This document shows positions 1 to 64,000 of a stretch of 64,000 nucleotides of DNA, piece after piece. The stretch covers positions 124,001-188,000 of the forward strand of contig NZ_CP097160.1 in assembly GCF_023370115.1 (NCBI RefSeq). The letters are read 5' to 3'. This DNA comes from Gulosibacter sediminis. Lineage in GTDB: Bacteria; Actinomycetota; Actinomycetes; Actinomycetales; Microbacteriaceae. The notes beneath the pieces were generated by a model that saw nothing but the letters and a program-made list of their open reading frames with translations, was not told the origin of the DNA and did no database searches. Within the stretch, counting starts at the first letter, position 1. Each line of letters begins with the position of its first letter. The position numbers were made by a program, and so were the translations under genes.

Positions 1-1020
1 GCCCGGCATGATGAACGTGCGGCCGACGTAGCGGTTCTTGTAGAAGCCCTCGCGGTAGGGGATGCCGAGGGTCTCGGCGAGCTGCATCGCGGCGGGGCGA
101 GCCGAGTCGGGAATCGGCATGACGACGTCGATCTCGTCGACGCCGAGCTCGCGCTCGACCTTGTGCGCGAGCTTCTCGCCCATGCGCAGGCGGGTGTCGT
201 AGACCGAAATGCCCGACATTGTCGAGTCGGGGCGCGCGAGGTAGACGTACTCGAACGAGCACGGCGACAGCTGCGTCGTGGTCGAGCACTGGCGCGAGTA
301 CATGCGTCCCGCGTTCGTGATGAACACGGCCTCGCCCGGCTCGATGTCGCGAACGAGCTCGTACCCGCCCGAGTCGAGCACGAGGCTCTCGGAGGCGACG
401 ACCCACTCCTCGCGGCCGACCTCGTCGAGGCGGCGGCCGAGCACGAGCGGGCGGATGCCGAACGGGTCGCGGAACGCGAGCATCCCGTGGCCGGCAATGA
501 GCGTGATCGCGGCGTACGAGCCCTCGACGCGCTGGTGCACGTTCGCGACGGCGTCGAAGAGCTCGTCGGGGGTGAGGTCGGCGCCCGAGATCTGCTCCTG
601 CAGCGCGTTCGCGAGCACGTTGAGCAGGATCTCGGTGTCGCTCGGCGAGTTGAGGTGCCGGCGGTCGATGTTGAACAGCTCGTCGGTGAGCTCACGCGTG
701 TTCGTGAGGTTGCCGTTGTGCACGAGCACGAGGCCGTATGGCGCGTTCACGTAGAACGGCTGCACCTCGTCTTCGCTCTTCGCCGAACCCGAGGTGGCGT
801 AGCGCACGTGGCCGAGGCCGACGTTGCCGAGCAGGCTGCGCATGTCGCGGGTGCGGTAGCCCTCGCGCACCTGCCCCTTCAGCTTGACCTGGTGCAGCGT
901 GTTGCCCTCGGCGGTCGCGATCCCGGTCGAGTCCTGGCCGCGGTGCTGCAGCAGCAGGAGCGAGTCGTAGATTTGCTGGTTGACGAGGTTGGTCGAGACA
1001 TGACCGACGATGCCGCACAC
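1..1020 (-). CDS. purF: Amidophosphoribosyltransferase PurF (C-terminus outside window)
   Basis: Catalyses the first committed step of purine synthesis, making phosphoribosylamine from PRPP and glutamine in the cytoplasm. Read from the GTG at 1020, the protein begins Met-CGIVGHVS, so Cys2 is the N-terminal nucleophile of the Ntn glutaminase domain, followed by LLLLQHRGQDSTGIAT. The last residues in the window read GIPYREGFYKNRYVGRTFI, typical of the phosphoribosyltransferase half. About 340 residues are present; the rest runs off the left edge. An in-frame ATG at 1068 would add a 16-residue extension, but AGGAG lies 11 bases before the GTG and the Cys must sit next to the initiator, so GTG is preferred. 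It is divergent from the phosphatase gene and close to purM, its pathway partner. Confidence 0.95.
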   Translation of the reverse strand, partial: MCGIVGHVSTNLVNQQIYDSLLLLQHRGQDSTGIATAEGNTLHQVKLKGQVREGYRTRDMRSLLGNVGLGHVRYATSGSAKSEDEVQPFYVNAPYGLVLVHNGNLTNTRELTDELFNIDRRHLNSPSDTEILLNVLANALQEQISGADLTPDELFDAVANVHQRVEGSYAAITLIAGHGMLAFRDPFGIRPLVLGRRLDEVGREEWVVASESLVLDSGGYELVRDIEPGEAVFITNAGRMYSRQCSTTTQLSPCSFEYVYLARPDSTMSGISVYDTRLRMGEKLAHKVERELGVDEIDVVMPIPDSARPAAMQLAETLGIPYREGFYKNRYVGRTFIMPG

Positions 1021-1127
1021 GGTATGGGGCGCTCCTGACTGGCAGCGAAACAAGGCGACTAACATCATCCCACTTTCTGAGCCGCTCGCGCAGCGTTCGC
1101 GACATTCACATGGGCAACCATGGAGCT

Positions 1128-1895
1128 ATGAGCGAACGACTTCTCGACTGGGACGGCTTCTACAACGCGCGCGACCTCGGCGGGCTGCCGACGCGAGGCG
1201 GCGGTACGACCGCTCACGGCGGCTACGTTCGCTCGGCCGACCTGCGCTACGTCACCGAGGCCGGCCTGGCGCAGATGGCGGAGGCGGGCATCCGCACCGT
1301 CTTCGACCTGCGCAACGACTTCGAGACGCACGTCGAGCCCCGCAACGCTGACGAGGAGCGGGCGAATGCCTACCGCGTGCCGCCCACCCCCGAGGCCGAG
1401 CTGCCCGAGGGCGTATTCGGCGTGCGCGTGCCGCTCGACAACACGCGCGACCACGCGTTCTGGCAGCGGATGCGCGAAGAGGGCCGGCTGGGCTCGCCCC
1501 GCTTCTTCACGCCGGTGCTCCGCGAACAGCCCGAGCGGGTCGTCGCGGTGCTTCGGGCGATGGCGCAGGCGCCGGGCGGGGTGCTGTTTCACTGTGCGAT
1601 CGGCCGCGACCGCACCGGCCTCGTCGCGTTCACGCTGCTCGCGCTTGCCGACGTCGAGCCGGAGGCGATCGCCGCCGACTACCGCATCTCGACCGCCGCG
1701 CTCACGCCGTTCTTCGAGCGCATGGACTTCCCCGACCAGTCGCACCTCATCGACGCCGCGCTCGAACGCCATGGCTTCACGATTGAATCGGCGGTCGCCG
1801 AACAGCTCGACGGCTTCGACGCGTGGGCCACCCTGCGCGACGCCGGGTTGAGCGACGCGGAGCTCGAGACGCTGCGGGGCCGCCTCGTCGCCTAG
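1128..1895 (+). CDS. Tyrosine/serine protein phosphatase (Y_phosphatase3 family)
   Basis: This 255-residue protein starts MSERLLDWDGFYNARDLGG, the N-terminal pattern of the tyrosine-phosphatase family 3 seen in mycobacterial PtpB-like proteins. The P-loop signature HCAIGRDRTG (HCX5R, catalytic Cys and Arg) lies near residue 155. The family hydrolyses phosphotyrosine, phosphoserine or phosphoinositides; the substrate here is unknown. An in-frame ATG at 1110 would add six residues. The stop is 10 bases before purM, but purM has its own promoter-like box, so co-transcription is possible rather than obligatory. No signal peptide is seen, so it should be cytoplasmic. Confidence 0.88.
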   Translation: MSERLLDWDGFYNARDLGGLPTRGGGTTAHGGYVRSADLRYVTEAGLAQMAEAGIRTVFDLRNDFETHVEPRNADEERANAYRVPPTPEAELPEGVFGVRVPLDNTRDHAFWQRMREEGRLGSPRFFTPVLREQPERVVAVLRAMAQAPGGVLFHCAIGRDRTGLVAFTLLALADVEPEAIAADYRISTAALTPFFERMDFPDQSHLIDAALERHGFTIESAVAEQLDGFDAWATLRDAGLSDAELETLRGRLVA

Positions 1896-1905
1896 GCTTG
1901 AGCGT

Positions 1906-3009
1906 ATGAGCGATGAGCTGTACTCGGCGTCCGGTGTCGACACGCGCGCGGGCGACCGCGCCGTTGAACTCATGAAGCAGGCGGTGCAGGCCACCCACGG
2001 CCCCGAGGTGCTCGGCGGCTTTGGCGGCTTCGCGGGGCTGTTCGACGCCTCGCGCCTCACCAAGTTCCAGCGGCCGCTGCTCGCGACCTCGACGGATGGT
2101 GTGGGCACGAAGGTCGCGCTCGCGCAGGCCATCGACAAGCACGACACCATCGGCCAGGATCTCGTCGGCATGGTCGTCGACGACATCATTGTGGTCGGCG
2201 CCGAGCCGCTGTTCATGACCGACTACATCGCCTGCGGCAAGGTCGTGCCCGAGCGCATCGCGAACATCGTTGAGGGCATCGCCCGCGCGTGCGCCGCGAC
2301 CGGCACCGCCCTCACCGGCGGCGAGACCGCCGAACACCCGGGCCTGCTCGGCGACGACGAATACGACGTCGCGGGTGCCGCGACCGGCGTGGTCGAGGCC
2401 GACCGTGTGCTTGGCGCCGAGCGCGTGACCGACGGCGACGTGATCGTCGCGATCGGCGCATCCGGCCTGCACGCGAACGGCTACTCGCTCGTGCGCCGCA
2501 TCATCGCCGACCACGGCGTCGACCTGCGCGCCCACTCCGACGAGCTCGGCACCACCTGGGGCGAGGCCCTGCTCGAGCCCACCCGTCTCTACACCGGCGA
2601 ACTCGTGCGCGTGCTGCGCCGCCCCGAGCTCGACGGCGCGATCCACGCGTTCTCGCACGTCACCGGCGGCGGCATTGCCGCGAACCTCGCGCGGGTGCTG
2701 CCCCGCGGCAGCTGGGTGCAGCTCGAGCGCTCGCGCTGGTCGCCGCTGCCCGTGTTCCGCGTGCTCACCGAGCTCGCGGGCGCCTCGCTCGAGTCGGTGG
2801 AGGGCACCTGGAACCTCGGCATCGGCATGTTCGCCATCGTCGACGCGGCGCGCGCCGACGCGGTCATCGACGCCCTGCGCGAAGAGGGCCACGAGGCCTG
2901 GGTCGCAGGCGACGTCACAATCGGCGAGCGCGACCTCGCGGGCTTCGAACAGGGCGCGAAGGGCGTCGACGGCGGCGCAGTGCAGCTCGTCGGCAGCTAC
3001 GCGAACTAG
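1906..3009 (+). CDS. purM: Phosphoribosylformylglycinamidine cyclo-ligase PurM
   Basis: AIR synthetase, which closes the imidazole ring in step five of purine synthesis using ATP. The 367-residue product is the usual length. Visible landmarks are STDGVGTKV (about residue 63), DLVGMVVDDIIVVGAEP, the glycine-rich ASGLHANGYSLVRR and HVTGGGIAANLARVLP of the nucleotide and substrate clefts. A TAGGCT box at 1893-1898 ends seven bases before the ATG, suggesting a leaderless transcript. The TAG stop overlaps the stop of the convergent membrane-protein gene within one CTAG at 3006-3009. The neighbouring divergent purF belongs to the same pathway. Confidence 0.96.
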   Translation: MSDELYSASGVDTRAGDRAVELMKQAVQATHGPEVLGGFGGFAGLFDASRLTKFQRPLLATSTDGVGTKVALAQAIDKHDTIGQDLVGMVVDDIIVVGAEPLFMTDYIACGKVVPERIANIVEGIARACAATGTALTGGETAEHPGLLGDDEYDVAGAATGVVEADRVLGAERVTDGDVIVAIGASGLHANGYSLVRRIIADHGVDLRAHSDELGTTWGEALLEPTRLYTGELVRVLRRPELDGAIHAFSHVTGGGIAANLARVLPRGSWVQLERSRWSPLPVFRVLTELAGASLESVEGTWNLGIGMFAIVDAARADAVIDALREEGHEAWVAGDVTIGERDLAGFEQGAKGVDGGAVQLVGSYAN

Positions 3010-3383
3010 CGCTCGAGCGTGCGCTGCGCGGCGCGGTGGCCGATGACGATCTGGCCGAGCGCGCCGATCGCGGTGCAGATCACCGCCGTGCTCCCGGCCA
3101 CGAGAAACGGCAGCACGGTGTTGCCGAGCACCATCGTCGCGATGCCGGCGATCACGCCGAGCCCGTTGAACACGAGCGCCCACGGCCACGCGGCTTCGTG
3201 CGCCGCGTGCCAGGCCTCGTCGGAGGCGCGGGTCGCGTTCGTGCGGATGCCACCGAGGGTGCCCGGCATGATGCGGCCAGAGATCGCGAGGCGTATTGCG
3301 GCAAGCGACGTGAAGTTACCGACGACAAGCATGAGCCCCAGGATGATCGACATCGCGATCCCTGGGGCCTGCAGGTTTTCCAT
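3006..3383 (-). CDS. SdpI-like small membrane protein
   Basis: A 125-residue protein with three hydrophobic segments (roughly 8-30, 67-87, 90-113). The region between the first two, with NATRASDEAWHAAHEAAWPW, resembles the conserved loop of SdpI family proteins, where a residue set near [ST]xxxWxxxHxxxG is typical. SdpI gives immunity to the SdpC toxin in Bacillus, but actinobacterial members have no tested role. It lies 12 bases behind the DUF3073 gene on the same strand and is probably co-transcribed. Start is the ATG at 3383; no clear ribosome site is seen. Stop overlaps that of purM. Confidence 0.7.
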   Translation of the reverse strand: MENLQAPGIAMSIILGLMLVVGNFTSLAAIRLAISGRIMPGTLGGIRTNATRASDEAWHAAHEAAWPWALVFNGLGVIAGIATMVLGNTVLPFLVAGSTAVICTAIGALGQIVIGHRAAQRTLER

Positions 3384-3395
3384 GCGTGAAGTGCG

Positions 3396-3632
3396 CTACG
3401 CGCGGCGACGCTGGTCGAGGTCGTCCCCGGCCTCGTACTCGCGGTCGTCGTCGATATACTCGGCCCACTTCGAGAGCTCGTCTTCTTCAGACTCGTCGCT
3501 CGGAGTGACCACCGGTTCGTGGTGGTTGCCGTGGAGTTCGCGCTGCAACGACTCGTAGTCAGTCTCGGGGATGTTGTACTTCAGCTCCCGAGCGACCTTG
3601 GTGTGCTTTGCCTTCTGACGGCCACGCCCCAT
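3396..3632 (-). CDS. DUF3073 family protein
   Basis: A 78-residue hydrophilic protein beginning MGRGRQKAKHTKVARELKY, the hallmark of DUF3073, a family found almost only in Actinobacteria and usually next to purM. The basic N-terminus followed by an acidic tail (SDESEEDE, DDDREYEAGDDLD) suggests an RNA- or protein-binding role, which is inference; no function is established. A GGGGGG run sits seven bases before the ATG. First gene of a likely two-gene unit with the SdpI-like gene. Confidence 0.9.
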   Translation of the reverse strand: MGRGRQKAKHTKVARELKYNIPETDYESLQRELHGNHHEPVVTPSDESEEDELSKWAEYIDDDREYEAGDDLDQRRRA

Positions 3633-3801
3633 GCGTAACCCCCCTAATAGCTATCGTGCCGGTCGGATGTACCGACGCAGCACGGAATGACATACATAAA
3701 TATTGTGCGGCAACTTTACCACGCATGGTGGGGGCGCCAAGTTTGCAGCGCGTGTTCCGTATCCTTTGCAACAAGCGTCCCTCTTCACCCCAGGAGCCAG
3801 C

Positions 3802-4935
3802 GTGCCAGCCTCCCGCAGCATCGATATCACGGTGATCGGTGCGGGTGCGGCCGGGCTCACGGCCGCGTATTCGCTGCGGGCGCTCGGCCTGCAGGCGCTG
3901 CGCGATTTCGTCGTGCTGGATGCGCAACCTCAGCCCGGCTCGACCTGGCAGCATGCCTGGAACTCGCTGACGGTTGGGCGGGCCCTGCAGCTCGGCGAGT
4001 TGATCGACCTCGCGGGCCAGGCCGATCTCGGCCTCGGCTTTCGCGACCTCGACCCGAAGCGGCGCGTGCACGAAGCGGTCGGCTCGGCGTGGCGGCGCTA
4101 TGAGGACGCCTACGGCCTCTTCGTGGCGCACGGGATACGCGTGCGCCAGGTGCGTTCGAAGCCGCGGCGCAACGACCTGCGCGTGTTCTATCAGGGCCCG
4201 GTTGGGGGCGAGGTCGAAATGTCGACACGAATCGTCATCAACGCCACCGGCAGCTGGTCGAACCCGTTTGTGCCCTGGTACCCGGGGCAGCTCGACTACC
4301 GCGGCACGCAGGTGCACGCGTATCGCATCGACCACTTCGGCCAGTTCCGCGGGCAGCGCGTGCTCGTCGTCGGCGGCGGTCGCGGCGCCGTCTCGGTGCT
4401 GCTCGAGCTCGAGCGCCGCGGCGCGCAGACACTCTGGTCGACCCGGCGCGAACCCGACTTTCACGAGCGGCCGAGCCTGGGCATCCTGCCGAGCCGGACG
4501 CTCACCGTGAGCGAGCTCACCGACGCGAACCTGTCGAAGGTGCGCCGCATGATCGAGCGCGGCAAGCGCATGCCGAGCGATGTGTCGGTGCGCGGCATTC
4601 CGCTCACCCGCGAGATCTTCGAGGCACGACGCCGCGGCACGCTGCGCTCGGAGGGCCCGCTCGAGCGGCTGCTGCCGGGCGGCGTGCGCTTCGCCAGCGG
4701 CGCCGAGGCCGAGGTCGACGCCATCATCTGGGCCACCGGCGGGCGCGAGTCGCTGCGCCATCTCGCCCCGCTCGGGCTGCGGGATGCGGGCGGCACGCCG
4801 AAGATCGCGGGTGGCTGGTCGCGCCGCGACGACCGCGTCGCGTTTCTCGGCTACGGCCCGGGCATGGACCCAGCCGACGTGCTCGACGAGGCCCTCGTGA
4901 TCGGCGAGGATGCGATCGACCGGCTCGAGGGCTAG
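3802..4935 (+). CDS. FAD-dependent NAD(P)-binding oxidoreductase
   Basis: The GTG at 3802 follows AGGAG by six bases, giving 377 residues; the open frame upstream has no better start. The protein has an N-terminal Rossmann FAD motif (ITVIGAGAAGLTAAYSL, residues about 8-24), a second dinucleotide motif RVLVVGGGRGAVSVLLELE near residue 190, and a C-terminal ATGGRES segment, the layout of flavin-containing monooxygenases and thioredoxin-reductase-like enzymes. No CxxC redox pair is visible, so a monooxygenase-like or NAD(P)H oxidoreductase role is more likely than disulfide chemistry. Substrate unknown. Its stop shares a CTAG with the convergent crcB gene. Confidence 0.82.
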   Translation: MPASRSIDITVIGAGAAGLTAAYSLRALGLQALRDFVVLDAQPQPGSTWQHAWNSLTVGRALQLGELIDLAGQADLGLGFRDLDPKRRVHEAVGSAWRRYEDAYGLFVAHGIRVRQVRSKPRRNDLRVFYQGPVGGEVEMSTRIVINATGSWSNPFVPWYPGQLDYRGTQVHAYRIDHFGQFRGQRVLVVGGGRGAVSVLLELERRGAQTLWSTRREPDFHERPSLGILPSRTLTVSELTDANLSKVRRMIERGKRMPSDVSVRGIPLTREIFEARRRGTLRSEGPLERLLPGGVRFASGAEAEVDAIIWATGGRESLRHLAPLGLRDAGGTPKIAGGWSRRDDRVAFLGYGPGMDPADVLDEALVIGEDAIDRLEG

Positions 4936-5315
4936 GCCGAAGCCGGCGTCACGAACAGCAGCGCGCCGGCGAGCGCGAACACGGCACAGGCGATGAACTG
5001 CCCGAACAGGTAGACGGCGGCTTGGCCGCGGCGCTGCTCACGCCAGAGCCGCACGACGTCGAGCATCGCGGTCGAGAAGGTCGTGAAACCGCCGCAGAAG
5101 CCGGCGCCGAGCAGGGCATGCCACGTGCCGTCGGTGACGAGCCCCGTGAACAGGCCCAGCAGGAACGAGCCGGTGGCATTGATGAGGAACGTCGCGGCCG
5201 GCGCCGTCCACTCGCGGCGCTCGCGCAGCAGCGTGTCGGTGACGTAGCGCGCGGCCGCGCCGACGCCGCCAGCGAGCGCGACGCCGAGCAGCAGTAGGGG
5301 CGTGAACTCAGGCAC
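4932..5315 (-). CDS. crcB: Fluoride ion channel CrcB, second subunit
   Basis: Fluc/CrcB proteins export fluoride as dual-topology dimers. The GTG at 5315 gives 127 residues with four hydrophobic helices; FLINATGSFLLGLFTG and GFCGGFTTFSTAMLD carry the conserved Asn of TM2 and the Gly-Phe-Thr-Thr-Phe-Ser segment of TM3 that lines the pore and binds the central Na+. The start overlaps the end of the upstream crcB by eight bases, so translation is probably coupled. No fluoride riboswitch was recognised upstream of the pair. Confidence 0.92.
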   Translation of the reverse strand: MPEFTPLLLLGVALAGGVGAAARYVTDTLLRERREWTAPAATFLINATGSFLLGLFTGLVTDGTWHALLGAGFCGGFTTFSTAMLDVVRLWREQRRGQAAVYLFGQFIACAVFALAGALLFVTPASA

Positions 5316-5691
5316 TGCCGAGCCGCCAACCCAGGGCCGCGAACGCGAAGCCGACGAACAGCGACGCCACAGCGAGGACGATCCAGGCAAGGTCACCGTA
5401 GGCCGCGAGGGCGCTCACGTCGAACGCGAACGAGGAGTAGGTGGTGAAGCCGCCGAGCAGACCGGTGCCGAGCAGCAGGCGAAGTTGCTCGGTGCCGCGA
5501 CGCAGCGCGATGGCGGTGAGCACGCCGAGCGCGAAGGCGCCGACGAGGTTGATTGCGAGCGTCGTCCACATCGAGCCGAGCGGCGCGAGGCTCGTCAGCG
5601 CGAAGCGCAGGCCGGCGCCGACGGCGCCGCCCGCGAACACGAGCGCCGCGTTGCGCAGCAGGCGCGGCGTGGGGGTGGGCGTGACGGTCAC
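5308..5691 (-). CDS. crcB: Fluoride ion channel CrcB, first subunit
   Basis: A 127-residue, four-helix CrcB paralogue, the same length as its downstream partner. LAINLVGAFALGVLT and GLLGGFTTYSSFAFD match the pore signatures. Tandem crcB genes of equal size are usual in Actinobacteria and are thought to form antiparallel heterodimers. The GTG start at 5691 has only a weak ribosome site. The gene lies nine bases after the PadR-like gene and may be the distal part of the same transcript. Confidence 0.92.
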   Translation of the reverse strand: MTVTPTPTPRLLRNAALVFAGGAVGAGLRFALTSLAPLGSMWTTLAINLVGAFALGVLTAIALRRGTEQLRLLLGTGLLGGFTTYSSFAFDVSALAAYGDLAWIVLAVASLFVGFAFAALGWRLGSA

Positions 5692-5700
5692 CCCACTACG

Positions 5701-6252
5701 TTACGCCCCGTCGAGTTCCTCGCGGATGCGCGCCTGTGCCCCGAGAATCTCTGCCTCGATGCGCGCGACCAGCTCGGGCGTGAGGCGACCCGATTCATCC
5801 GCCGTGCGCGCCGCGGCGCGCAGCTGCTGGCGGAAGCTCTGGGCGGCCGCGTCGAGCCGGGCGGCGAGCTCGCCCCGCTCGAGGGCGGGCGTGAGCGTGG
5901 CCCGCAGGGTGTCGCGCGCCTCGGCGGCCGACTGGCGCACCGCATCCGCTCGCGCCCGCACCGAGTCGGCGGCGCTCGTGATGCGCGCGGCCTCGTCGGC
6001 CCGTGCCTGCACCTCGGCCTCGCCCTGCAGCGTGGTCGCGTAGAGGAGATTCGTCGCGCCGTGGCTCGGCGTCACCGAGCCATCGCGCTCGAGGTCGTGG
6101 AGCAGCCGCGACAGCACCGAGCCGGCGACGTTGTAGTTGCCGCCGAGGCGCTCGCGCAGGGCTCCGCGCAGCTCGGTGAACTCGCGCGGGCGCTCGTGCA
6201 GCAGCGTCAGCGCGATGAGGCGCAGTTCGTCGTCTCGCAGTACCGGGGTCAT
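5701..6252 (-). CDS. PadR-like winged-helix transcriptional regulator
   Basis: The 183-residue protein has an N-terminal winged-helix region (residues about 8-70, LRLIALTLLHERPREFTELRGALRER in part, then LSRLLHDLERDGSV) with the layout of PadR regulators, followed by a long Ala/Glu/Arg-rich helical C-terminus that could be a dimerising coiled coil. Its ATG overlaps the stop of the DUF4097 gene in an ATGA, so the two are translationally coupled. PadR-DUF4097 pairs are common in Actinobacteria and other bacteria; the regulator probably controls its own operon. No ligand can be inferred. Confidence 0.75.
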   Translation of the reverse strand: MTPVLRDDELRLIALTLLHERPREFTELRGALRERLGGNYNVAGSVLSRLLHDLERDGSVTPSHGATNLLYATTLQGEAEVQARADEAARITSAADSVRARADAVRQSAAEARDTLRATLTPALERGELAARLDAAAQSFRQQLRAAARTADESGRLTPELVARIEAEILGAQARIREELDGA

Positions 6253-7223
6253 GACTCCTCCATTCCGTTCGCGGTGCGGAAGCCCGTGACGTCGGGCCGC
6301 TCGCCCTCGGGCTGCGGTTCGCGCGCGGCCTGGGCTTCGGGCTCGTTCACGCGCTGCACCTTGGGGGCGTTGCTGAAGTCGACGGGGGAGTCGTCGACGC
6401 GGTGTGCGGCGGACTGCGGCGCCTCGGCCTCGGCCTCGACGACGGTGATCGAGCCCGCGACCGAGTTGAGGCGCAGGAACAGCGAGTCGCCGTCGCCTGG
6501 CGCCTGCTCGCGGTGGCGACGGCCGTGCAGCGGGTCGATCGTGTCGTCGCCGATGTGTGTCGTCGCGGTGACGGTCTGGATGTTGTAGCTCGGGTTCGTG
6601 CCCGCGGCCAGCCGCACCGTGGCGCGGCCCGACACCGTGTTGTGGGTGAACTGGCGGGTGCTCGCGTCGAGCAGGTCGACGACCGCCGAGCCCGAGACGG
6701 TGTTGCCCGTGTACTCGAGCAGCGTGCCCGAGACCGTGATGTCGCCGGTCGTGGTCTTCGCGTCGACGCGGCCGCCATGCTCACGGGCGGTGACGTTGCC
6801 CGACACTGAGCTCAGCGAGAGCGTGCCTCCCGTCTGGTCGGCGAACTGCTCGCCGCTCACCGTCGAGAGCGACACCTCGCCCTCGACGCCCGCGACGAGC
6901 ACCTCGGCCGAGGTGGCCTTGACGTTGACGTCGCAGCGCCGCGGCACGAGCACGTACACCTGCGCGCTCGGGCCGTCGACGAGCGTGCGCACCGAGGTGC
7001 CGAACGCCTGCCAGTCGAGCTGCGGGTGGTCGATCGTGAGCGTGTCGCCTTCGAGCTCGACCTTGAGGTCGCGGCCCGTCAGCCCATCGACCTCGACCCG
7101 GCAGCTCGCGTCGTCGTGCGCGACGACGTTGACGCTGCCGCCCATCAGACTCGCGCGCACGCGCCGCACGAGGCCGACGTCGATCGACTCGGGCCCATTT
7201 ATCTGCCACGTTTCGCTTGCCAC
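6249..7223 (-). CDS. DUF4097 beta-strand repeat protein
   Basis: The GTG at 7223 follows GGAG by five bases; product 324 residues. The middle (about 70-245) is built of short repeated beta strands such as STVSGEQFADQTGG, SSVSGNVTAREHGG, KTTTGDITVSGT and NTVSGSAVVD, the pattern of the DUF4097 right-handed beta-solenoid-like domain. There is no signal peptide or membrane segment, so it is probably cytoplasmic. The C-terminal 70 residues are charged and Pro-rich. Function unknown; it is the first gene of a coupled pair with a PadR-like regulator, suggesting it is controlled by or works with that regulator. Confidence 0.82.
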   Translation of the reverse strand: MASETWQINGPESIDVGLVRRVRASLMGGSVNVVAHDDASCRVEVDGLTGRDLKVELEGDTLTIDHPQLDWQAFGTSVRTLVDGPSAQVYVLVPRRCDVNVKATSAEVLVAGVEGEVSLSTVSGEQFADQTGGTLSLSSVSGNVTAREHGGRVDAKTTTGDITVSGTLLEYTGNTVSGSAVVDLLDASTRQFTHNTVSGRATVRLAAGTNPSYNIQTVTATTHIGDDTIDPLHGRRHREQAPGDGDSLFLRLNSVAGSITVVEAEAEAPQSAAHRVDDSPVDFSNAPKVQRVNEPEAQAAREPQPEGERPDVTGFRTANGMEES

Positions 7224-7253
7224 GGTGACTCCAATCGGGTGGGATGCGGGGGC

Positions 7254-8510
7254 CTAGTAGCCCGTGAGGTTGCGCACCGGCTCGGCGCGGTAGAAGAGGC
7301 TCGCGAAGTCGCGGATCGCGCCGGGCTCGCCCTCGACGCGGCCGACGTGCGCGAGCGCGACGGGGGAGTCGTTCGATTCCCAGATGCGCGCGAGTTCGGC
7401 GACGTCGAGCGCGACGTGCGGCGCCTCATCCGTCGGCACCGCTGAGCCCCGCCCGCCGAGCACGGTGATGTGCCAGACGCCGTCGGTGAGGCCGAGGCCG
7501 TCCTCGACCCGCACGATCACCTCGCCGTCGCGCTCGAACGAGCGGGCCGCGATGGCGGCGGGCAGGTCGAGGATGCGCAGCCAGGTCCAGTCGCCGAAGT
7601 CCTTCACCTCCATCGCCCGCTCGTCGGCGAGGGCGAGCGGCAGCGGGTCGCCCGGCTGCGTGTAGAAGCCGAGCTCGCCGATGAGGTCCATGCTCGCGAG
7701 CGCCTGCCAGAGGGCCAGCTCGACGGCGAGGGTGCTGCCGAATAGCGAGAAGACCTTGACGCGGCGCGGCGGCTCCCAGCCCGTGTGCTCGAACGTCGCG
7801 AAGCCGTCGACCTGCCCCGACTCGTCGAAGTGGGCGATCGCCCGGAGTTTCTTCGCGGGGCCCTGCGCCTCGCCCGACCACTCGCCGACGATCTCCATCT
7901 TCGTGCGGGCATAGGGCCGCACCGAGCCGAGCTGGCGGGCGTGGAAAGCGTCGACGACGCGGTCAACGTGCTCGGCGAGGAAGGCGGGCTCGACCCACTC
8001 GACCTGGCACGCAGCGACCGGGGCGGTGGGCCGCAGCTTAAACCGCTTGACGTCGATCTTCACCTCGCCGATGCGGGTGCTCGGGGCGAAGCCGAAGCGG
8101 CCGTAGATCGTTGCCTCGCTCGCCGACAGGGTCGCGAACGGAATACCGTCGGCCTTCGCCTGCCTCAGCTGCTGGGTCATGAGCTCGCGCAGCAGACCGC
8201 GGCGGCGATGCGCCGGGTTGACCCCGATGGTGTTGATGATCAGCGTGGCCACATCTTCGGCGCCCGCGTTATAGCGGCCGACGACCGACGAGCAGCCGCC
8301 CACGACGGCGTCGCCGAGGTGGGTGCGCGTCGTGATCATCGCGAGCCGCGCGTCGTCGGCGCGGCGGTTGCGGCGGAAGAATTCGGTCTGCGCGTCGCCC
8401 GCCGGTTCGTCGAGCAGAGTGAGTCGGAACACGTCGAGGTACTGGCGCCAGCGCGGGTCGTCATCGGGTGCGTCGAGGGGCAGCAGGCCGTACAGATAAG
8501 AATCGTCCAC
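7254..8510 (-). CDS. Eis-like GNAT N-acetyltransferase
   Basis: A 418-residue protein with the Eis architecture: an N-terminal GNAT domain containing the acetyl-CoA signature region VNPAHRRRGLLRELMTQQLR (Q/RxxGxG/A-type, near residue 105), a second GNAT-like region, and a C-terminal sterol-carrier-like domain. Mycobacterial Eis acetylates aminoglycosides and protein lysines from CoA; whether this homologue gives drug resistance cannot be told. It starts at GTG 8510 with a TAGCCT box at 8522-8517 six bases upstream, implying leaderless expression. It is divergent from the RND exporter gene, leaving only 56 bases between starts. Confidence 0.85.
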   Translation of the reverse strand: MDDSYLYGLLPLDAPDDDPRWRQYLDVFRLTLLDEPAGDAQTEFFRRNRRADDARLAMITTRTHLGDAVVGGCSSVVGRYNAGAEDVATLIINTIGVNPAHRRRGLLRELMTQQLRQAKADGIPFATLSASEATIYGRFGFAPSTRIGEVKIDVKRFKLRPTAPVAACQVEWVEPAFLAEHVDRVVDAFHARQLGSVRPYARTKMEIVGEWSGEAQGPAKKLRAIAHFDESGQVDGFATFEHTGWEPPRRVKVFSLFGSTLAVELALWQALASMDLIGELGFYTQPGDPLPLALADERAMEVKDFGDWTWLRILDLPAAIAARSFERDGEVIVRVEDGLGLTDGVWHITVLGGRGSAVPTDEAPHVALDVAELARIWESNDSPVALAHVGRVEGEPGAIRDFASLFYRAEPVRNLTGY

Positions 8511-8566
8511 GGCGTGAGGCTAGCGAACCGGCCCGATGGTTGCCCAAGTATGAAAAACTTGCACTC

Positions 8567-11500
8567 GTGCACGCACTTGCCAAGCTCAGCCTCGCCAACC
8601 GCGCCCTCATCGCTCTCATCACGATCTCGATCGCGATCTTCGGCGCGCTCCTCATGACGAACCTGAAGCAGGAGCTGATCCCCTCGATCTCGCTCCCGCA
8701 GGTATCGGTGGTGACGAGCTATCAGGGAGCCTCGCCCGAAATCGTGGACGAGGACGTCTCGCAGCCGATCGAGTCGGCGCTGCAGGGACTGCAGGGCCTC
8801 GACTCGACGACGACCACCTCGAGCGACGGCCAGTCGGTCGTCTCGGCGAGCTTCGAGTTCGGCACCGACATCGTCTATGCCGAGCAGCGCATCCAGCAGG
8901 CACTCAACCGCATCGACGCGCAGCTGCCCGAGGACGCCGACTGGAGCGTGCTCTCGGGCTCGATTGACGACCTGCCGGTCGTGCAGCTCGCGTTCACTGG
9001 CGACGACCCGACGCAGCTCGCCGAACGCGTCGAGCAGCTCGCCGTGCCCGAGCTGCGCGGCCTCGACGGCGTGCGTGCCGCCGACGTTTCGGGTGACCGT
9101 GCCGAGCGCATCACGATCGCGCCCGATCAGCCGGCGCTCGCGGCGAACGGCCTGTCGTTGCAGGACATCACCGACACGCTCGACGACGCCGGCGTGCTTG
9201 TGCCCGCCGGCACGATCACCGAGGGCGACGAGACGCTCACGGTGCAGGCGGGCGATCTGCTTGCGTCGGTCGACGAGCTCCGCGAGATTCCCATGCCGGT
9301 CTCGGCGGATGCGACGGCCCAGCAAGACCCGACGGCGCCGGCCGCAACCCCCACTGTCGTGACCCTCGGCGACGTCGCCGATGTTGAGCAGGACTACGCG
9401 CCCGTCACCTCGATCTCGCGCGTGAACGGCGAGGATGCGCTCACCGTCTCGGTCACGAAGCGCCCCTCGGCGAACACCGTCGAGGTTTCGCAGGCCGTCG
9501 CGTCGGTGCTGCCGGAGATCGAGGCGGCGCTCGGTGACGACATCACCGTCACCGTCGCGCTCGACCAGGCCCCGTTCATCCAGCAGTCGATCGACACGCT
9601 CGTCACCGAGGGCCTGCTCGGCCTAGCGTTCGCCGTGCTCGTCATCTTCTTCTTCCTCTTCTCGGTGCGCGCGACGCTCATCACGGCGATCTCGATCCCG
9701 ACCTCACTGCTCGTCACGTTCATCGCCCTCTACTTCCTCGACTACTCGCTCAACGTGCTCACGCTCGGCGCGCTGACGATCGCGATTGGCCGCGTCGTCG
9801 ACGACTCGATCGTGGTCGTCGAGAACATCCGCCGACACCTCACGATGAATCCGTCGGCCGCCCTGCGCGGCGGCGAGCGCGTCAAGGTGATCACCGAGGC
9901 GGTGCGCGAGGTCGGCATGGCCATCACGGCGTCGACGCTCGTGACGGTCGCCGTGTTCCTGCCCGTCATCTTCGTCGGCGACGTCACGGGCGAGCTGTTC
10001 CGACCCTTCGGCCTGACGAGCGCCGTCGCGCTGCTCGCCTCGCTGTTCGTCTCGCTCACGATCGTGCCGGTGCTCGCGTACTGGTTCATGGGCGGCTCGA
10101 AGGTGCGCAAGTCGGAGCTCGAGACGCACGGCGCGCACGCGGCGGGCGGCGAGGCCGACGAACCGCGCAACTGGCTGCAGAAGTTCTATGAGCCGCTGCT
10201 GCGCCGCATCATCGTGCGCCCGGGCTGGGTGCTCGTGGGTGCCGTCGTCGTGCTCGCCGGCACGATCGCGCTCATTCCGCTCATGAAGACGAACTTCCTT
10301 GGCTCGGCCGGGCAGAACACCTTCCAGATGTCGCAGGAGGTCGGCGTCAACGCCTCGCTTGACGCGAAGACCGAGTACGCCGAGCGGCTCGAGAGCGTGC
10401 TCGACGACACCGAGGGCATCGACATCGTGCAGGTGAGCTACGGCGGCGGCGACCTCATCTCGATGTTCACGGGTGGCGGCTCAGACACCATCACCTGGTC
10501 GATCACGACCGACCCCGAGGCCGACGCCGACGCGATCCAGTCGCAGCTGCGCGACGAGGTCGAGGGCCGCGACGACCTTGGCGACGTCGAGATCGGTGCG
10601 AGCGCCGGCTTCAGCACCGACGTTACGGTGCGCGTCAGCGCTCCCGACGCCGATGTACTGCGCGAGGCCGTTGACGCCGTGACCCTCGCGGTCGAGGGCG
10701 TCGAGGGCGTGCAGCAGGTGAACACCGGCATCGACGAAACCCGCCCATTCATCGAGCTCAACATCGACCAGACCGCGGCGGCCGAGGCCGGCCTCAATGA
10801 CGTCGCGATCGGCGGCCAGGTGATGCAGGCGCTCCAGCCCGTTCCCGCCGGCTCGATCATGCTCGACGGCAGCTCGTTGCAGGTCTACTTCGTCGGCGAC
10901 GAGGAGCCGCCGGTGAGCGTCGACGAGCTGCGCGAGCTCGACATTCAGACCGGCACCGGCGTCGTGCCGCTCAGCGACCTCGCCGACGTCGAGGTGACCG
11001 ACGGCCCCGTGTCGATCACCGCCGAGTCGAGCACGCCCTACACCGACATCACGATCGTCAGCGAGAGCGACGACCTGGGCGGCATGAGCAGCGCGATCAC
11101 CGAGGCGATCGACGGCATCGAGCTGCCGGGCGGCGCGACCGCCGAACTCGGTGGCAGCGCGGCCGATCAGCAGCAGGCATTCCAGCAGCTCGGCCTCGCG
11201 ATGCTCGCCGCGATCCTCGTGGTCTACATCGTCATGGTCGCGACGCTGAAGAGCCTGCTGCAGCCCCTGCTGCTGCTCGTGTCGGTGCCGTTCGCCGCGA
11301 CCGGCGCCATCCTGCTGCAGGTCGCCACGGGCCTGCCGCTCGGCGTCGCCTCGCTCATCGGCGTGTTGATGCTGATCGGCATCGTCGTGACGAACGCGAT
11401 CGTGCTCATCGACCTCGTCAACCAGTTCAGGTCGAGGGGCAACGACGTGCGCGAGGCGACCTTCGACGGCGCCACGCGCCGTGTGCGCCCGATCGTCATG

Positions 11501-11737
11501 ACCGCGCTCGCGACCATTCTCGCGCTCACCCCGATGGCGCTCGGCATCACGGGCCACGGCGGCTTCATCTCGCAGCCGATGGCGGTCGTCGTCATCGGTG
11601 GCCTGCTCTCGTCGACGCTGCTCACGCTCGTCGTGTTGCCCGCGCTCTATGTGCTCGTCGAGGGGCGTCGCGAGAAGCGGGCGAAGCGCCGCGCCGAGCG
11701 CAACGAGCAGAAGCTGCGGGAGGCCGGCCTGGCGTAG
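8567..11737 (+). CDS. AcrB/HAE1-type RND efflux transporter permease
   Basis: From the GTG at 8567 the product has 1056 residues, the size of hydrophobe/amphiphile RND pumps. TM1 begins NRALIALITISIAIFGALL; the porter motif EDVSQPIESALQGLQGLDSTTT follows, and TM4 carries GRVVDDSIVVVENIRRHL with the two proton-relay aspartates. The C-terminal half repeats the fold with TM helices near 900-1030 and ends in a basic tail. RND pumps use the proton gradient. No membrane-fusion or outer-membrane partner is adjacent, as expected for a monoderm cell, so it probably acts alone. The ribosome site is poor and the exact start is uncertain by a few codons. Confidence 0.9.
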   Translation: MHALAKLSLANRALIALITISIAIFGALLMTNLKQELIPSISLPQVSVVTSYQGASPEIVDEDVSQPIESALQGLQGLDSTTTTSSDGQSVVSASFEFGTDIVYAEQRIQQALNRIDAQLPEDADWSVLSGSIDDLPVVQLAFTGDDPTQLAERVEQLAVPELRGLDGVRAADVSGDRAERITIAPDQPALAANGLSLQDITDTLDDAGVLVPAGTITEGDETLTVQAGDLLASVDELREIPMPVSADATAQQDPTAPAATPTVVTLGDVADVEQDYAPVTSISRVNGEDALTVSVTKRPSANTVEVSQAVASVLPEIEAALGDDITVTVALDQAPFIQQSIDTLVTEGLLGLAFAVLVIFFFLFSVRATLITAISIPTSLLVTFIALYFLDYSLNVLTLGALTIAIGRVVDDSIVVVENIRRHLTMNPSAALRGGERVKVITEAVREVGMAITASTLVTVAVFLPVIFVGDVTGELFRPFGLTSAVALLASLFVSLTIVPVLAYWFMGGSKVRKSELETHGAHAAGGEADEPRNWLQKFYEPLLRRIIVRPGWVLVGAVVVLAGTIALIPLMKTNFLGSAGQNTFQMSQEVGVNASLDAKTEYAERLESVLDDTEGIDIVQVSYGGGDLISMFTGGGSDTITWSITTDPEADADAIQSQLRDEVEGRDDLGDVEIGASAGFSTDVTVRVSAPDADVLREAVDAVTLAVEGVEGVQQVNTGIDETRPFIELNIDQTAAAEAGLNDVAIGGQVMQALQPVPAGSIMLDGSSLQVYFVGDEEPPVSVDELRELDIQTGTGVVPLSDLADVEVTDGPVSITAESSTPYTDITIVSESDDLGGMSSAITEAIDGIELPGGATAELGGSAADQQQAFQQLGLAMLAAILVVYIVMVATLKSLLQPLLLLVSVPFAATGAILLQVATGLPLGVASLIGVLMLIGIVVTNAIVLIDLVNQFRSRGNDVREATFDGATRRVRPIVMTALATILALTPMALGITGHGGFISQPMAVVVIGGLLSSTLLTLVVLPALYVLVEGRREKRAKRRAERNEQKLREAGLA

Positions 11738-11775
11738 CTCGCTAGGCTGGGGAGTCAGCAACCAGGAGGTGCCAG

Positions 11776-13161
11776 ATGGCCCGCGGCTACAAGGCCCCCT
11801 CGAACTACGACCCGCGCAAGAAGAAGGGCGCGGGCAAGTTCAACAACAAGCGCTACCGCCCCGAGCCGTCCGCGCGCCCCGCGCCGACGCCGCCCGAGAA
11901 GGGCGCGCCGAAGCGCGAGGCGCCCGAGCGGCGTGCCCCGCGCATCCCGACCGACGAGGTGTACGCACCCCTGCCGGCCACGACCATCACTGCCGCCGAG
12001 GCCGAGGGCGTGTCGTTCGCCGACCTCGGGCTCGGGCCGCGCATTATCCGCGAGCTCGCCAAGCAGGGCGCCGAGACGCCCTACCCGCTGCAGGTGGCGA
12101 CGATTCCGGATGCGCTGGCCGGCCGCAATGTGCTTGGCCGCGGCCGCACGGGCTCGGGCAAGACCATCGCGTTCGGCGCGGCGCTCGTCGAGCGGCTGTT
12201 TCTGCTGCGCGGCAAGCGCGGCCGCGTCGAGGGTCGCGCCCCGCAGGCGCTCGTGCTCGCGCCGACCCGCGAGCTCGCCCTGCAGATCGACCGCACCATT
12301 CAGCCCTTCGCCCGCGCGATCGGCTTCTTTACGACGCAGCTCTACGGCGGCGTGCCCGCGGCGCGCCAGCGCGAGGGGCTCAAGCGCGGCGTCGACATCG
12401 TCATCGGCACCCCGGGCCGCATCAACGATCTCGCCGACCGCGGCACGCTCGACCTCAGCCAGGTGGTCATCACGGTGCTCGACGAGGCCGACATCATGAG
12501 CGACATGGGGTTCATCGAACAGGTGAACAGCATCCTGTTCCGCACCCGACCCTCGGGCCAGCGGATGCTCTTCTCTGCCACGCTCGACAGCCAGGTTCGC
12601 GGCCTGGTCGAGCGCTACCTGCCGAACCCGGCCGTCTACGAGGTGGCCGACGACCGTGCGGCAATCGACCACCGCATCCTCACCGTTCGTCGCGACGACA
12701 AGGATGCGGTGGCCGCGCAGCTCGCCGGCTCGGGCGGCCGCGTGCTCGTGTTCGTGCGCACGAAGCTCGGCGCCGACCGGCTCGTCGAGGCTTTCGCCGA
12801 GCACGGCGTGACCTCGCTCGCCCTCCACGGCGACCTGACGCAGGAGCAGCGCACCGAGAACCTCGACCGCTTTCAGTCGGGCAAGGTTGACGTGCTTGTC
12901 GCGACCGACGTCGCCGCGCGCGGCATCCACGTCGACGACATCCGCCTCGTCGTGCAGTTCGACCCGCCGATCGGCCACAAGACCTACGTGCACCGCGCCG
13001 GTCGCACGGGCCGGGCGGAGGCGAGCGGCACGGTGATCACGCTCGTCACGCCCTCGCACCGCGACCGGATGCGCGACATGCTCGTCGAGGCCGGCGTTGA
13101 GGCGCACGTGCAGCCCGCATCGCCGGGCGGCCGCGAGCTCGACGAGTTCGCGCAGTTCTAA
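11776..13161 (+). CDS. DEAD-box ATP-dependent RNA helicase
   Basis: A 461-residue RNA helicase beginning seven bases after a strong AGGAGG. After a basic Lys/Pro-rich N-terminus it shows all core motifs in order: GRGRTGSGKT (Walker A), PTRELA, GG, TPGR, DEAD, SAT, then in lobe two VATDVAARGIHV and HRAGRTGRA. Such helicases remodel structured RNA in ribosome assembly, decay or cold response. The position after the RND gene (38 bases) allows read-through, but the own strong ribosome site suggests independent use. Confidence 0.95.
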   Translation: MARGYKAPSNYDPRKKKGAGKFNNKRYRPEPSARPAPTPPEKGAPKREAPERRAPRIPTDEVYAPLPATTITAAEAEGVSFADLGLGPRIIRELAKQGAETPYPLQVATIPDALAGRNVLGRGRTGSGKTIAFGAALVERLFLLRGKRGRVEGRAPQALVLAPTRELALQIDRTIQPFARAIGFFTTQLYGGVPAARQREGLKRGVDIVIGTPGRINDLADRGTLDLSQVVITVLDEADIMSDMGFIEQVNSILFRTRPSGQRMLFSATLDSQVRGLVERYLPNPAVYEVADDRAAIDHRILTVRRDDKDAVAAQLAGSGGRVLVFVRTKLGADRLVEAFAEHGVTSLALHGDLTQEQRTENLDRFQSGKVDVLVATDVAARGIHVDDIRLVVQFDPPIGHKTYVHRAGRTGRAEASGTVITLVTPSHRDRMRDMLVEAGVEAHVQPASPGGRELDEFAQF

Positions 13162-13272
13162 CCCCTGGGCCGGGCGGGGTTTGCCTCGTGTTCACGGAGG
13201 CGACACCTGCCGCTTAGGTGAGCGGGATTGGGTGGCTAGGTTCAACCCCCGCCCCTGCCCCAGGAGTTCTGA

Positions 13273-16263
13273 ATGCGCACTCGTCGCCCGCTTTCGCTGC
13301 TCGCTGCTGCGACGATCGGCTGCGCCGGCCTCATGGCCGCGCCCTCGATCGCGATGGCCGCGCCGGTCGAAAACAACATTGTCATCAACGAGGTCGTCTA
13401 CGACGACGTCTCGGGCAGCGAAGACGCGATCGAGCTTTACAACGCGGGCTCGGCCGCCGTCGACCTCGCCGGGTGGAGCGTCCACGACGACAAGGACCGC
13501 CCGGGCGAGGGCGAACTGAGCGGCAGCATTGCGCCGGGCGAGTTCCTCGTGCTCAACGCCGATGTCGAGTTCACCTTTGGCCTCGGCAAGGGCGACTCGG
13601 TCGTGCTCAAGGACGCCTCGGGCGCCGAGGTCGACCGCCTCGACTACGAGAACACCGCGCCGCTCGCCGACTGGTCGCGCTGCGAGGACGGCACGGGCGC
13701 GTGGGCGCCCGGCACCGAGGTGACCCTTGGCGCCGCGAACAACTGCGAGCCCGTCGAGGTCGAGCCGACCCCGGCCGAGCTCATCCTCAACGAGATCGAC
13801 TCGTCGCCCGCCGACTGGGTCGAGTTCACGAACCCTGGTGATGAGGCGCTCGACATCTCGGGCTTCGAGATCCGCGACAACTCCGATGACCACCGCTGGC
13901 GCTTCCCTGCCGGCACCTCGATCGCGCCGGGCGAGTACCTCGTCGTCGACGCGGCGAGCGAGGGCGAGTACTTCGACGACGCCACCGACACGTACGTGCC
14001 CGGCACGTTCGAGACCGCGATCGGCATCGGCTCGGGCGACAGCATTCGCGTCTACGACGCAGCTGGCACGCTCATTCAGAACTACAGCTGGACGGAACAC
14101 CCGGCCATCGACGGTGACGAGACCGCCGCGACGTGGTCGCGCTACCCGGATGCGACGGGCAACTTCACGCTGAGCTACGCCACCCCGGGCGCCGCGAACG
14201 AGGGCGTCGCCCCGAGCGTCGCGATCAACGAGATCGAGTCGAACGGTGACCTCACCGACTGGGCCGAGATCATGAACACCGGCGCCACCGCGATTGACAT
14301 CTCGGGCTGGACGCTCATGGACAACGACCCGATCGGCCACGCCGCCGACGTGACGCCGCTCGCCGACGGCACGACGCTGCAGCCGGGCGAGTTCTTCGTC
14401 TTCGACGGCGGCGAGCACTTCACCTTCGGACTTGGCGCGGGCGACACCGCGACGATCCGCGACGCGGCTGGCGTGACGGTTGCCGAACATAGCTATGCGG
14501 AGCACGCGGATGGTGTGCTCGCGCGCTGCCCGGACGGCACGGGCGACTTCGTCGACGTCGCCGTCGCGACCAAGGGCGAGGCGAACTCGTGCGGCAACCC
14601 GGTTGTGCTCAACGAGGTTGAGTCGTCTGACGCCGCGGGCGGCGACGACTGGATCGAGCTCTACAACCCGCTCGACGAGCCGCTCGATGTGTCGGGCCTC
14701 GGCGTGATGGACAGCAACGACCGCGACTCCACGATCGCCGCCGGCACCGTCATCGAGGCGAACGGCTACCTCGTGCTCACTGAGAGCGACTTCGGCTTCG
14801 GCCTCGGCGGAAGCGATGAGGTGCGCATCGTCGACGGCGACACTGTCGTCGAACAGACCGCGTGGACCGAGCACGCCGACGCGACCTGGGGCCGCTGCCC
14901 CGACACGACCGGCGACTACGGCGTGACGAGCGAGCCCACCCCGGGCGAGCGCAACAAGTGCGCGGGCATTCCCGACGTCATGGCCTGGCCCGGCAGCCAG
15001 GACGTGACGGTGCAGGACACCGAGCCCACGTTCCTCGAGGACTCCTCGGGCCTCGAATTCGCCGACGGGGTGCTCTGGGCCGTCGACAACGGCACCGGCA
15101 CCATCTGGAAGCTTGACGCGCAGGCCGACGGCAGCGTTTCGCTCGCTGACGGCTGGGCTGACGGCAAGCGCGTGCGCTACGCCAAGGACGCCGACAATCC
15201 CGACGCCGCGGGCCCCGATACTGAGGGCATCACGGTCGACGGCGACGGCCTGGTCTACGTCGCTTCTGAGCGTGACAACAGCGACAAGGGCGTGAACTAC
15301 AACAGCGTGCTCGTCGTGGACCCGAACGAGGCCGGTCCCGACCTCATCGCGCAGCACGAGTGGGATCTCACCTCGCTGCTCCCGGCCGTGAACGCGAACG
15401 TGGGCATTGAGGCCGTCGAGTGGGTTTCGAACGACGCGCTGGGCGACCAGCTCGTCGGCGAGCAGGGCGTCTACGACCCCGCGAACTACCCGAACGCGGT
15501 CGCCGACGGCGTCTTCTTCGTCGCGCTCGAGGACAACGGTCACGTCTACGCCTTCGTGTTCAACGCCGACGGCTCGGCCGAGCTCGTTGCCGACCTCGAC
15601 CCGCAGATCGGCGGCGGCATGGGCCTTGACTACGACGAGGCACTCGGCGTGCTCTGGGTTGAGGCGGACGACGGCTACAACGGGCGCCTCGCGCAGCTCA
15701 CGCTCAACGGCACCACCACGCCCGACGCCGTGCACATCGACCGCCCGACCAGCATGGAGAACCTGAACAACGAGGGCTTCGCCGTGGCGTCGATCGACTT
15801 CTGCGTCGACGGCCAGCGCCCCGCCTGGTGGTTCGCCGACGGCGTGCAGCCGGAGGCCCTGCGCTCGGCCATGCTCGACTGCGAGGTGCAGGATGGCGGC
15901 ACGGAGACTCCGGCCCCGACGCCCACCCCGACTCCGACTGACCCAGAGGCGACCGAGCAGCCGGTCGAGACCAACGGACCGGGCCAGAGTGTGGACCCGA
16001 GCGAGTCGGAGACCCCGGTCGCCACGGAGACGCAGGGCGGCTCGGGTGCAGGCTCGACTTCGGGTGCGACTTCTGGTGCGGGTTCGACCAGCACCCCCGC
16101 TGCCGGCGACAACAACGAGTCCGGCACCAACAACGAGGCTGGCGGCAACGGCCTCGCCACCACCGGCGCCGAGGGCATCGTCCCGCTGCTCGCCCTGAGC
16201 GGCGTGCTGCTCGCCGCGAGCCTGGTGCTCATGCGCATCCGTCGTGGCAATCACGCGGAGTAG
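13273..16263 (+). CDS. Wall-anchored surface protein with four lamin-tail-like domains
   Basis: The 996-residue protein starts 10 bases after AGGAG with a signal peptide (MRTRRPLSLLAAATIGCAGL then cleavage near AMA-AP). Four lamin-tail-type beta-sandwich repeats occupy about residues 34-150, 165-310, 315-435 and 440-560, each with an I-N-E-[IV] opening and W-[IV]-E-[LFI] strand. A six-bladed-propeller-like or phytase-like domain (about 570-860) and a Pro/Thr-rich linker follow. The end has LATTG (961-965), a hydrophobic helix and RIRRG, the signal of class E (LAXTG) sortases. It should be covalently attached to peptidoglycan. Lamin-tail domains often accompany nucleases or surface enzymes; no nuclease motif is seen here. 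Confidence 0.85.
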   Translation: MRTRRPLSLLAAATIGCAGLMAAPSIAMAAPVENNIVINEVVYDDVSGSEDAIELYNAGSAAVDLAGWSVHDDKDRPGEGELSGSIAPGEFLVLNADVEFTFGLGKGDSVVLKDASGAEVDRLDYENTAPLADWSRCEDGTGAWAPGTEVTLGAANNCEPVEVEPTPAELILNEIDSSPADWVEFTNPGDEALDISGFEIRDNSDDHRWRFPAGTSIAPGEYLVVDAASEGEYFDDATDTYVPGTFETAIGIGSGDSIRVYDAAGTLIQNYSWTEHPAIDGDETAATWSRYPDATGNFTLSYATPGAANEGVAPSVAINEIESNGDLTDWAEIMNTGATAIDISGWTLMDNDPIGHAADVTPLADGTTLQPGEFFVFDGGEHFTFGLGAGDTATIRDAAGVTVAEHSYAEHADGVLARCPDGTGDFVDVAVATKGEANSCGNPVVLNEVESSDAAGGDDWIELYNPLDEPLDVSGLGVMDSNDRDSTIAAGTVIEANGYLVLTESDFGFGLGGSDEVRIVDGDTVVEQTAWTEHADATWGRCPDTTGDYGVTSEPTPGERNKCAGIPDVMAWPGSQDVTVQDTEPTFLEDSSGLEFADGVLWAVDNGTGTIWKLDAQADGSVSLADGWADGKRVRYAKDADNPDAAGPDTEGITVDGDGLVYVASERDNSDKGVNYNSVLVVDPNEAGPDLIAQHEWDLTSLLPAVNANVGIEAVEWVSNDALGDQLVGEQGVYDPANYPNAVADGVFFVALEDNGHVYAFVFNADGSAELVADLDPQIGGGMGLDYDEALGVLWVEADDGYNGRLAQLTLNGTTTPDAVHIDRPTSMENLNNEGFAVASIDFCVDGQRPAWWFADGVQPEALRSAMLDCEVQDGGTETPAPTPTPTPTDPEATEQPVETNGPGQSVDPSESETPVATETQGGSGAGSTSGATSGAGSTSTPAAGDNNESGTNNEAGGNGLATTGAEGIVPLLALSGVLLAASLVLMRIRRGNHAE

Positions 16264-16277
16264 CGAGCGCGAACAAG

Positions 16278-16317
16278 CAAGTAGGCGGGCGTCCCGATTG
16301 GGGCGCCCGCCTTCTTG
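16278..16317. terminator. Bidirectional hairpin terminator between surface protein and ecfT
   Basis: A stem of AGGCGGGCG and CGCCCGCCT, extended inside by CCC/GGG around a GATT loop and outside by CAAG/CTTG. It lies between two convergent genes and can serve both. Confidence 0.85.
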
Positions 16318-16329
16318 TCGGTCGGTCAG

Positions 16330-17096
16330 CTAGGCGAGCCCGACGACGAAGCACGTGGCAAAGGCGGCCAGCCCCACGACAAGAAAAACCCAGTCGGTTG
16401 CAACGATGCGCAGCGGGTGGCGCTCGGTGCGGGTGGCGGCGTAGCCGAAGCCGCGAGCATCCATGGCGAGGGCGACGCGGTCGGCGTGCCGCATCGACGC
16501 GGCGAGCAGGGGCACGAGCGAGGCGCGCTGCCGGCGGAACCAGCCGCCAACGCCCCGCCCGAACACCATGCCGCGGGCTCGGTGCGCGCGGCGGATGTTC
16601 TCGAGCTCGGTGCGAAACCGCGGTACGAAGCGAATCGCCGCGAGCCCCGCGTAGCCGAAGCGATAGGGCACGTGCAGGTGCTGCACGAGCGCCCGCACGA
16701 AGTCGTCGCCCGAGGTCGAGGAGCCGCTGAGCAGCGCGAGCGCGAACAAGGCGATGAGCCGTAGTGAGTTCGCGAGGCCGTGCTCCCACGTGCCGAGCGT
16801 GAACTGCCAGTCGCCGAGCTGCGCGAGCACCGGCGTGCCCTCGCCGAGCACGGGGTTCACCCAGACGCCGAGGGTGATCGAAAGAATGAACGCGAGCACG
16901 GGCAGGCCGACGAGCAGCGCGATGCGCCGCCGCCAGCGCATTCGCGTGCCGACGAGTACAAGTACGAGTGCCACCGAGCCGACCAGCGCGGGCACGCGCC
17001 AGCCGTCGACGAAGAACAGCGCCACCATTGGCACGAGCGCGACCACGAACTTGCTCAACGGGTGGATGTGGTGGAGGAACGGTTGGCGCTCGGAGG

Positions 17097-17100
<4 letters not shown>
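16330..17100 (-). CDS. Energy-coupling factor transporter transmembrane protein EcfT
   Basis: The T component that couples the ATPase to the substrate-binding S protein. The 256-residue protein has about five to six membrane helices and the cytoplasmic coupling helices marked by the Ala-Arg-Gly signatures HRARGMVFGRG (about 170) and AMDARGFGYA (about 215). The ATG at 17100 overlaps the stop of the ATPase gene (ATGA) and has AGGTG five bases upstream, so translation is coupled. Third gene of an S-A-T operon like ykoE-ykoD-ykoC. Confidence 0.9.
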
Positions 17101-18766
<1,666 letters not shown>

Positions 18767-18770
<4 letters not shown>

Positions 18771-19324
18771 CGTTGCCGGCGCTCGTCCTGCTGCAGCCCG
18801 CGCGCGACGCCCGCGCGGTCGAGCGCGCCCGCGAGCCAGACGCCGACCATCGTGAACACGAGCGGCGAGATGAGGAAGCAGCCGACGATGAGGATGGTGC
18901 CGGCCCTGCCGTAGTCCTCGCCGCCCAGGATGCCGAACGCCGCGCCCGCCGTGATGCCGGCGCTGAGCACGCCGCTCACCACGAAGAGCCAGGGTCGCCA
19001 GATGCGGTAGCGGGTGACGAGGAACGGGATCTCTTGCACCACGCCGATCATGAGGCTCGTGAGGAACGCCATGAAGAAGATGGGCTGGAACGGGCTTGCG
19101 ACGAGGCCCGAGAGCGCCGTGGTGAGCAGCGCGATGCCGGGCCGGCGGAACAGCGCCTGCGCGAGCGCGCCCGGCAAGAAGTAAAGGCCCATCGTGAGGC
19201 CGTAGACGAAGGGCACCGTGTTCACCGTGATGAGCCCGAGCCAGGCGTGGGCGGTGAACAAGACACCGCCGGCAACGCCAATGGCGGCGCACGTCATGAG
19301 CAGACGCGTACTGATGTTCTTCAT
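18767..19324 (-). CDS. ECF transporter S component, YkoE family
   Basis: A 185-residue integral membrane protein with about five helices. The segment GLYFLPGALAQALFRRPGIALL and the later QEIPFLVTRYRIW resemble YkoE, the substrate-capture subunit for thiamine or hydroxymethylpyrimidine. The ATG at 19324 has GAGGTG just upstream and a hairpin directly before that. YkoE identity rests on recalled family pattern and on the fused double ATPase behind it, so the substrate is a reasoned guess. No TPP riboswitch motif is recognisable upstream. Confidence 0.75.
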
Positions 19325-19334
19325 GGGCACCTCT

Positions 19335-19354
19335 TCACCCAATTCTAAGGGTGA
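19335..19354 (-). promoter_or_regulatory. Leader hairpin next to the ribosome site of the ECF operon
   Basis: On the minus strand TCACCC and GGGTGA pair perfectly around an eight-base loop, and the 3' arm runs directly into AAGAGGTG, the ribosome site of the S component. The position could modulate access to the site. It is not a recognised riboswitch. Confidence 0.4.
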
Positions 19355-19484
19355 CCTGACCGGGAGGGACTGCGGACGCCGGAATACACACCTGTAATTT
19401 GCCGCGACTCAAGGTGCGCGTTACCGAGGGTGGGTAGCGTTCGGGCAAAGCAATCGCGTTCGTGCGCCGAAGGGGGAGGTGGCT

Positions 19485-19880
19485 ATGTCGTCGACAAGCG
19501 TGGTCGTGGTGGAGCCGCACCTGCTGGTTCGGGCAGGCTTCTCGCTCATTCTCGACGCCCCCGCCGACCTCGATGTCGTCGGCCAGGGTGAGACCGTCGA
19601 CGAGCTCGTGCAGCTCGCCGACCTGAAGCGCCCCGACATCGTGTGCGTCGCGGCGAAGTTCGCCGATGGTTCGACCGTGATGGATGCGCTCGAGCGGCTC
19701 ACGCACGTGGAGGGCTATCGGCCCGTGGTGTTGCTGCTCACCGGCAAGCACGACGCCGAGGTCGTCGACGTCGCGACGAGTCGCGGGGTCGCCGCCGTGA
19801 TCTCGAAGTTCGCGACGCCGGAGGACATCGTCGACGTGGTTCGCGCGGCCGCCCAGGGGACTGTTACACGACTTCCGTAG
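19485..19880 (+). CDS. Stand-alone degenerate receiver domain protein
   Basis: A 131-residue protein with the NarL-type receiver fold (VVVVEPHLLVRAGFSLIL at the N-terminus; LLLTGKHD and AVISKFATPEDIV near the C-terminus) and no DNA-binding domain. Where active receivers have the phospho-acceptor Asp (LMDLRM) it has CVAAKF, so residue 56 is Ala. The acidic pocket before it is reduced to one Glu (VEPH for ADDH); the switch Thr and conserved Lys remain. The ATG at 19485 follows GGGGGAGG. It lies 40 bases before an ABC exporter operon, suggesting a phosphorylation-independent adaptor or regulator of that neighbour, which is inference. Confidence 0.75.
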   Translation: MSSTSVVVVEPHLLVRAGFSLILDAPADLDVVGQGETVDELVQLADLKRPDIVCVAAKFADGSTVMDALERLTHVEGYRPVVLLLTGKHDAEVVDVATSRGVAAVISKFATPEDIVDVVRAAAQGTVTRLP

Positions 19881-19920
19881 TTTCGGTTGGAACCTTTCCG
19901 CAGCCAAATCTTGGGGGAGC

Positions 19921-20820
19921 ATGCTGCTCGAAGTCCAACACGTCAGTCATTGGTACGGCGAACGGCAGGTGCTGAAGGACGTCAGCTTCTCGGTGTCCGA
20001 CGGTCACCTGACCGGCTTCGTCGGTGCGAACGGCGCCGGTAAGACCACCACGATGCGCACCATCCTCGGGCTGCTCAAGCCGCGCGAGGGTCGCGTGCTG
20101 CTCGACGGCACGCCCATCAATGACGCCGACCGCGCGCGCTTCGGGTATATGCCCGAGGAGCGCGGCCTGTACCCGAAGATGAAGGTGCGCGAGCAGATCG
20201 TCTACTTCGCCCGCCTCCACGGTGTGGGCCAGGATGCCGCGAAGCGTCGCGCCGACGAGCTGCTTGAACGGCTCAACCTGCACGAGCGGGCGAACGACAA
20301 CGTCGAGTCGCTCTCGCTCGGGAATCAGCAGCGCGCGCAGGTGTGCGTCGCGCTCGTGCACTCGCCCGAGTTCCTCATGCTCGACGAGCCGTTCTCGGGC
20401 CTCGACCCGGTCGCCGTCGACTCGGTGCTCTCAGTGCTGCAGGAGGAGGCGGCAAAGGGCGTGCCCGTGCTGTTCTCCTCACACCAGCTTGATGTGGTCG
20501 AGCGGCTCAGTGACGAGCTCGTGATCATTTCCGAGGGTGAGATCAAGGCGACCGGCTCGCGGCGCCAGCTGCAGGAGCAGCATTCGAAGGGCCTCTACCG
20601 CATCGACGTCGACGACGTCGCCTGGCTGGCGGCGCACACCGATGTCGAACTCGTCGACGCGCTCGGCGAGGGCCAGGTCATCCGCATCCTCGCCGCCGAC
20701 GAGCAGGCCGCCGCGGACCGGGCGCAGGAGCTGCTGCGCGAGGGCGTTCAGCGGGGCGAAGTGCGCCGCTTCCAGCGCGAACTCACCCGACTCACCCAGA
20801 TCTTCCGGGAGGTGCGCTAA
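19921..20820 (+). CDS. ABC-2 type exporter ATPase (NatA-like)
   Basis: A 299-residue ATPase with GANGAGKTTT (Walker A, about residue 37), LSLGNQQRAQVCVALV as the ABC signature, MLDEPFSGLDPVA (Walker B and D-loop) and SSHQLDVVERL (H-loop). The C-terminal extension with KGLYRIDV and alternating hydrophobics is typical of NatA/YhaQ-like drug or sodium exporters. GGGGGAG precedes the ATG by one base-pair group. Coupled to the permease gene by a TAATG overlap. Confidence 0.9.
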   Translation: MLLEVQHVSHWYGERQVLKDVSFSVSDGHLTGFVGANGAGKTTTMRTILGLLKPREGRVLLDGTPINDADRARFGYMPEERGLYPKMKVREQIVYFARLHGVGQDAAKRRADELLERLNLHERANDNVESLSLGNQQRAQVCVALVHSPEFLMLDEPFSGLDPVAVDSVLSVLQEEAAKGVPVLFSSHQLDVVERLSDELVIISEGEIKATGSRRQLQEQHSKGLYRIDVDDVAWLAAHTDVELVDALGEGQVIRILAADEQAAADRAQELLREGVQRGEVRRFQRELTRLTQIFREVR

Positions 20821-22013
20821 TGACGCAGCAGAACACATCCCCACGCACAATCAGTGTCATGGAGGGCGTGCGCCTCGTTGCCGGTCGCGAGATTTCGACC
20901 GCCGTGCGCGCGAAAGCCATGTGGTGGAGCCTCGCCTCGATCGTGGCGATCATCGCGCTCGTGCTGCTCGGCGGCCGGTTCCTCGGCGACGTCATGTCGG
21001 CGATCACCGGCGGCAACGGCGAAGACCAGCAGATCGGCACGACGCTGCCCGAGTCGGCGCTGCCCGCCGACGCGATCGCTGGCGACCTCGTGCGCATCGA
21101 CACGGTCGATGACGCCGTCGCGCAGCTCGAGTCGGGCGAGCTGGATGCGCTGGTGCTGTCGGGTGCCGACGCGGAGGGGCTCGAGCTGCACGCGGAAGAC
21201 GGCGAGGTCATCTCGCCCGAGACCGTCGCGAACACCCCGAGCTACGTCATCGTTGGCAAGGACTCGGTGCCCGACTCGCTCTCGCAGAGCCTCACGCTGT
21301 CGCCGCTCACCGGCTCGCTCGAGTTTGACCAGCAGCAGATTCCGCAGTTCATGATGATGTTCGTCGCCCTCGGCTACGGCCTCGTGTTCTTCCTCGCGAT
21401 CATGCTCTACGCGCAGCGGCTTTCGCAGTCGATCGTCGAAGAGAAGGCCTCGCGCATCGTCGAGCTGCTCGTGTCGACCGTGAAACCAGGCACGATTCTC
21501 GCGGGCAAGATCGTCGGCGGCACCGTGCTTGCGATGGTGCAGGTCATCGTGATCGTCGCGGCCGCGCTCATCTGCCTCGCGGTCGCGGGACAGCTGGGGC
21601 AGGTACCCGATATCGGCGTCTCGCTCGTCTGGTTCTCGGTGCTCACACTGCTCGGCTTCATGTTCTACGCGAGCATGTATGCCGCGCTCTCGGCGACGGT
21701 GTCGCGCCCCGAGGATGTCGCGAGCGTCACCGCGCCGCTCACGTACCTGCTCATGATCCCGTACATCGGGCCGATGCTCGGTTTCCAGAATGAGACGCTC
21801 ATGACCTGGTTGTCGTACATTCCCGTGTCGTCGCCAGTGGCGATGCCGCTGCGCATTCTGCAGGGCAGCGCCCAGTGGTGGGAGCCGCTCGCGGCCACCG
21901 CCGTCATGGTCGTGTTCGTCGTCGTCGTGATCTGGCTCGCGGGGCGCATCTACCGCAATTCGGTGCTGCGTACCGGCACGCGGGTGAAGCTCGCCGACGC
22001 CCTGCGCTCGTAG
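20820..22013 (+). CDS. ABC-2 type exporter permease (NatB-like)
   Basis: A 397-residue permease with one N-terminal helix (about 38-60), a large extracytoplasmic domain (60-175) and a cluster of five to six helices (about 180-385), the NatB/YhaP layout. EEKASRIVELLVSTVKPGTILAGKIVG is the conserved cytoplasmic coupling segment of the family. The ATG overlaps the ATPase stop as TAATG. Probably exports a small toxic compound, sodium or a peptide; substrate unknown. A hairpin terminator follows eight bases after the stop. Confidence 0.88.
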   Translation: MTQQNTSPRTISVMEGVRLVAGREISTAVRAKAMWWSLASIVAIIALVLLGGRFLGDVMSAITGGNGEDQQIGTTLPESALPADAIAGDLVRIDTVDDAVAQLESGELDALVLSGADAEGLELHAEDGEVISPETVANTPSYVIVGKDSVPDSLSQSLTLSPLTGSLEFDQQQIPQFMMMFVALGYGLVFFLAIMLYAQRLSQSIVEEKASRIVELLVSTVKPGTILAGKIVGGTVLAMVQVIVIVAAALICLAVAGQLGQVPDIGVSLVWFSVLTLLGFMFYASMYAALSATVSRPEDVASVTAPLTYLLMIPYIGPMLGFQNETLMTWLSYIPVSSPVAMPLRILQGSAQWWEPLAATAVMVVFVVVVIWLAGRIYRNSVLRTGTRVKLADALRS

Positions 22014-22020
22014 CCCGACC

Positions 22021-22057
22021 GGGTGCATCCTTGTGCGTGAGCGAACAGGATGCACCC
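22021..22057 (+). terminator. Hairpin terminator after the ABC exporter operon
   Basis: GGGTGCATCC and GGATGCACCC form a 10-bp stem, extended inward by TGT/ACA, with a GC-rich loop. There is no long T run, as is common in high-GC actinobacteria. Confidence 0.7.
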
Positions 22058-22229
22058 GCAGGTTTGTGGGGTTGCGCCAAGTCAGGCGCGGGGTCGCGTC
22101 GCCCCATTGTGTTGAGGGCGCAGGCCGCGGGCGGTCGCTTCGGGCGCTGTCTTAGCGTTGGGAACACGTGCGCTGTTGCACTGTCGCGACAGCCACTTGC
22201 ATCCCGCAGCGGCAGAGAAAAGGTGACAC

Positions 22230-24314
22230 ATGACTGACCAGCACCTCGAAGATCTTGACCACGACCTCGAGGTCGCAACCGGAACATCCGGCATCGACCG
22301 CGAAGCGATTTTCACCGCCATCATGGGTAGCTGGCCCGAGCAGCGTGCGCTCGGTCGAAAGGTCGCGGCGACCCCGGACTTCTGGCGCGACGACAGCCTG
22401 AGCATGGCGGAACACCGCGAGCGTGTGCTTGAGCAGTCGCACAAGCTCGTCGCCTTCGGCACCCCGAAGCTTGCGTTCCCCGAGAGCGTCGGCGGTGGCA
22501 ACAACCACGGCGGCAACCTGGCCGCGTTCGAGCAGCTCGCGCTCGCCGACCCGTCGCTGCAGATCAAGACCGGCGTGCAGTTCGGCCTCTTTGGTTCGGC
22601 GATCATGCACCTCGGCACCGAGGTGCACCACAAGCGCTGGCTGCCCGACGTCATCGAGATGCGCATCCCCGGTGCCTTCGCCATGACCGAGTCAGGCCAC
22701 GGCTCGAACGTCGCTGGCCTCGACACCACCGCCACGTACGACGAGGCAACGCAGGAGTGGGTCATCAACACGCCGTTCCGCAATGCGTGGAAGGACTACC
22801 TCGGTAACGCCGCGAAGCACGGCATCGCCGCGGTCGTGTTCGCGCAGTTGATCACGAAGGGCGTCAACCACGGCGTGCACGCGTTCTACGTGCCGATTCG
22901 CGATGACGCGGGCGAGTTCCTGCCCGGCGTCGGCGGCGATGACGACGCCGAAAAGGGTGGCCTCAATGGCATCGACAACGGTCGGCTGCACTTCGACCAC
23001 GTGCGCATTCCCCGCGACTACCTGCTCAACCGCTACGGCAACGTCGACGAGGAGGGCAACTACACCTCGCCGATCGAGTCGCCCGGCCGCCGCTTCTTCG
23101 TCATGACCGGCACGCTCGTGCAGGGCCGCGTCTCGCTCGACGGTGCCTCGGCCGTCGCACAGCAGGCGTCGCTGCAGATCGCCGTGACCTACGCGAACCA
23201 GCGTCGTCAGTTCGACAACACCAAGTCGGGTCGCGAGACCGTGCTGCTCGACTACGGTCGCCACCAGCGCCGCCTGATTCCCCGCATCGCTACCGCCTTC
23301 GCCGCGACCTTCGCGCACGACGAGCTGCTGCGCGAGTTCGACGCTGTGTTCTCGGGCAAGGGCGACACCCCTGAGCGTCGTGCCGACCTCGAGACGCTGG
23401 CCGCCGCGCTGAAGCCGCTGTCGACGTGGCAGGCGATGGACACGATGCAGGACGCACGTGAGGCCTGCGGTGGCGCCGGCTTCCTCATGGAGAACCGCAT
23501 TGTCGGCCTGCACCACGACTTCGACGTCTACACGACGTTCGAGGGCGACAACACCGTGCTGCACCAGCTCGTGGGTAAGCGCCTGCTCGATGACTACGCC
23601 TCGAAGTTCAAGGGCGTGGATGCGCGTGGCCAGGCTCGCATCGTGGCCACGCAGTTCGCGGGCAAGGCGTTCCGTGAGATCGGCCTTGCTCGCCTTGGCG
23701 GCGTTGTGGGCGACCTCGGTCAGTCGGCGCGTTCGGTGGGCTGGCTCCGCGAGCCCGAGAACCAGCGCGCGCTGCTTGAGGCGCGGGTTGAAGAGGTGAT
23801 TGCCGAGATCGGCATGGAGATCGGCAAGGTCGCGAAGGCCTCCGCGGACGAGCAGAACGCGGTGTTCAACGCGAACCAGAACAAGCTCATTGACGCGGCT
23901 CGCGCCTATGCCGAGCTGACGCAGTGGGATGCGTTCACCCGCAAGCTCGCGGTATTCGAGGAGGGGTCGGAGACGCAGCGGGTCATGACGTGGCTGCGCG
24001 ACCTGTTCGGCCTCAGCCTCATCGAGCGGGACTTGCAGTGGTACCTGCTCGCTGGTCGTCTCACCGCGAAGCGTGCGCGCCTCGTCACCTCGTACATCGA
24101 CCGCCTCGTGCTGCGCCTGCGCCCGCTCGCGCAGGACCTCGTGAGCTCGTTCGGCTACACCGACGCGCAGCTGCGCGCGAAGATCATCGAGGATGACCGC
24201 GAGGAGAAGCGCCAGGAGGAGGCGAACGCCTACTACGAGCAGCTTCGCGCCGCCGGCGAGGAGCCGAAGGACGAGCGCGACATCTACCGCATGAAGCGAG
24301 GCTCGCGCCGCTAG
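22230..24314 (+). CDS. Acyl-CoA oxidase / acyl-CoA dehydrogenase family enzyme
   Basis: A 694-residue flavoenzyme, longer than the usual 380-residue dehydrogenases and matching peroxisomal-type acyl-CoA oxidases. TESGHGSNVAGLDTTA (about 152) is the FAD-binding segment and YTTFEGDNTVLHQL (about 433) contains the catalytic Glu in the oxidase-type context. It would introduce the alpha-beta double bond of fatty acyl-CoA, passing electrons to O2. AAAGGTGA lies before the ATG. It stands alone between two terminators, with no other beta-oxidation genes nearby. Confidence 0.9.
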   Translation: MTDQHLEDLDHDLEVATGTSGIDREAIFTAIMGSWPEQRALGRKVAATPDFWRDDSLSMAEHRERVLEQSHKLVAFGTPKLAFPESVGGGNNHGGNLAAFEQLALADPSLQIKTGVQFGLFGSAIMHLGTEVHHKRWLPDVIEMRIPGAFAMTESGHGSNVAGLDTTATYDEATQEWVINTPFRNAWKDYLGNAAKHGIAAVVFAQLITKGVNHGVHAFYVPIRDDAGEFLPGVGGDDDAEKGGLNGIDNGRLHFDHVRIPRDYLLNRYGNVDEEGNYTSPIESPGRRFFVMTGTLVQGRVSLDGASAVAQQASLQIAVTYANQRRQFDNTKSGRETVLLDYGRHQRRLIPRIATAFAATFAHDELLREFDAVFSGKGDTPERRADLETLAAALKPLSTWQAMDTMQDAREACGGAGFLMENRIVGLHHDFDVYTTFEGDNTVLHQLVGKRLLDDYASKFKGVDARGQARIVATQFAGKAFREIGLARLGGVVGDLGQSARSVGWLREPENQRALLEARVEEVIAEIGMEIGKVAKASADEQNAVFNANQNKLIDAARAYAELTQWDAFTRKLAVFEEGSETQRVMTWLRDLFGLSLIERDLQWYLLAGRLTAKRARLVTSYIDRLVLRLRPLAQDLVSSFGYTDAQLRAKIIEDDREEKRQEEANAYYEQLRAAGEEPKDERDIYRMKRGSRR

Positions 24315-24361
24315 CTTCGTGAGTGGTCGCCTGCCTCGCGTGGGCGGGTTACTGTAGCGAC

Positions 24362-25246
24362 ATGACGTTCAACGAGAACTCAAATCTCGACTCTGGCAAT
24401 GTTCGCAAGCGTCGAGGGGGCACCACCGCTGCCGTTGGCGGCGGTGGTGTCGTTGTGCTCATTCTGGGGCTGCTGTCGACGCAGCTGTTCGGTGTTGACC
24501 TGACGCAGTTCTTCGGCGGCGCCGGCACCGAGCAGCAGCAGTCGGCCAGTGACGAGGACCTCGTCTGCACCGGTGCCGAGGCGAACGCGCAGCGCGACTG
24601 CCGCGTCGAGGGCGCGGCCGTGACGCTCGAGTCGTACTGGGCCGACGCATCCTCTGAGGTCGGGATTCGCGACTACGTCGACCCCACCGTGATCCTCTAC
24701 GAGGGCCAGACCTCGTCGGCGTGCGGCACCGCCTCGAACGCGGTTGGGCCGTTCTACTGCCCGACCGACCAGTCCATCTATATGGACACCTCGTTCTTTG
24801 ACATCCTCACCGAGCAGTTTGGTGCCTCGGGCGGACCGCTGTCGGAGATGTATGTGCTCGCGCACGAGTGGGGCCACCACATCCAGAATCTGGCCGGGGC
24901 TCTGACCTCGGACCGCCAGCGCGACACCGGTGACAACGGCGGCCAGGTGCGCATCGAGTTGCAGGCAGACTGCTATGCCGGCGCCTGGATGGGCGAGGCC
25001 GCCTCGCAGACCGATGCCGACGGCAACGCGATTCTCGAGGCGCCCACGCGTGCCGAGATCGAGACCACCATTTCGGCAGCCGAGGCGATCGGTGACGACC
25101 ACATCATGGAGCAGCAGGGCATGGAAGTTCAGCCCGAGGCGTTCACCCACGGCACGAGCGAGCAGCGCGTGAATTGGCTGATCACGGGCTACGAGCAGGG
25201 CGTTGGCTCGTGCGATACGTTTAGCGTGCCCGATAGCCAGCTCTAG
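24362..25246 (+). CDS. Neutral zinc metallopeptidase, YpfJ family
   Basis: The 294-residue protein has a basic N-terminus, one membrane anchor (about 24-46) and an extracytoplasmic catalytic domain with LAHEWGHHIQN (HExxH, about 170) and a downstream ELQADCYAGAW in which Glu is the likely third zinc ligand. This is the YpfJ/KPN_02809 pattern. Substrate unknown. TACTGT at 24350-24355 ends six bases before the ATG, suggesting a leaderless transcript; the upstream in-frame start at 24323 lacks support. The small membrane protein gene follows six bases after the stop. Confidence 0.87.
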   Translation: MTFNENSNLDSGNVRKRRGGTTAAVGGGGVVVLILGLLSTQLFGVDLTQFFGGAGTEQQQSASDEDLVCTGAEANAQRDCRVEGAAVTLESYWADASSEVGIRDYVDPTVILYEGQTSSACGTASNAVGPFYCPTDQSIYMDTSFFDILTEQFGASGGPLSEMYVLAHEWGHHIQNLAGALTSDRQRDTGDNGGQVRIELQADCYAGAWMGEAASQTDADGNAILEAPTRAEIETTISAAEAIGDDHIMEQQGMEVQPEAFTHGTSEQRVNWLITGYEQGVGSCDTFSVPDSQL

Positions 25247-25252
25247 GAACCT

Positions 25253-25639
25253 ATGACGTTTTCGCTTCTGCTCGCGTTGCAAGTTGTTGCCGTTGTTGTT
25301 GCCGTAGTCGTCACCATCGGTGGCGTCGTACTCATCGTCATCGGCGCCGCTCGACTCGCTCGGAAGCCCGCGCCACCCCGCGCCCAGGAGCCCGGATACT
25401 CGGAGGCCGTCGACTATGACGGACCCGAGCAGGTGCCCGCCGGGTTCGAGGATTCGCCGCGCTGGTTGGATGCGGATGTCACCTCTGACTCGCCCGGCGC
25501 CTCCTCGCACGTCGCGCGCTATTCGAACGCCGACCTGCATGCCGTCCGCCGCAGCGGCATCGCCTTCCTTGCTGGTGGCATTGTGTTGTTCCTCGTGGGC
25601 CTGGTCTTCGTGACGCAGACCTGGGGCGCGCTGGTCTAG
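25253..25639 (+). CDS. Small two-helix membrane protein
   Basis: A 128-residue protein with a helix at residues 2-31 (LLALQVVAVVVAVVVTIGG in part), a hydrophilic Pro/Asp-rich middle and a second helix at about 102-122. I recognise no family. It follows the metallopeptidase gene after six bases, so it is probably co-transcribed and may be its partner or substrate; that is inference from spacing. Confidence 0.6.
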   Translation: MTFSLLLALQVVAVVVAVVVTIGGVVLIVIGAARLARKPAPPRAQEPGYSEAVDYDGPEQVPAGFEDSPRWLDADVTSDSPGASSHVARYSNADLHAVRRSGIAFLAGGIVLFLVGLVFVTQTWGALV

Positions 25640-25696
25640 AACGCCAGGCGGCCCCGCTGCCGGATCGGTCCCGGCTGTGGGCAGAGTTCTCCCCGG

Positions 25697-27175
25697 CTAG
25701 AAGGGCGCGGGATCGACGGCGGGGTCGTACGCGAGGCCGTCGGAGGGCTTGAAGATCGGGCCCGGTGGCTCGGGCCTGGTGATGAAGACGTCGCCGAGTG
25801 GCGAGGTCCATTCAAGGACCCCGTTGCCGAGGTGTCTGACCCTCCACGGCTGTTGGTGTTTCTGCGTGTGATGTCGGCGACACAGGTGGGCCTGGTTGTC
25901 GACACTCGTGGCACCGCCGGCGGCATACGGATGCGTGTGGTCGAGATCGCTGCGGTTGGCGGGGCGGCGGCAGCCGGGGAAACGGCAGGTGCGGTCGCGG
26001 GCTTGGAGGAACTTGCGCATCTGCGGGGTCGCGATGCGGGTGTCGACGGTAAGCACGTGTCCGTTGATGGGGTCGGTGAGGATGCGGTCGAAGCAGGTCA
26101 CGCTGCCGGCGAGCTCGCGGGCTTCGAACGCGCTGATGGGCTCGGTACCGTCGATAAGGGCGATGTCGCGGGGCGCGTCGGGGTCGAGCAGGGTGGTGAC
26201 CGGCACGATGACGCTCACGGTCGCGTTGACGTGCGGATTGCCCTTGGCCTCGGACTCGAGCGTGCTCTGCGGCACCGTGGTGAGGAGCGTTTCGACGAGC
26301 ACGTCGGAGCGCAGTTGCGCGACGGTGCGCGGGTCTTCGATGAACTCGGTGTCCTCGGCCGAGAGTTCTTCGCCCGCTGCCTCTGCCGCGCGGACGCGGG
26401 CACGGTGCTGTTTCGCGTCTTCTTGGTGCTCGTCGCGCAGTTGGGTTGCACGCTTGTTGATGAGGTCGTAACTCGCGTGGGCCATGCCGGTGGGCATGTC
26501 GGCGGTGAGGCGCGACATACCGCTGCCGAAGTCTTGGATGGTGACAGTGCGCTCTTCGTACTCGCGGTGGAACGCGGCTTCGAACTCGGCGGCGTTGAGG
26601 CGGGCGGCGAGTCGTTTCGCGTAACTCTCGGTCTGCCCATGCGTGTGGGTGCGGGCGTAGTCGAGCACCTTCTTGCCGAACTCGTCGCGCAGCTCGTCGC
26701 CGACCTTGCGCTCGAACCGGAGGAGCGCGGCCGCGTGCCGCATGGTGACGGCGCCCTCGTCGAGCGCGGTCATCCAGATCGGAAACTGCGTGGTGAGCCG
26801 GTGCGCGTCGCGGGCGCGGTTCGTGAGGGCGATATCGCTTTCATTGGTGCGAATGCCGAGGCTGGCGACGGTGGAGCGCAGGTGGGATTGGAGGCGGTTC
26901 TCGTCGGAGATGATGTGAGCGCCCGCTTCGGCGTCGCGGCGAGTGTGTTCTTCGGCGATGTCGTACGCCTCGGCGAGCATGCGGCACTCGCCGAGGTCGG
27001 CTTGCCGGCGCAGCGTGTTGAAGTCGACGTAGTTGTCGGCGATGCGTCGGGTGCGCTCGGTGAGGTCGTCGTACATGGGCTCGGGCGTGGTGCCGTCGGG
27101 CCGATGCCGGCTCGCGTGCCGAGTCGGTTCGAAGTCGTCATCGTCGGGCGGTATTGAGTGGTTAGGTGCGGTCAT
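25697..27175 (-). CDS. DUF222 / HNH endonuclease domain protein
   Basis: A 492-residue protein with the DUF222 helical region (about 60-330) and a C-terminal HNH module: CRFPGC...RSDLDHTHPYAAGG...NQAHLCRRHHTQKH, with paired Cys for zinc and the DH...N...H catalytic set. These genes are repeated in actinobacterial genomes and are often linked to mobile introns or defence islands, but a biological role is not established. GAGGAGG precedes the ATG by nine bases. It stands alone here, without transposase or integrase neighbours. Confidence 0.9.
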   Translation of the reverse strand: MTAPNHSIPPDDDDFEPTRHASRHRPDGTTPEPMYDDLTERTRRIADNYVDFNTLRRQADLGECRMLAEAYDIAEEHTRRDAEAGAHIISDENRLQSHLRSTVASLGIRTNESDIALTNRARDAHRLTTQFPIWMTALDEGAVTMRHAAALLRFERKVGDELRDEFGKKVLDYARTHTHGQTESYAKRLAARLNAAEFEAAFHREYEERTVTIQDFGSGMSRLTADMPTGMAHASYDLINKRATQLRDEHQEDAKQHRARVRAAEAAGEELSAEDTEFIEDPRTVAQLRSDVLVETLLTTVPQSTLESEAKGNPHVNATVSVIVPVTTLLDPDAPRDIALIDGTEPISAFEARELAGSVTCFDRILTDPINGHVLTVDTRIATPQMRKFLQARDRTCRFPGCRRPANRSDLDHTHPYAAGGATSVDNQAHLCRRHHTQKHQQPWRVRHLGNGVLEWTSPLGDVFITRPEPPGPIFKPSDGLAYDPAVDPAPF

Positions 27176-27372
27176 CGGGCGTCACCTCCTCGAGCACGAG
27201 CATCTGAGAGATCGGAGTTCTGATTGATCGGAGTTCAGGCGATGTCTGGTTGTCGTTGTCTTGAAGACGCGTCAGCGGGCCAAAATGTGAGCCCGGGAGG
27301 CGATCTTTTTGCTGGGAGCTTCCTGACCGCGACGTTGCGGACGAGGAACGAGTTGGCGACGGATTTGGGGGA

Positions 27373-27570
27373 GTGGTTCCACTTCACCACGGGCCTCCGA
27401 CATAGCCAGGCCGCGGGGAATTGGAGGACTTCGGTTGACTGGTTCTACTAGATCACGACCCTCCGACATGGATCGACGGAGGTGGATTCGCACGGTTCTG
27501 CAGGATTGCCTCCACCTCACCATGAGCCTCCGACACGGCGGCATCGCACACTTCCGGAGCGCGCACCCGA
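27373..27570. repeat. Three degenerate copies of a 66-bp-period repeat
   Basis: Copies begin at 27373, 27439 and 27505, exactly 66 bases apart. The best-conserved part is the first 35 bases, sharing the core CCTCCGACA. On the minus strand the copies read as related peptides (SEAHGEVEAILQNRANPP, MSEGRDLVEPVNRSPP, MSEARGEVEPLPQIRRQ) but stops and frame changes rule out an intact gene. Lies in a 566-base gene-free gap between the HNH gene and recQ. Confidence 0.6.
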
Positions 27571-27677
27571 CTGGCAACGCCTCGCCACGTCATTTCAGCT
27601 GAGCCGGGCACAGCCGAGCCAAGCCAACACACCAACTGGCCAGCCGCCTCCGCCGCACTGTCGGCCAACTGCATCGC

Positions 27678-27719
27678 GATGCCCGATGCCCGATGCCCGA
27701 TGGCCGATGGCCGATGGCG
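27678..27719. repeat. Six tandem heptamers (GATGCCC / GATGGCC)
   Basis: Three copies of GATGCCC, two of GATGGCC and one GATGGCG lie head to tail in the gap immediately downstream of the recQ stop. Probably a slippage-prone simple repeat. Confidence 0.85.
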
Positions 27720-27741
27720 GGCGCGGGCCATGGCTTGGGGA

Positions 27742-29550
27742 CTACTCGCGCGACGCGATCACTTCGAGCACTTCTTCGCCGTACTGCTCGAGCTTTGAAC
27801 GGCCAACGCCCGAGATGCCGGCGAGGGCGGTGATGGTGTCGGGGCGTTCGACCGCGAGCTCGCGCAGCGTCGCGTCGTTGAAGACGACGTACGCGGGCAC
27901 CGACTGCTCGCGCGCGGTGTCGCGGCGCCACTCGCGCAGGCGCTCGAAGCGGGCGAGCTGGTCGGGTTGCAGCGAGTCGAGCTCGGGCTTGGGGCGCGAC
28001 GAACGGGAGGTGCGCACGCGCTGCTCGCGCACATCCGTTCGCAGCTGCACCTGCTCGCCCCCGCCGAGCACCGACGCCCCGCGCTCGGTCATGCGCAGCA
28101 CGCCGTAGTCGCCGTGCGCCTGAATCACGTTCATGGCGAGTAGCTGCCGCACCACCGAGCGCCAGCCCGACTCGTCGAGCTCGGTGCCGATGCCGTACGT
28201 CGACAGCTCGTTGTGGCGGTTCTGCGCGATGCGGTCGGTGTCGCGCCCGAGCAGGATGTCGATGAGTTGGCCAGCGCCGAACGCGCGCCGCTGCGAGCGG
28301 TCGATGCGGACGATCGTCGAGAGCAGCTTCTGCGCGGCGACGGTGCCATCCCAAGTCGCGGGCGGGTTGATGCAGTTGTCGCAGTTGCCGCACGGCTCCG
28401 ACCGTTCGCCGAAGTAGTCGAGCAGCATCTGGCGCCGGCAGCCGGCGGTCTCGCTCAGTGCGAGCATCGCATCGAGGTGCAGCGACTGCTGCCGCTTATA
28501 GAAGTCGTCGCCCTCGCCCTGATCGATCATGCGGCGCTGCTGCACGACGTCCTGCAGGCCATACGCGAGCCACGCGGTCGACGGCAGCCCGTCGCGGCCG
28601 GCGCGCCCCGTCTCTTGGTAGTAGCCTTCGACCGACTTCGGCAGGTCGAGGTGCCCGACGAAGCGCACGTCGGGCTTGTCGATACCCATGCCGAACGCGA
28701 TCGTCGCGCACATCACGAGCCCCTCCTCGCGCAGGAACCGCGCCTGGTTCGCCGCGCGCGTCGCCGCCGGCATGCCCGCGTGGTAGGCGAGGGCAGGGAT
28801 GCCGCGGTCGCTCAGGTACTCAGCCGTCTGCTCGACCGACTTGCGCGAGAGGCAGTAGACGATGCCCGCGTCGCCCGGGTGCTCGGCCTTGATGAACTTG
28901 TGCAGCGAATCACGCGCGCGGTCTTTCGGCACGATGCGGTACTGAATGTTCGGGCGGTCGAAGCTCGACACGAACTTCGCGGCCCCGTCGAGGCCGAGCC
29001 GCTCGATAATCTCGTCGCGCGTCGCGAGCGTCGCGGTCGCGGTAAGCGCGACCCGGGGCACATCGGGCCACTGCTCGTGCAGCACGCTGAGCTGCAGGTA
29101 GTCGGGCCGGAAGTCGTGGCCCCACTGGCTCACACAGTGCGCCTCGTCGATCGCGAACAGCGAGATGTTGCCGCGCTGCAATAGCGGGATGGTCGCCTGC
29201 AGCCGCTCGGGCGCGAGGTAGAGCAGATCGAGCTCGCCAGCGATGTACTGCTGCTCGACGAGCCGACGCTCGTCGCTGTCGAGCGTCGAATTCAGGTAGG
29301 CGGCCCGTACGCCGAGCTGGCCCAGCGCATCCACCTGGTCTTGCATGAGCGCGATGAGCGGCGAGATGACGATGCCCGTGCCCTCGCGCACGAGCGCGGG
29401 CACCTGGTAACAGAGCGACTTGCCGCCGCCAGTGGGCATGAGCACGAGGGCGTCCTTGCCCTGCACGACGGCGTCGATGATCTCGGCCTGCTGCCCGCGA
29501 AACTCTGGGTAACCCCATACCTGTTCGAGGACCTGCTGTGCCGTTGCCAT
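27742..29550 (-). CDS. recQ: ATP-dependent DNA helicase RecQ
   Basis: A 602-residue 3'-5' helicase for recombination and replication-fork repair. [17 protein letters not shown] (Walker A), [20 protein letters not shown] (DEAH and aromatic-rich loop), [12 protein letters not shown] (motif VI), four zinc cysteines ([23 protein letters not shown] region, about 370-395), an RQC winged helix and a C-terminal HRDC domain ending in [14 protein letters not shown] are all visible. The ATG at 29550 has TAGGCT at 29563-29558, seven bases upstream, so leaderless translation is likely; an in-frame start 10 codons earlier lacks support. Confidence 0.95.
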
Positions 29551-29639
29551 ACCCACAAGCCTAGGCACTGCCGCAAGCACGCAACTCAGTTCTCCACAGC
29601 GTCGATGCCGTGGTCACTTCTCCACAGAAGCGCGCCGCG

Positions 29640-29939
29640 CTACCCGCGTTCGACGGGGAAGCCCTCGGCCTCCCACTGCGAAATGCCGCCGTCGACGTTG
29701 GTCGCGTGCTTGCCATAGCGTGCGAGGAAGTCGACGGTGCGCGCCGAACGACCGCCCGCGTGGCACATGATGTAGGCGCCCTCGTCGGGCACCTCGTCCA
29801 TGCGATCCGCGAACTCGCTCAGCGGAATCACCGTCGCGAACGGGATGCGCACCTCGGCGACCTCGTCATTCTCACGCACGTCAATGAGCGTGATGTTCTC
29901 ACCCAGTTTGTGCAGTTCTGCAACGGAAATGTTCTCCAT
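29640..29939 (-). CDS. Rhodanese-like single-domain protein
   Basis: A 99-residue rhodanese homology domain with ITLIDVREND near the N-terminus and the catalytic loop MCHAGGRSART (active Cys about residue 59), ending in GGISQWEAEGFP. Single-domain rhodaneses carry persulfide sulfur or detoxify sulfide and cyanide. The six-residue active loop favours sulfur rather than phosphate substrates. It sits alone about 90 bases upstream of recQ on the same strand. Confidence 0.92.
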   Translation of the reverse strand: MENISVAELHKLGENITLIDVRENDEVAEVRIPFATVIPLSEFADRMDEVPDEGAYIMCHAGGRSARTVDFLARYGKHATNVDGGISQWEAEGFPVERG

Positions 29940-30212
29940 GAAGTGAGCTTAGACGCGATTTCTTGAGGGAATCTCCCCGGCGAAACATCAGCCCTTCGAT
30001 GGCATCGAAACGCTGCCGAGTCCAACCTGCGGTTGAGATTCGTCGCTGCGTTACGCAGATTTCCCCTGGGCCCGTGGTTTTGTCGCAGGTGGCGGATAGG
30101 CTTCACACGAACTCCTCAGTGAGGGCTGCCAACGGGCGCCGCGCTGCGGGGTCGAACCCACCAGAACTCATGAGCGTGGTGACAGTTCGCCGCCGCGCGC
30201 GAAGGAGCAGCA

Positions 30213-33200
30213 GTGAGCGACAGCTACTCGAACCAGCCGAACGGGTACGGAGCTCCCTCGGGAGGCTACGGCCAGGGCGCGCCTGGGCAGAACCCCCAGG
30301 GCTACGGCCAGCAGCAGGGTCAGTTCGGCCAGCAGCAGGGCTACGGTCAGCAGGGCCAGCAGCCCGGCGGATACGCGGGCCAGCCTGGTCAGTACGGCCA
30401 GAGCCAGCAGGGCCGGTTTGGCGGCCAGCAGGGGCAGCCCGGCTACGGCCAGCAGCAGCCTGGCGGATACACGGGCCAGCCCGGTCAGCAGGGCCAGTTC
30501 AACCAGCAGGGTCAGTTCGGTCAGCCCGCCCCGCAGCCTCGCCCGCGGCCGCAGCTACTGAAGAGCTCGAAGCTCGACTGGGTGCGCGACATCGGTGGCG
30601 CGGTGTTGCCGCTCATCGCGCTCGTTATGGTCTGGCACGTCGCCCAGACCCGCAGCGGTGTCGCGCTGACCGCCACCGAGATCGCTCCGGTACTCACGTC
30701 GATCCTTGCGGCGCTTGCGGGCATTTTGCAGATCGTGACGCGTTTCGGCATCGTCGGCATGCCACAGAACACGCTCTACCTCATCCGAGCGGGCGCACAG
30801 GTGCCGTTCATCGTGACGTTCGTCGTGTACTTCGTCTTCGACGTCGTCAACGCCATCACCACCTCGAGTGACGTCAGCGGCAGCCTCGACATCTCCTTCA
30901 TCGGCCTCGGTGCCGGTGCCGCCGTCGCGTTTACGGGCGCCGCGCTCAACGTGCAGAGCCGCGACTACGAGGCCGGCCCGAGCCGCGACCAGGTCAACCC
31001 CGTCGCGGTCACCGCGACGAAGATCCTCAACTGGGTGCTCGTCGGCGTCGTCGCCCTTGGCGCGCTCGTGCTGATCATCGGCTCGATCATGTTCGCCGCA
31101 TCGCTCGCCGACGCGATCGGCAGCTACGGCTCGGTCAACCCCGTGGGCATCATCCTCAAGGTCGTGTTCGGCGTGCTGCTTGCGCTTGCGATCGGCCTCG
31201 CCCCGGCACTCCTCGCCAGCCTTGGCTCCGAGCCGGCCCGCATCGCGACCATCGCGATCGGCGCCGCGGCGCTGCTCGCCTGGATCCTCGACGGCACCTT
31301 CGGCCTCGCCTTCTCGATCACCGGCATCGAGTCGATCGTGCCGCTCGCCGCCTTCTCGGGCGGCGCAGCCTTCGTACCCTTCGCGCTCGTGGCCGCGGCG
31401 CCACTCGGTGCCCTCGCGCTTTCGCCTGAGGCGCAGCGCTCGACCAAGCCGATCGAGCCGACGGTGCGTTGGTTCTCGGCGCTCGGCCTGTCGCTGCTCG
31501 CGATCGCGGCGGTCGCCTTGACGGCCGCGCTCGGCGCGATCGGCTCGTTCATTCCGGTCTATGACGGCGCTGAAAGCGACAGCGGCCGCGTGACCCTCAC
31601 CGTGATCATCCTCGTGCTCTCGGTGATCATCGCCGGTGCTGCGCTCTACGGCTACTTCGTGCTGCGTGGCAAGGCCACGCCGCCGCAGCAGCACCAGCAG
31701 GCCGGGTTCCCGCAGCAGGGCCAGCCGCAGCAGCAGGCCACTGGTCAGCTGCCGCGTATCTCGCAGCTCGTGCTGCTCATCATCACGGGTGGCATCGCCG
31801 GCGTCGGCATCGTCGCGATGATCTTTGGCCTCATCGAGCAGCGCATGTCGAATGCGATCGGCGCGAGCATGGTGCCCGCCATCTACATCTTCGCGATCTA
31901 CGTGCTCCTGCCGCTGATCCTCGCCGCTGGCGTGCTGCTCGTGCCCGCCGTGAAGCAGCACTTCACCGCCACCGGCACGGCGCTCAAGACCGGGGGACAG
32001 GGTGGCCAGAACTTCGGCCAGCAGCCTGGCGGTCAGTTCGGCCAGGGTCAGCAGCCCGGTGGTCAGTATGGCCAGCCTGGTCCGCAGACCGGTCAGCAGC
32101 AGCCGTTCGGCCAGCAGCAGCCCGGCTTCGGCGCGCAAGGATACGGTCAGCATCAGCCCGGCCCGCAGCAGGGCTTCGGCCAGCAGAGCCAGCAGCACAA
32201 CGACCAGCAGGGCTACGGCCAGCAGGCTCAGCAGTTCGGTCAGCAGCAGGGCAACCAGCAGCAGGGCTATGGCCAGCAGAACCAGCAGCAGTCGTTCGGC
32301 AGCCAGCAGGGTCCGTACGGCCAGCAGCAGCCCGGCGCCGAGCAGTCGGGCGGCTATGGCCAGTCCGGCGCGGCGAGCTCGCAGGGCCAGTTCGGCAACC
32401 AGGATGCGCAGAACCAGTCGCAGGCCGGCTACGGTCAGCCCCCGCAGCCGAACGGCGCCTTCGGCCAGCCTGCACAGGGCGGCTACGGCCAGCAGCAGGC
32501 TGGCGCGTCGCAGGCGCAGGGCGAGCAGTCCTCATTCGGGCAGCCCGAGGCCGCGCAGCAGCAGTCGCCGTTCGGCGGCTACGGTCAGCCCGTGGCAAGC
32601 GAGCAGGCCGGCGCGACCGAGACGGCAGCCGACTCGGCCAGCTCGAGCGACTCGACGACCGCATCCGAACCGGTCCCCGCCGAGACGCAGCGTGACGAAA
32701 ACGCCGCCGACTCGGGCTTCGGCGCACCCGCGTGGGCTGGCTTCGGCGCCGCGGCTGCCGGAACCGCCGCCGTTGGTGCGGCCGCAGCTTCGGCCGCGGC
32801 GAGTGACGACGAGTCGAGCGACGAGGGCGCCGCTTCCGCTGACGAGACGACCGAAGCGACCCCGGCAGCCGGCGACACCGCCGACGCGGAGGCCGATGCT
32901 TCGACCTCGGAGACCTCGACCGCATCGGCACCGTTCGGTGGCTACGCCGGTTACGGCAGCGACGCGTCGAGCACCGATTACTCGAGCGCCGGCGCCGCAT
33001 CCGCGGACGAGGCGACCGACGAGGCGACGAGCGAGTCCACGCCAACCGCCGAGGCCGACGCCGCCGACACCGCGACCGAGTCGACGAGTGGCTACGGCTT
33101 CCGTTCGACGACGCAGGAGCCCTCGTCGGCCTGGGGCTCGCTCGAGACGGGCGCGACTCCGACGACCTCGGAGCCTGCCGCTGAAACCGAGCCTGCGGCC

Positions 33201-34124
33201 GTCGCCGACGCCGCTGCCGAGGTCGAGACCGACGAGGCTCCGGCCGAGTCGACCGGCTACGAGGCACCCGCCGTCAGCTTCGGCGACGCCCCCGTCGCCG
33301 AGAGCGACAGCGCCGAGAGCGACACCACGGAGCAGCCCAGCACCGAGTCGGGCGACACTGCGTCGCAGCCGTCGGAGGGCTGGACCCCGGGCTGGAGCAC
33401 CGACGCCGCGGCAACCGACGACGCCACGAGCGCGGCAACCGAAACGTCGACCGACGAGTCGGCAGCCACCGACTCGGGTTACAGCTACGGGTACCAGCCG
33501 AGCGTCAATTTCGGAGGTGGCGAGGAGCAGTCGGCGACCGAGTCGACTCGCGAGTCGGCCTCGGCTGAGGAGTCCGCGACTGAGTCGCAGGATTCGGGTT
33601 ACAGCTACGGGTACCAGCCGAGCGTCAATTTCGGAGGTGGCGAGGAGCAGTCGGCGACCGAATCGACTCGCGAGTCGGCCTCGGCTGAGGAGCCCGCGAC
33701 TGAGTCGCAGGATTCGGGTTACAGCTACGGCTACCAGCCCAGCGTCAACTTCGGCGGCGACAACTCGCAGGCGCAGGCCGACGCGAGCAGCGCATCCGAG
33801 CCCGAGTCGAGCACCGAGACGAGCACTGATCAGGGCTACGGCTACCTCTCGCAGCCCGAGGAGACTCCGGCGACCGGCGTCGAGGCGCCCGAGGCGCAGG
33901 ACGCCCCGCAGGCGCCCGCAGCGGCTGACCTGCCCGCGCTCGCGCGCCGGGCGCTCGAGGCTGACGCCAGCGCATCCGAGCTCGAATCGATGAAGGAGCA
34001 CCGCGAGCTGTGGCCGTACCTCGCGGCCGCGCCCGCCGCGTCGCCCGAGCTGCTCGACTGGCTCGGCCAGACGAACGACCCGACCGTACTCGCGTACCTG
34101 CGCAACCGCGGTCACCAGGCTTAA
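30213..34124 (+). CDS. Gln/Gly-rich multi-pass membrane protein with C-terminal LRV-like domain
   Basis: A 1303-residue protein starting at GTG after GGAG. Residues 1-110 are almost only Gly, Gln, Tyr and Pro (QQGYGQQ type, prion-like). A core of about ten to twelve membrane helices spans about 125-590, interrupted near 490-515 by a Gln-rich loop. A second Gln/Gly-rich block runs about 590-790, then an acidic Ala/Ser/Thr/Glu tail to about 1240 containing near-identical 40-residue repeats. The last 65 residues (LARRALEADASASELESM...LLDWLGQTNDPTVLAYL) resemble variant leucine-rich-repeat modules. The function is unknown; low-complexity cytoplasmic tails on a membrane core suggest scaffolding or condensate behaviour, which is speculation. 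Confidence 0.8.
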   Translation: MSDSYSNQPNGYGAPSGGYGQGAPGQNPQGYGQQQGQFGQQQGYGQQGQQPGGYAGQPGQYGQSQQGRFGGQQGQPGYGQQQPGGYTGQPGQQGQFNQQGQFGQPAPQPRPRPQLLKSSKLDWVRDIGGAVLPLIALVMVWHVAQTRSGVALTATEIAPVLTSILAALAGILQIVTRFGIVGMPQNTLYLIRAGAQVPFIVTFVVYFVFDVVNAITTSSDVSGSLDISFIGLGAGAAVAFTGAALNVQSRDYEAGPSRDQVNPVAVTATKILNWVLVGVVALGALVLIIGSIMFAASLADAIGSYGSVNPVGIILKVVFGVLLALAIGLAPALLASLGSEPARIATIAIGAAALLAWILDGTFGLAFSITGIESIVPLAAFSGGAAFVPFALVAAAPLGALALSPEAQRSTKPIEPTVRWFSALGLSLLAIAAVALTAALGAIGSFIPVYDGAESDSGRVTLTVIILVLSVIIAGAALYGYFVLRGKATPPQQHQQAGFPQQGQPQQQATGQLPRISQLVLLIITGGIAGVGIVAMIFGLIEQRMSNAIGASMVPAIYIFAIYVLLPLILAAGVLLVPAVKQHFTATGTALKTGGQGGQNFGQQPGGQFGQGQQPGGQYGQPGPQTGQQQPFGQQQPGFGAQGYGQHQPGPQQGFGQQSQQHNDQQGYGQQAQQFGQQQGNQQQGYGQQNQQQSFGSQQGPYGQQQPGAEQSGGYGQSGAASSQGQFGNQDAQNQSQAGYGQPPQPNGAFGQPAQGGYGQQQAGASQAQGEQSSFGQPEAAQQQSPFGGYGQPVASEQAGATETAADSASSSDSTTASEPVPAETQRDENAADSGFGAPAWAGFGAAAAGTAAVGAAAASAAASDDESSDEGAASADETTEATPAAGDTADAEADASTSETSTASAPFGGYAGYGSDASSTDYSSAGAASADEATDEATSESTPTAEADAADTATESTSGYGFRSTTQEPSSAWGSLETGATPTTSEPAAETEPAAVADAAAEVETDEAPAESTGYEAPAVSFGDAPVAESDSAESDTTEQPSTESGDTASQPSEGWTPGWSTDAAATDDATSAATETSTDESAATDSGYSYGYQPSVNFGGGEEQSATESTRESASAEESATESQDSGYSYGYQPSVNFGGGEEQSATESTRESASAEEPATESQDSGYSYGYQPSVNFGGDNSQAQADASSASEPESSTETSTDQGYGYLSQPEETPATGVEAPEAQDAPQAPAAADLPALARRALEADASASELESMKEHRELWPYLAAAPAASPELLDWLGQTNDPTVLAYLRNRGHQA
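33471..33760 (+). repeat. In-frame 120-bp tandem repeat, two and a half copies
   Basis: Units 33471-33590 and 33591-33710 are nearly identical; within 33481-33600 and 33601-33720 I find two differences (33542/33662 and 33573/33693). A diverging partial copy continues to about 33760. Each unit encodes 40 residues starting with SGYSYGYQPSVNFGG and ending in an acidic Ser/Glu stretch, so copy-number change keeps frame. Confidence 0.95.
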
Positions 34125-34133
34125 CGCCAACCA

Positions 34134-34171
34134 CGAAGCGGGGCGTCTCCAACCGGAGGCGCCCCGCTTCG
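34134..34171. terminator. Strong hairpin terminator
   Basis: CGAAGCGGGGCG pairs with CGCCCCGCTTCG and the inner CTCC/GGAG closes an AACC loop. It lies between the LRV-type gene and a convergent aminotransferase gene and can serve both directions. Confidence 0.92.
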
Positions 34172-34201
34172 TCGTTCAGCTACAAGCCGCGTTAACGCGC
34201 G

Positions 34202-35059
34202 CTACTCGGCGCCGGGCACGCGCAGCATCCGCGCGACCTGGCCGTGCAGCGGCGAGCGCGGCAGGTCGACGCCGTCAACCGAAAGAATCGGCGCGACGAT
34301 GCGGCCCGACGACAGCAGCCAGGCGCCCCGCACCTGCGACAACACCTCGCGCGGCAGCTCGTCGAAGCGCACGCTGAGGCCGGCCTCAGTGGCGGCATCC
34401 ATGAGTGCGCGCAGCGTCGTCGACGGCAGGATGCCGTCCTGCTTCGGCGTCACGAGCTCACCATCAAGATCGACGACGAGCGCCGAGGTCGGGCCCTCGA
34501 GAAGCCGGCCCGACGGCGTCACGAAGATCGCGTCGTCGGCGCCGTTCGCCTTCGCCCAGCGCTTCGCCGCCATGTTGATGCCGTACGACAGGCTCTTTGC
34601 GCCCGGTAGCAGCCACGGCAGCTCGCTCGTCTCTTCGGCCTCGTGGCCGCGGTCAAGCACCACGACGCGCACGCCCTCGCGCTCACGCAGCACGGCATCC
34701 GACACCGGCTGCATCATCGCCCAGCACGTCGCGTCGCCACCGAACTCGGGGCCGCGCGTCTCGACGAGGCGCACGGTGGCCTCGGGGTGCGCATCCCAGT
34801 CCCACGCCGCGACGAGCGCGGCGACGGCGCGCTCATAGCCGGCCCGATCGGGCTCGGGCAGCGAGAGGATGCGCGCCGATGTCGCGAGGCGGTCGAGGTG
34901 GGCGGGCAGGTCGATCACGTGGCCGGCGCGGCACGAGGCGACGTCGAAAACGCCATCGCCGCGCACGACGCCGAGGTCATCGGCGCGCAGCAATGGAGTT
35001 TCGACATCGACGAGCGAGCCATCGAGCAGCGCGACCAACTGAGGAACAGAAGCGGTCAT
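34202..35059 (-). CDS. Class IV PLP aminotransferase (aminodeoxychorismate lyase-like)
   Basis: A 285-residue fold-type IV PLP enzyme. LLRADDLGVVRGDGVFDV near the N-terminus, LPGAKSLSYGINMAAKRWA (the PLP-binding Lys, about residue 161) and RLLEGPTSALVVD (phosphate-side loop, about 190) are the marks of the family covering PabC, branched-chain and D-amino-acid aminotransferases. The Lys context resembles aminodeoxychorismate lyase, which makes p-aminobenzoate for folate, but the partner pabAB genes are not nearby. TACGCT at 35071-35066 lies six bases before the ATG at 35059, suggesting leaderless expression. Confidence 0.85.
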   Translation of the reverse strand: MTASVPQLVALLDGSLVDVETPLLRADDLGVVRGDGVFDVASCRAGHVIDLPAHLDRLATSARILSLPEPDRAGYERAVAALVAAWDWDAHPEATVRLVETRGPEFGGDATCWAMMQPVSDAVLREREGVRVVVLDRGHEAEETSELPWLLPGAKSLSYGINMAAKRWAKANGADDAIFVTPSGRLLEGPTSALVVDLDGELVTPKQDGILPSTTLRALMDAATEAGLSVRFDELPREVLSQVRGAWLLSSGRIVAPILSVDGVDLPRSPLHGQVARMLRVPGAE

Positions 35060-35125
35060 GTCACCAGCGTAGGGGGCGCATCCGCTCTCGCCCGGCATTC
35101 GCCGGGGCAGCCTAAGCTGAAAGTC

Positions 35126-36169
35126 ATGCGCTTCTTTTCGCCCCTCCTCGCGACCAAGCGCATCCCGTGGTTGCAGGTCGTGAAGACCTTCATCGCCATC
35201 GCGATTTCGTGGGTCGTGTCGATGCTCCTGTTGCAGGTCGACATGCCGATCTTCGCGGCGATCGCGGCGCTGCTCATCGTCGCCCCGAACCTCAACCAGA
35301 CCGCGTCGAAGGGCATCGAACGCACCCTCGGCGTGATCGCCGGCGTCATCATTGCAACCGTGTTCGGCGGCATCTTCGGCCACAACGCGATCGCCGCGAT
35401 CGCGGCCATCGCCGTCGCCCTGCTCATCGGCTGGGCGGGCCGGCTCAGCCTCGGCATGCTCAACCAGATGGCGATCAGCGGCATGATCGTCATCGTCATG
35501 GGCGGCGGCAGCGTCGAGTTCGCGCTCGACCGCATTGTCGAGACGATCATCGGCGCGATCATCGGCTTCCTCGTGAACATGCTCATCGTCGCGCCGGTGC
35601 ACGTCGAGCCCGCGCGCCAACGCGTCGCCGACCTCGGCGGCGAGCTCGCGGCCTCGCTCGGCCGCCTCGCCGACGCGCTCGAGGTGCGCCAGAGCCCCGG
35701 CGACCTGCAGGGGCTCATCCTCGAGGCACGGCTGCTGCGCAACATGGTCGAGGTGAGCCGCAAGGCGATCGAAGAGGCGCGGGAGTCGCTCGCACTCAAC
35801 CCGCGCGGCCGCAGGAACCGCGAGCAGCTCGACGAAATGGATGCGCTGCTCGAGACGAAGCTGCAGTCGATCGTCACCGAGGTGATCGGCATGACCCGCG
35901 CGTTCTACGACCACTACGACGACTCGCTGCCCGAGGAGCCGATGGCGCACGACATCGCCGAGCAGCTGCGTCGCTGCGCCCACGACGTGCGGCTCGCGGT
36001 ACACCTCGCCGAGGTCGACCCCGAGCCACTCACCTCGGCGATCCCCGCCCTCACCGCACCCCTCGAGCTCTCGGCGCCGCGCGGGCAGCGCTGGATTCTC
36101 ATCGGCTCGCTCATGGAAGACCTGCGCCGCATCCGCGAGACCCTGCTCATCGACGAGGACGACGAGTAG
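35126..36169 (+). CDS. FUSC / aromatic-acid exporter-like membrane protein
   Basis: A 347-residue protein with six hydrophobic helices in the first 150 residues (ISWVVSMLLL through GFLVNMLIVAPVHVEP) and a long cytoplasmic helical C-terminus, the half-size FUSC/ArAE_1 layout. The motif region ASKGIERTLGVIAGVIIATVFGG matches the family's conserved GxRxxGTxxG-like loop in position. Likely a proton-driven exporter of aromatic acids, unproved. TAAGCT at 35113-35118 ends seven bases before the ATG; the longer upstream frame overlaps the divergent aminotransferase and is not used. Confidence 0.82.
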   Translation: MRFFSPLLATKRIPWLQVVKTFIAIAISWVVSMLLLQVDMPIFAAIAALLIVAPNLNQTASKGIERTLGVIAGVIIATVFGGIFGHNAIAAIAAIAVALLIGWAGRLSLGMLNQMAISGMIVIVMGGGSVEFALDRIVETIIGAIIGFLVNMLIVAPVHVEPARQRVADLGGELAASLGRLADALEVRQSPGDLQGLILEARLLRNMVEVSRKAIEEARESLALNPRGRRNREQLDEMDALLETKLQSIVTEVIGMTRAFYDHYDDSLPEEPMAHDIAEQLRRCAHDVRLAVHLAEVDPEPLTSAIPALTAPLELSAPRGQRWILIGSLMEDLRRIRETLLIDEDDE

Positions 36170-36224
36170 GCCCACCGTCACACGCGGTCACCCGGGCCCC
36201 TCAGGGGTGGGAGACTGGACTCTT

Positions 36225-37475
36225 GTGAGCGGCGCGGCCACACCCGCCCGCCGCGGGGGAGAGAAAGCGGTTGAGTCGATGACACAGGCGAGATTCTGGA
36301 GCGGCTCGCGCGTGTTCTCGCTCGTCGCGGTCGTGCTGCTCGCGGGCAGCCTGCGCGCCGGCGTCACCGCCTTCGGCCCACTCGCCGTGCGCATCGGCGC
36401 CGACGTCGGTCTCAGCGCGACCGAAGTGGGCGCGCTCGCGGCGTTGCCGGTGCTCGCGTTCGGCCTGTTCGCCGTGCCCACCGCGCCGCTGGCCCGCCGT
36501 CTCGGCTTCGACCGGCTCGCGCTGCTCAGCCTCATCGTGCTCGCGTCCGGCCTCGCCCTGCGCCTGCTCATGCCCGCCTGGTCGCTCTGGGTCGGCACCG
36601 CGCTGCTCGGCATCGGTGTCGCCACGCTGAACGTGCTGCTGCCGGTGCTCGTGAAACGCGACTTCGCCCCCAACGCCCCGCTCGTACTCGGCGTCACGAC
36701 CTGCACCATGACCGGCACCGCTGCGCTCGGCGCGGGCCTCGCGGTGGTGATCACCGACTCGACCGGCGGCCAGTGGCGGCTCGCGCTCGCCGCATCCCTG
36801 CCCGTTGTCATCGTGGCGATCGCGCTCTTCGCGGTGCGCGGCTGGCGCGATCGGCTCGGCGTCGCCTCGAGCGACCACTCGCCGCACGTGAACATCTGGC
36901 GCTCGCCGATCGCGTGGTCGGTCACCGCGTACATGGCGCTGCAGTCGACGGTCTTTTACACCTTCGTGAACTGGATGCCCACCATCGAGCAGAGCAGTGG
37001 CGTGAGCGAGGCGAACGCGGGCCTGCACCTCGCGATCGCACAGTTGTCGGGCATGCCGCTCGGCTTCCTCGTCGCGTGGCTCATGAACCGCTCGCGCGAC
37101 CAGCGCATCATCGCCATTAGCTTCCTGCCGATCACCGCGATCGCCCTGCTCGGCGGGATGTTCCTGCCGCAGCTCATGCCGGTGTGGACGGTCATGATCG
37201 GCCTCACCACAGGAATGATGCTGCCGGTCGCGCTCGGGCTCATCTCGGAGCGCGCGGCGACAGCGGGCGATGCCGCGCGCATGTCGGGCATGGCCCAGTC
37301 GATCGGGTACTTCTGCGCGGGCCTCGGCCCGATCATCGGCGGTGGCCTGTTTGAGGCGACGGGCGGCTGGGTGGCGACGCTGGGCCTGCTGCTCGCCTGC
37401 GTCGTCGGCCTCGTGTTTGCGGGCCTCGCAGCGGGCCGCGACCGCACGCTCGGCGCGGCGCCGGCCGAGCGCTAA
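36225..37475 (+). CDS. MFS transporter, CynX/NimT-like
   Basis: A 12-helix transporter of about 416 residues. VVLLAGSLRAGVTAFGPLAVRIGADVGLS in TM1 and FAVPTAPLARRLGFDRLALL (loop 2-3) match the cyanate-permease-like CP family of the major facilitator superfamily. TM7 contains YMALQSTVFYTFVNWMPTI, also typical. GTG at 36225 follows GGAG by 11 bases; ATG at 36279 is an alternative without a well-placed ribosome site. Substrate unknown (cyanate, nitroimidazole or organic anion exporters are the known relatives). Confidence 0.85.
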   Translation: MSGAATPARRGGEKAVESMTQARFWSGSRVFSLVAVVLLAGSLRAGVTAFGPLAVRIGADVGLSATEVGALAALPVLAFGLFAVPTAPLARRLGFDRLALLSLIVLASGLALRLLMPAWSLWVGTALLGIGVATLNVLLPVLVKRDFAPNAPLVLGVTTCTMTGTAALGAGLAVVITDSTGGQWRLALAASLPVVIVAIALFAVRGWRDRLGVASSDHSPHVNIWRSPIAWSVTAYMALQSTVFYTFVNWMPTIEQSSGVSEANAGLHLAIAQLSGMPLGFLVAWLMNRSRDQRIIAISFLPITAIALLGGMFLPQLMPVWTVMIGLTTGMMLPVALGLISERAATAGDAARMSGMAQSIGYFCAGLGPIIGGGLFEATGGWVATLGLLLACVVGLVFAGLAAGRDRTLGAAPAER

Positions 37476-37476
37476 A

Positions 37477-37508
37477 CCGCCCGCACCCTCGGGCGAGGAT
37501 GCGGGCGG
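37477..37508. terminator. Hairpin terminator between convergent MFS and YciI genes
   Basis: CCGCCCGCA pairs with TGCGGGCGG, with an inner CCTCG/CGAGG stem around GG. It begins one base after the MFS stop codon. Confidence 0.85.
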
Positions 37509-37529
37509 CAAGTCTGCGGCGCGGGCCGG

Positions 37530-37823
37530 CTAGATCAGGTCTTCGAAGTTGAAGAACGACTTGTTCCAGGCCGTGATCTCGACCTTCGCGAACAGGCCCT
37601 GCTGTGAGTACGGGTCGGCCTGGGCGAACGCCTCGGCCTCTTCGAGCGTCTCGACGTCGACGATGACGAGGCTGCCGATCGGATCGCCGGCCTCGTTGCG
37701 CTTCGCACCCGCCGCGAGCAGGCGCGGGGTGTTCTCGCGCAGCCACGCGAGGTGCTCCGGGCGTAGTTCGAGGCGCTTGTCAACGCTGTTGGGGAGGTCG
37801 TCTGAGTTGATGGCGTACGGCAC
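37530..37823 (-). CDS. YciI family protein
   Basis: A 97-residue dimeric alpha-beta barrel (ferredoxin-like) protein starting at GTG 37823, five bases after GGAG. LRPEHLAWLRENTPRLLAAG holds the conserved His of the family and VIVDVETLEEAEAFAQADPYSQQGLF the conserved Asp and dimer strand. YciI proteins may act as small dehydratases or hydrolases, but no reaction is settled. An upstream in-frame extension lacks a ribosome site. Confidence 0.88.
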   Translation of the reverse strand: MPYAINSDDLPNSVDKRLELRPEHLAWLRENTPRLLAAGAKRNEAGDPIGSLVIVDVETLEEAEAFAQADPYSQQGLFAKVEITAWNKSFFNFEDLI

Positions 37824-37895
37824 CGGGGCTCCTTCGTAGTGGCTTGCCCTTGCAGCGTAGCGCGCGGTAGGGCGGGGGCCGACGCCGCCTACCAC

Positions 37896-37922
37896 TTGCG
37901 ATCGCAACAGGAAAAGTTGCGA
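37896..37922 (+). promoter_or_regulatory. Candidate operator upstream of the PTS genes
   Basis: A perfect 12-base palindrome TTGCGATCGCAA at 37896-37907 is followed eight bases later by a half site TTGCGA at 37917-37922. A TTGACT hexamer at 37940-37945 may be the -35 box of the PTS promoter. The binding protein is not encoded nearby, so the role is inferred from position. Confidence 0.45.
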
Positions 37923-38010
37923 GGGGCATTATTTCAACGTTGACTTGGAGTAGCACAAAGTGTCCTGTGAACCGGCGCCCGCCCGACGAGGACCGTACAA
38001 AGGAGACCCA

Positions 38011-38838
38011 GTGAGCAAGCTCAGCTCTCTCATATCCACCGATGCCGTGCAGCTCTACGTTCCCGCCGAGGACTGGCGCTCGGCCGTCATCGCGGCGGGC
38101 GACCTGCTCGTGCAGACCGGCGCGACCGAGCCCGAGTACACCGACTCGATGCTCGCGACCATCGATGAGCACGGCCCGTACATCGTTATTGCGCCCGGCT
38201 TCGCCCTCGCGCACGCGCGACCCAACGCATCCGTGAAGCGCACGGGCCTCAGCTTCGTTCGCCTCGCGAACCCCGTCGAGTTCGGTGCCGGCGACAACGA
38301 CCCGGTCACGATCGTCATGGGCATGGCTGCCGCCGACTCGACCGAACACCAGCAGGCGCTTGCCACGCTGGCCGGCGTGCTCGGTGACCCGGTTCGCCGC
38401 GCCGCCCTCGACACGGCGAACACGCCCGAGGCCGTGCTCGAGGTGCTCACGAGCGACCCGGCGCAGGCCTCGGCCGCCGAGCCGAGCACGCCCCGCCACG
38501 CGGCTTCCGTGGCCGATGATCGCGAGGTCGACCTCACCGGCACCGTCGCCTCGAAGGGGCACATCCTCACGGTCTGCGGCAACGGCGTCGGCACGAGCAT
38601 CTTCCTCAAGAACACGCTCGAGCAGGTGCTCGGCAAGTGGGGCTGGGCGCCCTACTTCACCGTCGAAGCGACCGACACCATCTCGGCCAAAGGCAAGTCG
38701 AAGGAAGCCGACCTCGTGCTCACCTCCGGCGCCATCGCCGAATCGCTCGGCGACCTCGGCGTGCCCGTCGAGATCATCGGCGACTTCACCTCGCAGCAGG
38801 AGATCGACGGCGCCCTGCGCCGCCGCTACGCCGTCTAA
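38011..38838 (+). CDS. PTS IIA-IIB fusion, ascorbate type
   Basis: The GTG at 38011 follows AGGAG by five bases; product 275 residues. Residues 1-150 form a PtsN/mannitol-type IIA domain with IAPGFALAHARP holding the phosphorylated His (about 70). Residues 180-275 form a lactose/ascorbate-type IIB domain with ILTVCGNGVGTS, whose Cys (about 190) receives the phosphate. It relays phosphate from HPr to the sugar moved by the IIC protein encoded 95 bases downstream. Fusion of UlaC- and UlaB-like domains is common in actinobacteria. Confidence 0.9.
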   Translation: MSKLSSLISTDAVQLYVPAEDWRSAVIAAGDLLVQTGATEPEYTDSMLATIDEHGPYIVIAPGFALAHARPNASVKRTGLSFVRLANPVEFGAGDNDPVTIVMGMAAADSTEHQQALATLAGVLGDPVRRAALDTANTPEAVLEVLTSDPAQASAAEPSTPRHAASVADDREVDLTGTVASKGHILTVCGNGVGTSIFLKNTLEQVLGKWGWAPYFTVEATDTISAKGKSKEADLVLTSGAIAESLGDLGVPVEIIGDFTSQQEIDGALRRRYAV

Positions 38839-38933
38839 CGCGCGACCCGGCTCTCGGGCCGTGGCGCGCATCCGCTCGCACACCGCGGCACCCGGCCAGC
38901 GCATCCCTCAGCTTCTAGTCATTGGAGAGCATC

Positions 38934-40487
38934 ATGGACGTGATCTACGCGATCGCGCAGTTTCTCGTGAACGAAATCCTTAGTGTGCCGGCGTACCTCA
39001 TCGGCATCATCACCGCGGTCGGGCTCATCGCGCTGCGCAAGAGCGCAGGCGCGGTGATTGGCGGCGGTATCAAGGCCACGCTCGGCTTCATGCTGATCGG
39101 CGCCGGCGCCGGCCTTGTCACCGCTTCGCTCGAACCGCTCGGCGTCATGATTCAGGGCGCGCTCGGCGCGCAGGGCGTCGTGCCGACGAACGAGGCCATC
39201 GCGGGCATCGCGCAGCAGGAGTACGGCGCGCAGGTGTCGTGGCTCATGATTCTCGGTTTCGTCGTCGCGCTGCTGCTCGCGCGCTTCACGCCGCTGCGCT
39301 ACGTGTTCCTCACCGGTCACCACATGCTGTTCATGGCGACGATGATCACCATCGTCATGGCCTCGGCCGGTATGAACACCTGGGTCGTCGTGATTCTCGG
39401 CGCCGTGCTGCTCGGCATCCTCATGGTCGCGCTGCCCGCGCTCGCGCACCCGTGGATGAAGAAGGTCACCGGCGACGGCTCGGTCGCAATCGGTCACTTC
39501 GGCACAGCCGGCTACGTCGCTGCTGGTGCCGTCGGTCGCCTCGTCGACCCGAAGGGCAAGAGCCGCTCGACCGAAGACATCAAGGTGCCCGAGGGTCTGC
39601 GCTTCCTGCGTGACTCGATGGTCGCCACCGCCCTGTCGATGGTGCTCATGTACGTCATCGTCGCGGTGATTTACCTCATTCGCGTCGGCGAAGCCGAGGC
39701 GTTCGAGGCCTTCGGCGGCGCGAGCAACGTCGGCAACTTCCTCATGCAATCGGTCACGCAGGGCCTCGGCTTCGGCATCGCGGTCGCCGTGATCCTCTTC
39801 GGCGTGCGCACCATCCTCGGTGAGCTCGTGCCCGCGTTCCAGGGCATCGCGGCGAAGGTAGTGCCGGGCGCCGTGCCCGCGCTCGACGCGCCCATCGTGT
39901 TCCCGTACGCGCAGAACGCCGTGCTCATTGGCTTCATTTCGTCGTTCGTTGCCGGCCTCTGCGGTCTGTTCGTGCTCGCCGCCTGGCTCGGCCCGGCGTT
40001 CGGCCTCGCCGTGATCCTGCCAGGCCTCGTGCCGCACTTCTTCACCGGTGGTGCCGCGGGTGTCTTCGGTAATGCGACCGGCGGCCGCCGCGGCGCGATC
40101 GCGGGTGGCTTCGTGAACGGTCTGCTCATCACGTTCCTGCCCGCGTTCCTCATGCAGGTGCTCGGCAGCTTCGGCTCGGCGAACACGACCTTCGGCGACG
40201 CCGACTTCGGCTGGTTCGGTATTCTCATCGGCTACGGCGCGAACGCTGGCGCGGTGCTCGGTGCCGTGCTACTCGCGGTGATCGGCCTCGTCATTCTCGT
40301 CGCGGCGATCATCGTGCAGAAGCGCGTCGTCGAGCGCGACTGGGATGCGGCGCCGAACCGGCGCAGCGGGATGGGAGGCTCGAGCGAATCGGCGGGCTCG
40401 GCCACCACGGCGGCGAACGCCGGGAAGTTCGCGCGCATCGCCCCGCCGAAGGGCGCGCCCCGGCCGCCCGCCTCGATCGAGGGCTAG
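38934..40487 (+). CDS. PTS IIC component, ascorbate (UlaA/SgaT) family
   Basis: The 517-residue membrane protein starts at the ATG at 38934, five bases after GGAGA. It has about eleven helices and the family segments PAYLIGIITAVGLIALRKSAG, GPAFGLAVILPGLVPHFFTGGAAGVFGNATGG and QNAVLIGFISSFVAG. UlaA takes up L-ascorbate as ascorbate-6-phosphate. The downstream utilisation genes (ulaD, ulaE, ulaF, ulaG) are not present here, so the actual substrate may differ. The C-terminal 40 residues are Ser/Ala/Pro-rich and cytoplasmic. Confidence 0.9.
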   Translation: MDVIYAIAQFLVNEILSVPAYLIGIITAVGLIALRKSAGAVIGGGIKATLGFMLIGAGAGLVTASLEPLGVMIQGALGAQGVVPTNEAIAGIAQQEYGAQVSWLMILGFVVALLLARFTPLRYVFLTGHHMLFMATMITIVMASAGMNTWVVVILGAVLLGILMVALPALAHPWMKKVTGDGSVAIGHFGTAGYVAAGAVGRLVDPKGKSRSTEDIKVPEGLRFLRDSMVATALSMVLMYVIVAVIYLIRVGEAEAFEAFGGASNVGNFLMQSVTQGLGFGIAVAVILFGVRTILGELVPAFQGIAAKVVPGAVPALDAPIVFPYAQNAVLIGFISSFVAGLCGLFVLAAWLGPAFGLAVILPGLVPHFFTGGAAGVFGNATGGRRGAIAGGFVNGLLITFLPAFLMQVLGSFGSANTTFGDADFGWFGILIGYGANAGAVLGAVLLAVIGLVILVAAIIVQKRVVERDWDAAPNRRSGMGGSSESAGSATTAANAGKFARIAPPKGAPRPPASIEG

Positions 40488-40502
40488 GCGCGAGCCTCCT
40501 GA

Positions 40503-40564
40503 CAACGAAATTCCCCGGCGGGTGGGCCGAAAGATTCGCCCCGCCCATCGGGGAATTTTCGTTG
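40503..40564. terminator. Long palindrome / hairpin terminator after PTS IIC
   Basis: A 62-base imperfect palindrome: CAACGAAA and TTTCGTTG at the ends, TTCCCCG/CGGGGAA next, then GGGTGGGCCGAAA against TTCGCCCCGCCC. It begins 15 bases after the stop codon. Its length and symmetry are like those of the two repeats that follow, so it may be a captured palindromic element serving as terminator. Confidence 0.75.
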
Positions 40565-40608
40565 TTGCGCTGGCCTAGTTGTTCCTCCCAGTGATGCAGT
40601 TCACGGTA

Positions 40609-40670
40609 GTGGCGCGGTCAGTGACAAGTGGCGCGATGGTGATGGCGCCAGTTGTCGTTGGTGGCGCCAC
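40609..40670. repeat. Palindromic repeat, copy A
   Basis: A 62-base imperfect palindrome starting GTGGCGCGGTCAGTGACAAG and ending with its near complement. Shares most bases with copy B 113 bases downstream. A partial third copy (GTGGCGCTCTCAGCGAC, near 40689-40705) lies between. The 402-base gap 40488-40889 contains no gene. Confidence 0.85.
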
Positions 40671-40721
40671 TCGGCGAGGGGGGCCGGTGGTGGCGCTCTC
40701 AGCGACGTGGCGCGAATGGTA

Positions 40722-40783
40722 GTGGCGCGGTCAGCGACAAGTGGCGCGATGCTGACGACGCCAGTTGTCGCTGAGCGCGCCAT
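40722..40783. repeat. Palindromic repeat, copy B
   Basis: A 62-base palindrome with arms GTGGCGCGGTCAGCGACAAG and CAGTTGTCGCTGAGCGCGCC. The two arms match better than in copy A, so this is probably closer to the founding element. It resembles REP/BIME or small MITE-like repeats in size; no transposase is nearby. Confidence 0.85.
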
Positions 40784-40889
40784 TCCGGGCGACGACGCGA
40801 CGGGGTGCCGTGGGGCCACGGAGGACAGACTGGGGGAACGGGGAGTTTTCGCCTCCCCGCGACGTCCACAACGTGACAGGCCGTTACAC

Positions 40890-41639
40890 CTAGAGCGCCG
40901 CGTCGGCGTAGACGAGCAGGGCGTCGCGCACGAACTCGGCGCCGTGCTCGGATGCGCGGGTGTAGTTCGCCGCGAAGCGTGGGTCGTCGGCGTACATGGT
41001 GGCGAGGCCGCGCAGGGCGTCGGCCGTGAGCGGCTGGCCTTGCCACGCGCGCCGCAGCCAGGCGACGTGCTGCGCCGCGACCTGCTGCGCAGCGGCCGAG
41101 CCGGGCTCGTCGCCGGCGGTGATGCGCGCATCCCAGGCGTCGTTGAGCGCCTCGAGCTCGGCACGGAACTCGGCCTGGCCCGACTCGCCGAGGCCCGCCC
41201 ACCAGCTATTGCTGCGGTCGGCTGCCTCGTCGCCCCAGCGCTCGCGTACCTCGGCGTCGTACTGGGTGTGGTCGAAGCCGTCGAACATGTCCTTCGGCAT
41301 AATGTCTTCTTTCTCGTCGATTGCGGTGATGGTCGCATCGATGGCGGCGATCTGACGGCGGATGCGCGCCCGCTCACTCGTGAGCCGCTCGCGCAGTTCG
41401 CGCAGCGCGGCGACGTCGTCGCGTTCCCCGTCGAGAATCTCGCGAATGCTCGCGAGATCGACGCCGAGGTCGCGCAGTCCGAGGATGCGCTGCAGCCGCA
41501 CGAGAGATGGTTGCGCGTAGTAGCGCAGCCCGCCGTGGCCCACCCGGTCGGGCGGCAGTAGGCCGATCTGGCCGTAGTGGCGCAGGGTGCGCGAGGTGAC
41601 GCCGGTCGCGGCGACCACCTCGTGAGTCGACCATTCCAT
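40890..41639 (-). CDS. TipA-like MerR family transcriptional regulator
   Basis: A 249-residue activator. Residues 1-70 are the MerR winged helix (VVAATGVTSRTLRHYGQIGLLPP), followed by the dimer coiled coil (75-110) and a TipAS ligand-binding domain (about 114-249, with FDHTQYDAEVRERWGDEAA). TipAS domains sequester thiopeptide and other antibiotics, and binding turns the protein on. In Streptomyces the short TipAS form is made from an internal start; here Met114 (ATG at 41300) is well placed for the same. A 19-bp-spaced promoter with a palindrome lies 30 bases upstream, so autoregulation is likely. Confidence 0.92.
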   Translation of the reverse strand: MEWSTHEVVAATGVTSRTLRHYGQIGLLPPDRVGHGGLRYYAQPSLVRLQRILGLRDLGVDLASIREILDGERDDVAALRELRERLTSERARIRRQIAAIDATITAIDEKEDIMPKDMFDGFDHTQYDAEVRERWGDEAADRSNSWWAGLGESGQAEFRAELEALNDAWDARITAGDEPGSAAAQQVAAQHVAWLRRAWQGQPLTADALRGLATMYADDPRFAANYTRASEHGAEFVRDALLVYADAAL

Positions 41640-41664
41640 GGGCCCTCCTTCGATGCGGTCACGA

Positions 41665-41697
41665 CGCTATCGGTTGACGTTACGTCAACCGCAAGCC
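41665..41697 (-). promoter_or_regulatory. MerR-type promoter and operator of the TipA-like gene
   Basis: On the minus strand TTGCGG and TAGCGT are separated by 19 bases, the overlong spacer of MerR-controlled promoters. The spacer is filled by a perfect inverted repeat, CGGTTGACGT and ACGTCAACCG around one base (41671-41691). MerR proteins untwist this spacer to allow transcription. Confidence 0.85.
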
Positions 41698-41789
41698 CCA
41701 AGTCGCAACCGGCGCGAAACTGGCCCACAAGGCATCGACCCGAGCCGAGCATCCAGCCGCCGCCGGGCGCGCATCCGTACCCTGTCCGC

Positions 41790-42065
41790 ATGGCTACGAA
41801 ACGAGTGCGAGGGTACGTGTCAGGCGTCGTGCAGGGCGTCGGGTTTCGCTATTCGACCGCCCAGGAGGCGCAGCGGCTCGGCCTCGGCGGGTACGTGCGC
41901 AATCTGTTCGACGGCCGGGTCGAGTTCGAGGCCGAGGGCGAGGCGGATGCGGTCGATCGGCTCGTCGTGTGGGCGCACCGTGGTCCCCGCTCGGCGAGCG
42001 TCGACGGCGTCGAGACGAGCGGGCAGCCGACGCGCGGCGACACCGAGTTTGAGATTCGGGGCTAG
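41790..42065 (+). CDS. acyP: Acylphosphatase
   Basis: A 91-residue enzyme that hydrolyses carboxyl-phosphate bonds such as acetyl phosphate. GVVQGVGFRYSTAQEAQRLGLGGYVRN contains the catalytic Arg (VGFR, residue 20) and Asn (YVRN, residue 38). TACCCT at 41778-41783 ends six bases before the ATG, fitting a leaderless mRNA. Monocistronic and convergent with hpt. Confidence 0.93.
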   Translation: MATKRVRGYVSGVVQGVGFRYSTAQEAQRLGLGGYVRNLFDGRVEFEAEGEADAVDRLVVWAHRGPRSASVDGVETSGQPTRGDTEFEIRG

Positions 42066-42132
42066 CAGCCACGCAATTGGGGCCCCGTGGTCCGCTGCGG
42101 CGGGGGCTCGAGCCGGGCGACGGGTCGCCGAA

Positions 42133-42762
42133 CTACTGCGCGGGCTCTTCGAGGCCCGGGAGGAATACCTTGCGGGCCGGCTCGACAGGGCCCGTGGCGT
42201 CGGTCTCGTCGGCGCCGTAGACGTGCGGGCGCAGCACGACGACGTCGTGGAGATTGCGGTAGCGCTCGTCGTAGTCGAGGCCGTAGCCGACGACGAACTC
42301 GTTCGGCACATCGAAGCCGATGTAGCGCACGGGCACGTCGACCTTGAGGCGCGAGGGTTTGCGCAGCAGCGTGCAGATCTCGACCGAGGCGGCGCCGCGC
42401 GACTCGAGGTTCTGGCGCAGCCAGCTCAGGGTGAGGCCCGAGTCAATGATGTCCTCGACGATGAGCACGTCGCGGCCGCTGAGGTCGGTGTCCAAGTCCT
42501 TGAGGATGCGCACGACACCCGACGACACGGTGCCCGAGCCGTACGAGGAGACGGCCATCCAGTCCATCTCGAGCGGGATGCTCAGCTCACGAGCGAGGTC
42601 GCTCACGACCATGACGGCACCCTTGAGCACGCCGACGAGCAGGGGAGTGCGGTCGCGGTAGTCGGCTTCGATGTCGCGGGCGAGCTCGCCGATGCGCTCG
42701 GAGATCTCCTCGCGGCTCAGGAGGACTTCGCGGACGTCGGCCTCAATGTCGGATGCGCGCAC
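42133..42762 (-). CDS. hpt: Hypoxanthine phosphoribosyltransferase
   Basis: A 209-residue purine salvage enzyme converting hypoxanthine and guanine with PRPP to IMP and [20 protein letters not shown], the [12 protein letters not shown] loop and [17 protein letters not shown] (the PRPP motif, about 105) are present, as is [13 protein letters not shown] near the C-terminus. It follows tilS by 21 bases on the same strand; tilS-hpt is a conserved pair in actinobacteria. Confidence 0.95.
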
Positions 42763-42783
42763 GTGGTTCCTTTCGCGGTGGCG

Positions 42784-43803
42784 TTAGTGCTCGGTGTCGT
42801 CGACGCCCTGCTCGGCGAAGCCGAAGAACAGGCGGCCGGCGCTGCGTTCAACGCGGATGCCGGGCAGGTCGATGGGGCCCTGCCCGCGCCACTCGGTGGC
42901 GAGCGCGGCGACCGCCATGGTGTGCGCCCGCGAGAGCGAGACGCCAAAGCCCTGCTCGGCGACGGCGCGGCAGATGCGCTGGCGGAGCGCGGCGGGCTGG
43001 GTCACGAGGCCGCCGACATCGAGGGTGACGCGGCCGTCGGCGTCGGTGTCGACGATCTCCTGCGCCCACTCGAGCGCGAGGGCGTCGAGGGTCTCGGAGT
43101 CTTCGCGGAGCGTCGTCGCGGTGCGGGCGAGCGCCTCGGCGATGCCGGGGCCGAGCTCGGTCTCGAGCACCGGCATGACGTTCTTGCGGATGCGCACGCG
43201 CTTGAAGCGCTCGTCGTCGTTCATCGGGTCGTGCCACGGTTCGAGGCCCTGGTCGCGGCAGGCCTGGCTGGTCTCTTCGCGGCGGATGCCGAGTAGCGGC
43301 CGCACGAGCGGGCCGTTGACGACGGCCATGCCGTGCAGCGATTTACCGCCCGAGCCGCGGGCGAGGCCGAGCAGCACGGTTTCGGCCTGGTCGTCGAGGG
43401 TGTGCCCGAGCACGACGTAGGAGGCGCCGAGCTCTTCGCGCACGCGGTCGATCGCGCCGTAGCGGGCAGCGCGGGCCGAGGCCTCGGGGCCGGCGCCGTC
43501 GTCGACGACATCGATGCGCTCGATCACGACCGGGTCGAGGCCGAGGGAGCGTGCCTGCTCGGCGGCGCGCTCGGCCTGCTCACCCGAGCCAGGCTGCAGC
43601 TGGTGGTCGACGATGACCGCGCCCACGCGCATCCCGGCTCTCGGGCCCTCAAATGCGAGGCCCGCGGCCAGCGCGAGCGAGTCGGGGCCGCCAGACAGCG
43701 CAGCGAGCACGAGGTCACCCTCGGCAGCGACGCCGCGCAGCGAGTTGCGCACAGCGCGCCGAATATCGGCTACCGGCGGGGTGAGGCGGGGTCGATCAGT
43801 CAC
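42784..43803 (-). CDS. tilS: tRNA(Ile)-lysidine synthetase TilS
   Basis: Modifies C34 of tRNA-Ile(CAU) to lysidine so that it reads AUA. The N-terminal PP-loop is LSGGPDSLALA (SGGxDS, about residue 35), followed by DHQLQPGS and GHTLDDQAETVL. The GTG at 43803 gives 339 residues, the actinobacterial short form. TACGAT at 43815-43810 is six bases upstream, so translation is probably leaderless. An open frame upstream overlaps the divergent pyrophosphatase gene and is discarded. Confidence 0.94.
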   Translation of the reverse strand: MTDRPRLTPPVADIRRAVRNSLRGVAAEGDLVLAALSGGPDSLALAAGLAFEGPRAGMRVGAVIVDHQLQPGSGEQAERAAEQARSLGLDPVVIERIDVVDDGAGPEASARAARYGAIDRVREELGASYVVLGHTLDDQAETVLLGLARGSGGKSLHGMAVVNGPLVRPLLGIRREETSQACRDQGLEPWHDPMNDDERFKRVRIRKNVMPVLETELGPGIAEALARTATTLREDSETLDALALEWAQEIVDTDADGRVTLDVGGLVTQPAALRQRICRAVAEQGFGVSLSRAHTMAVAALATEWRGQGPIDLPGIRVERSAGRLFFGFAEQGVDDTEH

Positions 43804-43977
43804 ACCCCAATCGTACTCGGGCGAGGGCGCTGATTGCACGGAAGTGCTGATCGCGCTCAGCAAGCGGCGCTCGGCGCGGGTTGCGGGTGGTGACGGGATG
43901 TTCGGGCTCGCGCCGCGCGCGGGCGGTAATCTGGTGCCGTCAACGCCCCCGGGCGACCCTTTACACCAGGAGCAGAA

Positions 43978-44466
43978 TTGAGCACCTACGACGTCGTCAT
44001 CGAGATTCCTCGTGGCAGCCACAACAAGTACGAGGTCGACCACGAGACCGGCCGCGTCTACCTCGACCGCGTGCTGTTCACCCCGTTCGTCTACCCGGTC
44101 GACTACGGCTACTTCGAGCACACGCTCGCCGACGATGGTGACCCGCTCGACGCGCTCGTGCTGCTCGAGTACCCGGTCTACCCGGGCATCGGCCTGAAGG
44201 TGCGCCCCGTGGGCGTGCTGCACATGTCTGACGAGGCTGGCGGCGACGACAAGATCCTCTGCGTGCCGGCGAAGGACCCGCGCTTCGCGCACATCCAGGA
44301 GCTCGAGGATGCGCCGCAGAACACCCGCGACCAGCTCAAGCACTTCTTCGAGCACTACAAGGACCTCGAGCCCAACAAGTGGGTCAAGGTCGACTCGTGG
44401 GGCTCGGCGGCTGACGCCGAGGCGATCATCGAGCGCTCGCTCGCGGCCTACAAGCCCGCCGAATAA
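43978..44466 (+). CDS. ppa: Inorganic pyrophosphatase
   Basis: A 162-residue soluble family I enzyme that hydrolyses pyrophosphate and pulls biosynthetic reactions forward. The signature [12 protein letters not shown] (metal-binding Asp set, about 55-66) and [11 protein letters not shown] are visible. The initiator is a TTG seven bases after AGGAG; no ATG or GTG nearby is in frame. Divergent from tilS. Confidence 0.96.
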
Positions 44467-44480
44467 GTAGCTGACGCCAG

Positions 44481-44532
44481 CCCAACGACGAGGGGCGCGC
44501 ATCCTGCTGGATGCGCGCCCCTCGTCGTTGGG
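44481..44532. terminator. Strong 24-bp hairpin terminator
   Basis: CCCAACGACGAGGGGCGCGC continues for four more bases (ATCC) and pairs perfectly with the 24 bases at 44509-44532 around a TGCT loop. It serves the convergent ppa and M23 genes. Confidence 0.95.
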
Positions 44533-44554
44533 CCTGCTCGGCGCCTCGTGCGGC

Positions 44555-45964
44555 CTAGTAGTAGATGCCGTGTGAGGCGAGGTAGCTCAGCGGGTCGCTC
44601 GCGCCGTTGTTCACCATGAAGTGGAGGTGGCAGCCGGTCGACGGACCTGTGGTGCCGGCGTAGGCGATGATCTGGCCGGCCACGACGCGCTGGCCAGGGT
44701 AGACCATGATGCCGCCGGGCATGATGTGGGCGTTGCCGGTGGTGTTGCCGTCGTCCATCTGGATGTCGACGCGGTTGCCCCAGCCGTCCATCCAGGCCGC
44801 GTACGTGACCGTGCCCGACGTGACCGCGTAGATCGGGGCGCCGCAGGTGCCGCCGGAGACGACAAAGTCGGTGCCGTTGTGGAGCTTCCAATAGCCGTAG
44901 ACCGGGTGGAGGCGCATGCCGTAGTTGCTCGAGATGTAGGCGTTGTAGCCGAGGGGCGGCGCATAGCCGCTCGCGCTCGGGGAGGCCCCGCCGCTCTCGG
45001 TCGAGCCGCCACTGCTGCTGCCACCGCTGCTGCTGCTTCCGCTATTGCTGCTTCCGCCACCCGAGTTGTAGCCGGCTTCGGCCTCAGCGGCGGCTGCTGC
45101 CGCTGCGGCCGCGGCTGCTGCGGCAGCTTCCTCGGCGGCCTTCTTCTGCTCCGCCTCGATGCGCTTGCGCTCTTCTTCGCGCAGGCGCTCGCCCTCTTGG
45201 TAGTCGGCCTCGACGACGTCGCGGTGCTCCTGCAGCGGGGCGAGCATCGCCTCGAGTTCGGAGCCCTTCTCGGTCTTCTGATCGCGCTTGTTCTGCAGGT
45301 CGAGCTGCGCGTCAACGGCCGCGTCGTAGTCGGCCTGCGCCTGCGCCTCGAGGGTCTCGAGCTCTTCGAGCGCGACCTGCGCCTGCTCGCCGAGCTGGTC
45401 GGCGTTGTTGCGTGCCGAGATGGCGTTCTCGTAGACAGCGCCGTTCTGCGTGCCGAGCTTCGAGAGTGTCGACATGCCCATGAGGAAGCCGTCGGCGTCG
45501 TTCGGGTTCGTGAGCAGCTCGACGGTCGGGTCGACGGGCACGCGGTTCGCGATGGCGGCGACGTACGATGCGGCCTCGGTCTCGGCCTTGTCTGCCTCGG
45601 CGGAGGCCTCCTCGGCCTGCTGCTGCAGCGTGTAGACCTTTTCGGACTGCTCGGTCGACGCGGCCTGGGCGGCCGAGTAGGCGTTGCCTGCCTCTTCAGC
45701 GACGACCTCGGCCTCGGCGACCTCGTTGTTGAGCTGGTCGATCTGGGAGTTGATCTCGTCGATCAGTGCGTTCTGCTGGTCGATGTCGTCCTGGGCGGCG
45801 ATGACGTCGTCCCAGGTCGCGTAGTCGTCGAGGTCCTTGGCGTTCGCTGCGATCGCGCCGTTGCCTACGAGGCCGATAATGAGCAGAGCGGCCGCGCCGG
45901 TTACCAGCCCTGACCGGCCAGCGCGGGCGCGGGGTGCCCGGCGGGAGGTCTTGGACGAAAACAT
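44555..45964 (-). CDS. Secreted M23 peptidoglycan hydrolase with coiled coil
   Basis: A 469-residue protein with a signal peptide (basic start then LVTGAAALLIIGLVGNGAIA, cleavage near residue 43), a long coiled coil (about 45-290, Gln/Glu/Ala-rich, EnvC/RipA-like), a Ser/Gly linker and a C-terminal M23 domain. The zinc site is formed by HNGTDF (His and Asp, about 370) and HLHF (about 440). It should cleave cell-wall cross-bridges during division, with the coiled coil as autoinhibitor or partner-binding arm. GAAAGG lies before the ATG. Usually regulated by FtsX-like partners; none is adjacent. Confidence 0.92.
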   Translation of the reverse strand: MFSSKTSRRAPRARAGRSGLVTGAAALLIIGLVGNGAIAANAKDLDDYATWDDVIAAQDDIDQQNALIDEINSQIDQLNNEVAEAEVVAEEAGNAYSAAQAASTEQSEKVYTLQQQAEEASAEADKAETEAASYVAAIANRVPVDPTVELLTNPNDADGFLMGMSTLSKLGTQNGAVYENAISARNNADQLGEQAQVALEELETLEAQAQADYDAAVDAQLDLQNKRDQKTEKGSELEAMLAPLQEHRDVVEADYQEGERLREEERKRIEAEQKKAAEEAAAAAAAAAAAAAAEAEAGYNSGGGSSNSGSSSSGGSSSGGSTESGGASPSASGYAPPLGYNAYISSNYGMRLHPVYGYWKLHNGTDFVVSGGTCGAPIYAVTSGTVTYAAWMDGWGNRVDIQMDDGNTTGNAHIMPGGIMVYPGQRVVAGQIIAYAGTTGPSTGCHLHFMVNNGASDPLSYLASHGIYY

Positions 45965-46290
45965 TGGTGCCTTTCGTTTGCTGCGCGAGGCGCGCGGGCA
46001 ATCGGTTCAGGTGCGGGCGTGGTCATGCACATAGCTAGGCATTTGTCGCAGAGGATCACTCAAGTCACACGGTTAACATCCGCCACATTAGTGGCTCTGT
46101 GACGAATTTGTAACCCCGGATGGGCGTGTTTTCGCGGTTCGGCTGCGCATTTCGGGTATTCGCGCGAGTGTTGCTTCGCCGGACGCGCGGGGCGCAGGCG
46201 TAGGCTCGTGACGGCTCGGAGCGTGCGATTTGCGTTCGTGCGTGAATGTGCACTAGGCTCTTTCTTCGGCGGTCATGCCGATACAGCTTC
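45965..46290. other. Intergenic region with promoters for M23 gene and tRNA cluster
   Basis: A gene-free, comparatively AT-rich 326-base stretch. Rightward, TTGCGT at 46230-46235 and TAGGCT at 46254-46259 with an 18-base spacer are a credible tRNA promoter. Leftward, the long leader of the M23 gene contains GTCACA and TGTGAC segments but no riboswitch core that I recognise. Confidence 0.55.
46230..46259 (+). promoter_or_regulatory. Promoter of the tRNA cluster
   Basis: TTGCGT and TAGGCT spaced by 18 bases, about 32 bases before the tRNA-Glu 5' end, fit a housekeeping promoter for a stable-RNA transcript. Confidence 0.6.
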
Positions 46291-46363
46291 GGCCCCATCG
46301 TCTAGTGGCCTAGGACACTGGCCTTTCACGCCGGCAACACGGGTTCGAATCCCGTTGGGGTCA
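46291..46363 (+). tRNA. tRNA-Glu (anticodon TTC)
   Basis: A 73-base cloverleaf with acceptor GGCCCCA/TGGGGTC, anticodon loop CTTTCAC and T arm ACGGG-TTCGAAT-CCCGT. Discriminator A; CCA is not encoded. First of three tRNAs on one likely transcript. Confidence 0.97.
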
Positions 46364-46420
46364 CGGTGGCGACACCGGGAAAAAGCTGGTAGGTTGAACC
46401 GTCTGAAAAATTTAATATGA

Positions 46421-46494
46421 GGCCCTGTAGCGCAGTTGGTTAGCGTGCCGCCCTGTCACGGCGGAGGTCGCGGGTTCAAGTCCCGTCAGGGTCG
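46421..46494 (+). tRNA. tRNA-Asp (anticodon GTC)
   Basis: A 74-base cloverleaf with acceptor GGCCCTG/CAGGGTC, D arm TAGCGCAGTTGGTTAGCG, anticodon loop CTGTCAC and T loop TTCAAGT. Discriminator G; CCA is not encoded. Confidence 0.97.
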
Positions 46495-46555
46495 CGGAGA
46501 AGCGACGCCCTTGTCGAAAGATGAGGGCGTTTCTCTCAGCGGCGGAAGCTGCTTT

Positions 46556-46628
46556 GGCTCTGTAGCTCAGTTGGTAGAGCGTTCGACTGAAAATCGAGAG
46601 GTCACGGGATCGACGCCCGTCGGAGCCA
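46556..46628 (+). tRNA. tRNA-Phe (anticodon GAA)
   Basis: A 73-base cloverleaf with acceptor GGCTCTG/CGGAGCC, anticodon loop CTGAAAA and discriminator A. The T loop is ATCGACG instead of the usual TTCGANN, so position 54 is A. All stems still pair. A hairpin (ACGCCC/GGGCGT, 46505-46530) separates it from tRNA-Asp. Confidence 0.93.
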
Positions 46629-46633
46629 CAGAT

Positions 46634-46661
46634 GCCCCGGGTTCGACGCCCGGGGCTTTTT
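46634..46661 (+). terminator. Rho-independent terminator of the tRNA cluster
   Basis: GCCCCGGG and CCCGGGGC form an 8-bp stem around TTCGACG and are followed by TTTTT. The loop and inner stem look like a copied tRNA T arm. Confidence 0.92.
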
Positions 46662-46693
46662 CTGTTTTCCGTGGTTTTCCGTGCGGCCAATAA

Positions 46694-48544
46694 TTAGCGC
46701 TCGCGGCGCGGCCCGACCGCGCGCAGGGCGCCGAGGATCGCGACGAGGTCGACGACCTCCTGCAGCCACGCCCCGGCGAGGGCGGGCAGCAGGCCGAACG
46801 CGGCGACGAGCATGAGCCCGACGCTGATGATGATGCCGAGCCACACGCTCTGCAGGGCGATTCGCACGGTGTCCTGGCCGATGCGCACCGCGTGTGCGAC
46901 GCCCGCCAGCGAGTCGAAGCGGTTCACCACATCCGCCGACTCGCTCGCTGCGGTCGCGCCGCGCGCGCCCATCGCGAAGCCAATGTCGGCGGCCGCGAGT
47001 ACCGGCGCGTCGTTGAGGCCGTCGCCGACCATGATCAGCGGCCGCGGCTCGACGCCGGCGACGATCTCGACCTTGTCGCGCGGCCGGCACTCGGCGTGCA
47101 CCTCGTCGATGCCGAGGCTCGCGGCGATGGGCTCGGCCGTGGCGGCGATGTCGCCGGTCACCATGAGCCGTCGCTCGACGCCGAGGGATGCGAGGCTCGC
47201 GACGGTCTCGGCCGATTCGGGCCGCACCTGGTCGCGCATAACGAGGGTGCCGACGACCGCGTCGTCGAGGGTGACGTAGATCGCGAGCTCGCCCGAGCCC
47301 AGCGCCGCGTTCTTGAGCGCGGGCGCGAACGAGCGCACCCACGCCGGCTTGCCGACGCGCACGGTGCCGCGCCACGGCGCATCCTCGGCGAGAGTGGCGG
47401 CGACGCCGTTGGTGGCGACCTCCTCGGCCTGCGAGATGTTCGCGAGCTCGAGTCCGCGCTCGGTGGCAGCGGCGATGACGCCGCCCGCGAGCACGTGCGA
47501 CGAGTAGACCTCGGCCGATGCCGCGAGGCGCAGCACGTCGTCGGCGCTGAAGCCGGGAGCCGCGTCGATGCGCTCGAGCGAGGGGCGCCCGCTCGTGAGC
47601 GTGCCGGTCTTGTCGAACGCGACAGATTTCGCGCGGGCGAGCTGCTCGAGGGTGTCGCCGCCCTTGACGATGAGGCCGAAGCGCGCGGCGCGGCTCATGC
47701 CACCGAGGAACGCGACCGGCGCCGCGATGAGCAGGGGGCACGGCGTCGCGACGACGAGCACCTCGGCGAAGCGCACCGGGTCGCCCGAGACGGCCCAGGC
47801 GATGCCGGCGATGACGAGCGCGAGGATCGTGAACGGCACGGCGTAGCGGTCGGCGAGGCGCACGACCTTCGACTTGCTCTGCGAGGCCTCCTCGACGAGC
47901 TGCACGATCTGCTGGAATTCGCTGTCTCGCGCGAGGGCGACCGCGCGCATCCGCACCGCGACCGAGCCGTTGACCGCGCCGCTCGAGACGCGCTCGCGGG
48001 CCGCCCGGGTGACGGGCAGGCTCTCGCCGGTGAGCGAGGACTCGTCGAAGACGGCTCGGTCGTCGAGTAGCACCGCGTCGACCGGCACGAGCGCGCCGGG
48101 GCGCACGAGCAGTTCGTCGTCGATCTCGATGTCGTCGACCGGGAGCTCTTCGGCGGTGCCATCGGGTCGGATGCGCACCGCCGTCTGCGGGGCCCGCTGG
48201 AGCAGCGCGGTGAGCTCGTGCTTCGAGCGGTTCGAGGCGTAGTCCTCGAGCGCGGCGCCGCCCGTGAGCATGAGCACGACGATGAGCGCGGCCCAAACCT
48301 CGCCCACGAGCACGGCGGCCGTGATCGACGTGACCGCGAGGATGTCGAGGCCCGCGTGGCCGCGCAGCAGCTCGCGCACCATGCCGACGGCCTCCCACGC
48401 CGCGATCGCGATGGCGTACGTGCCGACGAGCGACGGAGCGATGCCGCTCGCCGGGGTCGCGAGCAACGTCAAGCCGACGATGCCGACCACGATGGTCGCG
48501 GCGACCAGTGGATAGGAGCTGAGGGCGGAGCGGACATTGTTCAT
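46694..48544 (-). CDS. Heavy-metal translocating P1B-type ATPase
   Basis: A 616-residue metal pump without an N-terminal metal-binding domain. About six helices are visible; the transport helix carries VVATPCPLLIAAPVAFLGG, followed by SVAFDKTGTLTSGRP (phosphorylated Asp, about 315) and IMVGDGLNDAPVLAAADIG. The TPCP motif differs from the CPC of copper and zinc pumps and recalls the P1B-5 group linked to nickel or iron, so the metal is uncertain. TACGAT at 48559-48554 lies nine bases before the ATG. No ArsR or MerR regulator is adjacent. Confidence 0.9.
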   Translation of the reverse strand: MNNVRSALSSYPLVAATIVVGIVGLTLLATPASGIAPSLVGTYAIAIAAWEAVGMVRELLRGHAGLDILAVTSITAAVLVGEVWAALIVVLMLTGGAALEDYASNRSKHELTALLQRAPQTAVRIRPDGTAEELPVDDIEIDDELLVRPGALVPVDAVLLDDRAVFDESSLTGESLPVTRAARERVSSGAVNGSVAVRMRAVALARDSEFQQIVQLVEEASQSKSKVVRLADRYAVPFTILALVIAGIAWAVSGDPVRFAEVLVVATPCPLLIAAPVAFLGGMSRAARFGLIVKGGDTLEQLARAKSVAFDKTGTLTSGRPSLERIDAAPGFSADDVLRLAASAEVYSSHVLAGGVIAAATERGLELANISQAEEVATNGVAATLAEDAPWRGTVRVGKPAWVRSFAPALKNAALGSGELAIYVTLDDAVVGTLVMRDQVRPESAETVASLASLGVERRLMVTGDIAATAEPIAASLGIDEVHAECRPRDKVEIVAGVEPRPLIMVGDGLNDAPVLAAADIGFAMGARGATAASESADVVNRFDSLAGVAHAVRIGQDTVRIALQSVWLGIIISVGLMLVAAFGLLPALAGAWLQEVVDLVAILGALRAVGPRRER

Positions 48545-48655
48545 GTCTTAATTATCGTAAAAATCCCTGGTCAGCGCTAGGAATGGAAGGCTTACCTCAG
48601 TCGCTCTTGCCGGTGTTGCGCGGGTGGCGAGGTCGGCCGCGCGTACGCTCGTTGG

Positions 48656-49363
48656 GTGACCACCGACGCCGCGCCAGAACCCGCCCCGAAGCCGGGCATC
48701 GTCTACTACGTCGGGCGGGCCGTGCTGCGGCCGTTGCTGTGGCTCGCGTATCGGCCGCGGGTGCGCGGGCGGGCGAACGTGCCGAAGCAGGGGCCGGTGC
48801 TGCTGGCGAGCAATCACCAGTCGGCGTGGGACACGATTTTGATTCCGGTTTCGGCGCCGCGGCCGGTGCAGTTCTTGACGAAGTCGGCGCTGTTCACGGG
48901 GTCGGGGCTTAAGGGCAAACTCGGCCGCTGGTTCTTCACCTCGATCGGCGGCGTACCCGTCGTGCGTGCCGCGGGGCGCGACGCGCGGGCGGCGCTCGAC
49001 GCGGGCAGCCGCATCCTGCAGGCCGGCAGCGCGTTTTGCGTGTTTCCGGAGGGTACGCGATCGCGCGACGGCCGCCTGCACAAGGGGCACAGCGGCGCCG
49101 CCTGGATGGCGCTCGACACGAACGCGCAGGTCGTGCCGGTCGGCATCCTCGGCGCCGACGGGATGCGCGCCTTTCGCCACTTCGGCCGCTCGCGCCACGT
49201 CGAGGTGCGCTTCGGCGCGCCCCTCGACCTCAGCGACCTCGCCGCACTGCCCGGCGGCCGCGCCCGCACCGAGGCGACCGAACGCATCATGGCCGCGATC
49301 GCGCAGCTCACGGGGCAAGAACGCTCGGATGCGGTGAACGCGACCTCGCGCGACGCCCGGTAG
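48656..49363 (+). CDS. plsC: 1-acyl-sn-glycerol-3-phosphate acyltransferase
   Basis: A 235-residue PlsC-type enzyme making phosphatidic acid at the membrane. ASNHQSAWDTI contains the HX4D catalytic pair (about residue 61) and FPEGTRSRDGRLHKGHSGAA (about 135) is the substrate-binding motif III, followed by VPVGILG. TACGCT at 48644-48649 ends six bases before the GTG start, so it is probably leaderless. Monocistronic. Confidence 0.92.
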   Translation: MTTDAAPEPAPKPGIVYYVGRAVLRPLLWLAYRPRVRGRANVPKQGPVLLASNHQSAWDTILIPVSAPRPVQFLTKSALFTGSGLKGKLGRWFFTSIGGVPVVRAAGRDARAALDAGSRILQAGSAFCVFPEGTRSRDGRLHKGHSGAAWMALDTNAQVVPVGILGADGMRAFRHFGRSRHVEVRFGAPLDLSDLAALPGGRARTEATERIMAAIAQLTGQERSDAVNATSRDAR

Positions 49364-49412
49364 CGCTGGGCGGCCGCGCCGCGCATCCATGCCACTGCGC
49401 GCTCGCGGCGGG

Positions 49413-49853
49413 CTACTTGCCGACGGCCTTGCGGATGAGGGCGCGCAGCTGCTGCTCGATCTCGTCGTCGATCTCGAGGGCCGCGTACGAGGTCGGCCAG
49501 AACTTGCCGTCGTCGAGCTGGGCGTTCTGCTGAAAGCCGATGGTCGGGTAGCGAGTGTTGAACTTCGACGCCGGCTGCAGAAACACGAGCACATCGCCGT
49601 CGTCGGCGTACGACGGGAAGCCGTACCAAGTCTTCGGGTCGAGCTCGGGCGCCTCTTCGCTCACGATGACGTGCAGCCGCTCGGCGACCTGCTTGTCGGC
49701 GCCGGTCAGCCCGTTGATCGCGTCGAGGCAGGCCTGATACTCGCGCTCACGCTTCGCCGCGCCCTTCACGCCCTTCTGCGCGCGGAGCTCCTCGGCGCGC
49801 TGCTTCATTGCAGCGCGTTCGGCTTCGCTGAATCCCGATTCGTTGTTGGCCAT
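49413..49853 (-). CDS. DUF1801-like protein
   Basis: A 146-residue protein starting at the ATG at 49853, six bases after GGAG. After a charged helical region it has ETWYGFPSY-like KTWYGFPSYADDGDVLVFLQPASKF and YPTIGFQ, resembling the DUF1801/YdhG fold (related to frataxin-like iron chaperones by structure). The biochemical role is unknown. Convergent with plsC. Confidence 0.7.
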   Translation of the reverse strand: MANNESGFSEAERAAMKQRAEELRAQKGVKGAAKREREYQACLDAINGLTGADKQVAERLHVIVSEEAPELDPKTWYGFPSYADDGDVLVFLQPASKFNTRYPTIGFQQNAQLDDGKFWPTSYAALEIDDEIEQQLRALIRKAVGK

Positions 49854-50018
49854 GACTGACTCCTTCGTCGTGCGGAACCCCGAGATTGTCGCACCCGGCG
49901 CTGGGGTGAGCCCGCGCATCCGGCTGGGTTGCGCATCCGGTATGACGACGCCCGTCGGGAAGCGGCAAAGCGCGCGGAAATCAGGGACACTAGGACTCGT
50001 ACTTAGGAGGGGGTGCGC

Positions 50019-51035
50019 ATGACTGAGCCAACCGCAGACGATTCGCAGCGGCTGACGAGTCGCGCGCCTGCCGAAGCGCCCAGCTCGGATGCGCCGGTCG
50101 AGACCTCCGCGCAGGCAACGGATGCGGTCGGGTCACCCGCCGCCGGCGATGCTCCCGAGGCTGCGGCTCCCGTCGAATCGGCTGAGGCTGCCGAGCCCGC
50201 CGACGCTGTCGAGGCCGCCGCGACGGCTGAGTCCGAGGACGACCCTGCAGCTGTCGAGGCCGCCGAGGCTGCTGTAGCTGCGCCGGACGCTGAGCCGACC
50301 GAAGCGGCCGAACCAGCCAAGTCATCGACGTCGTCGACGCGGGCGACCACCGCATCCGGCAAGAACAAGGTCATCGCGGCGGGGGATCTCGCGAGCAGCG
50401 GTCCCTCGGTGGAGGAGGGCATCACGATCGCCCAGGCGGCGGCGCGGCTCGAGATGAAGAACCACATCCTCATGGACATCCTCGGTTCGGGCGGCGAGTT
50501 CTCGCGCAAGCGCTACCTGCGCGAGGCGATGCAGATCCTCACCGATCTCGCCGACGAGAGCGACAACGAGGTGGCTTACCTCGACCAGATGATCAAGCGC
50601 GCCCGCAGCCTCGGCTTCAAGTCGACGGGCATGCACGATTACCGCCGCGGCGACATCGCGAATCTCAAGCACCGCAAGGAGAACGCCGAGACGGTCGCGG
50701 CCGACCTGCGGCGCCGCTCGACCGATGAAGGCACGCTGAACACCCTCGTCACGGTCTCGCAGCAGGCCGCGTGGCGCGAGGTCGCGCGCAATATCGAGTT
50801 CAACCTCGACTCGGAGTTCGCGCAGGTGCCCGTCGGCGTCGATGAGCCGGGGGAGCGGGCCGACCGCATCTCCGAGGTGATCCGCCTCGACCTGCCGCGC
50901 CTCGAACGCGATCAGAAGCGCCTGCAGCGACGCGCCCGCGCCGAAGCTGCCGAGGCCGAACGCAAGGAAGCCGCCGCGGCCAAGCCGCGACCCAAGGGCC
51001 TGCGCGGCCTCCTCAAGGGACTCCGCCGCCGATAA
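50019..51035 (+). CDS. Hypothetical protein with acidic Ala-rich N-terminus
   Basis: A 338-residue protein starting eight bases after AGGAGG. Residues 1-105 are a low-complexity Ala/Glu/Pro/Asp tract; residues about 125-300 are helical and charged (ITIAQAAARLEMKNHILMDI..., then LKHRKENAETVAADLRRRS); the end is basic (KPRPKGLRGLLKGLRRR). It resembles a conserved actinobacterial family of unknown role that is sometimes mislabelled asparagine synthase; no synthase or glutaminase motif is present. Confidence 0.65.
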   Translation: MTEPTADDSQRLTSRAPAEAPSSDAPVETSAQATDAVGSPAAGDAPEAAAPVESAEAAEPADAVEAAATAESEDDPAAVEAAEAAVAAPDAEPTEAAEPAKSSTSSTRATTASGKNKVIAAGDLASSGPSVEEGITIAQAAARLEMKNHILMDILGSGGEFSRKRYLREAMQILTDLADESDNEVAYLDQMIKRARSLGFKSTGMHDYRRGDIANLKHRKENAETVAADLRRRSTDEGTLNTLVTVSQQAAWREVARNIEFNLDSEFAQVPVGVDEPGERADRISEVIRLDLPRLERDQKRLQRRARAEAAEAERKEAAAAKPRPKGLRGLLKGLRRR

Positions 51036-51059
51036 CCCACCCCGCCTCGCCCACAAGTC

Positions 51060-51128
51060 ATGGGTGTCGCGGTTGGTCCCATCTGGCCCCGTTTTCGTGG
51101 CGAGAATGGGATCAACCGCAACACCTAT
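51060..51128. repeat. 69-bp intergenic inverted repeat
   Basis: Arms of 23 bases at 51060-51082 and 51106-51128 match with three mismatches (GGTGT, GCGGTTG and TCCCAT are exact) and flank a 23-base centre. The element lies between the end of the preceding gene and the DinB-like gene. It could be a small mobile palindrome or a hairpin affecting expression. Confidence 0.8.
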
Positions 51129-51182
51129 GGATGCTTGGGAGCGGTCAGCGGCCCGGCGTGCACCGAGAGTAGGGTGGCGCGC

Positions 51183-51680
51183 ATGAACGGCACCGAAGTA
51201 CTCCGCGACCTCGCCACCCGACCCCGCGACGCGCTGCTCGAATTCCGCACGAAACTCAGCGACGAGGCGCTCAACTCGCACCCCGCCGGCCACGACAACT
51301 CGCCCGCCTGGCTCATCTGGCACGCCGGCCGCGAGATCGACGCGCAGCTCGCGCCGCTCGCAGGCACGGATGAGGTCTGGCCGCGGTTCCGTGAGCAGCT
51401 CGCGCTCGGCGCACTCGGCGACACGAGCGGCTACGGACAGACGCCCGAGCAGGCACGCAGCATCGTCGTCCACGACGCCTCGCCGCTGCTCGACTACTTC
51501 GTGGCGACGACGGATGCGCTGCTCGCCTACCTCGGCACGCTCAGCGACGCGGACCTCGACGACGTCATCGACACGAACTGGAACCCGCCGGTGACCCGCG
51601 GCGCGCGCCTCGTCAGCATCATCGACGACGCGGCGCAGCACATCGGCCAGGCCGCGTACGCGGTCGGCACGCAGAGCTAG
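51183..51680 (+). CDS. DinB-like / DUF664 family protein
   Basis: A 165-residue four-helix protein of the DinB/maleylpyruvate-isomerase-like superfamily. The metal histidines are probably in LIWHAGREID (about 47) and DDAAQHIGQAAYA (about 155). Such proteins include mycothiol- or bacillithiol-dependent transferases; the thiol here would be mycothiol. TAGGGT at 51170-51175 ends seven bases before the ATG. Its stop shares a CTAG with the convergent kinase-like gene. Confidence 0.8.
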   Translation: MNGTEVLRDLATRPRDALLEFRTKLSDEALNSHPAGHDNSPAWLIWHAGREIDAQLAPLAGTDEVWPRFREQLALGALGDTSGYGQTPEQARSIVVHDASPLLDYFVATTDALLAYLGTLSDADLDDVIDTNWNPPVTRGARLVSIIDDAAQHIGQAAYAVGTQS

Positions 51681-53392
51681 CTAGCCGACTCCGGCCGCGC
51701 TCGCGGCAGCCAGACCGTCATGGTCGTGCCGACGCCGACTTCGGAGGTCGCGCGAATCGTGCCGCCGTGTGCCGTGACGATCCGGTCGACGATCGAGAGG
51801 CCGACGCCGGTGCCCCGCTCGCCGCCATCGCCCGACTGACTTCCCCTGAGAAAGGGCACGAACAGCTGCGACAGCTCATCGGGCGGCATGCCGGGCCCGT
51901 GATCGACCACGCGCAGCGTCACCCCCGTCGGGTTGCCTTCAAGCCGCACCTCGGCCAGGCCCTGCTCGCCGCCGTACTGAATCGCGTTGCTCAGCAGCGC
52001 ATCGAGCACCTGCGCGATGCGCTGCTTGTCGGCGACGACGAGCAGCTCGTCGGGCGCAACCAGTCGCAGCTTCGTACCGCGCAGCGCCGCGGCGGTGCGC
52101 AGCGACTCCATGACCCGCCGCGAGAATCCGACGAGCTCAAACTCGCGCCGCGAAATGTGCAGCTGCCCTCGCCGCGTTTGTTGCTCGAGCAGCAGGTCGT
52201 CGATGAGCTTGAGCACCTGCTCGGCATTGCGCTGCACCACGTCGAGGTAGTTCGGCACGGGGGTCTCGCGCACCGCCCCCGAAAGCTCGTCGTGCGTCAT
52301 GCTCGCGGTGGCCTCGCGCAGCTGCTCGACCTCGTCCTGCGTGATGTCGACGTACCCGAGAATCGAATTGAGCGGCGCCCGCACCTCGCTCGAGAGCCCT
52401 GCAACGAACTCGTCGCGCTGCCGCAGCAGCTGCTGCATCGCGGTGACGTCGGCCGCGACCACGATGAGGTGCCCCTGCAACTGGCCCTCATCACGCAACG
52501 GGTAGGCGCTCACCGAGAACGCCTTCTGCGGCCCGGTCGGTTCGCCGACGAGGATGAGCTGGTTGCGCACCGTCTCGCCGCGCATGGCCCGGCGGATGGG
52601 GTTTTGGCTCAGCTTGTAGGGCGTCACGCCGTCGGGCATGTAGCCGCCGATGCTTGCGATCGCGCGCAGGCTGCCGTCGGTGTTGGTCGCGTACTGCTTG
52701 ATCAGCCGGTCGCCCGCCTCGTTGCGCACGATCGTCTCACCCGAGGAGTCGAGGAGGTTGACGGCGACGTCGATGTTGTTCAGCGTGCGACGCAGCAGCT
52801 CGCGCGAATGCTGACTCTCCTCGGTGAGCCGCGACTGCTCGGTGAGCAAGGCGCGCAGCCGTGCATCCATGCCGAGCAGCAGGCCGCCGACCACGAGCAC
52901 GGTGAGCGGCAGCACCGCGACGACGATGAGCTGCGCCGGGTCGAAGCCGAAGGTCGACGCGAACACCGACGGGATGGTGATCGAGCAGATCACCAGCACC
53001 ACCGAGGCCCACAGCCCGCGCCACTTGTATGTGAGCATGAGCCAGGTCGCGGGGAAGAACACGAGCGGCGAGAGCGCGGCTCCCTCTGGCAGGGCACCGA
53101 AGCGGCTCAGGCCGAGGGCGATGAAGTCGAGCAGCGCGATGACGAGCACGCTCTGCGCAGCTCGCGGCAGCTTCCACTCGAAAACCGCGAGCAGGGTCGC
53201 GAGCCCTAGCAGCACGACGCCGACCGCCATGCACGCCACGCTGTTGCGCGAATCACCGTCGAGAAAATACGCGATGTCGGCGATGAGTAGCACGAGGGCG
53301 AACGCCCCCTGCGTCGCGATCGCGAACGGCCGAGGCTTCGCGGCAACGAACCCGTCGTGGAAGAACGCCGACACGGCGTCGCGGATGCTCAT
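51677..53392 (-). CDS. PAS-type sensor histidine kinase homologue without H-box histidine
   Basis: A 571-residue protein with five to six N-terminal helices (about 25-180), a PAS-like domain (about 210-320), a dimerisation helix pair and a C-terminal ATPase domain. The ATPase boxes look intact: ALLSNAIQYG (N), VVDHGPGMPPD (G1), GTGVGLSIVDRIVTAHGG (G2). The H-box, normally SHELRTPL, reads SSEVRAPLN, so the phospho-acceptor is Ser335 (AGC at 52390-52388). It probably cannot autophosphorylate in the usual way. No response regulator is adjacent; it is divergent from three LuxR-type genes, with 505 bases between. Confidence 0.85.
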   Translation of the reverse strand: MSIRDAVSAFFHDGFVAAKPRPFAIATQGAFALVLLIADIAYFLDGDSRNSVACMAVGVVLLGLATLLAVFEWKLPRAAQSVLVIALLDFIALGLSRFGALPEGAALSPLVFFPATWLMLTYKWRGLWASVVLVICSITIPSVFASTFGFDPAQLIVVAVLPLTVLVVGGLLLGMDARLRALLTEQSRLTEESQHSRELLRRTLNNIDVAVNLLDSSGETIVRNEAGDRLIKQYATNTDGSLRAIASIGGYMPDGVTPYKLSQNPIRRAMRGETVRNQLILVGEPTGPQKAFSVSAYPLRDEGQLQGHLIVVAADVTAMQQLLRQRDEFVAGLSSEVRAPLNSILGYVDITQDEVEQLREATASMTHDELSGAVRETPVPNYLDVVQRNAEQVLKLIDDLLLEQQTRRGQLHISRREFELVGFSRRVMESLRTAAALRGTKLRLVAPDELLVVADKQRIAQVLDALLSNAIQYGGEQGLAEVRLEGNPTGVTLRVVDHGPGMPPDELSQLFVPFLRGSQSGDGGERGTGVGLSIVDRIVTAHGGTIRATSEVGVGTTMTVWLPRARPESAS

Positions 53393-53897
53393 GACGGGTT
53401 TTCGGGGGAAGGGTCGAACAAGGGTGGCGCTCCGTAGTCTCGCTCTCGGCGCCGGGGTCGGCGTGAGTGGTTTTGCGACGCGTACCAACAATCCCGCGAA
53501 CGGGGCGTTGAACGCCAGTCAATCTTTGTTTTTTGTGCGCACGCTCGGGCAAGTGCTAAAGCATGCAAATTAAATCGATTAATAACGCTGCGCTGATCGG
53601 GGGTTCCGCTCGGATCATATGCGGCTTCATCGTGAAATGAGGCCTTTCGGTGGGGTGATCGGTAGGGGTGAAGTACATGTCGTACGCATAGATATCCCGA
53701 GAGGGTGGGGAGATAGTGGTACCGGGCTTAGACGAGGGCCCGACGGGGGAGGAACACCCAGCTGACGAACTCGTCACGTAGGCGAGCCGAGAAAACTTGC
53801 CTTCGAGCTTGAACTCAACAACGACGGTTGGCTCGGTGCACTCCGGGCCTGAAGTAGGAGATGACCAACGCTGGTCTGACACCTCCAGGGACGTGAA
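53393..53897. other. Divergent intergenic region of the kinase-like and LuxR genes
   Basis: 505 bases without a convincing gene and with more A+T than its surroundings. GGGGTGATC and GGGGTGAAG at 53652 and 53665 and a clustered set of AT-rich hexamers (53570-53700) are the only notable elements. A 108-codon leftward frame inside it has no ribosome site and an unlikely composition. Confidence 0.5.
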
Positions 53898-56402
53898 TTG
53901 CGAATGCCTGAAAATCGGTCATGGCTTGAACCCACCAAGCTGGTGCGTCGACGTTTTGCTCCTATCTGGAACGCCTTGCCACAGCTTACGGTGCTGGCGA
54001 CCCTGCTCGGCTGGGGGCGCTCGACCTGGATTCAGCAGTGCGACGCCCACATTCGCGAGGAACAGCCCGACGTCGCCACCGAATGGGCCTACACCCGCGC
54101 CCAGCTCGTCGAACTTCTGCACCAGCCGGGTGGCGATGAGCACCGCGTGATCCTCGCCGACGCGCTCCTCAGCGCGGCCGACGACGCCCTCTGGCCCGTC
54201 ATCACCGAGGCGCTCGCCGAGAACCCGCAGGTTCGCCTGGTCATCTCGAGCGTCGACGTGCCCCGCGCCGATCTCATCGGCCACCTCGACTACCTCGTGC
54301 TCACCGAGCGCGACCTCGCGTTCAGCCGTGCCGAGGTGCGCGAATACGTCGAGCTCACAACGGGCAGCAACCACGAGGCCCTCACGATCGCCGTCTCCGA
54401 CGGTCTGCGCGGCATGATCGAACTCATCTCGCGTCGCCTTCGTGCTCACCTCGATCAGCACGACCGGCTCGGCTGGGGCATCGCCGAGAGCTCGCCCGAG
54501 GTGCACGCCCTCAACCTCATCCGCCGGCCAGTCGGGGTGACGCTGCCGAAGCTCAGCAAGACCTGGCAGATCCTGCAGCGGGTGAAGGAGCTGCGCGCGT
54601 TCTCGGCCATGCAGCTGCACACGCACCTCGACGGCACCGAGCTCGCCGACGGCATCGACCTCGACGAGATCTTCATTCGCTTCCGCAACTTCCCCTTCTT
54701 CACCGTCGAAAACGACATCGACACCGGCGACGAGCTGCTCGTCTGGCAGCACGCCGCGTGGCAGCAGGTCGGCGCCGAGGTGCCCGAGGAGGTGCGCCGC
54801 GAGCAGCTCGAGACCGGCCTCGCGACCATCCGGCGCTCGGGCGGCATCGTCGCGCAGACCTATTACCTCGTCGCGCTCGAGCGCTTCGACGAGGCCAACC
54901 TCATCGTCACGCACAACTACCAGCACTTCATCGCGGGGCTCGACGCGGTCACGGCCGCGGTCATTGGCGACGCGACGCTGCACGCGAACATTCACCCGGC
55001 GCTCGCGGTGTTGCAGGCCGACATTCGCATCCGCAGTGGCCTCGCCGAGCGCGACCTGCGCGAGCCGCTCGACCAGGCGCTCAACGCCCTGCGCGCCGTC
55101 ACGGCGGCCGACGTCGAGAGCGAATTCGCGCGCACCGCGCTGCTCGCACACACCTCGGCCTTCGTCGGCGACCGCCCGCGCGTGCTGCGCTACCTCGAGT
55201 ATGCCTCCGAACTGAGCGTCGGCTTGCGCACCCGCTTCGGCCAGATGTCGACACGCACGCGCTCGCGGCTGGCCGAGCATCACACCCTGCTCGTCAAGGT
55301 CGCGATGCAGGTCGACCACCTCGCCCGCGCGCTCCGCATCGCGCGCGAGGCCGTGCGCCTGAGCAATCCGGGCGACATGGGGCACGTCGGCCGCACGCGC
55401 GACGTCGTGAACCTCGAGGATGCGGTTGGGATGCGTTCGCTCGCGGGCAGCGTCAGCCCGCACCAGGACGGCATGTACGGTGCCTCGGTGTCGGTGCGGT
55501 TTATCGAAGAGGGCGACGATGCCGCCGCGATCGACTTCCTCCAGACCCTCCAGGCCCTGCGCATCCGCACCGCCTCGCGCTCGGCGATCGACGCGCACAT
55601 TCTGCTCGTGCGCGCGCTCGCCGCGCCGGCCGAGCTCTCGGTGCGGGATGTGCTGCAGCCGATCGAGCGCAGCGCCGAGCTCTGGCGCACGGGCGTGCCG
55701 AGTACCTACCTCTCGTTCGCCGTGCTGCTCGCCGCCGCGTCGCGCAACCGCCAGGACGAGGGCGCCGAGATCGTCGCGCGCATCGCGAAGTCGCGCGACC
55801 CCTTCGCCCGCCTGACGCGGATGCTCTGGGCCCAGTGGAACGGCAACTTCGTCGAGTCGCTCGGCGAGGCGAGCCACGCCGGCTTCGAGGGCCTGCCGCG
55901 CTTCGCGGTGCTGCAGCGCGTGCTCGTCGCGGTCTCACAGCTGCGACTCGAGGATGCGCAGGGCTGCGTGCAGGAGCTCTGCAGCGCCTGGGGTGAGTTC
56001 GAGGCGCCGCGCCTGTTCCGCTTCGCGCTGCGCTTCATTCCGCAGGACGTCTTCGACGAATTGTTCGGAATGCGCGATGACCTGCCCTCGGGGCTGGCTC
56101 GCGTGCTCGAGGAGTCGGCGGTCGACAAGCGGAATATCTCGTGGAAGACGGTCTCGGCCCTTTCTCGCAGCGAGATCGAGGTCGTGCGCCTGCTGAGCCA
56201 TGGCCTCAAGAACCAGGAGATCGCCGAGTCCCGGCACGTCACCTTCGGCACGGTGCGCACGCAGCTCAAGAGCATTTACCGCAAGCTCGGGGTGAGCGAC
56301 CGCACGGGAGCCCTCGCCGAGGCCCGGGCACACGGCCTGATTTCGCCCGCCGGTGGGACCGGTTCTGATGTGTTCGCGAGGAAGGTCGCCGCCGACAAGT
56401 AG
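53898..56402 (+). CDS. Large LuxR-family regulator 1 (degenerate MalT-like NTPase)
   Basis: An 834-residue protein with the MalT/LAL plan. The N-terminal NTPase-like region (about 20-170) reads RRFAPIWNALPQLTVLATLLGWGRSTWIQQC; the P-loop GxGK[TS]T is GWGRST, with Arg for the essential Lys. RVILADALLSAADDALWPVI replaces Walker B and RLVISSVDVP lacks the sensor Arg. A helical repeat-rich middle follows, then a LuxR helix-turn-helix (LSRSEIEVVRLLSHGLKNQEIAESRHVTFGTVRTQLKSIY in parts, about 755-815) and a conserved VAADK end. The TTG at 53898 has AGGG seven bases upstream; the ATG at 53904 is the alternative. First of three paralogues. Confidence 0.85.
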   Translation: MRMPENRSWLEPTKLVRRRFAPIWNALPQLTVLATLLGWGRSTWIQQCDAHIREEQPDVATEWAYTRAQLVELLHQPGGDEHRVILADALLSAADDALWPVITEALAENPQVRLVISSVDVPRADLIGHLDYLVLTERDLAFSRAEVREYVELTTGSNHEALTIAVSDGLRGMIELISRRLRAHLDQHDRLGWGIAESSPEVHALNLIRRPVGVTLPKLSKTWQILQRVKELRAFSAMQLHTHLDGTELADGIDLDEIFIRFRNFPFFTVENDIDTGDELLVWQHAAWQQVGAEVPEEVRREQLETGLATIRRSGGIVAQTYYLVALERFDEANLIVTHNYQHFIAGLDAVTAAVIGDATLHANIHPALAVLQADIRIRSGLAERDLREPLDQALNALRAVTAADVESEFARTALLAHTSAFVGDRPRVLRYLEYASELSVGLRTRFGQMSTRTRSRLAEHHTLLVKVAMQVDHLARALRIAREAVRLSNPGDMGHVGRTRDVVNLEDAVGMRSLAGSVSPHQDGMYGASVSVRFIEEGDDAAAIDFLQTLQALRIRTASRSAIDAHILLVRALAAPAELSVRDVLQPIERSAELWRTGVPSTYLSFAVLLAAASRNRQDEGAEIVARIAKSRDPFARLTRMLWAQWNGNFVESLGEASHAGFEGLPRFAVLQRVLVAVSQLRLEDAQGCVQELCSAWGEFEAPRLFRFALRFIPQDVFDELFGMRDDLPSGLARVLEESAVDKRNISWKTVSALSRSEIEVVRLLSHGLKNQEIAESRHVTFGTVRTQLKSIYRKLGVSDRTGALAEARAHGLISPAGGTGSDVFARKVAADK

Positions 56403-56526
56403 GCCGCCGTAACCCCGTGACATTTCACACTGTTCAATGTCGGAGGCCGGGGCGATAATGAGGGCAATTCCAGCCGGCGCGGCCTCGCGCCCGGCTCCCG
56501 ACGCTTGGGGAGAGGGTGTCGAATAG

Positions 56527-59037
56527 GTGGTTTCGCCCGAATCAATGTGGAGCGAGCAGCGGTTGCTCGTCCGTCGCCGCTTCGCGCCCATTTGGCATGA
56601 TCTGCCGCAGCTCACCCTGCTCACCGCGTTTCACGGCTGGGGGCGCTCGGTCTGGTTGCAGCAGTGCCTCGAGTACGTCGAAACCAACGTGCCCGGGGCC
56701 GCCTGCGAGCAGGCGGTGACCCGAACGCAGTTCGCTCGGCTGCTCGGCGAGCGTGGTGACGCCGAACAGCGCATCGTCGTCGCCGACGGACTCGTCAACT
56801 CGGTTGACGACGAGCTCTGGCCCAAGATCGCCGACCACCTGCGCGCCGACCCGACGCTGCGGGTGGTCATGACGAGCATCGACCCGCCGCACCTCGAGGC
56901 GTTCTCGGGCATCGAACTGTTGCGGCTCTCGTCGCAGCAACTCGCGTTTACGAAGGCCGAGACCGAGGCCTACGTCGACCTGGTTGCCGGCCCCGGGCGC
57001 GGAGCCCTCGCCGAACTCGTCGGCGACGGCTCGAAGGGGCACCCGGCGATCATCGCGCGGCAACTGCGCAATCGTCTGGCGAAGACCCTCGACGGCTTGT
57101 GGGACGCCTCCGAGCATCCGCCCGAGGTACACGCCTTCGCGCTCACAAGCCGCAACACCGACATCGCGGCGCCGAGCGAGAGCTGCCTCTGGCGCGTGCT
57201 GCGCGTGGCGCGCGAACTGCGTTCGTTCTCGGCGCGGCAGTTGCAACTGCACCTCGAGGGCCGCTCGGACTGCGTCGGGGTGAGCCATGCCGAGGCCTTC
57301 GAGCAATTTCGCCACCAGCCGTTGTTTACCCGTGTGCTCGACTTCGAGTTTGGCGAGGAGCGCATCGCCTGGGTGCCCTCGGTGTGGCAGCAGGTGCAGC
57401 ACGAAAGCACCGACGCGCAGCGCACGAGCAGCAACCTGCGCGCCCTCGAGACCGCCCGGCGACACGGGCGCCTCGCCGATCAGCTCTTCTATCTGCTCAG
57501 CCTCGAGCGCACCGACGACGCTGACAAGCTCGTCGCTGACAACTACCAGCAGATGATGAATGTGCTCGACGCCGCCTCGGCGGCGCTCGTGAACGACCTC
57601 ACTGTCGTGCCACGCCGCACGCCGTCGCTCGCGATTTTGCAGGCCGAGGTGCGCATCAGCGATGGCGCGAAGCCGTGTGATGTGCGCGAGCTGCTCGAGG
57701 GCGCACACGCAGCGTTGCTCGCGACCTCGGTGAGCGACCTGCACGAGCAGATGACGCGGGCGACCATGCTCGCCTACGCCGCCACGTTCCTCGGCGACCG
57801 GGTGCGCGCGCGGCGTTACCTCGCGCGCATCCGCGATGTCGTCGACGGACCGCTCGGCCGCGCACTGCAGCGGGCGAGCCACGAGATTCGTTCACAGACT
57901 GCGTGCCAGCTCGGGCTGTTGGTGTGGGCCGCGATGCTCAATGACGAGCCCGCGCTTGCGCTGAAGCTGGGCCGCGGCATGCTGCTCTACGGCAGCGATA
58001 CCGACCGCGAGCAGTCGCAGCGGCGAGACACCCTCGCGAGCATCGAAGACTTCTTCGGCCTGCGCTCGATCGGCGCGCGCAGCACGCAGGCGCTCGGCGC
58101 TGGCGTGCTCGGGGACGCGGTGCCGCTGCGGCTCATCGACGAGGGGCAGGATGCTGCGGCCGTTGCCTACCTCGCGGCCCCGATGGCCGTGCGGATCGCG
58201 ACCGCGGCGCTCGTCGCGTGGGACACCATGGTGTTGTTCGTGCGCGGCATCGCGCAGCCCGACGCCTTGACCTCGCGTGAGGTGCACGAGTCGCTCGAGC
58301 GCGCGGGCGCCCTCTGGGGTAGCGCGGCGCCGAGCACGATGCTCGCCTTTGCCGCGTTCGGTGCCTTCGCGAACCTCGGTGACCGCGAGTCGGCCGCCGC
58401 GCTTGTTGCTCGGCTCGCCGACCAGCACGACGTCTTCGCGCGCATCGTGCGCTCACTCTGGTCGATGTGGAACGGCGACTTCGCGGCCGTGACGGTCGAG
58501 CTCACGCCCGAAACGCTCGGCGAGCTGCCCCGCATAGCGGCGCTCGGCCGAGTGCTGCTCGCCGCCGCGGCGCTGCGCACCGGGCAGCCGCAGCAGGCCG
58601 CGCAGCAGCTGCGCGAGGCGTGGGCCCTGGTCGAGGCGCCGCCCCTGCTGCGCTTTGCGCTGCGGTACGTGCCGCAAGGCATAGTCGACGAGTTCTCGCT
58701 GCTCGGCGCCGAGCTCGAGCCGGGGTTGCGGGATGCGCTCGACCAGGCGCGCGGCGACGCCCGGCACGTGCACTGGCAGCCGGCGGTGCAGCTCACCCGC
58801 AGCGAGGCCGAGGTGTTGCAGCTGCTCGCCCGCGGCCTCAAGAACACCGAGATCGCGACCCATCGACACGTGTCAATCGACACGGTGCGATCGCAGCTCA
58901 AGAGCCTCTACCGCAAGCTCGAGGTGACGAACCGCGACGAGGCGATCGACGCATCCCATCGCCTGCGCCTGCTGCCGCACGAGGGAGGCGGTGGGGCGAG
59001 TGACGCGTACCCTCGCCAGACCGCGGCCGACCGCTAA
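56527..59037 (+). CDS. Large LuxR-family regulator 2 (degenerate MalT-like NTPase)
   Basis: An 836-residue paralogue of the preceding protein. The start region LVRRRFAPIWHDLPQLTLLTAFHGWGRSVWLQQC keeps the fold but the P-loop is GWGRSV, so Lys and the following Thr are lost. RIVVADGLVNSVDDELWPKI and RVVMTSIDPP follow. The helix-turn-helix (LTRSEAEVLQLLARGLKNTEI, then SIDTVRSQLKSLYRKL) lies near 755-815 and the end is a Gly linker plus PRQTAADR. GTG 56527 follows GGGGAGAGGG by about ten bases; an ATG six codons in is possible. It is 124 bases from its neighbour and probably separately expressed. Confidence 0.85.
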   Translation: MVSPESMWSEQRLLVRRRFAPIWHDLPQLTLLTAFHGWGRSVWLQQCLEYVETNVPGAACEQAVTRTQFARLLGERGDAEQRIVVADGLVNSVDDELWPKIADHLRADPTLRVVMTSIDPPHLEAFSGIELLRLSSQQLAFTKAETEAYVDLVAGPGRGALAELVGDGSKGHPAIIARQLRNRLAKTLDGLWDASEHPPEVHAFALTSRNTDIAAPSESCLWRVLRVARELRSFSARQLQLHLEGRSDCVGVSHAEAFEQFRHQPLFTRVLDFEFGEERIAWVPSVWQQVQHESTDAQRTSSNLRALETARRHGRLADQLFYLLSLERTDDADKLVADNYQQMMNVLDAASAALVNDLTVVPRRTPSLAILQAEVRISDGAKPCDVRELLEGAHAALLATSVSDLHEQMTRATMLAYAATFLGDRVRARRYLARIRDVVDGPLGRALQRASHEIRSQTACQLGLLVWAAMLNDEPALALKLGRGMLLYGSDTDREQSQRRDTLASIEDFFGLRSIGARSTQALGAGVLGDAVPLRLIDEGQDAAAVAYLAAPMAVRIATAALVAWDTMVLFVRGIAQPDALTSREVHESLERAGALWGSAAPSTMLAFAAFGAFANLGDRESAAALVARLADQHDVFARIVRSLWSMWNGDFAAVTVELTPETLGELPRIAALGRVLLAAAALRTGQPQQAAQQLREAWALVEAPPLLRFALRYVPQGIVDEFSLLGAELEPGLRDALDQARGDARHVHWQPAVQLTRSEAEVLQLLARGLKNTEIATHRHVSIDTVRSQLKSLYRKLEVTNRDEAIDASHRLRLLPHEGGGGASDAYPRQTAADR

Positions 59038-59407
59038 CCAACGCCCGACAGGGCAGGGGGTGAACAAAAATGCAGGGGGGATACGCCGCAGGGTGAAAAC
59101 TTTGAATGTTCACTCATAAACGCTGTTTAAATACGTTTCAACCGGGGTATAACTAGAGATGACGGAATAGCGTCCGACGGTTCAGCGCACCTGCTCCTCG
59201 TCGACCTGATCCATACGGCAGCTCAGCGGTTCGTCGCTCCTCAGCATGCCGTGTCGGTGGCCGCGATTACGGTCGCGTGGCGGTGCCTTGACCGCGCACG
59301 ATCCGAGTCGGTCACACCCCAGCGCCGTGGAAGCGGCGCAAACATGGCACACCTGCGCCCGAGCAGGTGAAGAGCGACACCCATCTCGAAATGAGCGTGA
59401 GATCCAG
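59038..59407. other. Intergenic region before LuxR regulator 3
   Basis: 370 bases. An AT-rich block at 59100-59160 contains TATAAC preceded by GTTTAA, a possible promoter about 250 bases before the start. GGGGGTGAAC (59056) and GGGGGATACGC (59076) resemble boxes upstream of the surface-protein gene. No gene is evident; the frame of regulator 3 is open back to 59246 but the extra residues are not conserved in its paralogues. Confidence 0.5.
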
Positions 59408-62020
59408 TTGCCCACATCTATTTGGAAGTCCGTCCCCACCCTCGTTCGCACGAGGTTTGCGCCGATCTGGGACGAACTGCCGCAGCTCACCGTCGTGTCG
59501 GTGTTTCCGGGTTGGGGAGCCACGGTGTGGCTCGAGCAGTGTGTTGCCCACCTCGCCGAGCACGAACCCGAGACCCGCGTGGTCGAGACGGTGACGCGCG
59601 CCCAGCTTCGGCGCCATCTCAATGAGGTTAACCCTGCCGAGCAGCTCGTGCTCGTCGCCGATTCGCTCGTCAATGCGGTCGATGACAACATGTGGCCGCG
59701 CATCCTTGCGGAACTCGAGGCGAATCCGCGCCTTCGGGTGGTCATGACGAGCGTCGACACCCCGCCCTTTGAGCAGCTCTACGACATCGACGTCATCGCC
59801 TTGAGCGAACGCGACCTCGCGTTCACTGAAGAGGAGGTCGAGGCGCTCGTCGAGCTCACGACCGGTCGGGCGCAGCCGGCCCTCGCGACCCGCGTTGGTG
59901 AGGGCACGTACGGGCATCCGATGCTCGTGACGCGACAGCTGCGGGTGCGGCTGGGCCAGCAGTACGGCTCAACGTGGCGCATTGCCGAGACCTCGCCGCT
60001 TGTCTTCGTGCTCGAGCGTTCGGGCCGGCGCTCGGCTGGCGGCGCCATGCGGCCGAGCAAGATCTGGCAGGTGCTCCACGGCGCTCGCTCGCTGCGGTCG
60101 TTCTCGGCGAGTCAGCTGCAGACGCACTTTCAAGACGATGCCAATCTCGTCGATTCCGACTTCGCCGAGATGTTTCAGCGGTTTCGCTATCTGCCCTTTC
60201 TCGCCCGCTCGATTGACTTCGAGCTCGGCGAGGAGCGGCTCATGTGGGCGGCGAATGTCTGGCAGGCCCGCCTGCAAGAACTGACTGACGAAGAGCGCAC
60301 TGCGATGTTCGAGCAGGGGCTCGCCACCGCCCGCGCGCACGGCCGGCTTACGGGCGAGCTGCACTACCTGATGTCGCTCGGCCGGTTCACCGAGGCCGAC
60401 GCCCTCGTTGCGGGCAATTACCAGCAGATCTTGCAGGTGATCGACGATGTGCAGGCGTCCTACATCGTCGAGGCGCTGATTGACCCGCACGAGACACCGG
60501 CGCTGTCGATCATGCAGAACGAGGTGCGGTGGACCAACGGCACGCCGATCCGCGAGCTGCTGCCGAGGGCCCGCGTCGCGCACGCCGCCTTGCGCGACCG
60601 CACGGCGCGCACGCCGCAGGACGAACTCGACCGGGCAAGCATGCTCGCCTACACGGCGCTATTTCTCGGCGAGCGCGCCCGCACGGTGCGCTACCTCGAC
60701 TATGTGCTCGAGTTGTCGGCTGGGCCGCTCGGCGAGGCGCTGCAGGGTTCGGAACAGGCGGCTCGGTCGCGTGCGGCGAGTCACTTCGGCCTCCTCTTGT
60801 GGGTCGCCGTCATGGCCGATCAAATGACGACGGCACTGCGCCTCGGCGAGCAGGCGCTGCGGTACGGCACGAGCTCGGATCGCGCGCAGCCGCAGCGGCA
60901 GGATTCGCTCGCCGCGGTCGAGGACTTTCTCGGTCTTCGGCAGCTCGGCGAGCACGCGCTTCCCGCGGGGCACGGCATCGTGGGGCACACCCTCGCGCTG
61001 CGGCTCGTTGAGGAGGGGCGCGATGCCGAGGCCATCGAGGTGCTCGAGGCGCCCGTCTTTGTGCGGATCGCGGCGGCGGCGAAAAGCTCGCTGCAGACGT
61101 TCACCATGCTCGTGCGCGGCCTTGCCGCCCCTGAGAGCTTCAGCGAGCGTGACGTGCAGCGGGCCCTCGAAAAAAGCGAGGAGGTCTGGAACGACGCCTA
61201 CCCCAGCACGATGAGCGCGTTTGCCGCGCTCACGGTCTACCTGAACCAGGGCAATCGCGCGGCGGCCTCGGCACTGGTCGAACGGGTGGGTGATGCCGAT
61301 GATTACCTCGCGAACACGATGCGTACGATCTGGGATCAGTGGCACGGAGAGTACGAGTCCTCGCTCGGGTGGGTTCAGCCCGAAGCACTCGGCGACATCC
61401 CTCGCTTCAGCCTCCTGAACCGCGTGCTGCATGCGGCCTCCCAACTTCGCCTCCAGCGCGCAGCTCCGGCGGTGCGTGGGCTCAACGCGATGTGGCGCGA
61501 GTTTGAGTCGTCGGCACTGTTGCGCTGGTCGTTGCGCTACCTCCCGCGGGCAAGTGTCGAAGCGATGCTTGAGCTTGAGGGTCAGCTCGACGGCCGGGTC
61601 GTCGCCGTTGTGCGCGCCTCGCTCGGCGATGCGCACCACGTCGAGTGGTACGAGAGCTTTGCGTTGACGCGCAGCGAGATCGAGGTGCTCGAATTGCTTG
61701 ATCAGGGGCTCAAGAACACCGAGGTCGCGAGTGAACGGCACGTGACGATTGCCACGGTGCGTTCACAACTCAAGAGCATTTACCGCAAACTCGGGGCGGC
61801 CGGGAGGGCCGAGGCCCTCGAGATTGCGCACCGTAACCAGCTACTGGGGCGTGAGGCGGCGCCGGAGGACTTCAGCGACCACGGCACCAAGCCGATTCGC
61901 GCTGTGCCCCGCAATGGTGAGCGCGGCGCAGCGCCGGTGCCGCCGGTGGGTGACGACGGCACCGCCGGCGGTGGTGGGGGCCAGGATTCGTTCCCTCGGT
62001 CGACAGCGGCCGATAAGTAG
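59408..62020 (+). CDS. Large LuxR-family regulator 3 (degenerate MalT-like NTPase)
   Basis: The third paralogue, 870 residues from the TTG at 59408, which is where similarity to the other two begins (LVRTRFAPIWDELPQLTVVSVFPGWGATVWLEQC). The P-loop Lys is Ala (GWGATV). LVLVADSLVNAVDDNMWPRI and RVVMTSVDTP match the family. The helix-turn-helix contains LTRSEIEVLELLDQGLKNTEV and TIATVRSQLKSIYRKL; a 60-residue Gly/Pro-rich linker leads to PRSTAADK at the very end. The start has a weak ribosome site and an in-frame upstream start at 59246 cannot be excluded. A terminator follows 13 bases after the stop. Confidence 0.83.
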   Translation: MPTSIWKSVPTLVRTRFAPIWDELPQLTVVSVFPGWGATVWLEQCVAHLAEHEPETRVVETVTRAQLRRHLNEVNPAEQLVLVADSLVNAVDDNMWPRILAELEANPRLRVVMTSVDTPPFEQLYDIDVIALSERDLAFTEEEVEALVELTTGRAQPALATRVGEGTYGHPMLVTRQLRVRLGQQYGSTWRIAETSPLVFVLERSGRRSAGGAMRPSKIWQVLHGARSLRSFSASQLQTHFQDDANLVDSDFAEMFQRFRYLPFLARSIDFELGEERLMWAANVWQARLQELTDEERTAMFEQGLATARAHGRLTGELHYLMSLGRFTEADALVAGNYQQILQVIDDVQASYIVEALIDPHETPALSIMQNEVRWTNGTPIRELLPRARVAHAALRDRTARTPQDELDRASMLAYTALFLGERARTVRYLDYVLELSAGPLGEALQGSEQAARSRAASHFGLLLWVAVMADQMTTALRLGEQALRYGTSSDRAQPQRQDSLAAVEDFLGLRQLGEHALPAGHGIVGHTLALRLVEEGRDAEAIEVLEAPVFVRIAAAAKSSLQTFTMLVRGLAAPESFSERDVQRALEKSEEVWNDAYPSTMSAFAALTVYLNQGNRAAASALVERVGDADDYLANTMRTIWDQWHGEYESSLGWVQPEALGDIPRFSLLNRVLHAASQLRLQRAAPAVRGLNAMWREFESSALLRWSLRYLPRASVEAMLELEGQLDGRVVAVVRASLGDAHHVEWYESFALTRSEIEVLELLDQGLKNTEVASERHVTIATVRSQLKSIYRKLGAAGRAEALEIAHRNQLLGREAAPEDFSDHGTKPIRAVPRNGERGAAPVPPVGDDGTAGGGGGQDSFPRSTAADK

Positions 62021-62033
62021 CCACGTTTTTGCG

Positions 62034-62076
62034 GCGCAGGTGCGGGTGACCCGATTCGGGCCACCCGCACCTGCGC
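62034..62076 (+). terminator. Strong hairpin terminator after LuxR regulator 3
   Basis: GCGCAGGTGCGGGTG pairs with CACCCGCACCTGCGC and CCCG/CGGG closes the inner stem. It separates the regulator triplet from the surface-protein gene. Confidence 0.9.
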
Positions 62077-62416
62077 GTTTCCGCGCCATCGCGGCCCGCG
62101 AGGGCGTTCGGTGGGGGGGGGGATGTCGCGTCGCCTGGCGACACGTGTTGGGCGAGACCTTCGGTCGTGCTTGATGAACGAGGGGGGACGCACGAAAACG
62201 CATTGGGGGATGCGGGGGTACGCGGCCGAGATCGTGGGGGTATGCGAGTGGGGAAAAGCGGCGTTGAACTGTCTGTGATTTGGCTGTGCAAAAGGCAACG
62301 AACCCATAACTTGAAGGCAGGAATCACCTGGCCTTTTGCCTGACGCCGCGGCGCACCTTCGCTCGCACCCGGCGGTCAAGTGGTTCACCCAACCACGAGA
62401 CAAGAAGGACTCCCGC
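62077..62416. other. Leader region of the surface-protein gene
   Basis: 340 gene-free bases. It contains ten consecutive G (62113-62122), a small hairpin TGTCGC/GCGACA just after, a four-copy G-rich box array (62183-62245) and, nearer the gene, CAAAAGGC/GCCTTTTG (62288-62340 region), a palindrome that could form a leader hairpin. No promoter hexamers stand out. Confidence 0.5.
62183..62245 (+). repeat. Four G-rich boxes GGGGG(T)A[CT]GC
   Basis: GGGGGACGC (62183), GGGGGATGC (62205), GGGGGTACGC (62214) and GGGGGTATGC (62236). Spacings are 22, 9 and 22 bases, so alternate boxes are 31 bases apart, close to whole helical turns. A likely protein-binding array, judged from pattern and position only. 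Confidence 0.55.
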
Positions 62417-64000
62417 ATGCAGCAGCGTCGCGCCATGATTCGCCGAGGAACCGCCACCCGCGGTGTCCGCGTCGCGCTGATCGCGGCGCTGCTCGGTGGG
62501 CTGGTCGGGATGCCCGCCACCGGTGCCTTCGCGGCCACCGGTGACGAGCCCACGGCAACCCCCACCGCGAGCGAGACTGCCGATGCGTCGACCGAGGCCA
62601 CCGAGTCGACGACGGCCCCCACGGAGACCGCGGGCGCCGAAGACGACGCCGCGAGCACCGACGCCACGACGGAGTCGTACAACGCGGTGACCCCGAACGC
62701 GATCATCTCGCCGATGGCGGTGCCAACGCTGCAGTGCGGCGACGGGTACTTCTATTCGGTGCGGAACGACGGCACCGTGCGCAAGATCAACGCTGAAACG
62801 GGCACGGCATCGACCGAGGGCAGTTGGACCGGGCGCTCGGAAGTCAACGGCCTCGGTATCGGCGCGAACGGCGAGACGATGTACGCCTATCAGCGCTCGG
62901 GCAACAACGTCCAGAACATTTCGACCATGCTGCGGTGGACCGCAGCAAGCGGTCAGTGGGAGGCCATCCCCGGGAGCGCCAACTCGATCGGTGGGTCGAA
63001 CGGCCTCGTCGCTGGCGCGGTCGATCTGAACACGGGTCTGTACGTGTATGGCGCCTACTCGACGCAGAGCGGCACCGTTTATCTGAACCTCTACGTCTAT
63101 AACCCCGCAAGCAACCAGCACACCTACATTGGCCGCGCCAACGTTGGAGACACCTGGGGCGGCAATTACTCCGGGTACAACGGTGACTTCGCCTTTGACT
63201 CCACGGGCACCCTGTTTGCGGTGCGTGCGAGCCAAAAGAATGGCAATAACATCCGCATGTCGATCGCGTCGATCAGCGCGAGCCAGCTCGCCGCTGCCAT
63301 CGCCAATCCTCCCGCACAGAACGCGATTCCCGCGGCAACTGGAACTATCCACACCATCTCCAACGCCCCGAGTGGTGTGAACGGAATCGCCTTCCTGCCG
63401 GACGGCACGGTAATGCTCGGCGACGGCACGACCGCGTCAAAGTACAACCCGTCCACGGGTGTGAAGATCCCGAACACTAGCACCCTGACGATTGCGCCCT
63501 CGAGCAATTCGAGCACCGACCTCGCGAGCTGCGCCTCGCCCGCCACCGTCACGCTGCTGAAAGACGTCGCCGGCCGCTCCGACTCGAGCGACCAGTTCAA
63601 CCTGACCCTGCGTGACTCGAGTCAGACCGGCTCGGTCATCTCGACCGGCACGACGAGCGGCTCGGCCACGGGCATCCAGGGTGTTCAGGTCGGCCCGTTC
63701 CCCGTGCAGACCGGCCAGGTGGTTGCGATCTCGGAGTCGATGGCCTCGGGCTCGACGTCCACGCTCGCGGACTACACCAGCAGCTACCAGTGCGTTGACG
63801 AGACCGGCGCGACCCTCGCATCCGGCAATGCCTCGCAGGGCACCGTGAAGATTCCGAACCGCGGCGGCGCCGCCGTGGTCTGCACGATCACGAACAAGCC
63901 GCTCGTCGCCGCGATCAAGGTGACGAAGACGGTGCAGGACTCGCACGGTGAGAACGATGCGCTCGCCTCGGGCTGGGCCATGACCGTCAACCCGACGACC
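62417..64000 (+). CDS. Large secreted surface protein, adhesin-like (C-terminus outside window)
   Basis: 528 residues are visible from the ATG at 62417, eight bases after AAGGA. A basic start and hydrophobic core (VALIAALLGGLVGMPATGAFA, cut near residue 41) form a signal peptide. A Thr/Glu/Ala-rich linker runs to about 95. Residues about 103-375 look like a beta-propeller-type domain (CGDGYFYSVRNDGTVRKIN, GIAFLPDGTVMLGDG). From 380 on, prealbumin/SpaA-like repeats begin (TVTLLKDVAGRSDSSDQFNLTL; then IKVTKTVQDSHGENDALASG). The protein continues beyond the window, where more repeats and a wall-sorting signal would be expected. Its position after the LuxR triplet suggests control by it. Confidence 0.85.
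   Translation, partial: MQQRRAMIRRGTATRGVRVALIAALLGGLVGMPATGAFAATGDEPTATPTASETADASTEATESTTAPTETAGAEDDAASTDATTESYNAVTPNAIISPMAVPTLQCGDGYFYSVRNDGTVRKINAETGTASTEGSWTGRSEVNGLGIGANGETMYAYQRSGNNVQNISTMLRWTAASGQWEAIPGSANSIGGSNGLVAGAVDLNTGLYVYGAYSTQSGTVYLNLYVYNPASNQHTYIGRANVGDTWGGNYSGYNGDFAFDSTGTLFAVRASQKNGNNIRMSIASISASQLAAAIANPPAQNAIPAATGTIHTISNAPSGVNGIAFLPDGTVMLGDGTTASKYNPSTGVKIPNTSTLTIAPSSNSSTDLASCASPATVTLLKDVAGRSDSSDQFNLTLRDSSQTGSVISTGTTSGSATGIQGVQVGPFPVQTGQVVAISESMASGSTSTLADYTSSYQCVDETGATLASGNASQGTVKIPNRGGAAVVCTITNKPLVAAIKVTKTVQDSHGENDALASGWAMTVNPTT

Follow-up and report, generated by a model that had tools for sequence, protein, structure and literature searches.

Three tandem regulator genes of Gulosibacter sediminis encode members of what appears to be a derived MalT-type branch of STAND proteins with an altered P-loop; they lie directly upstream of a sortase pilus operon, and some relatives in other genera likewise adjoin pilus or surface-protein genes. 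On balance, we favour the view that this branch controls the pilus and that its nucleotide turnover has been lost or weakened. The genes were found in a stretch of 64,000 nucleotides, referred to below as the window, which corresponds to positions 124001–188000 of the single contig (2,748,452 bases) of the genome.

The regulator genes and their relatives

Gene 1 (53898–56402, forward strand; product P1) encodes a MalT-like regulator of 834 aa; it begins with TTG, and an ATG at 53904 is a possible alternative start. Its paralogues, gene 2 (56527–59037; P2, 836 aa) and gene 3 (59408–62020; P3, 870 aa), follow on the same strand. The start of gene 3 is uncertain, since a longer open reading frame of 924 aa begins at 59246. 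Over the full length, P2 is 40% identical to P1 and about 45% (44–45%) identical to P3. A LuxR-type helix-turn-helix (HTH) domain (GerE, PF00196) scored above the Pfam cut-off at the C-terminus of all three proteins: residues 754–806 (P1); 755–808 (P2); and 753–806 (P3). Pfam returned no NTPase model for any of them even at E 10, and NCBIfam likewise recognized only the HTH. The three lengths (834, 836, and 870 aa) are in the size range of LAL regulators, about 800–950 aa.

Past the HTH, each protein carries a Gly-rich linker and then a similar C-terminal tail (3' ends of the genes at 56402, 59037, and 62020). The tail residues are SDVFARKVAADK, SDAYPRQTAADR, and QDSFPRSTAADK in the three regulators and ADAFPQRIAAGR in one copy from Gulosibacter faecalis. 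A terminator-like hairpin (62034–62076; arms of 21 nt, 95% complementary, spacer of 1 nt) is located 13 bp past the stop codon of gene 3; in G. faecalis, too, the regulator is followed by a similar inverted repeat.

The search for relatives covered 60 close genomes, 11 genomes of the genus, 398 of the family, and 396 of the order, in overlapping sets. P1, P2, and P3 were the only full-length relatives found in the whole G. sediminis genome, and no canonical LAL was found there with MalT as the query (E 1e-8; 14 of 14 candidates scored) or with a LAL profile (E 1e-15; 15 of 55 candidates scored). The family-wide search gave matches in 291 of 398 genomes; among the matches listed, most were C-terminal only. 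Full-length relatives amounted to 17 proteins in 12 genomes, a count that may be incomplete, as two candidates per genome were scored when profiles were run across the family and the order. Four copies were present in G. faecalis ([Zimmermannella] faecalis ATCC 13722; G007), a member of the Microbacteriaceae and of the same genus, three in G. sediminis, and one each in genomes G350, G083, G105, G302, G365, G218, G390, G045, G469, and G521. The G083 gene, which adjoins pilus genes, is interrupted by an in-frame TGA (L078, about position 11055), reflecting either a broken gene or a sequencing error.

The tree comprised 17 rows, namely 16 relatives (G218 was left out) and one outgroup (G013). P1 grouped with a copy from G. 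faecalis (support 100/99). P2 and P3 were sisters with support of 90/92, slightly below the tool's mark for firm support, and this pair was placed beside another G. faecalis copy (100/99). The earlier note's description of three tandem same-strand paralogues of 834–870 aa is borne out, and so is its suggestion of local duplication, which would apply to genes 2 and 3; the type of gene 1 is common to G. faecalis.

Homology of the N-terminal part to MalT was established by comparing profiles. These were needed on both sides because MalT as a single sequence gave a weak comparison (E 0.022, probability 2.1%), in the same register as the profile comparison. A profile of 14 family members matched one made of MalT and 20 LALs from related genomes with E 1.3e-14 and a probability of 98.3%; the controls, a reversed profile and five column shuffles, gave E-values of 0.38–0.65. 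With P1–P3 alone as the profile, the match to the MalT/LAL profile had E 1.9e-8. A second comparison by hhalign (14 family rows against 14 LALs and MalT) covered 263 columns and reached into the WHD with E 6e-13. Homology of the NBD, HD, and WHD to the STAND NOD is thus supported by hhalign, with controls that cover the N-terminal part. The register pairs GWGR with GYGK of MalT, VVAD with LVID, TSID with LSRN, and LAFT.E with LAFT.E.

A sequence profile search of the PDB gave nothing useful (four matches, best E 0.036). The AlphaFold model, for which P1–P3 were the only input, was of modest quality (mean pLDDT 60.6, pTM 0.40). Its predicted secondary structure is consistent with the strand/helix order of a P-loop NTPase, a long helical repeat region, and an HTH. 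The best PDB match of the model was 6mfv, a STAND protein with TPRs (E 1.1e-5), with low TM-scores of 0.23/0.28; the rest of the top 50 were mostly eukaryotic TPR proteins. In this low-confidence model, the sensor region past the NOD appears as helical repeats, and TPR proteins are among its matches. P1–P3 are accordingly read as MalT-type relatives with an NBD–HD–WHD, a putative helical TPR-like sensor, and a LuxR HTH. LALs are recognized via the Walker A motif (PMC3282765). Since P1–P3 depart from GxGK[ST] at this motif, we class them as derived relatives and not as standard LALs.

The nucleotide site

In the profile alignment, with the register counted by hand, Lys45 of MalT aligns with Arg in P1 (Walker A GWGRST, 54009–54026), Arg in P2 (GWGRSV, 56635–56652), and Ala in P3 (GWGATV, 59510–59527). 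Counted in the same way, MalT Arg160 aligns with Val, Ile, and Val of the sensor stretches SSVD (54246–54257), TSID (56872–56883), and TSVD (59747–59758), respectively. The Walker B Asp is retained in all three proteins: LAD in P1 (within 54153–54170); VAD in P2 (within 56779–56796); and VAD in P3 (within 59654–59671). The next acidic position of Walker B is occupied in P1–P3 by Ala, Gly, or Ser.

Across the 17 family proteins from 12 genomes, the Walker A letter is Arg in 12, Ala in three (P3, G521, and G469), and Lys in two (GWGKRT in G350 and GWGKSV in G083). The Lys pair grouped together in the tree (100/99), and the Ala members fell in two places. The P-loop of genus g94, GMPGSGRTT, has Arg and is otherwise intact. 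By contrast, canonical LALs of the order (55 rows) have Lys in 45 of 46 distinct P-loops and a gap in the remaining one, in a set retrieved with Lys-bearing queries, by which Lys was perhaps favoured. Chance or artefact as the source of the exchange was rejected, as it is common to relatives in other genera. Conservation was 0.77 in the Walker A stretch versus 0.49 in the NBD, 0.46 in the HD/WHD, and 0.48 in the repeat region (16 rows, with the G083 fragment left out). The Lys has thus been exchanged, mostly for Arg, within a motif still under constraint.

Fifteen of the 17 proteins retain the Walker B Asp; G521 and G469 lack it, which overturned the invariance that this and other columns had displayed in 14 family rows. 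The second acidic position is kept in seven. None of the 17 proteins has the sensor Arg; as 3 of 20 canonical LALs have another residue there too, the loss is weakened as a special mark of the family.

These alignments confirm what the earlier note had stated about the exchange of the P-loop Lys for Arg, Arg, and Ala and about the missing sensor Arg. Its view that the domain is under selection agrees with the Walker A stretch being among the best conserved parts, and the separate clade it anticipated was recovered, 15 of the 17 members found having lost the Lys. The stretch VADxLVNxVDDxxWPxI, regarded there as a replacement motif, aligns instead with Walker B of MalT (VIDD) with its first Asp kept. 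Likewise, "dead" says more of the P-loop than the alignments do, which reveal an altered one. They do not demonstrate that nucleotide binding is lost, because the usual replacement is a conserved Arg in an otherwise intact P-loop, the Walker B Asp is mostly kept, and Lys occurs in G350 and G083. Of the proposed ATP-independent or pseudo-NTPase family, it is therefore the altered P-loop that is shown, and the different ligands suggested there for the paralogues are putative.

As a reading of the whole branch, that proposal would make the fold a scaffold for oligomerization or ligand binding that holds no nucleotide and is activated by a ligand or partner alone. We regard it as possible, if rather doubtful. 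It would account for Ala in place of Lys in P3, G521, and G469, for the additional absence of the Walker B Asp from the latter two, and for the sensor Arg missing throughout; with neither Lys nor Walker B Asp in G521 and G469, nucleotide binding cannot be needed branch-wide. The same reading sits poorly with a basic residue, and exactly Arg, in 12 of 17 proteins, in a P-loop that is otherwise well conserved, as in g94, and with a Walker B Asp in nearly all of them. In RAD51, the K133R exchange leaves ATP bound and not hydrolysed (PMC10681713), and the active form of MalT-type STANDs is the ATP-bound one, which hydrolysis resets (PMC4381067). By analogy with both, P1 and P2 would bind nucleotide and hardly hydrolyse it.

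The pilus operon and candidate G-rich boxes

Directly 3' of gene 3, and missed by the earlier note, are genes for a tip protein, a SpaH/EbpB-type major pilin, and a class C sortase (genome positions 186417–191656; L073, 418–5657). Genes outside the window were called by our own GC3-based caller, and one tip gene was added by eye. The locus encodes the components by which sortase pili are recognized: a class C sortase (NF033745), an LPxTG major pilin (NF033902), and a tip with SpaA domains. The tip gene starts at 62417 on the forward strand and runs beyond the window end at 64000; its product has SpaA-type domains, an IPLTG sorting signal, and, judged by eye, a signal-peptide-like N-terminus. 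NF033745 and NF033902 were above cut-off in G. sediminis and G350, and NF033902 also in G083.

In G. faecalis, the gene order is regulator, tip, shaft, sortase, regulator, regulator, with flanks as in G. sediminis. These include an RNase-like protein (77% identical between the two genomes) and a PAS-type sensor histidine kinase (51677–53491, reverse strand), which is divergent from gene 1 and 44% identical to the G. faecalis kinase in the same place. No response regulator was seen beside the kinase. Between the two species, three flanking genes are 70–77% identical, the kinase 44%, the tip protein 43%, and the sortase 75%; the kinase, regulators, and tip protein diverge fast together, and the sortase does not.

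Beyond the genus, members of three other genera have relatives next to pilus genes or genes for LPxTG-type surface proteins. The order is sigma-like gene, tip, shaft, sortase, regulator in G350 and regulator (with the in-frame stop), sigma-like gene, tip, shaft in G083. Both sigma-like genes were recognized by eye (L077, 17746–18996, before the tip gene in G350; L078, 12244–12864, between regulator and tip gene in G083), and none was seen by eye at the tip-side position in G. sediminis or G. faecalis. In the three g36 genomes found, a gene for a long surface protein lies divergently to the regulator; the LPxTG-type end of this protein was read by eye as LSSTG (G045), LASTG (G469), and LPVTG (G521); the G045 protein, the one submitted to a family search, contains SdrD_B and SpaA families. 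Among the five g94 genomes, the four retrieved with flanks (all but G390) showed no pilus neighbours beside the regulator, and neither did the fourth G. faecalis copy. A related pilus sortase occurs in 5 of the 11 genomes of the genus, two of which carry regulators. In the other three (G001, G009, and G005), the sortase pilus operon was seen by eye elsewhere, beside EF-Tu genes and in two of them also ribosomal protein genes.

Judging from this neighbourhood, the three regulators probably control the downstream pilus. Among the literature matches listed, there was no LuxR-type regulator of this kind for sortase pilus operons, and those on LALs and Walker A motifs held nothing of this kind.

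The coding strand carries G-runs upstream of the regulators and of the pilus operon in both G. sediminis and G. faecalis. In the window, these include the tandem G-rich boxes GGGGTGATcggtaGGGGTGAA 5' of gene 1 (53652–53672, forward strand) and three boxes, GGGGGTGAAC, GGGGGGATAC, and AGGGTGAAAAC, in the gap between genes 2 and 3 (59056–59100, forward strand). Seven regulator and pilus upstream regions together hold 17 forward copies of the core GGGKGAW and one reverse copy (two-sided P 1.4e-4); one of these regions, between kinase and regulator in G. faecalis, has none. The background density is 0.18 per kb per strand, taken over the entire window with the locus included, and other intergenic DNA has two on both strands of 3092 bp. 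None was found in the gene 1–gene 2, tip–shaft, and post-sortase gaps. With the core fixed beforehand on the genus of G. sediminis, six were seen in g36 versus 0.75 expected (P 1.3e-4). The core was not found upstream of two g94 regulators or of the fourth G. faecalis copy. G350 has the pilus operon, yet a single core in the 541 bp before it.

The tandem pattern GGGGKGAW-N3-7-GGGKGAW has a single match in the 2.75-Mb genome, at 53652–53672, and its reversed control has none. Of 17 other genomes scanned, G045 and G469 have one match each, both in the gap between regulator and surface protein, and G083 has two, one of which lies in the interval separating the regulator from the pilus genes. As the spacing was set after viewing the G. 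sediminis and g36 sites, this match in G083 is the only tandem one that played no part in designing the pattern; box patterns in general were partly derived from sequences on which they were then tested. The match in G. faecalis is on the other strand, near a sortase gene. Stray matches occur once each in G006, G008, G010, G350, G105, and G083. The pattern is absent from G002, G003, G004, G521, and G218, as well as from G001, G005, and G009, the last three being the congeners with a related pilus sortase and no full-length regulator relative; upstream of the pilus genes, one of these three has a single core and the other two have none. In a motif search, widths 9 and 11 outscored 12 of 12 shuffles and width 13 was beaten by 2 of 12, in a test that leans to the real set (40 restarts versus 15 for shuffles). 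The pattern GGGGGATGC-N0-3-GGGK, drawn from its own matching places and hence descriptive only, had 0–16 counted matches each in nine other congeners. With their core and 12–13 bp period, the boxes resemble the MalT box, GGGGA(T/G)GAGG, which occurs in repeats (PMC7567727), and they may be bound by the regulators.

The region of the pilus promoter contains five runs of at least five G (62113–62240, forward strand; starting at 62113, 62182, 62205, 62214, and 62236). Five such runs within 130 bp were met in 0 of 20,000 uniform random placements, a model that ignores local composition. The first run, a G10 tract (62113–62122) with 294 bases between it and the tip ATG, is the only homopolymer of at least 7 in the window and falls inside the G-rich box cluster. 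Four places in the genome have at least 9 G. By analogy with Bifidobacterium pili, the tract is possibly a slippage switch. G083 has a G9 tract in the gap that separates its regulator from its pilus genes, but its genome contains many more long G-tracts.

That the pilus neighbourhood is incidental, with the regulators acting on other targets and the G-rich boxes due to composition or belonging to another factor, seems unlikely to us. The g94 genomes and the G. faecalis copy that have no pilus neighbours would fit such a view, as would the stray tandem matches, while in four genera, which differ in gene order, the regulator has pilus or LPxTG-type genes as neighbours, and the three congeners with a pilus sortase and no regulator are devoid of the tandem match and, upstream of their pilus genes, nearly so of the core.

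Proposed mechanism and comparison with known systems

In the mechanism we favour, the exchange of the Walker A Lys, mostly for Arg, marks a regulator branch of which P1–P3 would control the downstream sortase pilus operon and their own genes, multimerizing on tandem G-rich, MalT-box-like sites. With their Arg P-loop and Walker B Asp, P1 and P2 would most likely hold nucleotide and turn it over poorly, and P3, with Ala, would be the most degenerate member. The switch would then be set by binding of a ligand, partner, or paralogue and not by ATP hydrolysis. A more detailed version is speculative and, taken as a whole, not likely: the hydrolytic reset would have been given up, with the Arg P-loop locking the nucleotide; mixed Arg/Arg/Ala oligomers, sensor plus helper-like, would set pilus expression on G-rich direct repeats; and slippage in the G10 tract would tune the same promoter. 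That the proteins are working NTPases, with Arg taking the role of Lys in a MalT-like cycle, is improbable: the conserved Arg, the Lys of two relatives, and the second Walker B acidic residue in 7 of 17 would agree with it, but in P1–P3 that residue is replaced, the sensor Arg is missing from all members, and the near-constant Lys of canonical LALs suggests that the exchange is not neutral.

Compared with MalT of Escherichia coli, P1–P3 are similar in length and have their parts in the same order, with a NOD, a predicted helical repeat sensor, and a C-terminal LuxR HTH; the P-loop, Walker B, LAFT.E segment, and WHD can be aligned, and asymmetric G-rich boxes in repeats are common to both systems (PMC7567727). 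They differ in the replaced Walker A Lys and sensor Arg and in being linked to pilus instead of sugar genes, with no link to maltotriose known. Size, C-terminal HTH, and the homologous N-terminal domain are shared with canonical LALs, from which P1–P3 are set apart by the altered Walker A and the lack of an NTPase call by Pfam and NCBIfam. In Bifidobacterium breve, too, a sortase pilus operon has a long G-tract close to its start; there it lies inside the first pilus gene (PMC9187656), in contrast to its position before the tip ATG here, where slippage is only putative. The Spa pili of Corynebacterium are encoded by the same operon type of tip, shaft, and sortase, but the regulators named in the account cited are GlxR, through a predicted site, and DtxR, as a proposal, and not STAND proteins (PMC3022926).

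The pilus link would name a candidate regulator type for sortase pili in the Microbacteriaceae. STAND proteins, among them MalT, APAF1, and the NLRs of plants and animals, are taught as ATP/ADP switches. A single tree with Lys, Arg, and Ala members would make it possible to ask which step of this cycle requires the lysine.
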